From assembly GCA_016933395.1 (NCBI GenBank), contig JAFGBA010000252.1, positions 1 through 39,646 on the forward strand: 39,646 nucleotides of DNA, given 5' to 3'. Below are positions 1-39,646 of this stretch, one piece after another (the first letter of the stretch is position 1; the number at the start of each line of letters is the position of its first letter). A program made the translations under genes and the position numbers. The notes below the pieces were generated by a model. The model was not told the origin of the DNA and made no database searches. It was given only the letters and a program-made list of their open reading frames with translations. Source of the DNA: Sedimentisphaerales bacterium (GTDB lineage Bacteria > Planctomycetota > Phycisphaerae > Sedimentisphaerales > SM23-30).

Positions 1-95
1 AACCATATTGGAGCCTTAAAGTGTTAAATCCAAAAGAGTTAAACCATAAATGGTATTACTTTTGACCAACTTTTTCCGATGAGAACCCACAATAT

Positions 96-2282
96 TTATT
101 TCTTCTGCAACAACAGGCAATCCAGGCCCAGCATATACCGGCGGTCGGCCAGTTTGTTGGTTCCCTTGATGGTTACTTTCATAACATTAGCGCCTTTTTT
201 AAGCCCCGCTTCGCCCAAATCCACCTCAGCGACCACCACCTCGTCGTTGTAAAAATCAACATCCTGCCGCAACATTTGACCATTGACGGTAAAATCCATA
301 ATGCCATAATCCGCCGCCTTAGTGAACACGCCGGTAATCTGATAACGTCCCTCGGCGGGCGCATCAAAGCTCAGCGTTAAGACATCACCCGGCTGAGCAT
401 CCTGCCACCAAAGCTGGCGATCATTGCTCCAACCATACAATTGGGTGTACTGTATAAAAAACAATCCATTCGTAACAGTGATGTCTTTACTTGCTTCGCC
501 TTCCACCGCTCCTTTACGATGAAACGCAGGTTTGAGTATATCCTCCTCGGTAAGACACACCGGCTCGCGCACATCCTGCGGCAATGGTTCATCATACCAT
601 TTGGCTCCGGGCGCAGCGTACCACCAGGTCGTCGGGGCGTAATTGAATGTGCCGCCGGAGTTACTGATAAACTCCATGTCAAAATGCAAGGATTTTTTGA
701 AAGGAATCACGTCAAGCAGGCGAAAGCGGTTATTGACCGAATAACCCGCATGTTTATTGCCCTCGCCGATGGGCTGGGCGATAAACGCCGTGGCGTAAAA
801 TTCCGGACGGCCCCAGGCATAACCGTAAAAATCTTCGGTGCCCGTGCCGAAATGGGAGGGAAACGTTTCGCCATCGACGTAAATTTTCTCATCACCCTCG
901 CCCCACCAGCGCCAGCCGCCGTTGAACACGCTCACGGCGTCGCCCATATATTTGCCTTTTCCCTTCACCTCCACAAAATACAAATCTATCCCTCCCTTCG
1001 CGGGCATCTGAAATTTGTCATGCAAACACCAAGTAGAATGAAAATACATCGTCCTGTCGGTCCAGGAATACGGCTTGACACCGGCTTCCAGGCATTCGAG
1101 CATTACCGGTTTTTCACCCATATTGGTCACGGCAACTTCGGCGCTGTGTTGAAACGGCATCACCCAATAACAGGTCATGGTCCCATCGTTATCCACACCG
1201 GACCACCAGGTGCGCCACGCACCCGTATGCGCCCCGGCGCCGAAAAAATCGCCCACCGGTGTCCATACCGCGCGAACACCGTCGAAGCTTATTTCCAACA
1301 CCGTCCCTCGCAAGGCCGACATCATGTCCGGGGCGCTAAGTTTACAGCGGAGGCTGTAAATCGCGCCGCCTTTGTCGAATGTCAGTTTTTGCTGTGCTTC
1401 GGGAGCAAGCATTCCCTGTTTTTTCTCACAACGATCATCCGGACCTTTCGAAGGGGGTGTCAACGCCATGAGTTGCTGCTCCACTTTTTCCCGCGTCGCG
1501 GCGGCCTGCCGAAGAATCTCTTCACTTAACGTTTGCACTTTCGTCCCTTGAGCATAGGTGCGATAGTTGATCTGGTAATAAAAGGATTCCTCCAAAAGAC
1601 CTTTTAATTCGCCCTCATTAAAGAATTTACCTTTGGTTTCATATGTGACCTTGCAGCGCCGGCCGTAAGGAATAGGCAGGTATAAATCATGTCCGCAACG
1701 AAGCTTGTCCTCATATTCCGGAGCACGAAATGAAAGAGCCTGCCCGGCGAGCTTACCGCCGCTGAGCATATCCAGAATGGGTCCTTCAAAAGCAGGTGTA
1801 TCATAATTATCCAGATAAATCCGCAACGTGCCGTTGGAAAATTCACCACCCCTTGGTGCATTAAATGTACCCCAGAAGCGCACGATAGCTCCGGGACCCT
1901 GGACATCCATCAAAACCAGTTCACGTCGACCGTCGCGATTTTCCTCACGGGTAAAGTTGCGACTGTCGCGGTTGGCGAACCAGCCGGGCTGATCCGACGC
2001 TATCGAGCTGCGCTCATAACTACTCGCCTGGGCGCAGGTAAACCACGGGTCCGGCATTTGAGCAGCGGCGTCACGATTGACCATCTCCAACAGCAACGAT
2101 TCAAACGTCACCTCATCAGCCGCACACATCGACATGATGAAGAACAGGCACACGACTACCGATTTTATCCGCAGATTACGCAGATAGGCGCAGATTTTGA
2201 AAGATAAACCGTTACGGATTATGTATATATTCTGGGTTCTGAGTTCCGGGTTCTGTATTCTTTTTACAATTTGATGTTTCAT
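96..2282 (-). CDS. Secreted GH172 / DUF2961 family protein
   Basis: A 728-residue exported protein of the DUF2961 (GH172) family, whose characterised members cleave or rearrange fructofuranose- or arabinofuranose-type glycans. The family hallmark is visible: a GEGDEKIYVDGE segment followed by FGTGTEDFYGYAW, which carries the acidic residues expected to be catalytic. An early segment (DVQGPGAIVRFWGT) and a C-terminal beta-rich domain also fit the family. The hydrophobic signal segment (VVVCLFFIMSMCAADE) begins only about 40 residues into the frame. The stretch before it is encoded by dispersed-repeat DNA, and no clear Shine-Dalgarno site precedes the ATG at 2282, so the start is uncertain. It lies 31 bases after lon on the same strand and may be read through from it. 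The family call is firm; the substrate cannot be told from sequence. Confidence 0.85.
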   Translation of the reverse strand: MKHQIVKRIQNPELRTQNIYIIRNGLSFKICAYLRNLRIKSVVVCLFFIMSMCAADEVTFESLLLEMVNRDAAAQMPDPWFTCAQASSYERSSIASDQPGWFANRDSRNFTREENRDGRRELVLMDVQGPGAIVRFWGTFNAPRGGEFSNGTLRIYLDNYDTPAFEGPILDMLSGGKLAGQALSFRAPEYEDKLRCGHDLYLPIPYGRRCKVTYETKGKFFNEGELKGLLEESFYYQINYRTYAQGTKVQTLSEEILRQAAATREKVEQQLMALTPPSKGPDDRCEKKQGMLAPEAQQKLTFDKGGAIYSLRCKLSAPDMMSALRGTVLEISFDGVRAVWTPVGDFFGAGAHTGAWRTWWSGVDNDGTMTCYWVMPFQHSAEVAVTNMGEKPVMLECLEAGVKPYSWTDRTMYFHSTWCLHDKFQMPAKGGIDLYFVEVKGKGKYMGDAVSVFNGGWRWWGEGDEKIYVDGETFPSHFGTGTEDFYGYAWGRPEFYATAFIAQPIGEGNKHAGYSVNNRFRLLDVIPFKKSLHFDMEFISNSGGTFNYAPTTWWYAAPGAKWYDEPLPQDVREPVCLTEEDILKPAFHRKGAVEGEASKDITVTNGLFFIQYTQLYGWSNDRQLWWQDAQPGDVLTLSFDAPAEGRYQITGVFTKAADYGIMDFTVNGQMLRQDVDFYNDEVVVAEVDLGEAGLKKGANVMKVTIKGTNKLADRRYMLGLDCLLLQKK
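2169..2259 (-). repeat. Dispersed repeats at the 5' end of the GH172 gene
   Basis: Two repeat words lie inside the open frame: GCAGATTACGCAGATAGGCG (2171-2190) and TTCTGGGTTCTGAGTTCCGG (2230-2249). Their complements resemble the CAGATTACA-type and CGGAAGTCAGAAC-type repeats at 36147-36213. They encode the odd segments ELRTQN and ICAYLRNLR before the signal peptide. Confidence 0.65.
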
Positions 2283-2313
2283 TTTTCTTTTTTCTTTTTA
2301 ATTTTTGATATTT

Positions 2314-4962
2314 CTATACCAATACCATATCCAGCACTGTTGGCGCTTGTTTAACGAATTTAAAGGTTATTCCTTTGGTGGCGAATTTGGGCAGGTCAAC
2401 CAGATCTTTTTTATTGCGCTCGGGCAAAATAATAGTCTTGATGCCGGCGCGTTTGGCGCCGAGGGTTTTTTCCTTCACGCCGCCGATGGGCAGCACCAGG
2501 CCGCGTAAGGTGATTTCGCCTGTCATGGCCACATCGGGCCGGGCCGGGCGGCCCGTTAATAACGACGCCAGCGCGGTATAAATCGCCACACCGGCGCTGG
2601 GACCATCCTTGGGCACCGCCCCGGCGGGCACATGAATATGCACATCATGTTTGGCCAACGACTCATACTCCTCCAACGCTGTGCATATTTCGGCCAGAAG
2701 GCCTTTGGGTCGTCGGCCATGGCAGGCGCCAATGCTTTTTATGGCGCTTAAGGCCGCTTGGGCAGATTCTTTCATCACCTCGCCCAATTGTCCGGTAAGA
2801 ATCAGCTTGCCCGCGCCTGGCAGCAATGTCGCTTCGATAAATAAAATCTCGCCGCCGCTAGGCGTGTAGGCCAATCCCGTCACCACACCCGGCGTGCCCC
2901 GGCGCAGGGCCAGTTCCGATTCATATCGGATCGGCCCCAGCAGTTTACCCAGCGTCCCCGCGGATACCGTGGCTGTTTTGCGTTTACCCGACGCCACCTC
3001 CGCGGCAATGGCTCGACACACCGCCCCGATTTTGCGCTCCAGTTCCCGCACACCCGCCTCGCGCGTATATGACTGAATAAGCGTGCGTAAAGCGTCACTG
3101 GTAATTTTAAACCTGCCGGCCTTCAGGCCGTTTTCCTGTAATTGTCGCGGCACAAGATATTTAGTCGCAATGAACATCTTGTCCTCATGCGTATATCCGG
3201 GCAGTTCGATGACTTCCATACGGTCGCGCAAAGCCGGCGGCACAGGGTCCATGATGTTAGCCGTGCCGATGAACATCACTTTGGATAAATCGAACGGCTG
3301 ATCGATGTAATGGTCGGTGAAACTGTTATTCTGTTCGGGATCAAGCACTTCCAGCAGCGCCGAGGCCGGGTCGCCGCGAAAATCCTGACCGATTTTATCG
3401 AGTTCATCGAGCATAAAAACCGGATTGTTGCTTTTGCATTTGCGCAATTCCTGCATGATGCGGCCCGGCAGAGCGCCAATGTAGGTGCGACGATGGCCGC
3501 GAATATCCGCTTCATCGCGAATGCCGCCCAGACTGATGCGGATGAATTTGCGCCCCATGCTCCGGGCGATGCTCCGGCCGAGGCTGGTCTTGCCGACACC
3601 CGGCGGACCGACGAAACACAAAATCGGACTGCGACCCTGCGGATTGAGTTTACGCACCGCCAAAAATTCCAGGATGCGCTTTTTCACTTTGACAAGGTCG
3701 TAATGATCCTGGTCCAATATGCGCCGGGCTGTTTTCAGATTAAGCTTTTCCTCGGTGCTCAGCGCCCAGGGCAACTCACAAAGCCATTCGATATACGTCC
3801 GCAACACGTTGAATTCCGGACTCATCATCGGAATTTTGTCCAGGCGATCCAGTTCACGCAGAACCTCTTCATTGACCTTTTCCGGCATGTCGGCTTTTTT
3901 AACGGCTTCGCGCAGTTCCTCAACTTCCGCGGTTTTCTGATCCGTCTGACCCAGTTCCGATTGAATCGCCTTGAGCTGCTCCTGCAAGAAATATTCCCGC
4001 TGTGTTTTGTCTATGCTCTTGCTGACCTGTTGATGCAGTTTTTGACCCAGTTTCAGCAACTCCAACTGGTTCGCTAACGCCACGGACAACGTGTGCAGGC
4101 GCTTTTCGACGTCGGTTTCTTCGAGCAGGTGTTGTTTCTGTTCCAAATTGATGTTGATATTGGCCGACAGAAAATCCGCCAGCGCCCCTGGATCATCAAT
4201 GTTATCCAGGATAACCTGCACCTCTTCCGGAATATTGGGCGAAAGCTGAATCATTTGCCTGGCCATCTGACGCACGTTGTTAATCATCGCCGTCAGTTCC
4301 TTACTGGGCGTGAAATGGCTGGTGAGCACTTCGATACGCGCCCGCAGGAACGGCTCTGTCGCCAGCCATTGAACCACCCGAAAACGAATCAGCCCATGCA
4401 CCACGATGCTGTTCTGACCCTCAGGCATTTTCAGCAGTTTCAGAATCGTTACGACGGTTCCCACTTGATAGAGCTGATTGGCGCCGGGTTTTTCCATCTT
4501 GGGATCGATTTGGGTCAAAACGCCAATTGGATTATCGGGATTGAGCGCGCCTGCTTCAGCCATCGCGCCGAGTAAACTGCGGCTGCGCGGCCGCCCTATC
4601 GCCAACGGCATCACCGTGCCGGGAAACACGGTGGCATTTCGCAGGGCGATAATGCCCAGTTCCTGGGGTATATTAACCTGCATCTCCCCCCCCTGCTCCG
4701 ACGCCTTAAGGTCTTGCCCGCCGGAAGCTGAGCCTTTTTTTGCCGCCGGTTTCGGGGACGATGCAGTTACTACGGATTTAACCGACGGCTTGACAACGTT
4801 GGGGAGTTCAATCGGCGTGGCGCCGACATCGACATTTTCCAAATCCACATCGTCGGTGCCAATCGCCGAACTTACCCAGTCGGGCATATCATTCTGTGTT
4901 GCCCCACCATTTGTTTCAACCGGTTTCTTTTTTTTCTTCGTATTGTCTGCTTTTTTCGCCAT
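2314..4962 (-). CDS. lon: ATP-dependent Lon protease
   Basis: Cytoplasmic AAA+ serine protease that degrades misfolded and regulatory proteins. Order of parts: a Lys-rich, low-complexity N-terminal extension (residues 1 to about 100), the Lon substrate-binding domain starting near ELGIIALRNATVFPG, a coiled helical linker, the Walker A motif GPPGVGKTS (about 452-460), Walker B (VFMLDELDKIG), and the C-terminal protease domain with catalytic Ser near 789 (DGPSAG) and Lys near 832 (GGVKEKTLGAKRAG). At 882 residues it is roughly 80-100 longer than common bacterial Lon, and the excess is the N-terminal extension. A GGGAG box sits just before the ATG. It lies 40 bases downstream of the HtrA-like gene on the same strand, so two protein-quality-control genes are adjacent. 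Very secure identification. Confidence 0.98.
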   Translation of the reverse strand: MAKKADNTKKKKKPVETNGGATQNDMPDWVSSAIGTDDVDLENVDVGATPIELPNVVKPSVKSVVTASSPKPAAKKGSASGGQDLKASEQGGEMQVNIPQELGIIALRNATVFPGTVMPLAIGRPRSRSLLGAMAEAGALNPDNPIGVLTQIDPKMEKPGANQLYQVGTVVTILKLLKMPEGQNSIVVHGLIRFRVVQWLATEPFLRARIEVLTSHFTPSKELTAMINNVRQMARQMIQLSPNIPEEVQVILDNIDDPGALADFLSANININLEQKQHLLEETDVEKRLHTLSVALANQLELLKLGQKLHQQVSKSIDKTQREYFLQEQLKAIQSELGQTDQKTAEVEELREAVKKADMPEKVNEEVLRELDRLDKIPMMSPEFNVLRTYIEWLCELPWALSTEEKLNLKTARRILDQDHYDLVKVKKRILEFLAVRKLNPQGRSPILCFVGPPGVGKTSLGRSIARSMGRKFIRISLGGIRDEADIRGHRRTYIGALPGRIMQELRKCKSNNPVFMLDELDKIGQDFRGDPASALLEVLDPEQNNSFTDHYIDQPFDLSKVMFIGTANIMDPVPPALRDRMEVIELPGYTHEDKMFIATKYLVPRQLQENGLKAGRFKITSDALRTLIQSYTREAGVRELERKIGAVCRAIAAEVASGKRKTATVSAGTLGKLLGPIRYESELALRRGTPGVVTGLAYTPSGGEILFIEATLLPGAGKLILTGQLGEVMKESAQAALSAIKSIGACHGRRPKGLLAEICTALEEYESLAKHDVHIHVPAGAVPKDGPSAGVAIYTALASLLTGRPARPDVAMTGEITLRGLVLPIGGVKEKTLGAKRAGIKTIILPERNKKDLVDLPKFATKGITFKFVKQAPTVLDMVLV

Positions 4963-5002
4963 AGTCTCCCAGCTTAATTCCCTGTGGCGCTAATGTCAAA
5001 GA

Positions 5003-6214
5003 TTAGCGTTGTTGTTCCTTGATGCAACCCGTGCCGCGGGCATCCTGCCCGTGGTTAAGAGGTTGTTCCTGAACGCTACGACGGTCGCCCAGCGTTACAG
5101 GCAACGTTACATTCCCGCCATTGCGCCATATATCCATAATCACCTGTGTTTCCGGTGGCGTGCGGGCGATGAGATATTGAATTTGTTTGCTCGTAATAAC
5201 CTCAACACCATTGATTTTTTGAATAATATCGCGCGGCCGAACGCCGCCTATTGCGGAAGGTCCTTCAGGAAATACACCTAAAACCAGTACACCCTGCACT
5301 TGTTTGTCCAACTTCGCCAGCCACCCCAGATTGCGACTCAGTATGTCGTTGGACCGGGCCAATGAATCTTCCGGTCGTAAATGACGCAATTGCTCCAGTG
5401 GAACGTTGCAAAGTTCCAGCCCCAGCCAGCCTCGTCGAACATAACCTTTGGCCGCAAGTTCCTCCGCGACGAACCGAGCCAGGTTACTCGGCACCGCGAA
5501 ACCATATCCCGCAAAACGCCCTTCCCGCGAAGGATCGTAAATCAGCGAGGTGACGCCCACCACTTCGCCAAATAAGTTCACCAGCGGCCCGCCGCTGTTG
5601 CCTTTATTTATCGCCGCGTCCGTCTGAATGAAATCTTCATACGCCCACTCGCCCAGTTTGTTAATGCGTCTGCCCTTAAAACTAACCACCCCACTAGTGA
5701 CCGTCTGTTCAAACGCATAGGGCGCACCGATAACCAGGACCGGCATCCCGGCCGCCATTTTTTCCGAGTCTCCCCAGGTAATTGCCGGCATATCTTTATC
5801 TCCCGGATCAAACCTTAAAACAGCCAATTCCGTATCCGGGTCCTCCATTCGTTTCTCCGCGCGAAATCTGCTTCCGTCACCAAAAATAACCTCGATACTC
5901 TCTGCATTAGCGATAACGTGATGTGCGGTAATCAGGTAACCCTTCTGCGCCAGCAGGCATCCGCTGCCGGTTGCTTCCGCCGGTTCCCCTTTCGCGACGG
6001 CTTCAGGCAGATTAATCACATGCAAACGCACTACCGCCGGCAAAACAATTTGTGTCGCTCTGGCATATAGCAGGTTTATCTGTTCGGCCAGATTTCGCTC
6101 TTCCGTCGATAAAGTCGCTGGGCCGGTCTGAGCCTCACATCGTTGTCCCCCCTCGGCCAAAATAATATAACCAATTGTTATATAAAAGATTATGAATAAT
6201 TTAATGGTTTGCAT
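5003..6214 (-). CDS. HtrA/DegP-like trypsin-family serine protease with PDZ domain
   Basis: A 403-residue exported protease of family S1C. An N-terminal hydrophobic segment (residues 1-22) should direct export to the periplasm. The trypsin-like domain spans about 45-270, with catalytic His99 in TAHHVI and Ser207 in NKGNSGGPL. The segment that normally carries the catalytic Asp (TDLAVL) reads DPDTELAVLRF, so the triad acid is Glu129. A single PDZ domain follows (about 290-385), including GVRPRDIIQKINGVEV. The last residues (GQDARGTGCIKEQQR) are encoded by a dispersed palindromic repeat and are probably not part of the fold. The gene lies 15 bases after panB and 40 before lon. Family assignment is secure; whether it is an active protease is open because of the Glu substitution. 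Confidence 0.93.
   Translation of the reverse strand: MQTIKLFIIFYITIGYIILAEGGQRCEAQTGPATLSTEERNLAEQINLLYARATQIVLPAVVRLHVINLPEAVAKGEPAEATGSGCLLAQKGYLITAHHVIANAESIEVIFGDGSRFRAEKRMEDPDTELAVLRFDPGDKDMPAITWGDSEKMAAGMPVLVIGAPYAFEQTVTSGVVSFKGRRINKLGEWAYEDFIQTDAAINKGNSGGPLVNLFGEVVGVTSLIYDPSREGRFAGYGFAVPSNLARFVAEELAAKGYVRRGWLGLELCNVPLEQLRHLRPEDSLARSNDILSRNLGWLAKLDKQVQGVLVLGVFPEGPSAIGGVRPRDIIQKINGVEVITSKQIQYLIARTPPETQVIMDIWRNGGNVTLPVTLGDRRSVQEQPLNHGQDARGTGCIKEQQR
5037..5051. repeat. Dispersed GC-rich palindrome inside the end of the HtrA-like gene
   Basis: The 15-mer CGGGCATCCTGCCCG is the exact reverse complement of the copy at 32812-32826. It lies within the last codons of the protease gene and encodes part of GQDARGTG. 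A dispersed element has become the C-terminal tail. Confidence 0.75.
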
Positions 6215-6229
6215 ATTCGTCTCTATGAT

Positions 6230-7081
6230 TTATGGCGTTGAATCCAACAAGGATTTTAACCGCTGATGCTCTTGGGCGCTTATATGATAGCTGTGCTCGG
6301 TATCCGGGAAACGCCTTTCATGCACATCTGTAACGTATTGTTTGGCCGCATCTTCGATGAATTTACCTATTTGGGCGTATGCTTTAGTGAATTTTGCCCC
6401 CGACGCCTGCGGCAACCCTAGCAGATCATGCAATACCAAAACCTGCCCATCACATTCTGGGCCGCTGCCGCAACTAATCACCGGCACCTCTGCCCTGCGA
6501 GTGATTTCACCCGCTACTTCGGCGGTAACACATTCCAACAAAAGCAGTTGCGCTCCGGCTCGCACCATCGCCTGTGCCTGCTCAATCAGATTCAGGCCGT
6601 TTTCAGCCGTGCGCCCTTGTGTGCATAATCCCGTTTGCCGAATCGCCTGGGGCCTCAAACCCAAATGCGCCATAACCGGTATGCCTGCCCGATCTAATGC
6701 CGCCACTACGTCCAAATGACGATGATCCACTTCAACTTTCACGGCGTCACAACCGGCCTGAGCCATAAATCTTCCAGCGTTACTTATTGCCTCAGCGGTA
6801 CTTACGGTATAACTCAAGAACGGCATATCCCCCACCAAAAAAACGTTTGGCGCCCCCCGCCGCACTGCTGCGGTAAGGGCGATCATGGTATCCATCGTTA
6901 CCGGCAATGTGGTATCATGGCCCAGAATAACCTGCGCCAATGTGTCGCCCACCAGCAAAGATTGTGTTCCGGCCTGTTCCAAAAGGATCGCCGTTGCAAA
7001 ATCATAACACGTAATCATAGAAATGGGCCGACCATTTTTCTTGGCTTCACACAACGTTTTCAATGTTATTCGCGGATTCAT
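6230..7081 (-). CDS. panB: 3-methyl-2-oxobutanoate hydroxymethyltransferase (ketopantoate hydroxymethyltransferase)
   Basis: Cytoplasmic enzyme of pantothenate/coenzyme A synthesis that transfers a hydroxymethyl group from methylene-tetrahydrofolate to alpha-ketoisovalerate. The 283-residue TIM-barrel protein shows the family segments ITCYDFATA, LVGDTLAQVILGHDTTLPVT, GCDAVKVEVDHR, PVMAHLGLRPQ and VLVLHDLLGL. I chose the ATG at 7081 over an upstream TTG at 7099 because AAGGA lies 9 bases before it and the product begins as family members do (MNPRITLKTL). No other pantothenate gene is near. It is the first gene of the minus-strand run panB, htrA-like, lon, GH172; the 15-base gap to the next gene suggests cotranscription. 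Confidence 0.95.
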   Translation of the reverse strand: MNPRITLKTLCEAKKNGRPISMITCYDFATAILLEQAGTQSLLVGDTLAQVILGHDTTLPVTMDTMIALTAAVRRGAPNVFLVGDMPFLSYTVSTAEAISNAGRFMAQAGCDAVKVEVDHRHLDVVAALDRAGIPVMAHLGLRPQAIRQTGLCTQGRTAENGLNLIEQAQAMVRAGAQLLLLECVTAEVAGEITRRAEVPVISCGSGPECDGQVLVLHDLLGLPQASGAKFTKAYAQIGKFIEDAAKQYVTDVHERRFPDTEHSYHISAQEHQRLKSLLDSTP

Positions 7082-7304
7082 TCCAGTATGTCCTTCCAAA
7101 GTTTCACGCCCCTACAATTCAGAGGGCTTTTCTGTTCCATTTTAAGCCCAAACCAGATAAAGTAACAGTGTCATTCAGTTATATTCAGGCTCGAATCGCA
7201 AATCAGACTTGGGCTTGACTTTTTTTATAAATGCGTTAACCTTAGCGCCAGAGACATGTTAAAGTTCATTCGAACGGGTCGTCGCCCGTGAAGGAGCGTA
7301 TCTC

Positions 7305-7883
7305 ATGCCAGGTTTATCTGAAATAGCCACCGGTCATTGGTCACTCAAGGGTCTTGTCGCCAGTATGATTTTGGTTTTTGTCGGCGGGGCAATGACCATT
7401 TATGATCAATTTTTTGACAATACTTCCGGCCACGGACCAACCACCGTCACCCTAAAATGCCTTGCTCCGGATTGCGGCTATACTCAGGAAATGTCTATTG
7501 AGGAATTTCGGGAACTAACCAACGCAAAAACTCAAGAGTGGATGCAACAAAACAACATCACCATGCCCGAAGGCGGGGGAGGGCCGGAAGGCATGATGGA
7601 TCCCATGATGATGGGGATGATGCCGTCATGGGGACAACCCTACACTCAGTGGGGTTTGGTTTGTCCTCAATGTCAGAAAAACTCATTTTATTTGCACACG
7701 GTCTGCCCCAAATGTGGTGAAATCTTCCTGGAAAATCCGCAGAATGCCGGCGCTCCTGACAAATGTCCCAAATGTGGTTATAGTCGGATAGAAGAACGCC
7801 GCAAAGAACGACAAGAAAAGAAGCAAGCTGAAAGAGAGGCGAAGCGGGATAAAAGGAAGAGTAAAAGTCAGAGTAGTGATTAA
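7305..7883 (+). CDS. Membrane-anchored zinc-ribbon protein, function unknown
   Basis: I do not recognise this 192-residue protein as a named family. It has one predicted membrane segment (about 16-33), then a CxxxC pair (CLAPDCGY) and two CPxC knuckles, CPQCQ and CPKCGEIF, followed by a further CPKCGYS, so it probably binds one or two zinc ions. A Gly/Met-rich stretch (PEGGGGPEGMMDPMMMGMM) separates the first Cys pair from the rest. The C-terminus is a highly charged Lys/Arg/Glu helix (RRKERQEKKQAER and onward). AAGGAG lies 8 bases before the ATG, and a small hairpin (7274-7289) lies just before that. It is monocistronic and ends at a strong terminator. It could be a redox or RNA/protein-binding membrane factor, but nothing shows which. 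Confidence 0.75.
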   Translation: MPGLSEIATGHWSLKGLVASMILVFVGGAMTIYDQFFDNTSGHGPTTVTLKCLAPDCGYTQEMSIEEFRELTNAKTQEWMQQNNITMPEGGGGPEGMMDPMMMGMMPSWGQPYTQWGLVCPQCQKNSFYLHTVCPKCGEIFLENPQNAGAPDKCPKCGYSRIEERRKERQEKKQAEREAKRDKRKSKSQSSD

Positions 7884-7910
7884 ACAAAGATGTTGTATAA
7901 TACCTTATAT

Positions 7911-7939
7911 CGCCCCGTTAAAAACGGGGCGTTTTTTTT
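7911..7939 (+). terminator. Rho-independent terminator of the zinc-ribbon gene
   Basis: A perfect 9-bp stem (CGCCCCGTT / AACGGGGCG, 7911-7919 with 7923-7931) with a 3-base loop is followed by eight T residues. It begins 28 bases after the stop codon. The minus strand has no T run on its side, so it should act mainly on the plus-strand gene rather than on the converging aroF. Confidence 0.93.
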
Positions 7940-7958
7940 GTAATAAACGGATATCCTG

Positions 7959-8972
7959 TCAAATCCGACGTCCCATTAATCCGGCGAGGGGACACAATTG
8001 GTCAAATAGCGTCTTGAATTCCGGGCATGTCAGGGCTTGTTGGCCGTCGCAGAGCGCATGACGGGGATCGGGATGCACTTCGATCATCACCCCGTCAGCC
8101 CCAACGGCAGCGGCCGCCCGCGCCAGAGGAGCGACGCCCCAGTGGTGTCCGGTTCCATGGGAAGGATCAACAATGACGGGTAGATGGCTAAGTCGTTTGA
8201 CGGCCGCAACGGCGGAAAGGTCCTGGGTATTACGGGTCACGGTTTCAAAGGTACGAATACCTCGTTCGCACAAAATGACGTTAAAATTGCCATTGCTAAC
8301 GATATACTCCGCCGCCTGTAATAGTTCCTCCACGGTGGCGCTCATACCCTTTTTTAGCAATACGGGCTTATTGAGCCGCCCTACCGCCTGCAACAGGGAA
8401 AAATTCTGCATGTTCCTAGCCCCAACCTGCAAAACATCGGCATATTGGGCCACCATATCGAGTTTGTCGGTGTCTTTTACCTCAGTAACGATGCCCAGGC
8501 CGGTTTCGTCTCTTGCTTCAGCAAGAATTTTTAATCCTTCCTCCTCTAATCCCTGAAAGCTATACGGACTAGTTCGCGGTTTGAATGCCCCACCTCGTAG
8601 CAATTGAGCTCCGGCCGCTTTGACAGCTCGAGCTGTCACCAGCACCTGTTCCCGCGATTCCACAGAGCAGGGGCCGGCGATCACAGTAAATGTATTCGGC
8701 CCAATATCCTGCCCGTTAACGGTAATAGTGGTGGCTTCGGGTTTTACCTCGCGCGACACCAGTTTATAAGGCTTACTTACCGGTACACATTCACTGATGC
8801 CCTCATAAGGCTCGAAAAGCTGGGGATCAATGGCAGATTTATTGCCCGTAATCCCAATGGCCACCCGCATACTGCCGGGGATACGGTTAGGCATCCAACC
8901 TAACTGTCGAATACGGTTGCAAACTTGTTCAATTTGATCAGCAGTGGCGTCATTTCGCATCACGATTAACAT
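7959..8972 (-). CDS. aroF: 3-deoxy-7-phosphoheptulonate (DAHP) synthase, type I-beta with N-terminal ferredoxin-like domain
   Basis: Catalyses the first step of the shikimate pathway, condensing phosphoenolpyruvate with erythrose 4-phosphate. The 337-residue protein has an N-terminal ferredoxin-like (ACT-like) regulatory domain (about 1-70, MLIVMRNDATADQI onward) and a KDO8P/DAHP-synthase barrel with FTVIAGPCSVES, LLRGGAFKPRTSPYSFQG, LLKKGMSAT, ILCERGIRTFE and VIVDPSHGTGHH. The N-terminal domain is the type that gives feedback control by aromatic amino acids in related enzymes. AAAGGA lies a few bases before the ATG. It is transcribed alone, convergent with the zinc-ribbon gene. The aroF/aroG naming of this subtype varies between genomes. 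Confidence 0.95.
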   Translation of the reverse strand: MLIVMRNDATADQIEQVCNRIRQLGWMPNRIPGSMRVAIGITGNKSAIDPQLFEPYEGISECVPVSKPYKLVSREVKPEATTITVNGQDIGPNTFTVIAGPCSVESREQVLVTARAVKAAGAQLLRGGAFKPRTSPYSFQGLEEEGLKILAEARDETGLGIVTEVKDTDKLDMVAQYADVLQVGARNMQNFSLLQAVGRLNKPVLLKKGMSATVEELLQAAEYIVSNGNFNVILCERGIRTFETVTRNTQDLSAVAAVKRLSHLPVIVDPSHGTGHHWGVAPLARAAAAVGADGVMIEVHPDPRHALCDGQQALTCPEFKTLFDQLCPLAGLMGRRI

Positions 8973-9134
8973 AGCCGTCCTTTAACCTCCAGGAATAAAA
9001 GACTTATGACAATATCAGGGTTATCCGTCAACACCGATGGTAAGTCAAGTTGATTTTCCTAACCTTGGCCGGGAGGAAGAGTCTAACACCATGAAAGATC
9101 GCAAGATGGTTTTCAACGAGAAAGGAGGCCGATC

Positions 9135-10598
9135 ATGCGACACAAAAACTCCAAATCACGGTTATTCGCGGCGCAATGGGGGTTGGCAGCATTACTGGTC
9201 GTAGCCATGTTGGCATCATCTGCTGACGCCAAAAAGAGTCATGGCGGGCAATCCAATTCGGCTGCACAAAACGCTCAACAGCAAGCCCGGGAAGCTCAGC
9301 AGCGCGCTCAACAAGCGGCGATTGAGCGGCAACGTCAAATCCAACAACAGGCTCAGGAAAATCTACGTGTTGCCCAGGAAGCCCAACAGCGCGCTCAGCA
9401 AGCGGCGATTGAGCGGCAACGTCAAATCCAACAACAAGCTCAGGAAAATGTTCGCCGCGCGCAACAGGCTCAACAACAAGCCCTTCAGGCGGCTCAGGAA
9501 CGACAACGCCAAATCCAACAGCAGGTTCGCACAAATGTACAAACCGCTCAACAAAATCAGCTTCGAGCCTATGATAACGCCATCACCCTCCAGAATCAGG
9601 CGCTGAATCGCGTTCAGGGCGGCCCCACCGATTTACAGCGTCAGGTACAGCAGCAGGGCCGTGAGAATATCGTTCGCGCTCAAGCCTTGCAACAACAAAA
9701 CCTCGCCCAGGCCCGGGAGGCCCAGCGCCAGGCACAACGCATCGCTCAACAAAACCTGGCACAGGCGCAGCAGGTTCAGCAGCAGGTGACGCAACAAGCC
9801 AAACAAAACCAGCGCGCCGCTCAACAAAATGCCGTAGCCGCACTCGAGACAACACATCAAGTTCAACGACAGGCGCTTGATACCGTGCAAACCATACAGG
9901 ATATCGTTCGTCAACAGCCTCGCGTAGACCGCCCGGAACGTAATCAGCCCAATGATCCAGGTCATTACGGCGGTAGAGGAGATCGTCCGCAGGATGATTA
10001 CAACCGGCCATCGCCGCCAACCGATCATTACGGCCGAGGCAATCAAGGCCGGCATGATGATTCTTATGGAAGAAATAACGGTTATCATCAAGGCCAAAGC
10101 AATTATGGTCGCGGGAGCAGGCGTTCTCGACCGGTTGTTCTCGAACGTGATGTTACCATTATCAATAACGATGTTACGGTGATAAATCCTTATGACTGCC
10201 CGATGGTCAATGTGCAGCCCGCTTATGTGGGCGATTACGAACCGGAGAACATAGGGTATTACGGCGAATATGAACCTGAAAACTGTGATCTCATCCAAGG
10301 CAGATTCATCATCGACCCGGAAGTGTATGAATACAATCCTTATGATTCCTACGAGGCTATTGACGCCCGGATTATCATCCATCCCGCCGGAACGATCTCT
10401 CGCATCATAACTTTGGGCGCCATAAAGCCAACGCGTTGGGAGCTTCTCTTCAAACGGTGCTGGCTCCATTATGGCACGCCCTACAGCTATCACCGAGCGG
10501 TCTATTACTGGGGACAATATCGGCAGTGGTGGTGGGATTACTACCTGCCGCAAACCTGCTGGGGAGGCTTATGGCTGAATATGGCTTTAGGCTTTTAA
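9135..10598 (+). CDS. Secreted Gln/Ala-rich repeat (coiled-coil) protein with aromatic C-terminal domain
   Basis: I recognise no family. The 487-residue product has a signal peptide (about 1-32, cleavage near SSADA-KK). Residues about 40-260 consist almost only of Gln, Ala, Arg, Glu and Asn, with tandem units containing QQAAIERQRQIQQQAQEN, consistent with a long coiled coil or fibre. A Pro/Gly/Asp/His/Tyr-rich linker follows (about 265-335), then a C-terminal domain (about 340-487) of beta-like strands (VVLERDVTIINNDVTVINPY), many Tyr and Trp, and a few Cys. A textbook AAAGGAGG box precedes the ATG, implying strong translation. The gene has its own terminator. Structural roles such as cell envelope, matrix or spacer across the periplasm fit best, but this is inference. 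Confidence 0.8.
   Translation: MRHKNSKSRLFAAQWGLAALLVVAMLASSADAKKSHGGQSNSAAQNAQQQAREAQQRAQQAAIERQRQIQQQAQENLRVAQEAQQRAQQAAIERQRQIQQQAQENVRRAQQAQQQALQAAQERQRQIQQQVRTNVQTAQQNQLRAYDNAITLQNQALNRVQGGPTDLQRQVQQQGRENIVRAQALQQQNLAQAREAQRQAQRIAQQNLAQAQQVQQQVTQQAKQNQRAAQQNAVAALETTHQVQRQALDTVQTIQDIVRQQPRVDRPERNQPNDPGHYGGRGDRPQDDYNRPSPPTDHYGRGNQGRHDDSYGRNNGYHQGQSNYGRGSRRSRPVVLERDVTIINNDVTVINPYDCPMVNVQPAYVGDYEPENIGYYGEYEPENCDLIQGRFIIDPEVYEYNPYDSYEAIDARIIIHPAGTISRIITLGAIKPTRWELLFKRCWLHYGTPYSYHRAVYYWGQYRQWWWDYYLPQTCWGGLWLNMALGF
9291..9540 (+). repeat. Tandem 87-bp coding repeat within the Gln/Ala-rich gene
   Basis: Two nearly identical 87-base units start at 9291 and 9378, and a third diverged unit begins near 9465. 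Each unit encodes 29 residues. The first two differ at only a few, mostly synonymous, positions, which points to recent duplication or ongoing conversion. Later units in the gene keep the amino-acid bias but lose the strict period. Confidence 0.85.
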
Positions 10599-10624
10599 AT
10601 CTGAGTTTTGAACTCAGAAACAAA

Positions 10625-10659
10625 CAGGCCTTCACGATCCTCCGAAGGCCTGTTTTTTT
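10625..10659 (+). terminator. Rho-independent terminator of the Gln/Ala-rich repeat gene
   Basis: A 9-bp stem CAGGCCTTC / GAAGGCCTG (10625-10633 with 10644-10652), a 10-base loop and seven T residues, 27 bases after the stop codon. It isolates the repeat gene from the following mla operon. Confidence 0.92.
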
Positions 10660-10703
10660 AGTTCCGGCGTCAACCTTATATTCGGTATTTTCATTTAGAC
10701 TGA

Positions 10704-10732
10704 TTGACAAATTATAATTCTATGTTTATGGT
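10704..10732 (+). promoter_or_regulatory. Sigma-70-type promoter of the mla operon, probably giving a leaderless mRNA
   Basis: TTGACA (10704-10709), a 17-base spacer, then TATGGT (10727-10732). The expected start of transcription falls at about 10739-10741, on or next to the mlaE ATG at 10741. That ATG has no Shine-Dalgarno sequence, which agrees with a leaderless transcript. The -35 box is perfect and the -10 box matches four of six positions. Confidence 0.55.
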
Positions 10733-10740
10733 TAGCTACC

Positions 10741-11577
10741 ATGGACGTTTCAATTTTGAGTATTTTTACCCTTATTTTAGCCGAAATCGGCCGATTCTGG
10801 CGTTTTGCCTTCGGCGTTTTCGCAACTTCGGTGCGTTTCTGGAAAACGGGCAGTTTCGCGCGGGATTATCGCGGCCGGGCGGCGCGAGGTCGTCTTTGGC
10901 AGCAAATGCATGAGATTGGAACACAATCGGTCCCTGTGGTAATGGTTACGGGCGCGTTTGTGGGCATGACGCTGGCGGTGCAGGGATTCAGCCAATTCGA
11001 AGGCATCGGGTTGCAGGATCGTTTGGGCAGCGTCATCAATATTTCGGTGGTCAAGGAGCTTGGCCCGGTATTGGCGGCCCTGATGGTCGCCGGGCGGGTC
11101 GGCGGGGCGCTGACCGCCGAATTGGGCGCAATGGCCATTACCGACCAGATTAACGCCGTCCGGGCGATGGGGGCCGATCCCGTGGCGCACCTGGCCGTGC
11201 CGCGTTTTCTCGCCTGCGTACTGCTGACGCCGTTGTTGACGGTTTACGCCGATCTGCTGGGCGTGCTGGGCGGATATTTAATAACCGTGGTTTATTTCGG
11301 GGTAAACGCCGAGGCGTACTGGCGGTTCAGCGCCGAGGTGGTGGAAAAATGGGATTTGTTCGTGGGCATTGTCAAAGGCGTGTTTTTCGGGGGAGCCATC
11401 GCCCTGATAAGCTGTTTCAAGGGATTTTACTGCAACGCCGGCGCCCGCGGCGTGGGCAGGGCCTGCACCGAAGCGTTTGTCTATAGTTTCATCGCCATTC
11501 TCGCGCTGGATTTTATTCTTGCCGTATTCTTCAAGGCTCTTTACCAAACTCTTTGGGGCGTGCGGCTGGTGTTCTGA
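10741..11577 (+). CDS. mlaE: MlaE-family phospholipid ABC transporter permease
   Basis: Inner-membrane permease of an Mla-type ABC transporter that moves phospholipids between inner and outer membranes. The 278-residue protein has about five hydrophobic segments and the family core VPVVMVTGAFVGMTLAVQ, ELGPVLAALMVAGRVGGA, TAELGAMAITDQINAVRAMG and DPVAHLAVPRF. It is the first gene of a three-gene operon; its stop overlaps the start of the ATPase gene (ATGA). No Shine-Dalgarno sequence precedes the ATG, and a good promoter ends only 8 bases upstream. The periplasmic carrier MlaC and the STAS protein MlaB are not encoded nearby, as is common outside Proteobacteria. Confidence 0.93.
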   Translation: MDVSILSIFTLILAEIGRFWRFAFGVFATSVRFWKTGSFARDYRGRAARGRLWQQMHEIGTQSVPVVMVTGAFVGMTLAVQGFSQFEGIGLQDRLGSVINISVVKELGPVLAALMVAGRVGGALTAELGAMAITDQINAVRAMGADPVAHLAVPRFLACVLLTPLLTVYADLLGVLGGYLITVVYFGVNAEAYWRFSAEVVEKWDLFVGIVKGVFFGGAIALISCFKGFYCNAGARGVGRACTEAFVYSFIAILALDFILAVFFKALYQTLWGVRLVF

Positions 11578-12341
11578 TGAGCGATACCAATCATCACAAT
11601 CTGTTCGAGTTGCGCGGCATCAGCAAATCCTTCGGCCGTCAACAGGTGTTGCGCGGCATCGATCTGGAAATCCCACGAGGGAAAACAACTGTTGTGATCG
11701 GCGCCAGCGGCTGCGGCAAAAGTGTTTTACTCAAACACCTGATCGTTCTTTTACGCCCGGATCACGGCAACATTTTCTTTGATGGGGAACGGATCGACAA
11801 TCTCCGGGAAAATCGCCTGATCGATGTTCGCCGGCGAGTAGGTTATCTTTTTCAGGCCGGGGCGCTGTTTGACAGCCAAACGGTCGCCCAGAACATCGCC
11901 TTCAGCCTTATTGAACATACTCAATATACTCCGGAGGAAATCAACCAACTGGTGCGCGACAAACTGGAACTGGTGGGCATGGCGGGTTTTGAGCAACGCT
12001 TACCGAGCGAGTTATCCGGCGGCCAACAGCGTCGTGTGGCTCTGGCCCGCGCCATCGCCCTTTCGCCTGAAGTCATCCTTTACGACGAACCCACCACCGG
12101 CCTGGACCCGATCCGCGCCGACATCATTAATGAATTGATTATCAAACTGCAACGCGGCCGCCTGATTACCTCGGTCGTTGTTACGCATGACATGAACAGC
12201 GCCTACAAAATCGGCGACCGCATTATCATGCTGCATAACGGTGAAATCATCGCCGACGGCGACCCTGAGGCGATTCAACAAAGTGAGCATCCCGACGTCC
12301 GCCGATTCATTCGCGGAGAAAGCCGCCGGGAAGACCATTAG
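11577..12341 (+). CDS. mlaF: MlaF-family ABC transporter ATP-binding protein
   Basis: Cytoplasmic ATPase that powers the MlaE permease. The 254-residue protein shows Walker A GASGCGKSVLLKHL, a Q-loop (VGYLFQAGALFDSQTV), the ABC signature LSGGQQRRVALARAI, Walker B VILYDEPTTGLDPI and the switch His in VVVTHDM. The GALFDSxTVxxN segment is typical of Mla/Ttg2A ATPases. The start at 11577 is chosen because the ATG overlaps the mlaE stop (ATGA) and the product then begins like relatives. An in-frame ATG at 11553 would add eight residues inside mlaE. Translationally coupled to mlaE; mlaD follows after 18 bases. Confidence 0.95.
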   Translation: MSDTNHHNLFELRGISKSFGRQQVLRGIDLEIPRGKTTVVIGASGCGKSVLLKHLIVLLRPDHGNIFFDGERIDNLRENRLIDVRRRVGYLFQAGALFDSQTVAQNIAFSLIEHTQYTPEEINQLVRDKLELVGMAGFEQRLPSELSGGQQRRVALARAIALSPEVILYDEPTTGLDPIRADIINELIIKLQRGRLITSVVVTHDMNSAYKIGDRIIMLHNGEIIADGDPEAIQQSEHPDVRRFIRGESRREDH

Positions 12342-12359
12342 TTATATAAGGATAACGCC

Positions 12360-13430
12360 ATGACGGACAAATCACGTAACCTGCTCGTTGGCGCTTTCGT
12401 GGTCATCGGACTGGGAGCGCTGGGTTGGCTTATTTTCAAATTCGGCGACATGCCGCTGCTGGTCTCGCAATATCATTCGCGCAGCGTAAAGATTTACTTT
12501 CCCGCTGCGCCGGGCATCAAACAGGATGCGCCGGTGCTGTTCCGGGGTTATCCTGTCGGCCAGGTGGCGGAGGTTAGACCGCCGGCTTTGTTGGCCGATC
12601 TTGTAAATTCACAAGAGGAATACTATCAGGTCATTGTGATTGTAGCTATCGGCATGGATTATCAAATTCCTTCCGAGGCCGTTCCCAAAGTTTATCGTCG
12701 CGGATTGGGCGGCAGCTATATCGAGTTCCAACTTCCTCAGACGCCTCAAAGCGGCCGATTGATCGCTGACGGCGACACTCTCAAAGGCGTCCTCGCCGAA
12801 TCCAGCGATTTTCTATCCGAAGGCACGCAACAAAAACTCGACGAGTTGATTACCTCCATGAACAGCATCGTCGGTAAACTGGAAAGCCAGCTTACGCCCA
12901 TTCCGCCGGAAGTGGCCGATGCAAATCCGGACCAGGTTCAGGCCAACGTCACCACCGTCTTCATGCGGCTTGACAAAGCGTTGAAAAACATCAATGATCT
13001 CATCGGTGATCAGCAGGCCCAGCAGGATTTCAAACAGGGGTTGGCTAATTTTGCGGCCCTGGCCGAGCGCCTTAACCTGGTTGCCAATCAGGCCGAACAG
13101 CTTGCCAATGACGCCAGCGCTCTGGTCAGCCGCAGCGGGCAAACCATGGAGAAAATCGACCAGACCGTCGGCCGCATCGACACATCCATGCAGCAAACGG
13201 CCCTACGCATCCAGAACGCCGCTGATGAACTCGCCGGCACGTTAAGCCAGACGCGCGACCTTATCGCCGGCGTCGCCAAAGGCGAAGGCACTCTTGGCAA
13301 GCTCACCCATGACCCGCGCCTTTATGATGCGCTTACCGACACCGCCGAAAACCTCAACAAAGCCCTGACGGAGCTTCGCAACCTGCTGGCGGAATGGAAA
13401 GAATCCGGCGCCAAGGTGAAATTAAAGTAA
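12360..13430 (+). CDS. mlaD: MlaD-type MCE domain lipid-transport protein
   Basis: Substrate-binding MCE protein of the phospholipid ABC transporter, anchored in the inner membrane and facing the periplasm. It has a single N-terminal membrane segment (about 8-27, LLVGAFVVIGLGALGWLIF). One MCE domain follows (about 40-150), with the typical APGIKQDAPVLFRGYPVGQV. A long helical C-terminal tail (about 165-356) rich in Gln, Asn, Ala and Leu probably forms the coiled extension seen in larger MCE proteins. AAGG lies upstream of the ATG. The stop codon overlaps the 3' end of the convergent larE gene by 9 bases, and no terminator separates the two. Confidence 0.92.
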   Translation: MTDKSRNLLVGAFVVIGLGALGWLIFKFGDMPLLVSQYHSRSVKIYFPAAPGIKQDAPVLFRGYPVGQVAEVRPPALLADLVNSQEEYYQVIVIVAIGMDYQIPSEAVPKVYRRGLGGSYIEFQLPQTPQSGRLIADGDTLKGVLAESSDFLSEGTQQKLDELITSMNSIVGKLESQLTPIPPEVADANPDQVQANVTTVFMRLDKALKNINDLIGDQQAQQDFKQGLANFAALAERLNLVANQAEQLANDASALVSRSGQTMEKIDQTVGRIDTSMQQTALRIQNAADELAGTLSQTRDLIAGVAKGEGTLGKLTHDPRLYDALTDTAENLNKALTELRNLLAEWKESGAKVKLK

Positions 13431-14274
13431 GGTTTCATCTCCCGAGCCGCTGCGAAAACCCTGCAAATCGAGTGTGATGTATATGAAACCCAGGTCGCGC
13501 AGGCCGTCCGTGAGCAAGGCGCGCATATCATTCGCCGCCAGCGCCGCGATGAATTCCGCCGGCGCTTCGATGCGGGCCAAATCGCCATGATGCCGCACCC
13601 GCAATGACAGCTTATCAACATCCTGCACCCGCCCCAGTCGATTTAGCGCCTGACTTAACACACCCCGCACGAAGGTTTCCGCCTTCTCCACCTGCTCCAG
13701 CCGCCGCGGCGTAATTTCCAGGCCATACGCCAGCCGCGTCGCCAGGCACGGATCGGCGGGCTTATCCCACGTCGGCAATCCCAATTCCCGGCTGATGGCC
13801 CGCACGTCGGCCTTGCTCAATCCCGCCTCAATCAGCGGACACACCACGCCCATTTCTTCCACCGCCCGGTTGCCCGGTCGGTAATCATTCAGGTCATCCA
13901 CATTGTGCCCGCACAACACTGCATCATACCCTCGCTCACGGGCCAGTTGCGCCAGCACCGCGAAAATATCCCGTTTGCACACATAACACCGGTCAGGCCG
14001 GTTAGCCGTAAACGCCGGAATGGCCATTTCCCTTCGCTCAATAAGCTCCACCTCCACACCCAATTCTCGCGCTGTCGCCGTGGCCCGCGCAATTTCCGCG
14101 TCAGGGATCAACGGGCTGACGCCCAGACAAGCCCGCACATTTTTCTCGCCCAGCGCATCCACCGCCGCTCGCAATACCAATGTGCTATCAACCCCGCCCG
14201 AATATGCCGCCAGCACTCGCCTGAATCGCGCTAGCGACTTTTTCAACCGCTCGTACTGTTTGGAACAACGGGAC

Positions 14275-14288
<14 letters not shown>
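13422..14288 (-). CDS. larE: LarE-like ATP-dependent sulfur-transfer enzyme (PP-loop)
   Basis: Member of the LarE family, which sulfurates the pyridine-dicarboxylate precursor of the nickel-pincer nucleotide cofactor of lactate racemase-like enzymes. The 288-residue PP-loop protein has the ATP-binding motif [11 protein letters not shown] (about 28-38), [13 protein letters not shown], a [11 protein letters not shown] segment and PADPCLATR, in which Cys181 sits where the sulfur-donating Cys of studied LarE lies. The start at 14288 (ATG with AGGA 5 bases upstream) overlaps the carB stop by 14 bases; a second ATG at 14282 is possible. No larA, larB or larC is in the window, so the partner pathway is unseen and a different sulfuration target is possible. 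Confidence 0.85.
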
Positions 14289-17637
<3,349 letters not shown>

Positions 17638-17758
17638 GTTTCCTCGTGACACTGAATCTTTGACAGCGCTCGGTCTAAAATCGCTACAAGCTACTGCAAA
17701 CCCCCCGCCCGGAAAAGTCAAAAGTTAAAACAAATATCGGCGCGGTCGCCACATGCGC

Positions 17759-17797
17759 AAAAAACCGGCAGTGAGGTTCGCTCTTCTCACTACCGGT
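17759..17797 (-). terminator. Rho-independent terminator after the first PEP-CTERM gene
   Basis: On the minus strand a 12-bp stem with one G-U pair (17786-17797 with 17764-17775) is followed by a run of six T residues (complement of A 17759-17764). It lies about 75 bases beyond the stop codon at 17872 and separates the PEP-CTERM cluster from carB. Confidence 0.88.
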
Positions 17798-17871
17798 TCA
17801 AAGATCAACCTTCCGCATGAACACCCTCCAAATAATAATGCCATGCCGGAAGTAATATATATTTCAGCAAC

Positions 17872-18573
17872 TCACGCTGCGTGACGACGGCGACGTCCCA
17901 ACACCATCAACACACCGCCCAGGCCCAACAAACCTAATGTCGCCGGTTCGGGAATTTGCGTCGGATCAGCCCAGATCAACAATGTTAGATTTGGGCCGGT
18001 CCAGTCCTCTTGGTAACTATACGGCAATGTCTCCGGCGGCAGAACGGTTATGCCGGACGTAGTGGCGTCGACACCACTTTGATTGGGATATGCCGGATTA
18101 AAGCCCCATTGAGCACCACCAAAATAGCCAACATCAACGCTGTAACCTGGCGCCACGTTGAAAACACCTCTACCGAATGCCGAATTATCACCCGTTGGAT
18201 CTTCCGTATACCAAGCCAGGGTTCCGCTTAGATTTAGCACTTCACTTCCCCCGTCTGTGGACACCAAGCTCCATGTACCGGCGGTAAAACGGGCTGAACC
18301 GGAATTATCCACCATATTTGTCCAACTGGCGCTAAGTGTTGTACTATCGGGATACCATTCACTCCCACCGTCACCGTATAGCACAATATCAATATCATTA
18401 CCTGTCCACGTCAATGTGGAATCCGCATCCGGCTCGGCTTCGGTGAAGGCCGCACTGAGACCTGTAGCTAAAGTAACCACAATTTTTTCAATTTCTTGGG
18501 GTTGGCCCTGGACGCTATTCACACCTGCTACAAGCAATAGCGCAAATAAAACACAAAAAACACGTTTTGACAT
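17872..18573 (-). CDS. PEP-CTERM sorting-domain protein, small
   Basis: An exported 233-residue protein bearing a C-terminal PEP-CTERM signal: PEPATLGLLGLGG, a hydrophobic segment, then RRRRHAA. Such tails are recognised and cut by exosortase in bacteria with matching exopolysaccharide systems. The N-terminal signal peptide is MSKRVFCVLFALLLVAGVNS with cleavage near VQG. The mature part is beta-rich, acidic and Thr/Ser/Gly-rich, with no enzyme motif that I recognise. The start at 18573 follows a strong GGAGGAAAGG box; the longer frame is unsupported. The gene lies 89 bases downstream of another small PEP-CTERM gene with no terminator between, so the two may be cotranscribed. The exosortase itself is not in the window. 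Confidence 0.88.
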   Translation of the reverse strand: MSKRVFCVLFALLLVAGVNSVQGQPQEIEKIVVTLATGLSAAFTEAEPDADSTLTWTGNDIDIVLYGDGGSEWYPDSTTLSASWTNMVDNSGSARFTAGTWSLVSTDGGSEVLNLSGTLAWYTEDPTGDNSAFGRGVFNVAPGYSVDVGYFGGAQWGFNPAYPNQSGVDATTSGITVLPPETLPYSYQEDWTGPNLTLLIWADPTQIPEPATLGLLGLGGVLMVLGRRRRHAA

Positions 18574-18662
18574 TTTCCTTTCCTCCAATATTATTCCGTA
18601 ATGAATTTTCTCACCCGATTTCAAACGATATTACCAACAATAAGCTCTCCAATTTTTTTACA

Positions 18663-19418
18663 TTACACGACACGACGACGTTTGGAAATCAGCAACGAAC
18701 CCAAACCCAACAAAACCACACACGTCGGCTCGGGAACCGTTGTGTCGAGTTGAATCCTGCTGCCAAAACCATAAATGATTTTCGATTGAAAATCCTCAAC
18801 AGCGTTACCGGGATTACCTGGTTGTACACAAGAAGAGAGCGTAAAAACAGATGTAAAGTCAGTCGGATCATATATCATCAATCCGGTCTCTGCCCCGGTA
18901 AGCAGTTCACCGCCGGTGATATGAACCTCCTGAACGGATTTAATCGTATTTAATACTACGTTGTCTTCTTCAGCGATAAAACCATCTTGAACAAAGGTCA
19001 CTTCCAACAACGTTCCTGTCCAGGATAATGGCCCGTCTTTTTCCTCGATTGTTCCCTCAAGCGTCAAAACCGCTCCACTCGTGAAGGTGGCTTTGGCGTG
19101 CGTCGGATTACCGACCGGGGTGCTCAAATCTGCTATCAACGTTGATGCGTCGGTCATGGAAATCGTAAGATTCCTTAAGTCATATTCAAAATTTTCGTGA
19201 AAATCGACCTTTACATCACCGGCGTCGCTTGATTTGTACAAAGGGGAAACACCATCACTGGCGACCAAGCGAAAATCCCCATCGTAAAAACAATAATTTA
19301 CAGGATTTAAATATGCTGCCGGCAAAACAACCACGATATTCGTAACGTAAGCCGCCTGTGCCGCGGCCGCCAAACCCATCACCACCCCCACCCACATGAT
19401 TATCTTACTGCCACGCAT
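18663..19418 (-). CDS. PEP-CTERM sorting-domain protein, small
   Basis: A 251-residue exported protein with a C-terminal PEP-CTERM signal (VPEPTCVVLLGLGSLLISKRRRVV region) and an N-terminal signal peptide (MRGSKIIMWVGVVMGLAAAA, cleavage near AQA). The mature region is beta-rich with no catalytic motif that I can name. Segments such as SWTGTLLEV and LTLEGTIEE resemble TWTGNDIDI and LNLSGTLAWY in the next gene, so the two may be distant paralogues. The start at 19418 has GGAGGA 7-8 bases upstream; an earlier ATG at 19469 lacks such a site. Probably cotranscribed with the following PEP-CTERM gene. Confidence 0.87.
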   Translation of the reverse strand: MRGSKIIMWVGVVMGLAAAAQAAYVTNIVVVLPAAYLNPVNYCFYDGDFRLVASDGVSPLYKSSDAGDVKVDFHENFEYDLRNLTISMTDASTLIADLSTPVGNPTHAKATFTSGAVLTLEGTIEEKDGPLSWTGTLLEVTFVQDGFIAEEDNVVLNTIKSVQEVHITGGELLTGAETGLMIYDPTDFTSVFTLSSCVQPGNPGNAVEDFQSKIIYGFGSRIQLDTTVPEPTCVVLLGLGSLLISKRRRVV

Positions 19419-19484
19419 GGCACTATCCTCCTCATCCTCTTTTGCACCGACATTGCTAACTGCAAGCAAATACCTCTAGGGCAT

Positions 19485-19529
19485 AAAAAAAGAGAGTTGC
19501 TCCGCCTCATACGGGCAGCGCGACTCTCT
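19485..19529 (-). terminator. Rho-independent terminator after the TIGR03790-like gene
   Basis: On the minus strand a 10-bp stem with one wobble pair (19520-19529 with 19491-19500), a 19-base loop, then seven T residues (complement of A 19485-19491). It separates the large gene ending at 19642 from the next PEP-CTERM gene. Confidence 0.82.
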
Positions 19530-19641
19530 CTCCGCTTGCTCCATCAATATCTAGCTTCCGGGATAACTCCGGACCTTCCTTATAATAACCTCAAAAGAGT
19601 TCTCTTGCCAAGGAAAAAAATGATTTTTTACATATATTTAG

Positions 19642-21516
19642 TTAAATTCTATATCTTCTTTTTTTATAAAGAGTTACGATAAATCCACTAGCAATAAAAA
19701 GCCAACTTGCCGGTTCAGGCACCTCCGTTGAATCACCCTGGCCCGGCATTCCGAACGCCGATGGGTCGCAGTTGCCGATATTTTTGCTGATCAGCCACAT
19801 ATCATAACTATTGATTTGTCCATCTTGGTTCACATCCGCCCCATCAAGGTATGTTGTGTCGCCAAATACCGCTCCCACGCACAGGCTGGCTAAGTATAGA
19901 TCAAGACTGGTTACATACCCGTCAAAATCAACATCTCCACACAAACGATCGGGGTTTGACAGGCCGCCCGGACAATACGCATAACGCATTAGGGGATCAC
20001 CAATTACGACTTCACTCCAACTCAGGAAAGGCAGGGCTGTAAAGGCCGCTTCCACAAACGTCATATCGGCAACGCCGTCTCCGTCATGATCGGCAAAGAG
20101 ATTATATAACAGAAATTCATTGTCCACGATGGCGTCCGAGAGCGGCTCGAAGGCATGGCCGATTGCGCCGCTGCCGCCGATGGAAATAAAATCCACGATT
20201 TTTCCCTGGCCGGTGGCGATGTCGCTGAACATCGTTACGGCGTTAAAGCTTTCGATGGAATTAAAAACCGCTCCATAAGCCAAATCAAAAAGAGCGCCTC
20301 CTTCGGGACCGTCGTGAAGCAGGTAATCACTCAAACTCCCTTCTTCACCGTTACAGCCATAATTTACAACCGCTACAGCGGCCTGATCCGGTCCAAGGTC
20401 CGCCTGGCTGGTGCGGTAGCCGGGTCGCTGGTCATACAAAACGGAAAGGTTATTGGCCGTGGGCATCGTGGCTGTAACCGCTTCGTTTTCAACAATCCAT
20501 TGGCCTGTCATTCGATAGTAGGCATAGGAAAAATCATCCCTGCTGGAAGGCATCGTGATATCGGGAGGTTGGGGCGTTTCGGGATTATACGTGTTATAGG
20601 CAACGTTTTTGTTGACGTTGAATATCTTATTATAATCAAGCCCCCATCCGCTGATATCATCAATAACCGCGACGGCCTGGTCGATATTGATGCCGAATTC
20701 GGTGCTGCTGGCGCGACGGGAACGTTCCAGCATATCGTGAACGGCGAAAACAGCATCGTTGCCATTTTGGGTTTTTGGCCCATCCAGACGACAGGTTAGG
20801 TAAATATCACCCGCGGAAAGATTGCGATTGTTGTATCCGTAGCCGGCGAATTGCCCTTCCACCGTGGGCGCCACACCCGTGCTTACCAATGGACAACACC
20901 AGTTGAGATTCTGACGGTTATCAATGATGTCGCGATCAAAAACGTCTATGGGACTGCTGCGATAACCCTGATACGGATTAACCAGCCGATTTCGCGTATC
21001 CAATGCTGTCGGAGATGCAGGATCAACCTGCCACAAAACCGCCAATTCCGACTCAACCGACGCCGCGGCGACATAACCCACATCATAAGGATTATATGGA
21101 GTGGAACCACCCGAACGAACAAGATTCGGATATGCACTATCCGAAATACGATACGGCAATCCCGCAGTGGTTACGATAGACTTGGTTGCATTAACAGAAT
21201 TATGATCCAGAAGATGCTGACGTATCGGTTGAGCTATTTTGGATTCAAAATCATTACGACTAACAATTTCATTAGCGGGATTCAAAGCCGCATCCGGAAG
21301 ACCGGAAAGGTAAACAATCTGGTCATCGGTGATGGAAGGATAATACTGCCGGTATAAATCCGCAACGTAAACGCTGGTGGGACTATCCTGATTAACAACC
21401 AGAAGCAGGTCCTGCGCCTGCAATTGTCCATAAACGGGCGCAGTTAATAAAAACAGCATACATACAATGGATAAAGAATAAGACATTTCCCCCTTGAACC
21501 TGACGACTCGCACCAT
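19642..21516 (-). CDS. TIGR03790-like exported protein with dockerin-like repeats and PEP-CTERM tail
   Basis: A 624-residue exported protein. After a signal peptide (about 12-30, SLSIVCMLFLLTAPVYG) the main domain (about 31-530) begins LLLVVNQDSPTSVYVADLYR and includes VVNYGCNGEEG and ISIGGSGAIGHAFEP. This resembles the TIGR03790 family, found mainly in genomes with PEP-CTERM/exosortase systems and remotely peptidase-like; this match is from memory. Two calcium-loop repeats of dockerin or EF-hand type follow (GDVDFDGYVTSLDL and ADVNQDGQINSYDMW), then a PEP-CTERM tail (VPEPASWLFIAS to KKRRYRI). The ATG at 21516 has GGAGG five bases upstream; an inner ATG at 21486 is also possible. The combination of domains is unusual. 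Confidence 0.82.
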   Translation of the reverse strand: MVRVVRFKGEMSYSLSIVCMLFLLTAPVYGQLQAQDLLLVVNQDSPTSVYVADLYRQYYPSITDDQIVYLSGLPDAALNPANEIVSRNDFESKIAQPIRQHLLDHNSVNATKSIVTTAGLPYRISDSAYPNLVRSGGSTPYNPYDVGYVAAASVESELAVLWQVDPASPTALDTRNRLVNPYQGYRSSPIDVFDRDIIDNRQNLNWCCPLVSTGVAPTVEGQFAGYGYNNRNLSAGDIYLTCRLDGPKTQNGNDAVFAVHDMLERSRRASSTEFGINIDQAVAVIDDISGWGLDYNKIFNVNKNVAYNTYNPETPQPPDITMPSSRDDFSYAYYRMTGQWIVENEAVTATMPTANNLSVLYDQRPGYRTSQADLGPDQAAVAVVNYGCNGEEGSLSDYLLHDGPEGGALFDLAYGAVFNSIESFNAVTMFSDIATGQGKIVDFISIGGSGAIGHAFEPLSDAIVDNEFLLYNLFADHDGDGVADMTFVEAAFTALPFLSWSEVVIGDPLMRYAYCPGGLSNPDRLCGDVDFDGYVTSLDLYLASLCVGAVFGDTTYLDGADVNQDGQINSYDMWLISKNIGNCDPSAFGMPGQGDSTEVPEPASWLFIASGFIVTLYKKRRYRI

Positions 21517-21699
21517 CCCGGCCTCCTTTGTTCCGTCGTCCGAAGAATATCGGTCCCAACGGCGCTCCAGTCACCCCCGGTACCTTCGCTGAACTTGCTT
21601 TTTGCACAACACCGGAATAACAAACTTGCAGGATTATTTTCGCCTATTATGGCAATTATCGTCAAGAAAAATTTGGAAAAAAGCTAAAAATCCATGAAA

Positions 21700-23562
21700 T
21701 CAGTTCATAGAGTACGTCCAAAGCCAGTTTTCGGCCAGAAACGCCAAATCCAGAATATCCACCCACCCGTTGCGATCCATATCCTGGGGCGCTAGAAGGG
21801 TTTTACTCAACCAATTTTGGGTAAATTGGACAAAATCGGTAATATCAACCTGGTCATCGTTATTCAGATCCGCCACATTTCCAGCGAGCGACGTAGATTG
21901 ACTGGCCTGAGAGGTTCCTCCATAAGCCCCTATATTAACAAGTCTTCCATGAGGCCAAAGTTCCCTGACGATATGTTCATTGGGATCTCCGGCGTCGATG
22001 GCGGGACTATCAACATCATCCAATACCCATGCCCCCGTCTGGGGAGAATTTAGCCAATTTTGCATAAGCAACGCCAAATCAACAACATCCACGATATTAT
22101 TCCGGTCCAGGTCGCTCGCTATGTCAGGACCGGTTTGCATCCAATCGCCGGAAAAGCAAATAAAATCCCCAAGAGTCACTTTTCCGTCATCGTTAAAATC
22201 ACAGGAACGGTAGAAATCCGGATCCCACCTTCCGATAGTGGAACGAAGATGGTAATTGCTGGCGGTAACGGAAGGTTCCTGGAGGGCGAATTGCGGATTT
22301 TGGGTGATATTACCCAATCCCAGCCAGTTTAAAACACCATAACTATTTGTGAAAACTCCCGTCTCGCCTCCGCTGACGCAACAATAGGCAACGGTTAAAA
22401 CGGCCGGATGCTGAAAATCCCCTTCAATCGCCAACTGTCCGCCCTTGTCCGCCTGGTTGCCCCAAACTATCGAATTTTTCAAATATAATACGCTATTGGT
22501 GCACAACAGGCCGCCGCCATCATGCCCGGCGGAATTATCTGCAATAGTAAAATTCTCCAGAGTTAAATTATGACTATCAACAACCCAAACACCGGCGCCG
22601 TCACTGGCTTCGTTGCCGGCGATGATAATATTTCTCAAAATGGCGCTTTGACCCTCCCCTGTAGCCTGGATACCCCCTCCGGAACCGTAACTGACGGTAT
22701 AACAACCAATAAACACGCACTCGGAGATTTCCGGGCTATTACCGTTCATGTCCAGGTATAATCCGCCGCCAAAGGAGCCGTTATTATCCTGAAAGATACA
22801 CCTGTTCACAATAGGATTACAGTCGCCGCATAAATAGCCTCCCCCCCCAAAAGTACCGTTATTATTCTGGAAAACACAATCGCGAATTACGGGATTACTA
22901 TCGACAGTAAAGTAGAATCCGCCACCGTTGCCCAGCGTGTAATTGCCTTCAAAACGGCAATTTTCGATAACCGGCGACGCCTGATTCTGACCATAAACCG
23001 CACCGCCGGCGGCATAAGAACGGTTTTCCTGAAACATGCAATTCCGCATGGTTGGGCTGGCGCCATCGCAAAATACGGCGCCTCCAACCGATGGCTTACT
23101 GGTGGCGAGAGGAATAACTTCCTCCGGGCCATAACCATCTATAAACGTGATTCCTTCCACAACAGCTTCAGAGGTTTCATTATGTGCAAAAGAGATTCCC
23201 CGATGAGGATTATTTAACGTCCCCTGGCAGTTAATAATACAGTTTTCAGGGCCTTTATCGCTTTGGAGATGGATATGACGTGTTTGACCGCCGCCAAGCC
23301 CGTCGGCAAAATCCAAATCGACGTTTCCCGGACCTTGATAAACACCATCAGCAAGAATGACCTTATCCCCATCCACACAGAGGTTAACGGCATTCTGAAT
23401 GGTGCGTTTGGGTCCATTGGGATCGCCTGGCACGGATGAGGTCCCATTCCAGGCATCGTTTCCAAACACCGGATCCACGTAGAATGTTGATGCTTGCACG
23501 CTCAGTCTGGACAATGCAGCCAGCGCCCCCATAACGCACAACAACCCAATCCGGCTCAACAT
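21700..23562 (-). CDS. Secreted parallel beta-helix protein with paired dockerin-like modules
   Basis: A 620-residue exported protein. The signal peptide is MLSRIGLLCVMGALAALSRL with cleavage near VQA. A right-handed parallel beta-helix (about 25-460) shows repeating rungs such as GGAVYGQNQASPVIENCRF and VIRDCVFQNNNGTFGGGGY, and opens with the FYVDPVFGNDAWNGTS start common to this family. The C-terminal part contains two calcium-loop pairs of dockerin type: CDFNDDGKVTLGDFICF with SDLDRNNIVDVVDLALL, and ADLNNDDQVDITDFVQF with QDMDRNGWVDILDLAFL. There is no PEP-CTERM tail. The start at 23562 is preceded by GAGGAGG; the longer frame to 23622 has no ribosome site. Polysaccharide binding or cleavage is possible, but no catalytic residues can be assigned. 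Confidence 0.87.
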   Translation of the reverse strand: MLSRIGLLCVMGALAALSRLSVQASTFYVDPVFGNDAWNGTSSVPGDPNGPKRTIQNAVNLCVDGDKVILADGVYQGPGNVDLDFADGLGGGQTRHIHLQSDKGPENCIINCQGTLNNPHRGISFAHNETSEAVVEGITFIDGYGPEEVIPLATSKPSVGGAVFCDGASPTMRNCMFQENRSYAAGGAVYGQNQASPVIENCRFEGNYTLGNGGGFYFTVDSNPVIRDCVFQNNNGTFGGGGYLCGDCNPIVNRCIFQDNNGSFGGGLYLDMNGNSPEISECVFIGCYTVSYGSGGGIQATGEGQSAILRNIIIAGNEASDGAGVWVVDSHNLTLENFTIADNSAGHDGGGLLCTNSVLYLKNSIVWGNQADKGGQLAIEGDFQHPAVLTVAYCCVSGGETGVFTNSYGVLNWLGLGNITQNPQFALQEPSVTASNYHLRSTIGRWDPDFYRSCDFNDDGKVTLGDFICFSGDWMQTGPDIASDLDRNNIVDVVDLALLMQNWLNSPQTGAWVLDDVDSPAIDAGDPNEHIVRELWPHGRLVNIGAYGGTSQASQSTSLAGNVADLNNDDQVDITDFVQFTQNWLSKTLLAPQDMDRNGWVDILDLAFLAENWLWTYSMN

Positions 23563-23859
23563 GAGCCACGAACCTCCTCTGTAACGCGGGCAGGCTCTTT
23601 CTCCTCCAAAACTTATACTCATCAGTTATGTTACCAACAGATTTGCATAAAATCAACCATATCAATAAACAAGCCTGTTAAAAACAAAGCCGAATCTATC
23701 TTAACTATTTGCCAATAAAGGAGTTACTGATAACACGTCACTCAATCACTCCCTTTTAACCTTGACCCGGCTTATAATGGAAGTTAGATTGCATTGTTCT
23801 TTTTGACAAAATAAGGTATTACTTGACCAATAGCAGGAACTTAGAGCGAATGACACAAT

Positions 23860-24702
23860 ATGGCGGAACGTCACAGAGAAGGATTCTGGATTAATTTTAA
23901 ACGGCTGTTTATCCGCGGCCTGGCGACGGTCCTACCGACGATCCTGACCATTGTCTTGCTCGTTAAATGTTACGAATTTGTCCAGGATAACATCAGTAGG
24001 TACATAACCGAGGGGGTAATCCATATTGTTCACGGTGCGGTGGAAAATTATCCGGAAATCACCACAGAAGACCGCAAAGATTACTTCCAGGAACATAAAC
24101 TGACCGAGCAAGATAACGATCCCGCTCTCGAAGACGAGATACGTCTGTGGAAATTACGACAAACCTGGAGTCACGGCCCGCGATCTCTGGTTGGATTCCT
24201 GCTGGCGATCATTATGGTTTATTTTATCGGTTTTTTCCTGGCCAGTTATCTGGGTCGTAAAGTCTGGCAGGTGTTTGAGCATATTTTTATGCATACGCCC
24301 GGCTTCAAGCAATTATATCCCTATATTAAACAGGTAACTGAGTTTTTATTCGGGGAACGACATATTCAGCGATATACTCGCGTCGTGGCGGTGGAATACC
24401 CTCGTAAAGGCATCTGGTCGGTCGGCTTGGTCACCGGCGGCGGATTGACACGACTCCGCGACCATCTTCAGGAAGATCTACTGACGGTTTTTATTCCCAG
24501 TTCCCCCACGCCTGTAACGGGTTATGTTATTACCGTCGATAAAAATGACGTCATCGACCTGCCTTTGACCATTGAAGAAACATTACGATTTTGCATCAGC
24601 GGCGGAGTCATAACACCCCAACATCCCTTATCCGCCGAACTGACCAAAGCCGCCATCCCCGATAAGGATAAACTTATTCCTCCCCAAACACAAAATAGCT
24701 GA
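23860..24702 (+). CDS. DUF502 family inner-membrane protein
   Basis: A 280-residue membrane protein of the DUF502 family, widespread and without a proven function. Two strong membrane segments are visible: about 17-37 (FIRGLATVLPTILTIVLLV) and about 105-130 (LVGFLLAIIMVYFIGFFLA). Between them is an acidic loop of about 65 residues, longer than usual in the family. Conserved elements include the GLxxxxP(T)xxT start, IFMHTPGFKQLYPYIKQVTEFLF and VTVFIPSSPTPVTGYV-like text near the C-terminus. It lies 53 bases before hpf and may be the first gene of the PTS/RNase run. No clear Shine-Dalgarno box precedes the ATG. Confidence 0.85.
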   Translation: MAERHREGFWINFKRLFIRGLATVLPTILTIVLLVKCYEFVQDNISRYITEGVIHIVHGAVENYPEITTEDRKDYFQEHKLTEQDNDPALEDEIRLWKLRQTWSHGPRSLVGFLLAIIMVYFIGFFLASYLGRKVWQVFEHIFMHTPGFKQLYPYIKQVTEFLFGERHIQRYTRVVAVEYPRKGIWSVGLVTGGGLTRLRDHLQEDLLTVFIPSSPTPVTGYVITVDKNDVIDLPLTIEETLRFCISGGVITPQHPLSAELTKAAIPDKDKLIPPQTQNS

Positions 24703-24755
24703 CTTCCCCGGAGAACAAGGTATTATTAGCAGATATAGAAAGGAGCACAACTAAC

Positions 24756-25100
24756 GTGAATATCACTCTTACCGGCAGGCATATGGATATAACGGATGCT
24801 CTGCGGTCTTATGCCGACAAAAAACTGGACCGGTTGCGCCGCATGGCTCAACGCGTTTCCGAAATCGAGGTTATTCTGAGCGATGAGAATCAGAAACACC
24901 GTTGTGAAATCATTCTGCGGATCGACAACGCTCCGCCCATGGTCGTCCATGAAACCGGCGACGATATGTACGCCTGTCTGGACGGCGCCGTGGACAAAAT
25001 CGAACGGCAATTAGCGCGACATAAAGAACGGACCCGCAATCACAAAGGACGCACCGGCGCCGGCGAAGCAACCGCGGGCATTATCGAGACACAGGAGTAA
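24756..25100 (+). CDS. hpf: Ribosome hibernation-promoting factor, short form
   Basis: A 114-residue HPF/RaiA (sigma-54 modulation) family protein that binds the 30S decoding region of idle ribosomes. The fold is recognisable: MNITLTGRHMDITDALRSYADKKL, a charged middle strand, and GDDMYACLDGAVDKIERQLARHK. It is the short form, lacking the long-HPF dimerisation domain, although a basic Gly/Ala-rich tail is present. The start is GTG at 24756 with AAAGGAG 10 bases upstream. It is followed after 6 bases by ptsN, the same hpf-ptsN order as in the rpoN clusters of many bacteria, but here without rpoN. Confidence 0.93.
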   Translation: MNITLTGRHMDITDALRSYADKKLDRLRRMAQRVSEIEVILSDENQKHRCEIILRIDNAPPMVVHETGDDMYACLDGAVDKIERQLARHKERTRNHKGRTGAGEATAGIIETQE

Positions 25101-25106
25101 TTATTA

Positions 25107-25592
25107 ATGAACCTCTGCGAGTTTATGGTTCCTGAGGCTTTTGTACCGCATTTGGAAGGGACCAAACGTGACGATATTATTCGAGAACTGGTCAACGGCC
25201 TGGCGCAGGCCGGCGCTATCAAGACGGAAAACATCGAAGATATTATCCTGCGCCTGATTGATCGTGAAAAACAAGGCAGTACAGGCATCGGCAAGGGCAT
25301 CGCCGTCCCCCATATCAAGCATCCCAGCGTCGCCCGTATTGTGGGCACCATCGGTTGCAGTCGGGCGGGCGTCGATTTTGCCTCCCTGGATAAGGCGCCG
25401 GTTTTTTCCGTGTTGTTGCTGCTCAGCCCGCCGGATAATCCCGACCGACATCTTGAAGCCATGGAAAGCCTCTTTGGCCACTTGCAGCGGGACATGTTCC
25501 GCAAGTTTCTGCGCCAGGCGGACTCGCGGGAAACGCTGGTTGATTTGATTCAAGAAGCCGATGAGAGCAATTCCTCTCCCCGGAAAAAGTAA
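25107..25592 (+). CDS. ptsN: PTS EIIA component of the nitrogen/fructose type (PtsN-like)
   Basis: A 161-residue cytoplasmic EIIA domain of the fructose/nitrogen class. The phospho-acceptor is His69 in GIAVPHIKH, after the typical STGIGKG loop. In the regulatory PTS this protein takes phosphate from HPr and acts by protein-protein contact rather than by sugar uptake. The surroundings support that role: hpf lies 6 bases upstream, and ptsH and ptsI lie directly downstream, but no sugar permease (EIIB/EIIC) is in the window. It could instead serve a distant fructose permease. Confidence 0.92.
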   Translation: MNLCEFMVPEAFVPHLEGTKRDDIIRELVNGLAQAGAIKTENIEDIILRLIDREKQGSTGIGKGIAVPHIKHPSVARIVGTIGCSRAGVDFASLDKAPVFSVLLLLSPPDNPDRHLEAMESLFGHLQRDMFRKFLRQADSRETLVDLIQEADESNSSPRKK

Positions 25593-25605
25593 TCAAAGGG
25601 ACATC

Positions 25606-25896
25606 ATGGGGCCGCAACCGACCGCCGAACGAGTAATTGAAATACGCAGCAGTGAAGGGCTTCATATGCGTCCCGCGATGCGCTTCGTTCAACGAGCCAG
25701 CAGTTTCGCCAGTTCCGTCTCCCTCATCAAGGGGGATCTGACGGTGGACGGTAAAAGCATTATGCAGGTGACCATGCTGGCGGCGACCAAGGGAACTCAA
25801 ATTCGATTATGCACCAAAGGCCCCGACGCCGTTGAAGCCGCCGACGTGTTGGCGGAATTGTTGGCCCATGAAACCTCCGAAACTCCGACAAATTAA
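25606..25896 (+). CDS. ptsH: Phosphocarrier protein HPr
   Basis: A 96-residue HPr that passes phosphate from Enzyme I to EIIA. The active His20 lies in SEGLHMRPA and the regulatory Ser51 in VDGKSIMQVTML, which matches the Ser46 site used by HPr kinase in bacteria that have it. The ATG at 25606 is chosen because AAAGGGA lies just before it and the product has HPr length; the longer frame from 25561 lies inside ptsN. ptsN ends 13 bases upstream, and the ptsI ATG follows the stop codon directly. Confidence 0.95.
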   Translation: MGPQPTAERVIEIRSSEGLHMRPAMRFVQRASSFASSVSLIKGDLTVDGKSIMQVTMLAATKGTQIRLCTKGPDAVEAADVLAELLAHETSETPTN

Positions 25897-27636
25897 ATGG
25901 AAATATTAAAAGGCATAGGTGTTTCGTCCGGCGTGGCGATCTGCTCGGCGGTGCTGCTGGACGCCGAAGAATATCGTATTCCCCGGCGTCAGATCGCGGC
26001 GACGGTGGTTCGCGCCGAGCAACAGCGATTGCGTCAAGCCTTTAGCCAGGCCGCTCAGGAAGTCGCCGGACTGCAGAACGCCCAACAGGAATTATGGGAC
26101 AGTAAAATCAAGGACATCTTCGCCGTTCATCTGCACTTCCTCCGCGATCGCACGCTGCGGCGGCAGATTGCCGATCTCATCGAACAACAGCATTACTCGG
26201 CGGAATACGCCGTGAGCGTCGTTCTGCGCGACGTGGCCAAGCATTTTTCGCAGGCGTCCGACGCTTACATTTCCGAGCGCGTCAATGACATTTATGATAT
26301 CGAAAAACGTCTCATTCGCCACCTCATCGGCCAGCGCCGCGAAGACCTCGCTCATCTGAGTGAACCCGTGATTGTCGTCGCTCATGACCTGACGCCCATG
26401 CAAACCGCTTCTTTTGATAAACACTACGTTCTTGGCCTGGCGACCGACGCCGGGGGACGCACCAGCCACACGGCCATTGTCGCCCGCAGTTTGAGTATTC
26501 CCGCCGTCGTCGCTTTGGGGCAAGTCAGCGAAAAAACCGCCGGCGGGGACACCGTCATCGTGGACGGACACCGCGGCCTCTTCATCATCAATCCCGATGA
26601 AGACACCATTAATGAATATCGCGCATTCGAAGCCACTATTCTTGAACATATTCATGAACTCGATGAACTCGCCCAGCAATCCGCCATCACCACCGACGGC
26701 GTCACCATCCAGTTATTAGGCAATATCGAATTCCCCGATGAAGCCGACATCACTTTAAAAAAAGGCGGCGACGGCATCGGCCTGTACCGCACGGAATTCC
26801 TTTATATCGACGCCGACCATGAACCCACCGAGGAGGATCATTATCAGGCCTATCTCCAGGTTATTAAAATTTTTGGCAATAGTCCCATCACGATTCGCAC
26901 CCTTGATCTGGGCGCGGACAAATTCACCCAGAATCGCCGGTCCGCCCGTGAACCCAATCCGTTTTTGGGATTGCGCTCCATTCGCTACTGTCTTCGTAAT
27001 ATCGCCATGTTCAAACGTCAGATTCGCGCCATCCTCCGCGCCAGCGCCCACGGCAATCTGAAGTTGATGTTTCCGTTAATCACCAACCTGCTCGAACTCC
27101 GTCAGGCCAAATGGCTGGTCGCCGACGCCCGGGAAGACCTCGAGGAGGAAGGCATTCATTTTGACGAAAATATTCAAATAGGCATGATGGTGGAAACGCC
27201 CGCCGCGGCGTTAATGGCCGATGAATTCGCCCATGAGGTGGATTTTTTCAGCATTGGCACCAACGACTTAATTCAATATACCCTGGCGGTGGATCGCGGC
27301 AATGAAGAGGTGGCCAGTTTGTACAGTCCCGCCCATCCGGCGGTTCTAACGTTACTGCGGCAGGTGATGCAATCCGCCCGCCGCGCCAAAATCGACCTGA
27401 GTCTCTGTGGTGAAATGGCCAGCGACGTCGATTATACGGCCCTGTTACTGGGACTGGGATTCACCACGCTAAGCATGGCGGCGCCGATGATTCCCGAAAT
27501 CAAGCGCGTTATCCGCGCTCTTAGTATGGAACAATGCCGACAAATCGCCCGTAAAGCCGTCGGCTTCGACACGGACAAACAAATTATCAGTTACTTGCGC
27601 ACGGAAATGCAGAATATTCTTTCTGACGAAACATGA
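25897..27636 (+). CDS. ptsI: Phosphoenolpyruvate-protein phosphotransferase, PTS Enzyme I
   Basis: A 579-residue Enzyme I that draws phosphate from PEP and gives it to HPr. Visible parts: an N-terminal phospho-domain with active His191 in GGRTSHTAIVARSL, an acid-rich linker, and the PEP-binding barrel with GIGLYRTEFLY, RTLDLGADK, NPFLGLRSIRY, FFSIGTNDLIQYTLAVDR and the catalytic Cys segment LSLCGEMASD. The ATG follows the ptsH stop with no gap and no separate ribosome site, so translation is probably coupled. Its stop overlaps the start of the DUF2344 gene (ATGA). Length and motifs are normal for the family. Confidence 0.97.
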   Translation: MEILKGIGVSSGVAICSAVLLDAEEYRIPRRQIAATVVRAEQQRLRQAFSQAAQEVAGLQNAQQELWDSKIKDIFAVHLHFLRDRTLRRQIADLIEQQHYSAEYAVSVVLRDVAKHFSQASDAYISERVNDIYDIEKRLIRHLIGQRREDLAHLSEPVIVVAHDLTPMQTASFDKHYVLGLATDAGGRTSHTAIVARSLSIPAVVALGQVSEKTAGGDTVIVDGHRGLFIINPDEDTINEYRAFEATILEHIHELDELAQQSAITTDGVTIQLLGNIEFPDEADITLKKGGDGIGLYRTEFLYIDADHEPTEEDHYQAYLQVIKIFGNSPITIRTLDLGADKFTQNRRSAREPNPFLGLRSIRYCLRNIAMFKRQIRAILRASAHGNLKLMFPLITNLLELRQAKWLVADAREDLEEEGIHFDENIQIGMMVETPAAALMADEFAHEVDFFSIGTNDLIQYTLAVDRGNEEVASLYSPAHPAVLTLLRQVMQSARRAKIDLSLCGEMASDVDYTALLLGLGFTTLSMAAPMIPEIKRVIRALSMEQCRQIARKAVGFDTDKQIISYLRTEMQNILSDET

Positions 27637-28352
27637 TAACACCTTCTGATGAGTTTTATCAATGGGGGGCGTGGTTTACGGTTGAGGCCGAAGCCGCCTG
27701 GCTTTCACACCACGATACCTGCCGTCACTGGCAGCGCGCGTTGCGGCGCACGGATTTAAAATTACGCTATTCGTCAGGATTCAATCCGCATCCGAAGATA
27801 TCCTTGCCGACACCGCGGTCCGTCGGGCAAAAATCCCGGGAAGAGTTGACGCTTTTTGAGACGATTGCTCCCTATGCAACCGAACATCTTCACCGGCGGT
27901 TGGCGGAACAAATGCCGGCGAATATTATTTTGGTGCGCAGCGGATATTTTTGTCCGCGCGTGAAGATATATCCCACGGCGGCCGCGTACCGATTACGGCT
28001 ATCGGCCCGCCTGGACACCCAGGCCCTGGCCCGAAACATCGCCGGCTTCAATAAGGCCGCGGAATGGCCCGTTGTCCGCGCCGCCCACGGCCGACATCCG
28101 CAACGCCGGATCGATATCCGAGCCGGCGTCGTAAATCTCACCCTGGATCAGCGGGAACTGTGCTGGACGTTGACCTTCAACGCCGCCGGAACCTGCCGTA
28201 TTAACGAATTACTCGCAGCCCTTGATATCCCTGATGACGGTATCGAGGAACTGCTTCGAGAACAGGTAAGTTATCGCGTGATACAATCCGGACAAACTTA
28301 TGAGGTTGCCGACACCGCCGCATTGATGGCGTTGACGCAGTCCGTCGCTTGA
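27633..28352 (+). CDS. DUF2344 (TIGR03936) domain protein
   Basis: A 239-residue protein of the DUF2344/TIGR03936 family, normally found next to or fused with a radical-SAM protein of the TIGR03960 type and often just before an RNase E/G gene. The family start is clear: FTVEAEAAWLSHHDTCRHWQRALRRTDLKLRYSSGFNPHPKIS. The biochemical role is not established, though links to tRNA or rRNA modification have been suggested. Here it starts on the ptsI stop (ATGA overlap) and RNase E/G follows, but the radical-SAM partner is missing between them. Sequence beyond residue 180 is more divergent. Confidence 0.88.
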   Translation: MITPSDEFYQWGAWFTVEAEAAWLSHHDTCRHWQRALRRTDLKLRYSSGFNPHPKISLPTPRSVGQKSREELTLFETIAPYATEHLHRRLAEQMPANIILVRSGYFCPRVKIYPTAAAYRLRLSARLDTQALARNIAGFNKAAEWPVVRAAHGRHPQRRIDIRAGVVNLTLDQRELCWTLTFNAAGTCRINELLAALDIPDDGIEELLREQVSYRVIQSGQTYEVADTAALMALTQSVA

Positions 28353-28414
28353 TTCCGGAATATCTGGAACACGCTAAAAAAACGGAACAATTTACACAGA
28401 AAGGGGTAACGACT

Positions 28415-29944
28415 TTGGCGCGCGAAATGCTAATTAATGTGGCGCAGGAAGAAGAGTGCCGCATCGCCGTCGTGGAAGACGGTCAACTGGAAGAACTGTA
28501 TATTGAGCGTATTAATGACGGAAGCCACGTCGGCAACATTTATAAAGGCAAGGTGGTCAATGTTGAGCCGAGCATTCAGGCGTGTTTTGTTGATTTTGGC
28601 ATCGGTAAAAACGGTTTCCTCCATATCAGCGACCTGCAATCGAGTTACTTTCAGGAAAAATCCGTCGAAAAGGAACGCGTGGGGAAAAAACGCCCCCGCC
28701 GGGATCGACCGCCGATTCAGGAATGCCTAAAACGCGGTCAGGAACTGATTGTTCAGGTGATTAAGGAAGGCATCGGCACCAAAGGACCGACGCTAACGAC
28801 ATATTTGTCGATCCCCGGACGATTTCTCGTGCTTATGCCCGGCATGAATCGTTTGGGCATCAGCCGTAAAATCGAGGATGACGAAGCGCGCAACAAACTG
28901 CGGGATTTGCTCAAACAACTGGAAATGCCCAAGGACATGGGTTTCATCGCCCGCACCGCCGGCATCGACCGCAATAAACGCGAACTGCAGCGCGACTTGA
29001 ATTATTTGATGCGTTTATGGAATAATATCAACGGCAAAATAAAATCCACCCCTGCTCCCATTGTGTTATATCAGGAATCGGATCTGGTCACCCGCACCCT
29101 GCGTGACGTTTTCAACAGCAACATTACCCGCGTCAGTTGTGATTCCGACGCCACCGTGAAAAAAGTGCGCGATTTTCTTCGCGTCGCCATGCCGCGCACG
29201 CGCTGCAAGGTGCAGCTTTACACGGAAAGCCGCCCTCTTTTCAGCAAATACGGCATCGAAGAGGAAATCGAGCGCATTCAGGCGCGCCACGTCGCTTTGA
29301 AAAACGGCGGTTCGCTGGTCATCGACTCCACCGAGGCGCTGGTGGCCATCGACGTCAACAGCGGTAAATACCGCGCCCACGAAGACGCCGAATCCACGGC
29401 TTTCAAGATCAACCAGGCCGCCGTACCGGAAATCGCCCGTCAGTTACGTCTGCGCGATTTGGGCGGCGTTATCATTATTGATTTTATCGACATGATGCAG
29501 GAAAAACACCGCCGCGCCATTGAAAAGATATTGCGCGAAGCCGTCGCCCTGGACCGCGCCCGCACCAAGATTTTGCGCATCAGCCAGTTCGGCATCGTGG
29601 AAATGACCCGCCAGCGCATGCGCCCGTCTTTTACCCACAGTTCTTACAGCCAGTGCCCGCTTTGCCGCGGTTACGGACGGGTAAAAACTCCCGAAAGCAT
29701 TTCTATCGAAGTCATGCGGCGGCTGCAAAGTCTGATAAACCGCAATGACATGATGCAAATCCAGGTCACCCTTCATCCCACGGCGGCCTTGTTTCTGCAA
29801 AATCAAAAACGCGCCGTGATCGCCGATTTGGAAAAAACCAAAGGACGCGCCATTATCATTGACGCCGATCCTCTTCTGAGCCACAACGAATTCCGTTTCT
29901 CCGGGAAAGACGCGCGCGGCAGCGTTATAAATCTCGATGGATAA
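28415..29944 (+). CDS. rng: Ribonuclease E/G family endoribonuclease
   Basis: A 509-residue endoribonuclease that cuts single-stranded RNA, acting in mRNA decay and rRNA maturation. It has an S1 RNA-binding domain (GNIYKGKVVNVEPSIQACFVD), an RNase H-like and 5'-sensor region, the metal-binding acids Asp313 (VAIDVNSGKY) and Asp356 (IIIDFIDM), and the zinc-link CPLC (414-417). It lacks the long C-terminal scaffold of E. coli RNase E and so is RNase G-like. The start is TTG at 28415: it has AAAGGGG eight bases upstream and yields the usual opening MAREMLINV. The frame opens earlier, at 28349, inside the DUF2344 gene. Confidence 0.95.
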   Translation: MAREMLINVAQEEECRIAVVEDGQLEELYIERINDGSHVGNIYKGKVVNVEPSIQACFVDFGIGKNGFLHISDLQSSYFQEKSVEKERVGKKRPRRDRPPIQECLKRGQELIVQVIKEGIGTKGPTLTTYLSIPGRFLVLMPGMNRLGISRKIEDDEARNKLRDLLKQLEMPKDMGFIARTAGIDRNKRELQRDLNYLMRLWNNINGKIKSTPAPIVLYQESDLVTRTLRDVFNSNITRVSCDSDATVKKVRDFLRVAMPRTRCKVQLYTESRPLFSKYGIEEEIERIQARHVALKNGGSLVIDSTEALVAIDVNSGKYRAHEDAESTAFKINQAAVPEIARQLRLRDLGGVIIIDFIDMMQEKHRRAIEKILREAVALDRARTKILRISQFGIVEMTRQRMRPSFTHSSYSQCPLCRGYGRVKTPESISIEVMRRLQSLINRNDMMQIQVTLHPTAALFLQNQKRAVIADLEKTKGRAIIIDADPLLSHNEFRFSGKDARGSVINLDG

Positions 29945-29947
29945 ACG

Positions 29948-30802
29948 ATGATGCTCAATGCGTTGAGTTTTAATGTCGAATCCTATGGGGACGCCCTGGC
30001 CGCGGCGCCTCATTCGCCAAACGCGGTTTGCCCATCGGATGACCGGATCGAATACGGATTGTCGATCGTGCGGGAATTATTGGAACGTTATAATACACAA
30101 GCGACGTTCTTCTTCTCCGGAGAAATTGCCCGCCGCCATCCGGAGTGGGTTCGGCGCCTCAGTAAGGAAGGACACGAAATCGCCGCTCAACTCATGACCT
30201 TTCGCCGTCTTGTGGATATTCCTCCGGAACATTTCCGCGGCGAACTCCAACAATGTAAAACCTTATTGGAAGACCTTATCGACCGTCCTGTTCGAGGTTT
30301 TCGTGCTCCCTACTTCAGCATGATCCGGCAAACATTCTGGACCCTTGATGAAATTGTTCATCTGGGATTCAATTATGACGCCAGCATTATCCCTGTCCGC
30401 CATGGGGATTTTGGGATTCCCGAAGTACTTCCCAACATCCATAAGCTGACCACTTTGGAACATCAGCATATCACGGAAGTCCCTCCTTTAACTATCGGCT
30501 GGACGGGCCATCGCTTTCCTCTTGGCACCACTCCATACCTGCGGCTGATACCGTCAGGTTGGACCTGGCTTTTTATCCGAAGGCGAAACAGGGCGGGATT
30601 TCCCACCTTGATTAACTTTAATACCTGGGAATTTGACCCCGCCCAACCCCGTCTGACATTGCCCTGGCTAAAACGTGCTTTCCATTATTACAACCTTAGT
30701 GGAACCATCCGCAAACTTAAATACCTTTGTCGCCACGTCCATTTTGCTCCCATCGCTCAGTTTGTTTTTCCCGGCGATTCGCTACTCTCGCCCGCCGGCT
30801 AA
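29948..30802 (+). CDS. Polysaccharide deacetylase homologue of the exosortase-linked type, catalytic residues lost
   Basis: A 284-residue NodB-fold protein close to the deacetylases of PEP-CTERM/exopolysaccharide loci (TIGR03006 with a DUF3473-like C-terminus). The framework is well kept: QATFFFSGEIARRHPEWVRR, RGFRAPYFSMI, FNYDASIIPVRHGDFGIPEV. The active-site motifs are not. The usual VDVEDY reads FNVESY (Asn9, Ser12), HEIASHGYxH reads HEIAAQLMTF (Gln81, Phe85), and LHPWEID reads FNTWEFD (Asn225, Thr226). It therefore cannot bind metal in the standard way and is probably a binding or scaffold protein. There is no signal peptide. It starts 3 bases after the rng stop, with no ribosome site of its own, so it is probably coupled to rng. 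Confidence 0.85.
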   Translation: MMLNALSFNVESYGDALAAAPHSPNAVCPSDDRIEYGLSIVRELLERYNTQATFFFSGEIARRHPEWVRRLSKEGHEIAAQLMTFRRLVDIPPEHFRGELQQCKTLLEDLIDRPVRGFRAPYFSMIRQTFWTLDEIVHLGFNYDASIIPVRHGDFGIPEVLPNIHKLTTLEHQHITEVPPLTIGWTGHRFPLGTTPYLRLIPSGWTWLFIRRRNRAGFPTLINFNTWEFDPAQPRLTLPWLKRAFHYYNLSGTIRKLKYLCRHVHFAPIAQFVFPGDSLLSPAG

Positions 30803-30898
30803 ATACGGCCAAACGCTTTTTCATAACTATTTTGAATAGTGAGATTTATTATAAATACTCAATATCCATCACTAATGTCCTATAAAAACCTCATCTGC

Positions 30899-30914
30899 GT
30901 TGCGTAAACGCAAC
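30899..30914. promoter_or_regulatory. Interrupted palindrome, possible operator
   Basis: GTTGCGT-AA-ACGCAAC, two 7-base arms around a 2-base centre, in the AT-rich gap before the sigma-54 activator gene and about 140 bases upstream of its likely promoter. Too tight a loop for a good RNA hairpin; protein binding is more likely. Confidence 0.35.
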
Positions 30915-31056
30915 ACCAATATGCCCTTTTTCAGCCGAAAATGTATAACATTCCGCAAAATCCCACTAACAGGAACATGCAAATAATGCCATAACGCATT
31001 CATTATTAATAAGTTATACGATTTTTGACATTTATCGGGCTATATTTACTCAAGTC

Positions 31057-31086
31057 TTGACAAAACGGTACTTGTTTTGCTATATT
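31057..31086 (+). promoter_or_regulatory. Sigma-70-type promoter upstream of the sigma-54 activator gene
   Basis: TTGACA (31057-31062), an 18-base spacer and TATATT (31081-31086), in an AT-rich region. Transcription would begin near 31093, leaving a leader of about 100 bases before the TTG start at 31194. Confidence 0.6.
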
Positions 31087-31193
31087 TAGAGTTGTAGTTC
31101 CAGGGTGAGTCTAGGCGCCTTGGTGAGGCCAAGAGAGTAGTACCTTTCCTTTCACCACCTTCAGGAAACAGTGAGTGAGGGAGAGAGGTTCTG

Positions 31194-32624
31194 TTGTCGT
31201 CCCCCTATCAGGCAACAGGTAATCGTGTCCTGTTCTGGGCCGATGCAGGTTGCCGGCGTCGCTGTGACGCGTTCTTTGCGGGTCTGTCCGACCGCGTCGA
31301 AACGGTAGATAATCTGAGTCGTACCGAGTCGGATGCGAAGGCACAACCGCCTGCGGTTTTGCTGGTCGCTGGAAATATACCCACGAAGAATCCGAATACG
31401 CCGACGCCGGAACTTATCGAATCCTTGCAGCGGTTCCGTCAGAACAATCCGGCCTGTTATATCATCTATCTGGCCGAGGGCGACCTATCCGTACATCAAA
31501 CCTGTAGCCTGATAAACGCCGGGGTAAATGCCATTATCAATTGTCAATTGCCAGACGCCCCCCAGCGACTTGATGAACATCTCGGCCAAGGCCTACTTTG
31601 GCGCCGGCAGCAACAAAAAGATAAATCCCTCAATTTTGACGACCATCAGCTCATTGGCCGGAGCGAAATTTTCCAGCGGGTGATCGCCCAGGCTCATCGC
31701 GCTGCGCTGGTTTCAGACGCCCCCGTCCTTATCTATGGCGAATCCGGCACCGGCAAACAACGTCTGGCGGAACTGATTCACCAATTTGACGAAAAACGGT
31801 CCACATATCCCTTGGTTTGCGTAAATTGTGCAGCAATCACGGGTTCTTTGGCCGAAAGTGAGCTTTTCGGGCACTGCAAAGGAGCCTTTACGGGGGCTAC
31901 CCACGACCGGCCGGGATATCTCCGTTCCGCCCACCAGGGGACGGTCATGCTCGATGAAGTCAGCGAACTCACCCCCGGCCTGCAATCCAAGCTGTTGCGG
32001 TTTCTCCAGGAAAATCTGGTCCGCCCGGTTGGTAGTGATCGTGAATTCACTGTTGATGTCCGTATCATTGCCGCCACTAATCGCCGTCTTGACCAAATGG
32101 TCGCCGACGGCAAATTCCGTCTGGATCTATACCATCGTCTCAATGTCATTTACCTGGAAACGCCCCCTCTTCGCCAGCGCACCGAAGATATTCCTATTTT
32201 GTTTAAGGCTTTTCTTCGCAAATATGCACACTATTGTCGGGAATCCATCGAAGATGTTGATCCCGTCGTGTATGACATTATCCGCCGTAACCTTGGCCGG
32301 GGCAATATCCGCGAACTCGAAAATATCGTCCGCCAGACCCTCGCCTTCAAGGATCACGGCCGACGCATTGAACCGACCGACCTGCCCGGCCACCTGCTCC
32401 GGCGGCCGGAACATGATTTATCTTCCCCTGCGGTGATCCCCGACGATCTCATTGACCAGCTTGCCCAGGGCAGCCGACGGCTTCACGACGCCGTCAACGA
32501 TTTCGAAAAAACGATGCTTGCCCGCCTTATCAAACGCTGTCCCAATCGCCAGCAACTCGCCCAACGCCTCGGTATTACCCGCCGCACGCTCTACAACAAA
32601 CTCCGCCAGTATCACCTTGACTAA
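31194..32624 (+). CDS. Sigma-54-dependent transcriptional activator with degenerate receiver domain
   Basis: A 476-residue activator of sigma-54 RNA polymerase. The N-terminal part (about 10-130) has the length and pattern of a receiver domain, but where the phospho-acceptor Asp should follow the third strand it reads AVLLVAGNIPT, with no Asp. The AAA+ domain (about 150-395) is intact: Walker A GESGTGKQ (182-189), the sigma-54 contact loop GAFTGA (230-235), Walker B TVMLDEV (250-256) and the Arg-finger region. A Fis-type helix-turn-helix ends the protein (RLGITRRTLYNKLRQYHLD). The start is TTG at 31194 with AGAGAGG upstream. No sensor kinase is adjacent, so it is probably controlled by something other than phosphorylation. 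It lies after the deacetylase-like gene; its target promoters were not found. Confidence 0.92.
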   Translation: MSSPYQATGNRVLFWADAGCRRRCDAFFAGLSDRVETVDNLSRTESDAKAQPPAVLLVAGNIPTKNPNTPTPELIESLQRFRQNNPACYIIYLAEGDLSVHQTCSLINAGVNAIINCQLPDAPQRLDEHLGQGLLWRRQQQKDKSLNFDDHQLIGRSEIFQRVIAQAHRAALVSDAPVLIYGESGTGKQRLAELIHQFDEKRSTYPLVCVNCAAITGSLAESELFGHCKGAFTGATHDRPGYLRSAHQGTVMLDEVSELTPGLQSKLLRFLQENLVRPVGSDREFTVDVRIIAATNRRLDQMVADGKFRLDLYHRLNVIYLETPPLRQRTEDIPILFKAFLRKYAHYCRESIEDVDPVVYDIIRRNLGRGNIRELENIVRQTLAFKDHGRRIEPTDLPGHLLRRPEHDLSSPAVIPDDLIDQLAQGSRRLHDAVNDFEKTMLARLIKRCPNRQQLAQRLGITRRTLYNKLRQYHLD

Positions 32625-32669
32625 CCCCTCGCACCGCAAGACGAAATTGGTAATTTTTCTTGTCTTTAT

Positions 32670-32689
32670 TAGTAAAGTACGCTTTACTA
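32670..32689. repeat. Perfect 8-bp inverted repeat
   Basis: TAGTAAAG-TACG-CTTTACTA forms a perfect stem with a 4-base loop between the convergent activator and DUF2156 genes. Neither strand has a T run after it, so it is not a standard terminator. It could be a weak two-way terminator or a protein site. Confidence 0.5.
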
Positions 32690-32750
32690 GTGAACGATAC
32701 TGGTAACAGACCTGTAACTAGTTCCTGTTGCGGAAGACGCATTTCATAAC

Positions 32751-32829
32751 GCGGGCGGGTTGCCCGCAAGTGTTTTTCGCGTAAAAACGTAGTTGGCGAT
32801 TCGAAGATGCGCGGGCAGGATGCCCGCGT
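32751..32829. repeat. Pair of dispersed GC-rich palindromes
   Basis: Two related palindromes lie in the gap between convergent genes: GCGGGC-5 bases-GCCCGC at 32751-32767, and the 15-mer CGGGCAGGATGCCCG at 32812-32826. A small hairpin GTTTTT/AAAAAC lies between them. The 15-mer is exactly the reverse complement of the one at 5037-5051. This looks like a REP-type dispersed element. Confidence 0.75.
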
Positions 32830-32887
32830 CACGTTTGGGCAACACACTCTAAAGCTTGAACTCCAAACGGATTTTCGGCAATAATAA

Positions 32888-33760
32888 CTAGCCATTCATT
32901 TCAGCGCGGAATTTTTTGACGAAACCGACAGGTTTGTAGCTCATTTTGGCCTGGCGGAGGCCGGGATCGCCGAGGTCCTGTTCGCGGTTAACGGTTTCAT
33001 ATTTTTCGGGCAGGAGGTTGACAAACGTCTGGTTGACGAACTGGTAGATGCCCTTGAAAGTATCGGGGGAGACGGCTTTTTCGAATTTGACCAGAAAGGT
33101 GCGGCCGCGATTGATTTCCTCGCCCATGGCGAAGGCGACAGGCCCCTTGTCGATGTAGTAAATCCAGCCGCAAAGCCGGAGTTCCTCGGCTTTTTCGACG
33201 GCTTCGCGGGCGGCGGAATAGTCACCGCTGATATCCCGGGCGGCGGACCAGGCGTCGAGAACATGCAGGGCGTCATGGCGGAATTCGGGCAGAAGCGCTC
33301 TGCCGGCGGCTTCAAAGGTGTTGACGAATTTATTCACCAGATTTTTTTTACTGTGATACTTATTGCCGCGGAGTTCGGCCAGAGCCTGGCGGGAATAGAG
33401 GTAATCGAAGTCGTCGCGGTTCTCCCAGACATGATAACCCCTGGAAGCAATTTGTTGCGCCTGATCGGGGGCAATAGCCTTGAGCTGATGGAATTTTGAG
33501 AATAACTCATCAAGCAGTTTCTTTTCCGGCAGTTCGAAGGGCAGCATAAAAACAGGTTGCTCACGGTCGCGGCCCACGAATACGTAATTATCTTCACCAA
33601 TGCGGGCGATGCGATGATCGTGCTGGTCGTTATGGCGATAAAGGAACATGTTCGAGAAGGTCATCTCGCTGAGGCCGCGGTCATAGCGTTGGAAAAGCGC
33701 GTGAAGCGCGGGTCGTTGATCGAGAGTGATTTCGCAGAATTCAGGGTAATCCGTAATCAT
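32888..33760 (-). CDS. DUF2156 family protein (phosphatidylglycerol lysyltransferase C-terminal-like)
   Basis: A 290-residue cytoplasmic protein of the DUF2156 family, related to the GNAT-fold aminoacyl-transfer domain of MprF. Recognisable parts are FSNMFLYRHNDQ near the start, RGNKYHSKKNLVNKF in the middle (the family's basic motif), the strand-rich WIYYIDKGPVAFAMGEEI, and KMSYKPVGFVKKFRAEMNG at the end. It has no membrane segment, unlike full MprF. Members of this small class are uncharacterised, so the acyl acceptor is unknown. The start ATG lies 24 bases after the corA stop on the same strand, so the two may be one operon. Confidence 0.85.
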   Translation of the reverse strand: MITDYPEFCEITLDQRPALHALFQRYDRGLSEMTFSNMFLYRHNDQHDHRIARIGEDNYVFVGRDREQPVFMLPFELPEKKLLDELFSKFHQLKAIAPDQAQQIASRGYHVWENRDDFDYLYSRQALAELRGNKYHSKKNLVNKFVNTFEAAGRALLPEFRHDALHVLDAWSAARDISGDYSAAREAVEKAEELRLCGWIYYIDKGPVAFAMGEEINRGRTFLVKFEKAVSPDTFKGIYQFVNQTFVNLLPEKYETVNREQDLGDPGLRQAKMSYKPVGFVKKFRAEMNG

Positions 33761-33784
33761 AATGCACTCATATATCGGCGGCCG

Positions 33785-34846
33785 TTAAAGCCAGCGTTTG
33801 CGTTTGAAGAGAATAAGCATGATAATCGCGGCGACGCCCATGACGATCCAGACGGCCGGATAGCCCCAGCGCCAGGAGAGTTCGGGCATGTGTTGAAAGT
33901 TCATGCCATAAACGCCGGCGATGAAGGTGAGAGGAATGAAGATGGTGGCGATGATGGTAAGCACTTTCATGACGGCGTTCATGCGGTTGCTGATGCCGGT
34001 TAGATAGATGTCGAGCAGGCCGGCGGTCATTTCGCGATAGGTTTCGACAATATCTACAATCTGGACGATGTGGTCATACACGTCCTTGAGGAAGGTGCGC
34101 GTGGCGGGGGTGATAAGCGGCGAATCATCCTCCCGCAAGAGATTATTCACCAGTTCGCGGACGGGCCAGATAGCGCGACGGATGAAAAGGGTTTCACGTT
34201 TGAGATGATGAATCAGGTTGAGAAAATCAGGATCGGGATTGCGGGCGACTTCTTCCTGCAAGGCTTCGATGCGATCGCCGATTTTTTCCAGCGTAAGGAA
34301 GTAACTATCGACGAGAGCGTCGAGTAAGGTGTAAAAAAGGTAGTCGGGACCGAGCTTACGAATACGGCCTTTATTTTGGCGGATGCGGTCACGGATGGGA
34401 TCGAAGACATCGCCGGGGGCTTCCTGGAATGTAAGCACCCAACGATCGGTGAGGATCAGGCTGATTTGCTCACTTTGAATATAGTCATTTTCGGGTCGGA
34501 GCATTTGGAGAACCGCGTAGATATACCGGTCGTCGAGTTCCACCTTGGCGCGCTGGTCGGTGTGGAGGATGTCTTCCAAAACCAGCGGATGCAGATCGAA
34601 ACGCTGACCGATGGTTTCGATGACGCCGACATCGTGGAGACCGTCAATATTCAGCCAGGCGACGCCGGCAGCGGGATCGGCCAGCAGGTCGGGGGTAAGG
34701 GAAGGGGGCCGGAGGGCGTCGCAGACCGAGTCGGTATAGCGAATCGACTCAATATGGACATGCTCCACCTTGCGCTGACCGGTATGCACCAAGGCGCCCG
34801 GGGGCAGGCCAAGTTTGCGAACCTGTTTTTTCATTTGTCGGGCCAT
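33785..34846 (-). CDS. corA: CorA-family magnesium/divalent cation channel
   Basis: A 353-residue CorA protein that conducts Mg2+ (and possibly Co2+ or Ni2+) across the inner membrane as a pentamer. It has a large cytoplasmic N-terminal domain with the long stalk helix, two C-terminal membrane segments and the selectivity signature YGMNF directly after the first. The C-terminus is basic (LFKRKRWL). No good Shine-Dalgarno box is seen before the ATG at 34846. Two perfect palindromes lie within 75 bases upstream (34883-34898 and 34909-34920) and may regulate it. DUF2156 follows after 24 bases. Confidence 0.95.
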   Translation of the reverse strand: MARQMKKQVRKLGLPPGALVHTGQRKVEHVHIESIRYTDSVCDALRPPSLTPDLLADPAAGVAWLNIDGLHDVGVIETIGQRFDLHPLVLEDILHTDQRAKVELDDRYIYAVLQMLRPENDYIQSEQISLILTDRWVLTFQEAPGDVFDPIRDRIRQNKGRIRKLGPDYLFYTLLDALVDSYFLTLEKIGDRIEALQEEVARNPDPDFLNLIHHLKRETLFIRRAIWPVRELVNNLLREDDSPLITPATRTFLKDVYDHIVQIVDIVETYREMTAGLLDIYLTGISNRMNAVMKVLTIIATIFIPLTFIAGVYGMNFQHMPELSWRWGYPAVWIVMGVAAIIMLILFKRKRWL

Positions 34847-34882
34847 GTTGTTCCGGAGGTCGGAATGAAATAATTCTCGCCA

Positions 34883-34920
34883 CGGGTAAATTTACCCGAA
34901 TGTCGTTACCTTGGCCAAGG
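34883..34920. repeat. Two adjacent perfect palindromes upstream of corA
   Basis: A 16-bp palindrome (34883-34898) and a 12-bp palindrome (34909-34920), separated by 10 bases, lie 37-75 bases before the corA ATG. Perfect symmetry without a T run suggests operators for dimeric regulators rather than terminators. The regulator is unknown. Confidence 0.55.
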
Positions 34921-34982
34921 TTTTCAACATTTTTCGGAAGAATAAATCAAGTGCAGGCCGCCTTTGCTTCCAACATAAGACC

Positions 34983-35012
34983 TTGATATAAAAGAAGTTA
35001 TATATTTAGAAT
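34983..35012 (+). promoter_or_regulatory. Likely sigma-70-type promoter of the lipoprotein genes
   Basis: TTGATA (34983-34988), an 18-base spacer and TAGAAT (35007-35012), each matching five of six consensus bases. Transcription would start near 35019, about 90 bases before the mini-ORF. Confidence 0.45.
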
Positions 35013-35108
35013 GTAAGTATTAAAAAGCACCAAAATCTACCGGCCAAAGGGCAGGCGAGACGATAATGATTGAAATGACGGTTGAAGCGGAGGAAAGAGG
35101 CGGATAGA

Positions 35109-35156
35109 ATGCCGTTTTATAAAGACTTAGGTAACACAAAGTTGTTCAGCTCGTAG
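35109..35156 (+). CDS. Possible 15-residue leader peptide ahead of the first lipoprotein
   Basis: A mini-ORF reading MPFYKDLGNTKLFSS ends in TAG nine bases before the lipoprotein ATG at 35166. It has a purine-rich ribosome site (GGAGGAAAGAGG, 35089-35100) at good spacing, whereas the lipoprotein start has none. This arrangement suggests translational coupling by reinitiation. The peptide has no recognisable family and no attenuator-like codon run. Coding status is inferred from signals alone. Confidence 0.4.
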   Translation: MPFYKDLGNTKLFSS

Positions 35157-35165
35157 TTAAAGTTT

Positions 35166-36134
35166 ATGAAGTCGAATCGTTATTACGCTGTTGTCTGGGT
35201 GACATTAACCGCGGCGTTGCTGGCGGGGTGCGGCAACGGGCAATTGCATTCCCGACCGGTGTTTACGCCGGGGCAAACCTGGTCGAATCAGGTGACGATG
35301 AAAACCTGGATGGTTTTGCCAATCGGCATTCGCGATGCGGATACGCGAGACACGGCTTTTCGTTTGGACTGCAAGGTGCGCGAGGTGGATACGGATAAAC
35401 GGGCGCATATCGAGGTGACGATTGCGGAAATCACCGCGGCGATGCATAGCCTGAGCGTGAAATATGATTATGACAGCAAAAAGGACCTTGGTCCTTCAGC
35501 AAATAATTCGAGCGATAAAAACACCCAGCGAGGAGAAGGTTTCTCCCGGACGTTCCGGGAATTGGTGGGCCAAAGTTACACGGTGGTGGTTTATCCGGAC
35601 GGGCGGGCGGAACTGGGGAAACTGAGTGAATTGTTGCAAGCGGCGTCGGTGCGGACGAATGGCGATAATTTCGGCGGGGAACAGGCGGCGGTGGCGTTTT
35701 ACGAGGAGTACCTGACGGATTATGTCGCGGGGGATATGTTCCCGGGGCGCAAGGCGGAGGCGTTTGAGCCTAATCAGGTTTGGACGGGGCGGATGACGGC
35801 AAGATCACCGATGACGCCGCCGATTGCCGTGGTGAAGACATTCAACGTGGAAAGCGTCGATCGCGGTGAAGGGATGGCGAAGGCGGTGGTTTCATACAAG
35901 CTGGGCGATGATACAGAGACCCTGACGCCCCAGGCGAAAGGGAGTATGCAAGCCGTAAAAACCATCGGAGAAGGAACAGTGGTGTATGATCTGCGCCAGG
36001 GGCGAATGGTTAGCAAGGAAGACAAGATGCGGGTGCAGGTGCAAACCCTGGATCGTCGGCGACCAGAAAGTGAGCGGGCGCAAAAGAACAAGATTTTCTA
36101 TGTAATGACGCGGAACGTGGTTCCCGTCGAATAA
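35166..36134 (+). CDS. Lipoprotein of unknown function, 322 residues
   Basis: An exported lipoprotein: the signal peptide ends in a lipobox (LLAGC, Cys22), so it should be anchored in the inner or outer membrane. The mature part is beta-rich. It opens with FTPGQTWSNQVTMKTWM, has VGQSYTVVVYPDGRAELG near the middle, then a second strand block (FEPNQVWTGRMTARSP) that echoes the first, as if two similar halves exist. No catalytic motif is seen. It lacks its own Shine-Dalgarno box and follows a possible coupled mini-ORF. The next gene encodes a lipoprotein of the same length with a similar plan, so the two are probably paralogues. Confidence 0.8.
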   Translation: MKSNRYYAVVWVTLTAALLAGCGNGQLHSRPVFTPGQTWSNQVTMKTWMVLPIGIRDADTRDTAFRLDCKVREVDTDKRAHIEVTIAEITAAMHSLSVKYDYDSKKDLGPSANNSSDKNTQRGEGFSRTFRELVGQSYTVVVYPDGRAELGKLSELLQAASVRTNGDNFGGEQAAVAFYEEYLTDYVAGDMFPGRKAEAFEPNQVWTGRMTARSPMTPPIAVVKTFNVESVDRGEGMAKAVVSYKLGDDTETLTPQAKGSMQAVKTIGEGTVVYDLRQGRMVSKEDKMRVQVQTLDRRRPESERAQKNKIFYVMTRNVVPVE

Positions 36135-36140
36135 TATTGG

Positions 36141-36345
36141 AAGAATCCGGAAGTCAGAACCCGGAAGTCAGAATAAACAAAGTAAAAAGTGTTTGGCCAC
36201 AGATTACACTGATGATCGCAAGTAAAGAGAGATTCTTCGCTGCGCTCAGAATGACAAGTACAGGATTTTAGAAGAATTGGATCCGTGTTTATCGGTGAAA
36301 TCAGCGGCAAAAGAAAATTGCGTGGGTCAGAGACCCACCCTACAA
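36141..36345. repeat. Cluster of short dispersed repeats
   Basis: Several unrelated genome-type repeats lie end to end between the two lipoprotein genes. They are a tandem CCGGAAGTCAGAA (36147-36159 and 36161-36173), a CACAGATTACACTGAT element (36198-36213), a TTCTTCGCTGCGCTCAGAAT element (36233-36252), a TCCGTGTTTATCGGTGAAAT element (36282-36301) and a 17-bp palindrome GTGGGTCAGAGACCCAC (36322-36338). Similar words are known as dispersed intergenic repeats in many bacteria. They cause spurious frames here, including the apparent N-terminal extension of the next gene. Confidence 0.8.
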
Positions 36346-36363
36346 ACTATGGAGAATGGATCA

Positions 36364-37332
36364 ATGAAACGTAGCATGGCAGTTTGGGTTGTAGTGTTGG
36401 CGGGATTGGCGGTAAGTATGGGGTGCCAGAGCGCACCGGTGTGTAAATACCATGTGGGCGACGTGGACACCGTGAGCTATACGCAAAAAAGCGTATACAA
36501 GAACTGGGTGGAGATGCCGGGCAAGGACAAAGACCAGGTGCGGATGCGCACGACGGAGTACACCGTAGTGCTGCGGCGCGAGGTGGAATCGGTGGGCATT
36601 GACGGTTCCGCGGTGATGAATGCGACTTTTGAGCAGGTGAAGTTCGATCTGAATATAGATTTTCCGGACAAGGACACGCATGAGTATTACCTGAGCACGC
36701 CGGACAAGACCGAATCAAGCCGAGGCGGGGAAGCCATGCTGGGCGGCCGGAGTTTCAAGGTTCGAGTAGCGCCGGACACCACGGTTCTGGAGATAATGGG
36801 CCGGGATGCATTACTGGAACAACTGGGCTTGAGTGATAAAAGCACGGGCACGGCGATGTTTTTCGTGTCGGAGGAACAGCTTAAAAAATACCTCGAACGG
36901 GACCTGATTCAAAACGCCCCCGGTATGAGCAGCAGGAAGGTTATGCAACCAATTCCCGATTCGATGGTGAAAGCCAAGGCCGTGGAAATGACATACAAGA
37001 CCGCTCCGGCCATCGGCGACGTGGTGACGATTCAGGCAACGGGCGAAGCGATATTTGTGGTTCCCAAAGGGATGACGGAGCCGGAGCCGCCGGCGGTTTT
37101 CGGTCAAAAACTGATTTTTGATAACAGCGACATGCAGGAGTTCGCCCTGGAAGGCTCCGCACGATTCGACCTGGCCGCGGGCAAGGTATTGGAGGAAAAC
37201 AAATCGATGCGCTGCATGCTGGTGCTGCTGGAAGAAAACCTTTTCGGCGGCAAAGGCAAAGAAAAACCCGGCGGCGGTGGTGTGATGTTTACCGAAATAT
37301 TACGGTCCGAATCGTTTGCGCCGGTGCAATAA
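36364..37332 (+). CDS. Lipoprotein of unknown function, 322 residues
   Basis: An exported lipoprotein with signal peptide MKRSMAVWVVVLAGLAVSMG and lipobox Cys at residue 21. The mature region is beta-rich, with many charged Lys/Glu residues, GGRSFKVRVAPDTTVLEIMG in the middle and a Gly-rich stretch (KEKPGGGG) near the end. It matches the upstream lipoprotein in length and in layout (lipobox, strand-rich half, G-x-S-aromatic-x-V-x-V-x-PD segment, second half). The start at 36364 has GGAG 9 bases upstream. The frame is open back to 36277, but that part is repeat DNA. A terminator follows. Function unknown. Confidence 0.82.
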   Translation: MKRSMAVWVVVLAGLAVSMGCQSAPVCKYHVGDVDTVSYTQKSVYKNWVEMPGKDKDQVRMRTTEYTVVLRREVESVGIDGSAVMNATFEQVKFDLNIDFPDKDTHEYYLSTPDKTESSRGGEAMLGGRSFKVRVAPDTTVLEIMGRDALLEQLGLSDKSTGTAMFFVSEEQLKKYLERDLIQNAPGMSSRKVMQPIPDSMVKAKAVEMTYKTAPAIGDVVTIQATGEAIFVVPKGMTEPEPPAVFGQKLIFDNSDMQEFALEGSARFDLAAGKVLEENKSMRCMLVLLEENLFGGKGKEKPGGGGVMFTEILRSESFAPVQ

Positions 37333-37354
37333 TTCAAACGGGCAATGATGTATT

Positions 37355-37396
37355 ACCGCTCTGCTGAAGGTGTTTTTCAGGAGGGCGGTTTTTTTT
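37355..37396 (+). terminator. Rho-independent terminator after the second lipoprotein gene
   Basis: An outer 8-bp stem (ACCGCTCT / AGGGCGGT, 37355-37362 with 37382-37389, one G-U pair) encloses an inner CTGAA/TTCAG stem and is followed by seven T residues (37390-37396). It begins 22 bases after the stop codon. Confidence 0.85.
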
Positions 37397-37428
37397 CAGC
37401 AGAGGATGAGGCCGGTGATGAGGCGAAG

Positions 37429-37457
37429 GGTCGCGGGCAAGACGCCCACGACACGGA
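37429..37457. repeat. Dispersed GC-rich palindrome, diverged copy
   Basis: CGCGGGCAAGACGCCCACGA is a variant of the 15-mer palindrome at 5037-5051 and 32812-32826. It sits in the short gap before lpxD. It is imperfect but clearly the same word family. Confidence 0.6.
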
Positions 37458-37472
37458 TGGAAAGGTTTTGGC

Positions 37473-38549
37473 ATGACGGTTAATAACGGCAATCGGGTAA
37501 AAGCGACCGAGGCCGCGCCGCAGCGTGTGATCGAACTGGCTGAGCACGTGGGAGGTCAGGTCGTCGGCGATGAACTGTTGATAATCACCGGGGCGGCGAC
37601 GCTTTCGGACGCCGGGGAAGGAGATGTTAGTTTCCTGGCCAATCCCAAATATGAAAAGGAAATGCGCACCTCGGCGGCGTCCGCCATCGTAGTGGGTGAG
37701 AAAGTGGAATTGCAAGAGGATGGGCGGACCTATATCGTCTGCAAGGATCCTTATTATGCGTTCATGCAAATTGTGGTGAAGCTGCATGGCCACCGCGAAC
37801 ATCAGGCCATCGGCGTCAGTGCAAAAGCAAGCGTAGCGGAGACGGCGACGATTGAAGAGAAAGTGGACATCCATGACTTCGTGGTGATTTCCGACAAGGT
37901 GCATATCGGGGCCGGGACGGTGATTTATCCCAGTTGCGTCATCGGGCCGGGCAGCCGTATCGGGCGGGACTGTGTGTTGTATCCCAACGTGACGATTTAT
38001 GACGGCTGCACCATCGGCGACCGCGTGACGATTCACGCCGGGACGGTGGTGGGCCAGGACGGGTTCGGTTACGCCACGCATGAGGGTGTGCATCATAAGA
38101 TTCCCCAGATCGGCGGGGTGGTCATCGAAGATGATGTGGAAATCGGGGCGTGCTGCGCGATTGACCGGGGGACATTGGGCGATACGGTGATCGGGCGGGG
38201 CAGCAAGTTCAGCAATCTGATTGCTATCGGCCACAATACCAAAATCGGCCCATACAGTCTGCTGGTGGCCCAGGTGGGCATCGCCGGCAGCGTGACGGTG
38301 GGGCATCATTGCGTGTTCGGCGGGCAGGCGGGCGTGGTGGGACATATCACCATCGGCGACGGCGTCCAGGTGGGAGCGCAGGCGGGCGTGATTAACGAAA
38401 TTCCCGCCGGATCGAGCGTGGTGGGATCGCCGGCCATGCCGCTGACCCAGGCGAAACGTTCCATAACCATTATGAAAGATCTGCCCGAATTCCGTCGTAA
38501 ACTCCGCGACCTGGAAAAAGCGTTGCGACATTTACTCAAGGGATCATAA
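37473..38549 (+). CDS. lpxD: UDP-3-O-acylglucosamine N-acyltransferase
   Basis: Third enzyme of lipid A synthesis, adding a 3-hydroxyacyl chain from acyl carrier protein to UDP-3-O-acylglucosamine. The 358-residue protein has an N-terminal uridine-binding domain (about 10-110, with [23 protein letters not shown]), a left-handed beta-helix of hexapeptide repeats (about 115-320) containing the catalytic His segment [12 protein letters not shown], and a C-terminal helix. GQDGFGYA is also typical. AAAGG precedes the ATG. lpxA, fabZ and lpxC are not adjacent. Its presence argues for a lipid A-type outer membrane. Confidence 0.96.
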
Positions 38550-38554
38550 TTTTT

Positions 38555-38585
38555 AGTCACAATTTACTCTGATATCCACAGAGAC
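38555..38585. repeat. Short dispersed repeat between lpxD and the membrane-protein gene
   Basis: A segment with CACAATTTACTCTGATA followed by TCCACAGAG resembles, in diverged form, the CACAGATTACAC-type element at 36198-36213 and the CGCAGATTACGCAGAT element near 2169-2197. Call based on word similarity only. Confidence 0.4.
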
Positions 38586-38636
38586 GAAGTAAATCGCGCT
38601 AATAAATTGCATCGGCGCACATTAGAGGGATGAAAT

Positions 38637-39548
38637 ATGCCACGAGAGAACCTGCCGCAAAATTCCAAAAGATTTCCGATTATATTAATAGGAATACTCA
38701 TTATTTTTATTTCTCCGCTGATATTCTTCATATTTGATATTCAGTATGGTTTTTTCCTGGTGTTATTTCTTACAGGAGTGGTATTTGTCCTTATTGGCTT
38801 CATTTCGCGATCCATAATCAAAGAGATACTGCCGAAAAATTTGAAGGAAACGCCCTTAGAAAACAGTCTTGTGGAAAATATTTGGAAAGATTTAATACAG
38901 GAAAGTTCCGATCTTCCCTCACGTAACGACAAGCCCTACCAGCGACGAAAAGTTGTCAAGTGCGTTAAATATTCATTATATTGGTTAATTTTATCGCCGG
39001 TTGTGTTTGTTGCAGGATTTGCATTTTATATGCCGGGATTGGAAATATTTGGCAAAGGATTACAAATACTTGCACTTTGTCCGGCATTAACGTTTTTTGT
39101 CGGTATAATGATTGCTGTAGCCTTTATGATAATTCCGAACTATAAATGCGGTCCCAAGGATACATTCCTTGTTTTGGAAAAACCGTTAAAAGCCTTGAAG
39201 CAGGGTCCTGAAAAGGCAATTTCTACGGTTCGTGCATTGGACGAATTATCGCTCAATTTAGTACTTCCGGAACATCGCTATAGACTCGAGCAATATGTGA
39301 ACGCCATCCATAAGGAATTAAAGAAAAAAACGCAGGACCTTTCGTTCGGAATATCGAGTTTTATATGGGACAACACGGTGTATTGTGAGAAACGCATTGC
39401 CTGCGGATCGGTCAAGTTAATCAACACCATCAATAAATCAAAATTTGTGGAACTTAAATTGTTATCGGTTCAATCCGGCAGCAGGAACTGGTATTTTGCT
39501 GTTCCCGATCTGAACAATCCTGAGAAATGGATGCGTTTCAAAATTTAA
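38637..39548 (+). CDS. Multi-pass membrane protein of unknown function
   Basis: I recognise no family. The 303-residue protein has two pairs of membrane segments: about 14-33 and 36-56 (IILIGILIIFISPLIFFIF; FFLVLFLTGVVFVLIGFI), and about 111-131 and 141-166. A cytoplasmic-looking region rich in Lys and Glu lies between the pairs. A soluble C-terminal domain of about 135 residues (LEKPLKALKQGPEKAISTV onward) has no known motif. AGGGA lies about 7 bases before the ATG. The DNA is visibly AT-richer than its neighbours, partly because of the hydrophobic content, but also at third positions, which may point to acquisition. It appears to be monocistronic. Confidence 0.75.
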   Translation: MPRENLPQNSKRFPIILIGILIIFISPLIFFIFDIQYGFFLVLFLTGVVFVLIGFISRSIIKEILPKNLKETPLENSLVENIWKDLIQESSDLPSRNDKPYQRRKVVKCVKYSLYWLILSPVVFVAGFAFYMPGLEIFGKGLQILALCPALTFFVGIMIAVAFMIIPNYKCGPKDTFLVLEKPLKALKQGPEKAISTVRALDELSLNLVLPEHRYRLEQYVNAIHKELKKKTQDLSFGISSFIWDNTVYCEKRIACGSVKLINTINKSKFVELKLLSVQSGSRNWYFAVPDLNNPEKWMRFKI

Positions 39549-39646
39549 TTTATGAACTCTAGCCCAAGTTACGCAGTTAGAAGTTCGAAACAGCCTTCGC
39601 GATAGCGTCAAGGGCGATTTCTGGTAAAAGTCTTCACTACATTTGT
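39549..39646. other. Window end, non-coding as far as visible
   Basis: The last 98 bases hold no gene that can be judged. The text CCCAAGTTACGCAGTTAGAAGTTC may be the edge of a repeated or mobile element, but it is cut by the window end and cannot be tested here. Confidence 0.2.

Follow-up and report, generated by a model that had tools for sequence, protein, structure and literature searches.

The locus and its neighbourhood

The window analysed here is a stretch of 39,646 nucleotides from a Sedimentisphaerales bacterium (assembly GCA_016933395.1, contig JAFGBA010000252.1, positions 1 to 39,646, forward strand). On its plus strand, at 29948..30802, lies an open reading frame (ORF) of 284 amino acids that is full-length and intact, with neither an internal stop nor a frameshift. 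Its product matches the TIGR03006, DUF3473 and Polysacc_deac_1 models and is discussed below as a putative pseudoenzyme of the XrtA-type polysaccharide deacetylases. The coordinates and frame given for it in an earlier note on this DNA are correct, as are the three motif strings FNVESY, HEIAAQLMTF and FNTWEFD.

The raiA, ptsN, HPr, ptsI, DUF2344 and rng genes are closely spaced between 24756 and 29944, which places PTS-Ntr components beside an RNase E/G gene. The last gene of this conserved upstream operon encodes a Rne/Rng family ribonuclease (28349..29944, plus strand; TIGR00757, 504 bits over cut-off), and its stop codon lies 3 bases ahead of the ORF. The order ptsN-HPr-ptsI-DUF2344-rng is kept across the family genomes inspected, but when a syntenic orthologue was sought after rng in seven genomes of the family and two of the order, a different gene, or none nearby, stood there each time. 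Since the gene after rng differs among genomes, the adjacency carries no functional weight, and the coupling to RNase E/G that the earlier note had drawn from it reduces to a 3-base gap in this genome only. Elsewhere in the window, the ORF at 21700-23622 on the minus strand has a 38%-identical homologue in another genome of the family (L114:7309-8982), placed two genes after rng.

The next gene downstream is, as had been claimed, a sigma-54 activator (31194..32624, plus strand; Sigma54_activat, 202 bits). It starts 391 bases beyond the ORF and behind a sigma-70-like promoter site of its own, TTGACA-18-TATATT with an extended -10 (31057..31086, plus strand; 11/12 consensus matches). Because of this distance and this site, the activator is probably a transcription unit apart from the putative pseudoenzyme, with no demonstrable link to it. 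A G-rich leader of ~100 bases (31087-31193) runs from the promoter-like site to the TTG start of the activator and contains the short inverted repeat GGCGCCTTGGTGAGGCC; no Rfam match was obtained anywhere in the window, this leader included. The N-terminal ~140 residues of the activator match no Pfam family and read like a degenerate receiver domain. Its AAA+ and Fis parts are closest to RtcR-type activators, including the PADLOC RtcR_PspF2 model, but no alignment joins its N-terminus to their CARF domain. Assignments as PrsR, the PEP-CTERM regulator, or as RtcR were rejected, both models scoring far below cut-off.

Family assignment and descent

In a profile search, the ORF product aligned to positions 1-270 of the 272 of TIGR03006 with 200.4 bits (E 3e-59), short of the equivalog cut-off of 276.2 bits. 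It passed the gathering cut-offs of both Pfam domains, with 56.1 bits against 23.1 for Polysacc_deac_1 (PF01522) and 85.3 bits against 29.6 for DUF3473 (PF11959). By these scores, which lie far above chance, the product is homologous to the XrtA-type polysaccharide deacetylases (TIGR03006/DUF3473), and the family assignment of the earlier note holds. The protein gave no match in PADLOC, hence no defence link.

The nearest homologue (L085) is about 41-43% identical to the ORF product, a distance already saturated for dN/dS, is canonical (TIGR03006, 345.4 bits) and has an exosortase and an XrtA-type amidotransferase homologue in its neighbourhood. Given this canonical state and this setting, the putative pseudoenzyme most probably evolved from a genuine XrtA deacetylase. 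The source genome, which is 70% complete and in 384 contigs, also encodes two canonical paralogues (C149 and C181) and two exosortases, the latter on other contigs than the window. One of the paralogues, C149, scores 312.6 bits against the TIGR03006 cut-off of 276.2, so an active enzyme presumably remains in the genome. The C149 gene adjoins one for a large TPR protein resembling PrsT, below the PrsT model cut-off.

Active-site residues

The active site was compared in an alignment with 150 distinct relatives drawn from overlapping sets of 60 close genomes, 397 of the class, 392 of the phylum and 161 of the order. One relative, L013, is a fragment whose N-terminal region is missing, so positions 9 and 11 were scored in 149. 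Four catalytic positions are substituted in the ORF product: D9 to N, H81 to Q, H85 to F and H225 to N. The catalytic Asp of motif 1 is replaced by Asn at codon 9 (AAT, 29972..29974, plus strand), a position at which 145 relatives have D and 4 have E. The two metal His of motif 2, each H in 150/150 relatives, are replaced by Gln at codon 81 (CAA, 30188..30190, plus strand) and by Phe at codon 85 (TTT, 30200..30202, plus strand). The His-Pro of motif 5, again invariant (H 150/150, P 150/150), has become Asn-Thr at codons 225-226 (30620..30625, plus strand). The metal His and the motif-5 His are thus present in every relative, and the ORF product is the sole exception. The order search added 15 loci, some of them in genomes that had been sampled before, and each has the three His and an acidic D or E at position 9.

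Other positions of the site are retained. Glu at codon 11 (29978..29980, plus strand; E in 149/149 relatives) is the probable metal-ligand acid of the D-x-E motif, and the motif-3 Arg is kept at codon 119 (CGT, 30302..30304, plus strand; R 150/150). D144, S146, E177, P179 and R199 are also kept. Losses besides the catalytic residues are W27, L57 and the GGG loop, which is replaced by TTP at codons 194-196 (30527..30535, plus strand; G194 in 142/150, G195 in 150/150 and G196 in 140/150 relatives). Position 12 is S in the ORF product and variable in the relatives (E 72, D 67, A 4, C 3, G 2, T 1); by this alignment it is no conserved ligand, the invariant pair being D9-x-E11. The earlier claim that both Asp, both metal His and the late His are gone together therefore stands for D9, H81, H85 and H225, but not for a second Asp, and "every catalytic motif replaced" slightly overstates a loss that leaves E11 and Arg119 in place.

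The roles of these residues can be read by analogy with HP0310, a CE4-fold protein of known structure that ranks among the best structural matches. In the HP0310 structure, D12 of the D12-x-D14 motif contacts the catalytic water, D14 binds the metal together with His86 and His90, and the late His is His247 (PMC3084791). By this comparison, the catalytic base, two of the three metal ligands and the motif-5 His would be lost and one metal-ligand acid kept, with E11 as the probable third metal ligand. Since the lost residues are those on which the known CE4 mechanism depends, metal-dependent deacetylation should have been lost with them, and the product is very probably not a metal-dependent deacetylase.

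Some otherwise intact relatives (L136, L157, L158 and L006, and also L211, L212, L220, L221 and L222) have Glu in place of Asp at the catalytic-base position, with CELEDWFH as an example motif. This subgroup may be a distinct family variant.

Predicted fold

An AlphaFold2 model of the ORF product, built from an input alignment of 45 window- or locus-encoded sequences, has a pLDDT of 91.7 and a pTM of 0.91. Its top Foldseek matches in the PDB are CE4-fold proteins (E 1e-12 to 1e-8), namely 3rxz, 3qbu, the BA3943 pseudoenzyme entries 6hm9, 7bkf and 6hpa, and PuuE (3cl6). The canonical nearest homologue has the same Foldseek neighbours. The model supports an intact barrel, weakly when taken by itself because the alignment of relatives carries the fold. 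As the earlier note had supposed, then, the losses concentrate at the active site of a protein whose fold is predicted to persist. Given the losses of W27, L57 and the GGG loop, the sugar groove could be altered too.

Constraint versus decay

Among columns conserved in at least 95% of the relatives, the ORF product keeps 21/24 non-catalytic and 0/4 catalytic residues (Fisher p 0.0017, a descriptive value only because the catalytic columns were picked with the sequence already known). Outside the motifs, ~94% of its residues recur in relatives at the same column and 6.4% recur in none. The latter fraction is the highest among the 151 sequences; in the relatives it does not exceed 5.0%, and their median is 1.3%. 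When the nearest homologue was neutrally decayed in simulation to about 46% identity, 22% of residues were unseen and about 6 stops appeared. In a FastTree tree of the 151 sequences, the ORF product has the longest terminal branch (1.69, median 0.39), and its root-to-tip distance ranks 30 of 151 under midpoint rooting. Its GC3 is 0.53, and both GC3 and codon bias are below those of most neighbours. By these measures the gene looks mostly constrained and mildly aberrant, slightly beyond any active relative. The clustering of the conserved-column losses in the motifs disfavours simple neutral decay.

The dead form has been seen in one genome only, among the genomes searched. An orthologue with the D9, H81, H85 and H225 substitutions was found in none of ~900 distinct genomes (1,054 genome searches), so that the orthologues next to rng which the earlier note had envisaged did not appear in that set. 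A search of 84,980 GTDB genomes for a close orthologue by peptide patterns returned a single match, which is 35% identical and canonical, and no dead copy was present in three genomes of the class of the nearest homologue.

The strongest alternative to retention is that the gene, as a third deacetylase copy, is redundant, is under relaxed selection and is turning into a pseudogene. With two canonical copies still in the genome, catalysis would have been the first thing to go, and only a recent loss, or the position of the gene behind a strong operon, would account for the surviving frame. The two canonical paralogues, the failure to find dead motifs in an orthologue in any genome searched, the highest unseen-residue fraction, the longest terminal branch and the weak codon bias all fit such a copy, and a neutral phase of 0.05 substitutions per site would leave the frame open with a probability of about 0.26. 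Recent relaxation, as a short neutral phase of this kind, is compatible with the data. Against it, the losses are concentrated at the active site rather than spread, and the multi-base changes in the motif codons demand more neutral time than the remainder of the gene shows. There is also no stop or frameshift, and the probability that a frame stays open through 0.2 neutral substitutions per site is only about 0.01. We regard the relaxed copy as a possible but less probable account, and retention of the gene as likelier than its decay. The earlier proposal of a selected role rather than decay is thus backed indirectly, by the constraint outside the motifs, and is held back because no orthologue that keeps the dead form turned up in the genomes searched.

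A proposed non-catalytic role and its alternatives

On balance, we lean towards a lineage-specific cytoplasmic CE4 pseudoenzyme that arose from an XrtA deacetylase and has a non-catalytic role in tuning exopolysaccharide (EPS). Homology supports a canonical polysaccharide deacetylase of an XrtA/exosortase cluster as the ancestor. The product shows no evident signal peptide and is predicted to fold into a barrel that is soluble in the cytoplasm. Its most likely role would be non-catalytic: with the motif-3 Arg and presumably some of the sugar-contacting crevice kept, it may bind an exopolysaccharide precursor or an active paralogue and so tune EPS production. The glycan sensing put forward in the earlier note is a guess. 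The 3-base gap suggests that the gene may be co-expressed with the raiA-ptsN-HPr-ptsI-DUF2344-rng operon. The fuller version, in which a maintained cytoplasmic pseudo-deacetylase binds EPS precursors or the active deacetylase and thereby ties EPS production to the PTS-Ntr/RNase E/G operon, seems improbable.

Still less probable is a new catalysis on the same fold, either metal-independent or with a differently bound metal. The PuuE allantoinase is a precedent, being a NodB-fold enzyme that works without metal (PMC10967932), and its structure 3cl6 is among the fold matches; E11, R119, D144, E177 and R199 are all kept. However, the ORF product has no sequence affinity to PuuE beyond the common fold, F85, N225 and T226 give no recognisable catalytic set, and there is no conserved family to show one. 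That an ordinary enzyme merely looks dead, through an error in sequencing or assembly or because the gene is chimeric, is effectively excluded: the assembly is fragmented and 70% complete, but the gene follows a conserved operon within one continuous contig of 39.6 kb, its frame is unbroken, and four separate catalytic codons (with H85 to F needing at least 2 bases) differ along with other motif codons, which also disposes of the error restoring the motifs that the earlier note had considered.

Annotation pipelines would label the ORF product an enzyme, and it is almost certainly no metal-dependent deacetylase. The exosortase-branch relatives checked, in two slightly overlapping sets of 150 and 15, keep the three His and the acidic base, apart from the one fragment that lacks the base region. 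If the favoured non-catalytic protein is indeed maintained, it would be a naturally evolved form of an EPS enzyme without catalysis and would extend the CE4 pseudoenzymes to the exosortase-associated branch. Were the coupling version true, the protein would be the first pseudoenzyme of the DUF3473/XrtA branch within the literature searched.

Comparison with known systems

The putative pseudoenzyme resembles the TIGR03006 family in its full-length alignment, domain order, RAP motif and DASI region, in an N-terminal D-x-E region without a signal peptide, and in having its nearest homologue in an exosortase cluster. It differs in the replacement of the catalytic Asp, both metal His, the motif-5 His-Pro and the GGG loop, and in lying outside any exosortase/EPS cluster, between a PTS/rng operon and a sigma-54 activator.

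Several CE4-fold proteins with altered active sites have been described. The discussion in PMC10967932 treats BA0150 (4M1B) and EcCDA (2VYO) as inert or probably inactive, and BA3943 is deposited in the PDB as a CE4 pseudoenzyme. Like the ORF product, BA3943 (7bkf) and BA0150 (4m1b) of Bacillus keep the NodB barrel with departed catalytic motifs; BA0150 has no metal, and both are among the fold matches. On the other hand, they belong to Gram-positive CE4 branches with the usual motif 1 TFDDG, are membrane-anchored or exported, and are not DUF3473 proteins. EcCDA of Encephalitozoon cuniculi shares the absence of both metal His and the catalytic Asp, but it also lacks the motif-3 Arg that is kept here, and it is a eukaryotic protein of another CE4 branch. 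For BA0330 and BA0331, no deacetylase activity was detected, yet both are needed for cell-wall stability (PMC4505593). They are a precedent for deacetylase-fold proteins whose activity is dispensable for a cell-wall role, although they are lipoproteins with an Fn3 domain from another CE4 group. CE4 pseudoenzymes are therefore already known, and the protein described here would add one from the DUF3473 branch.
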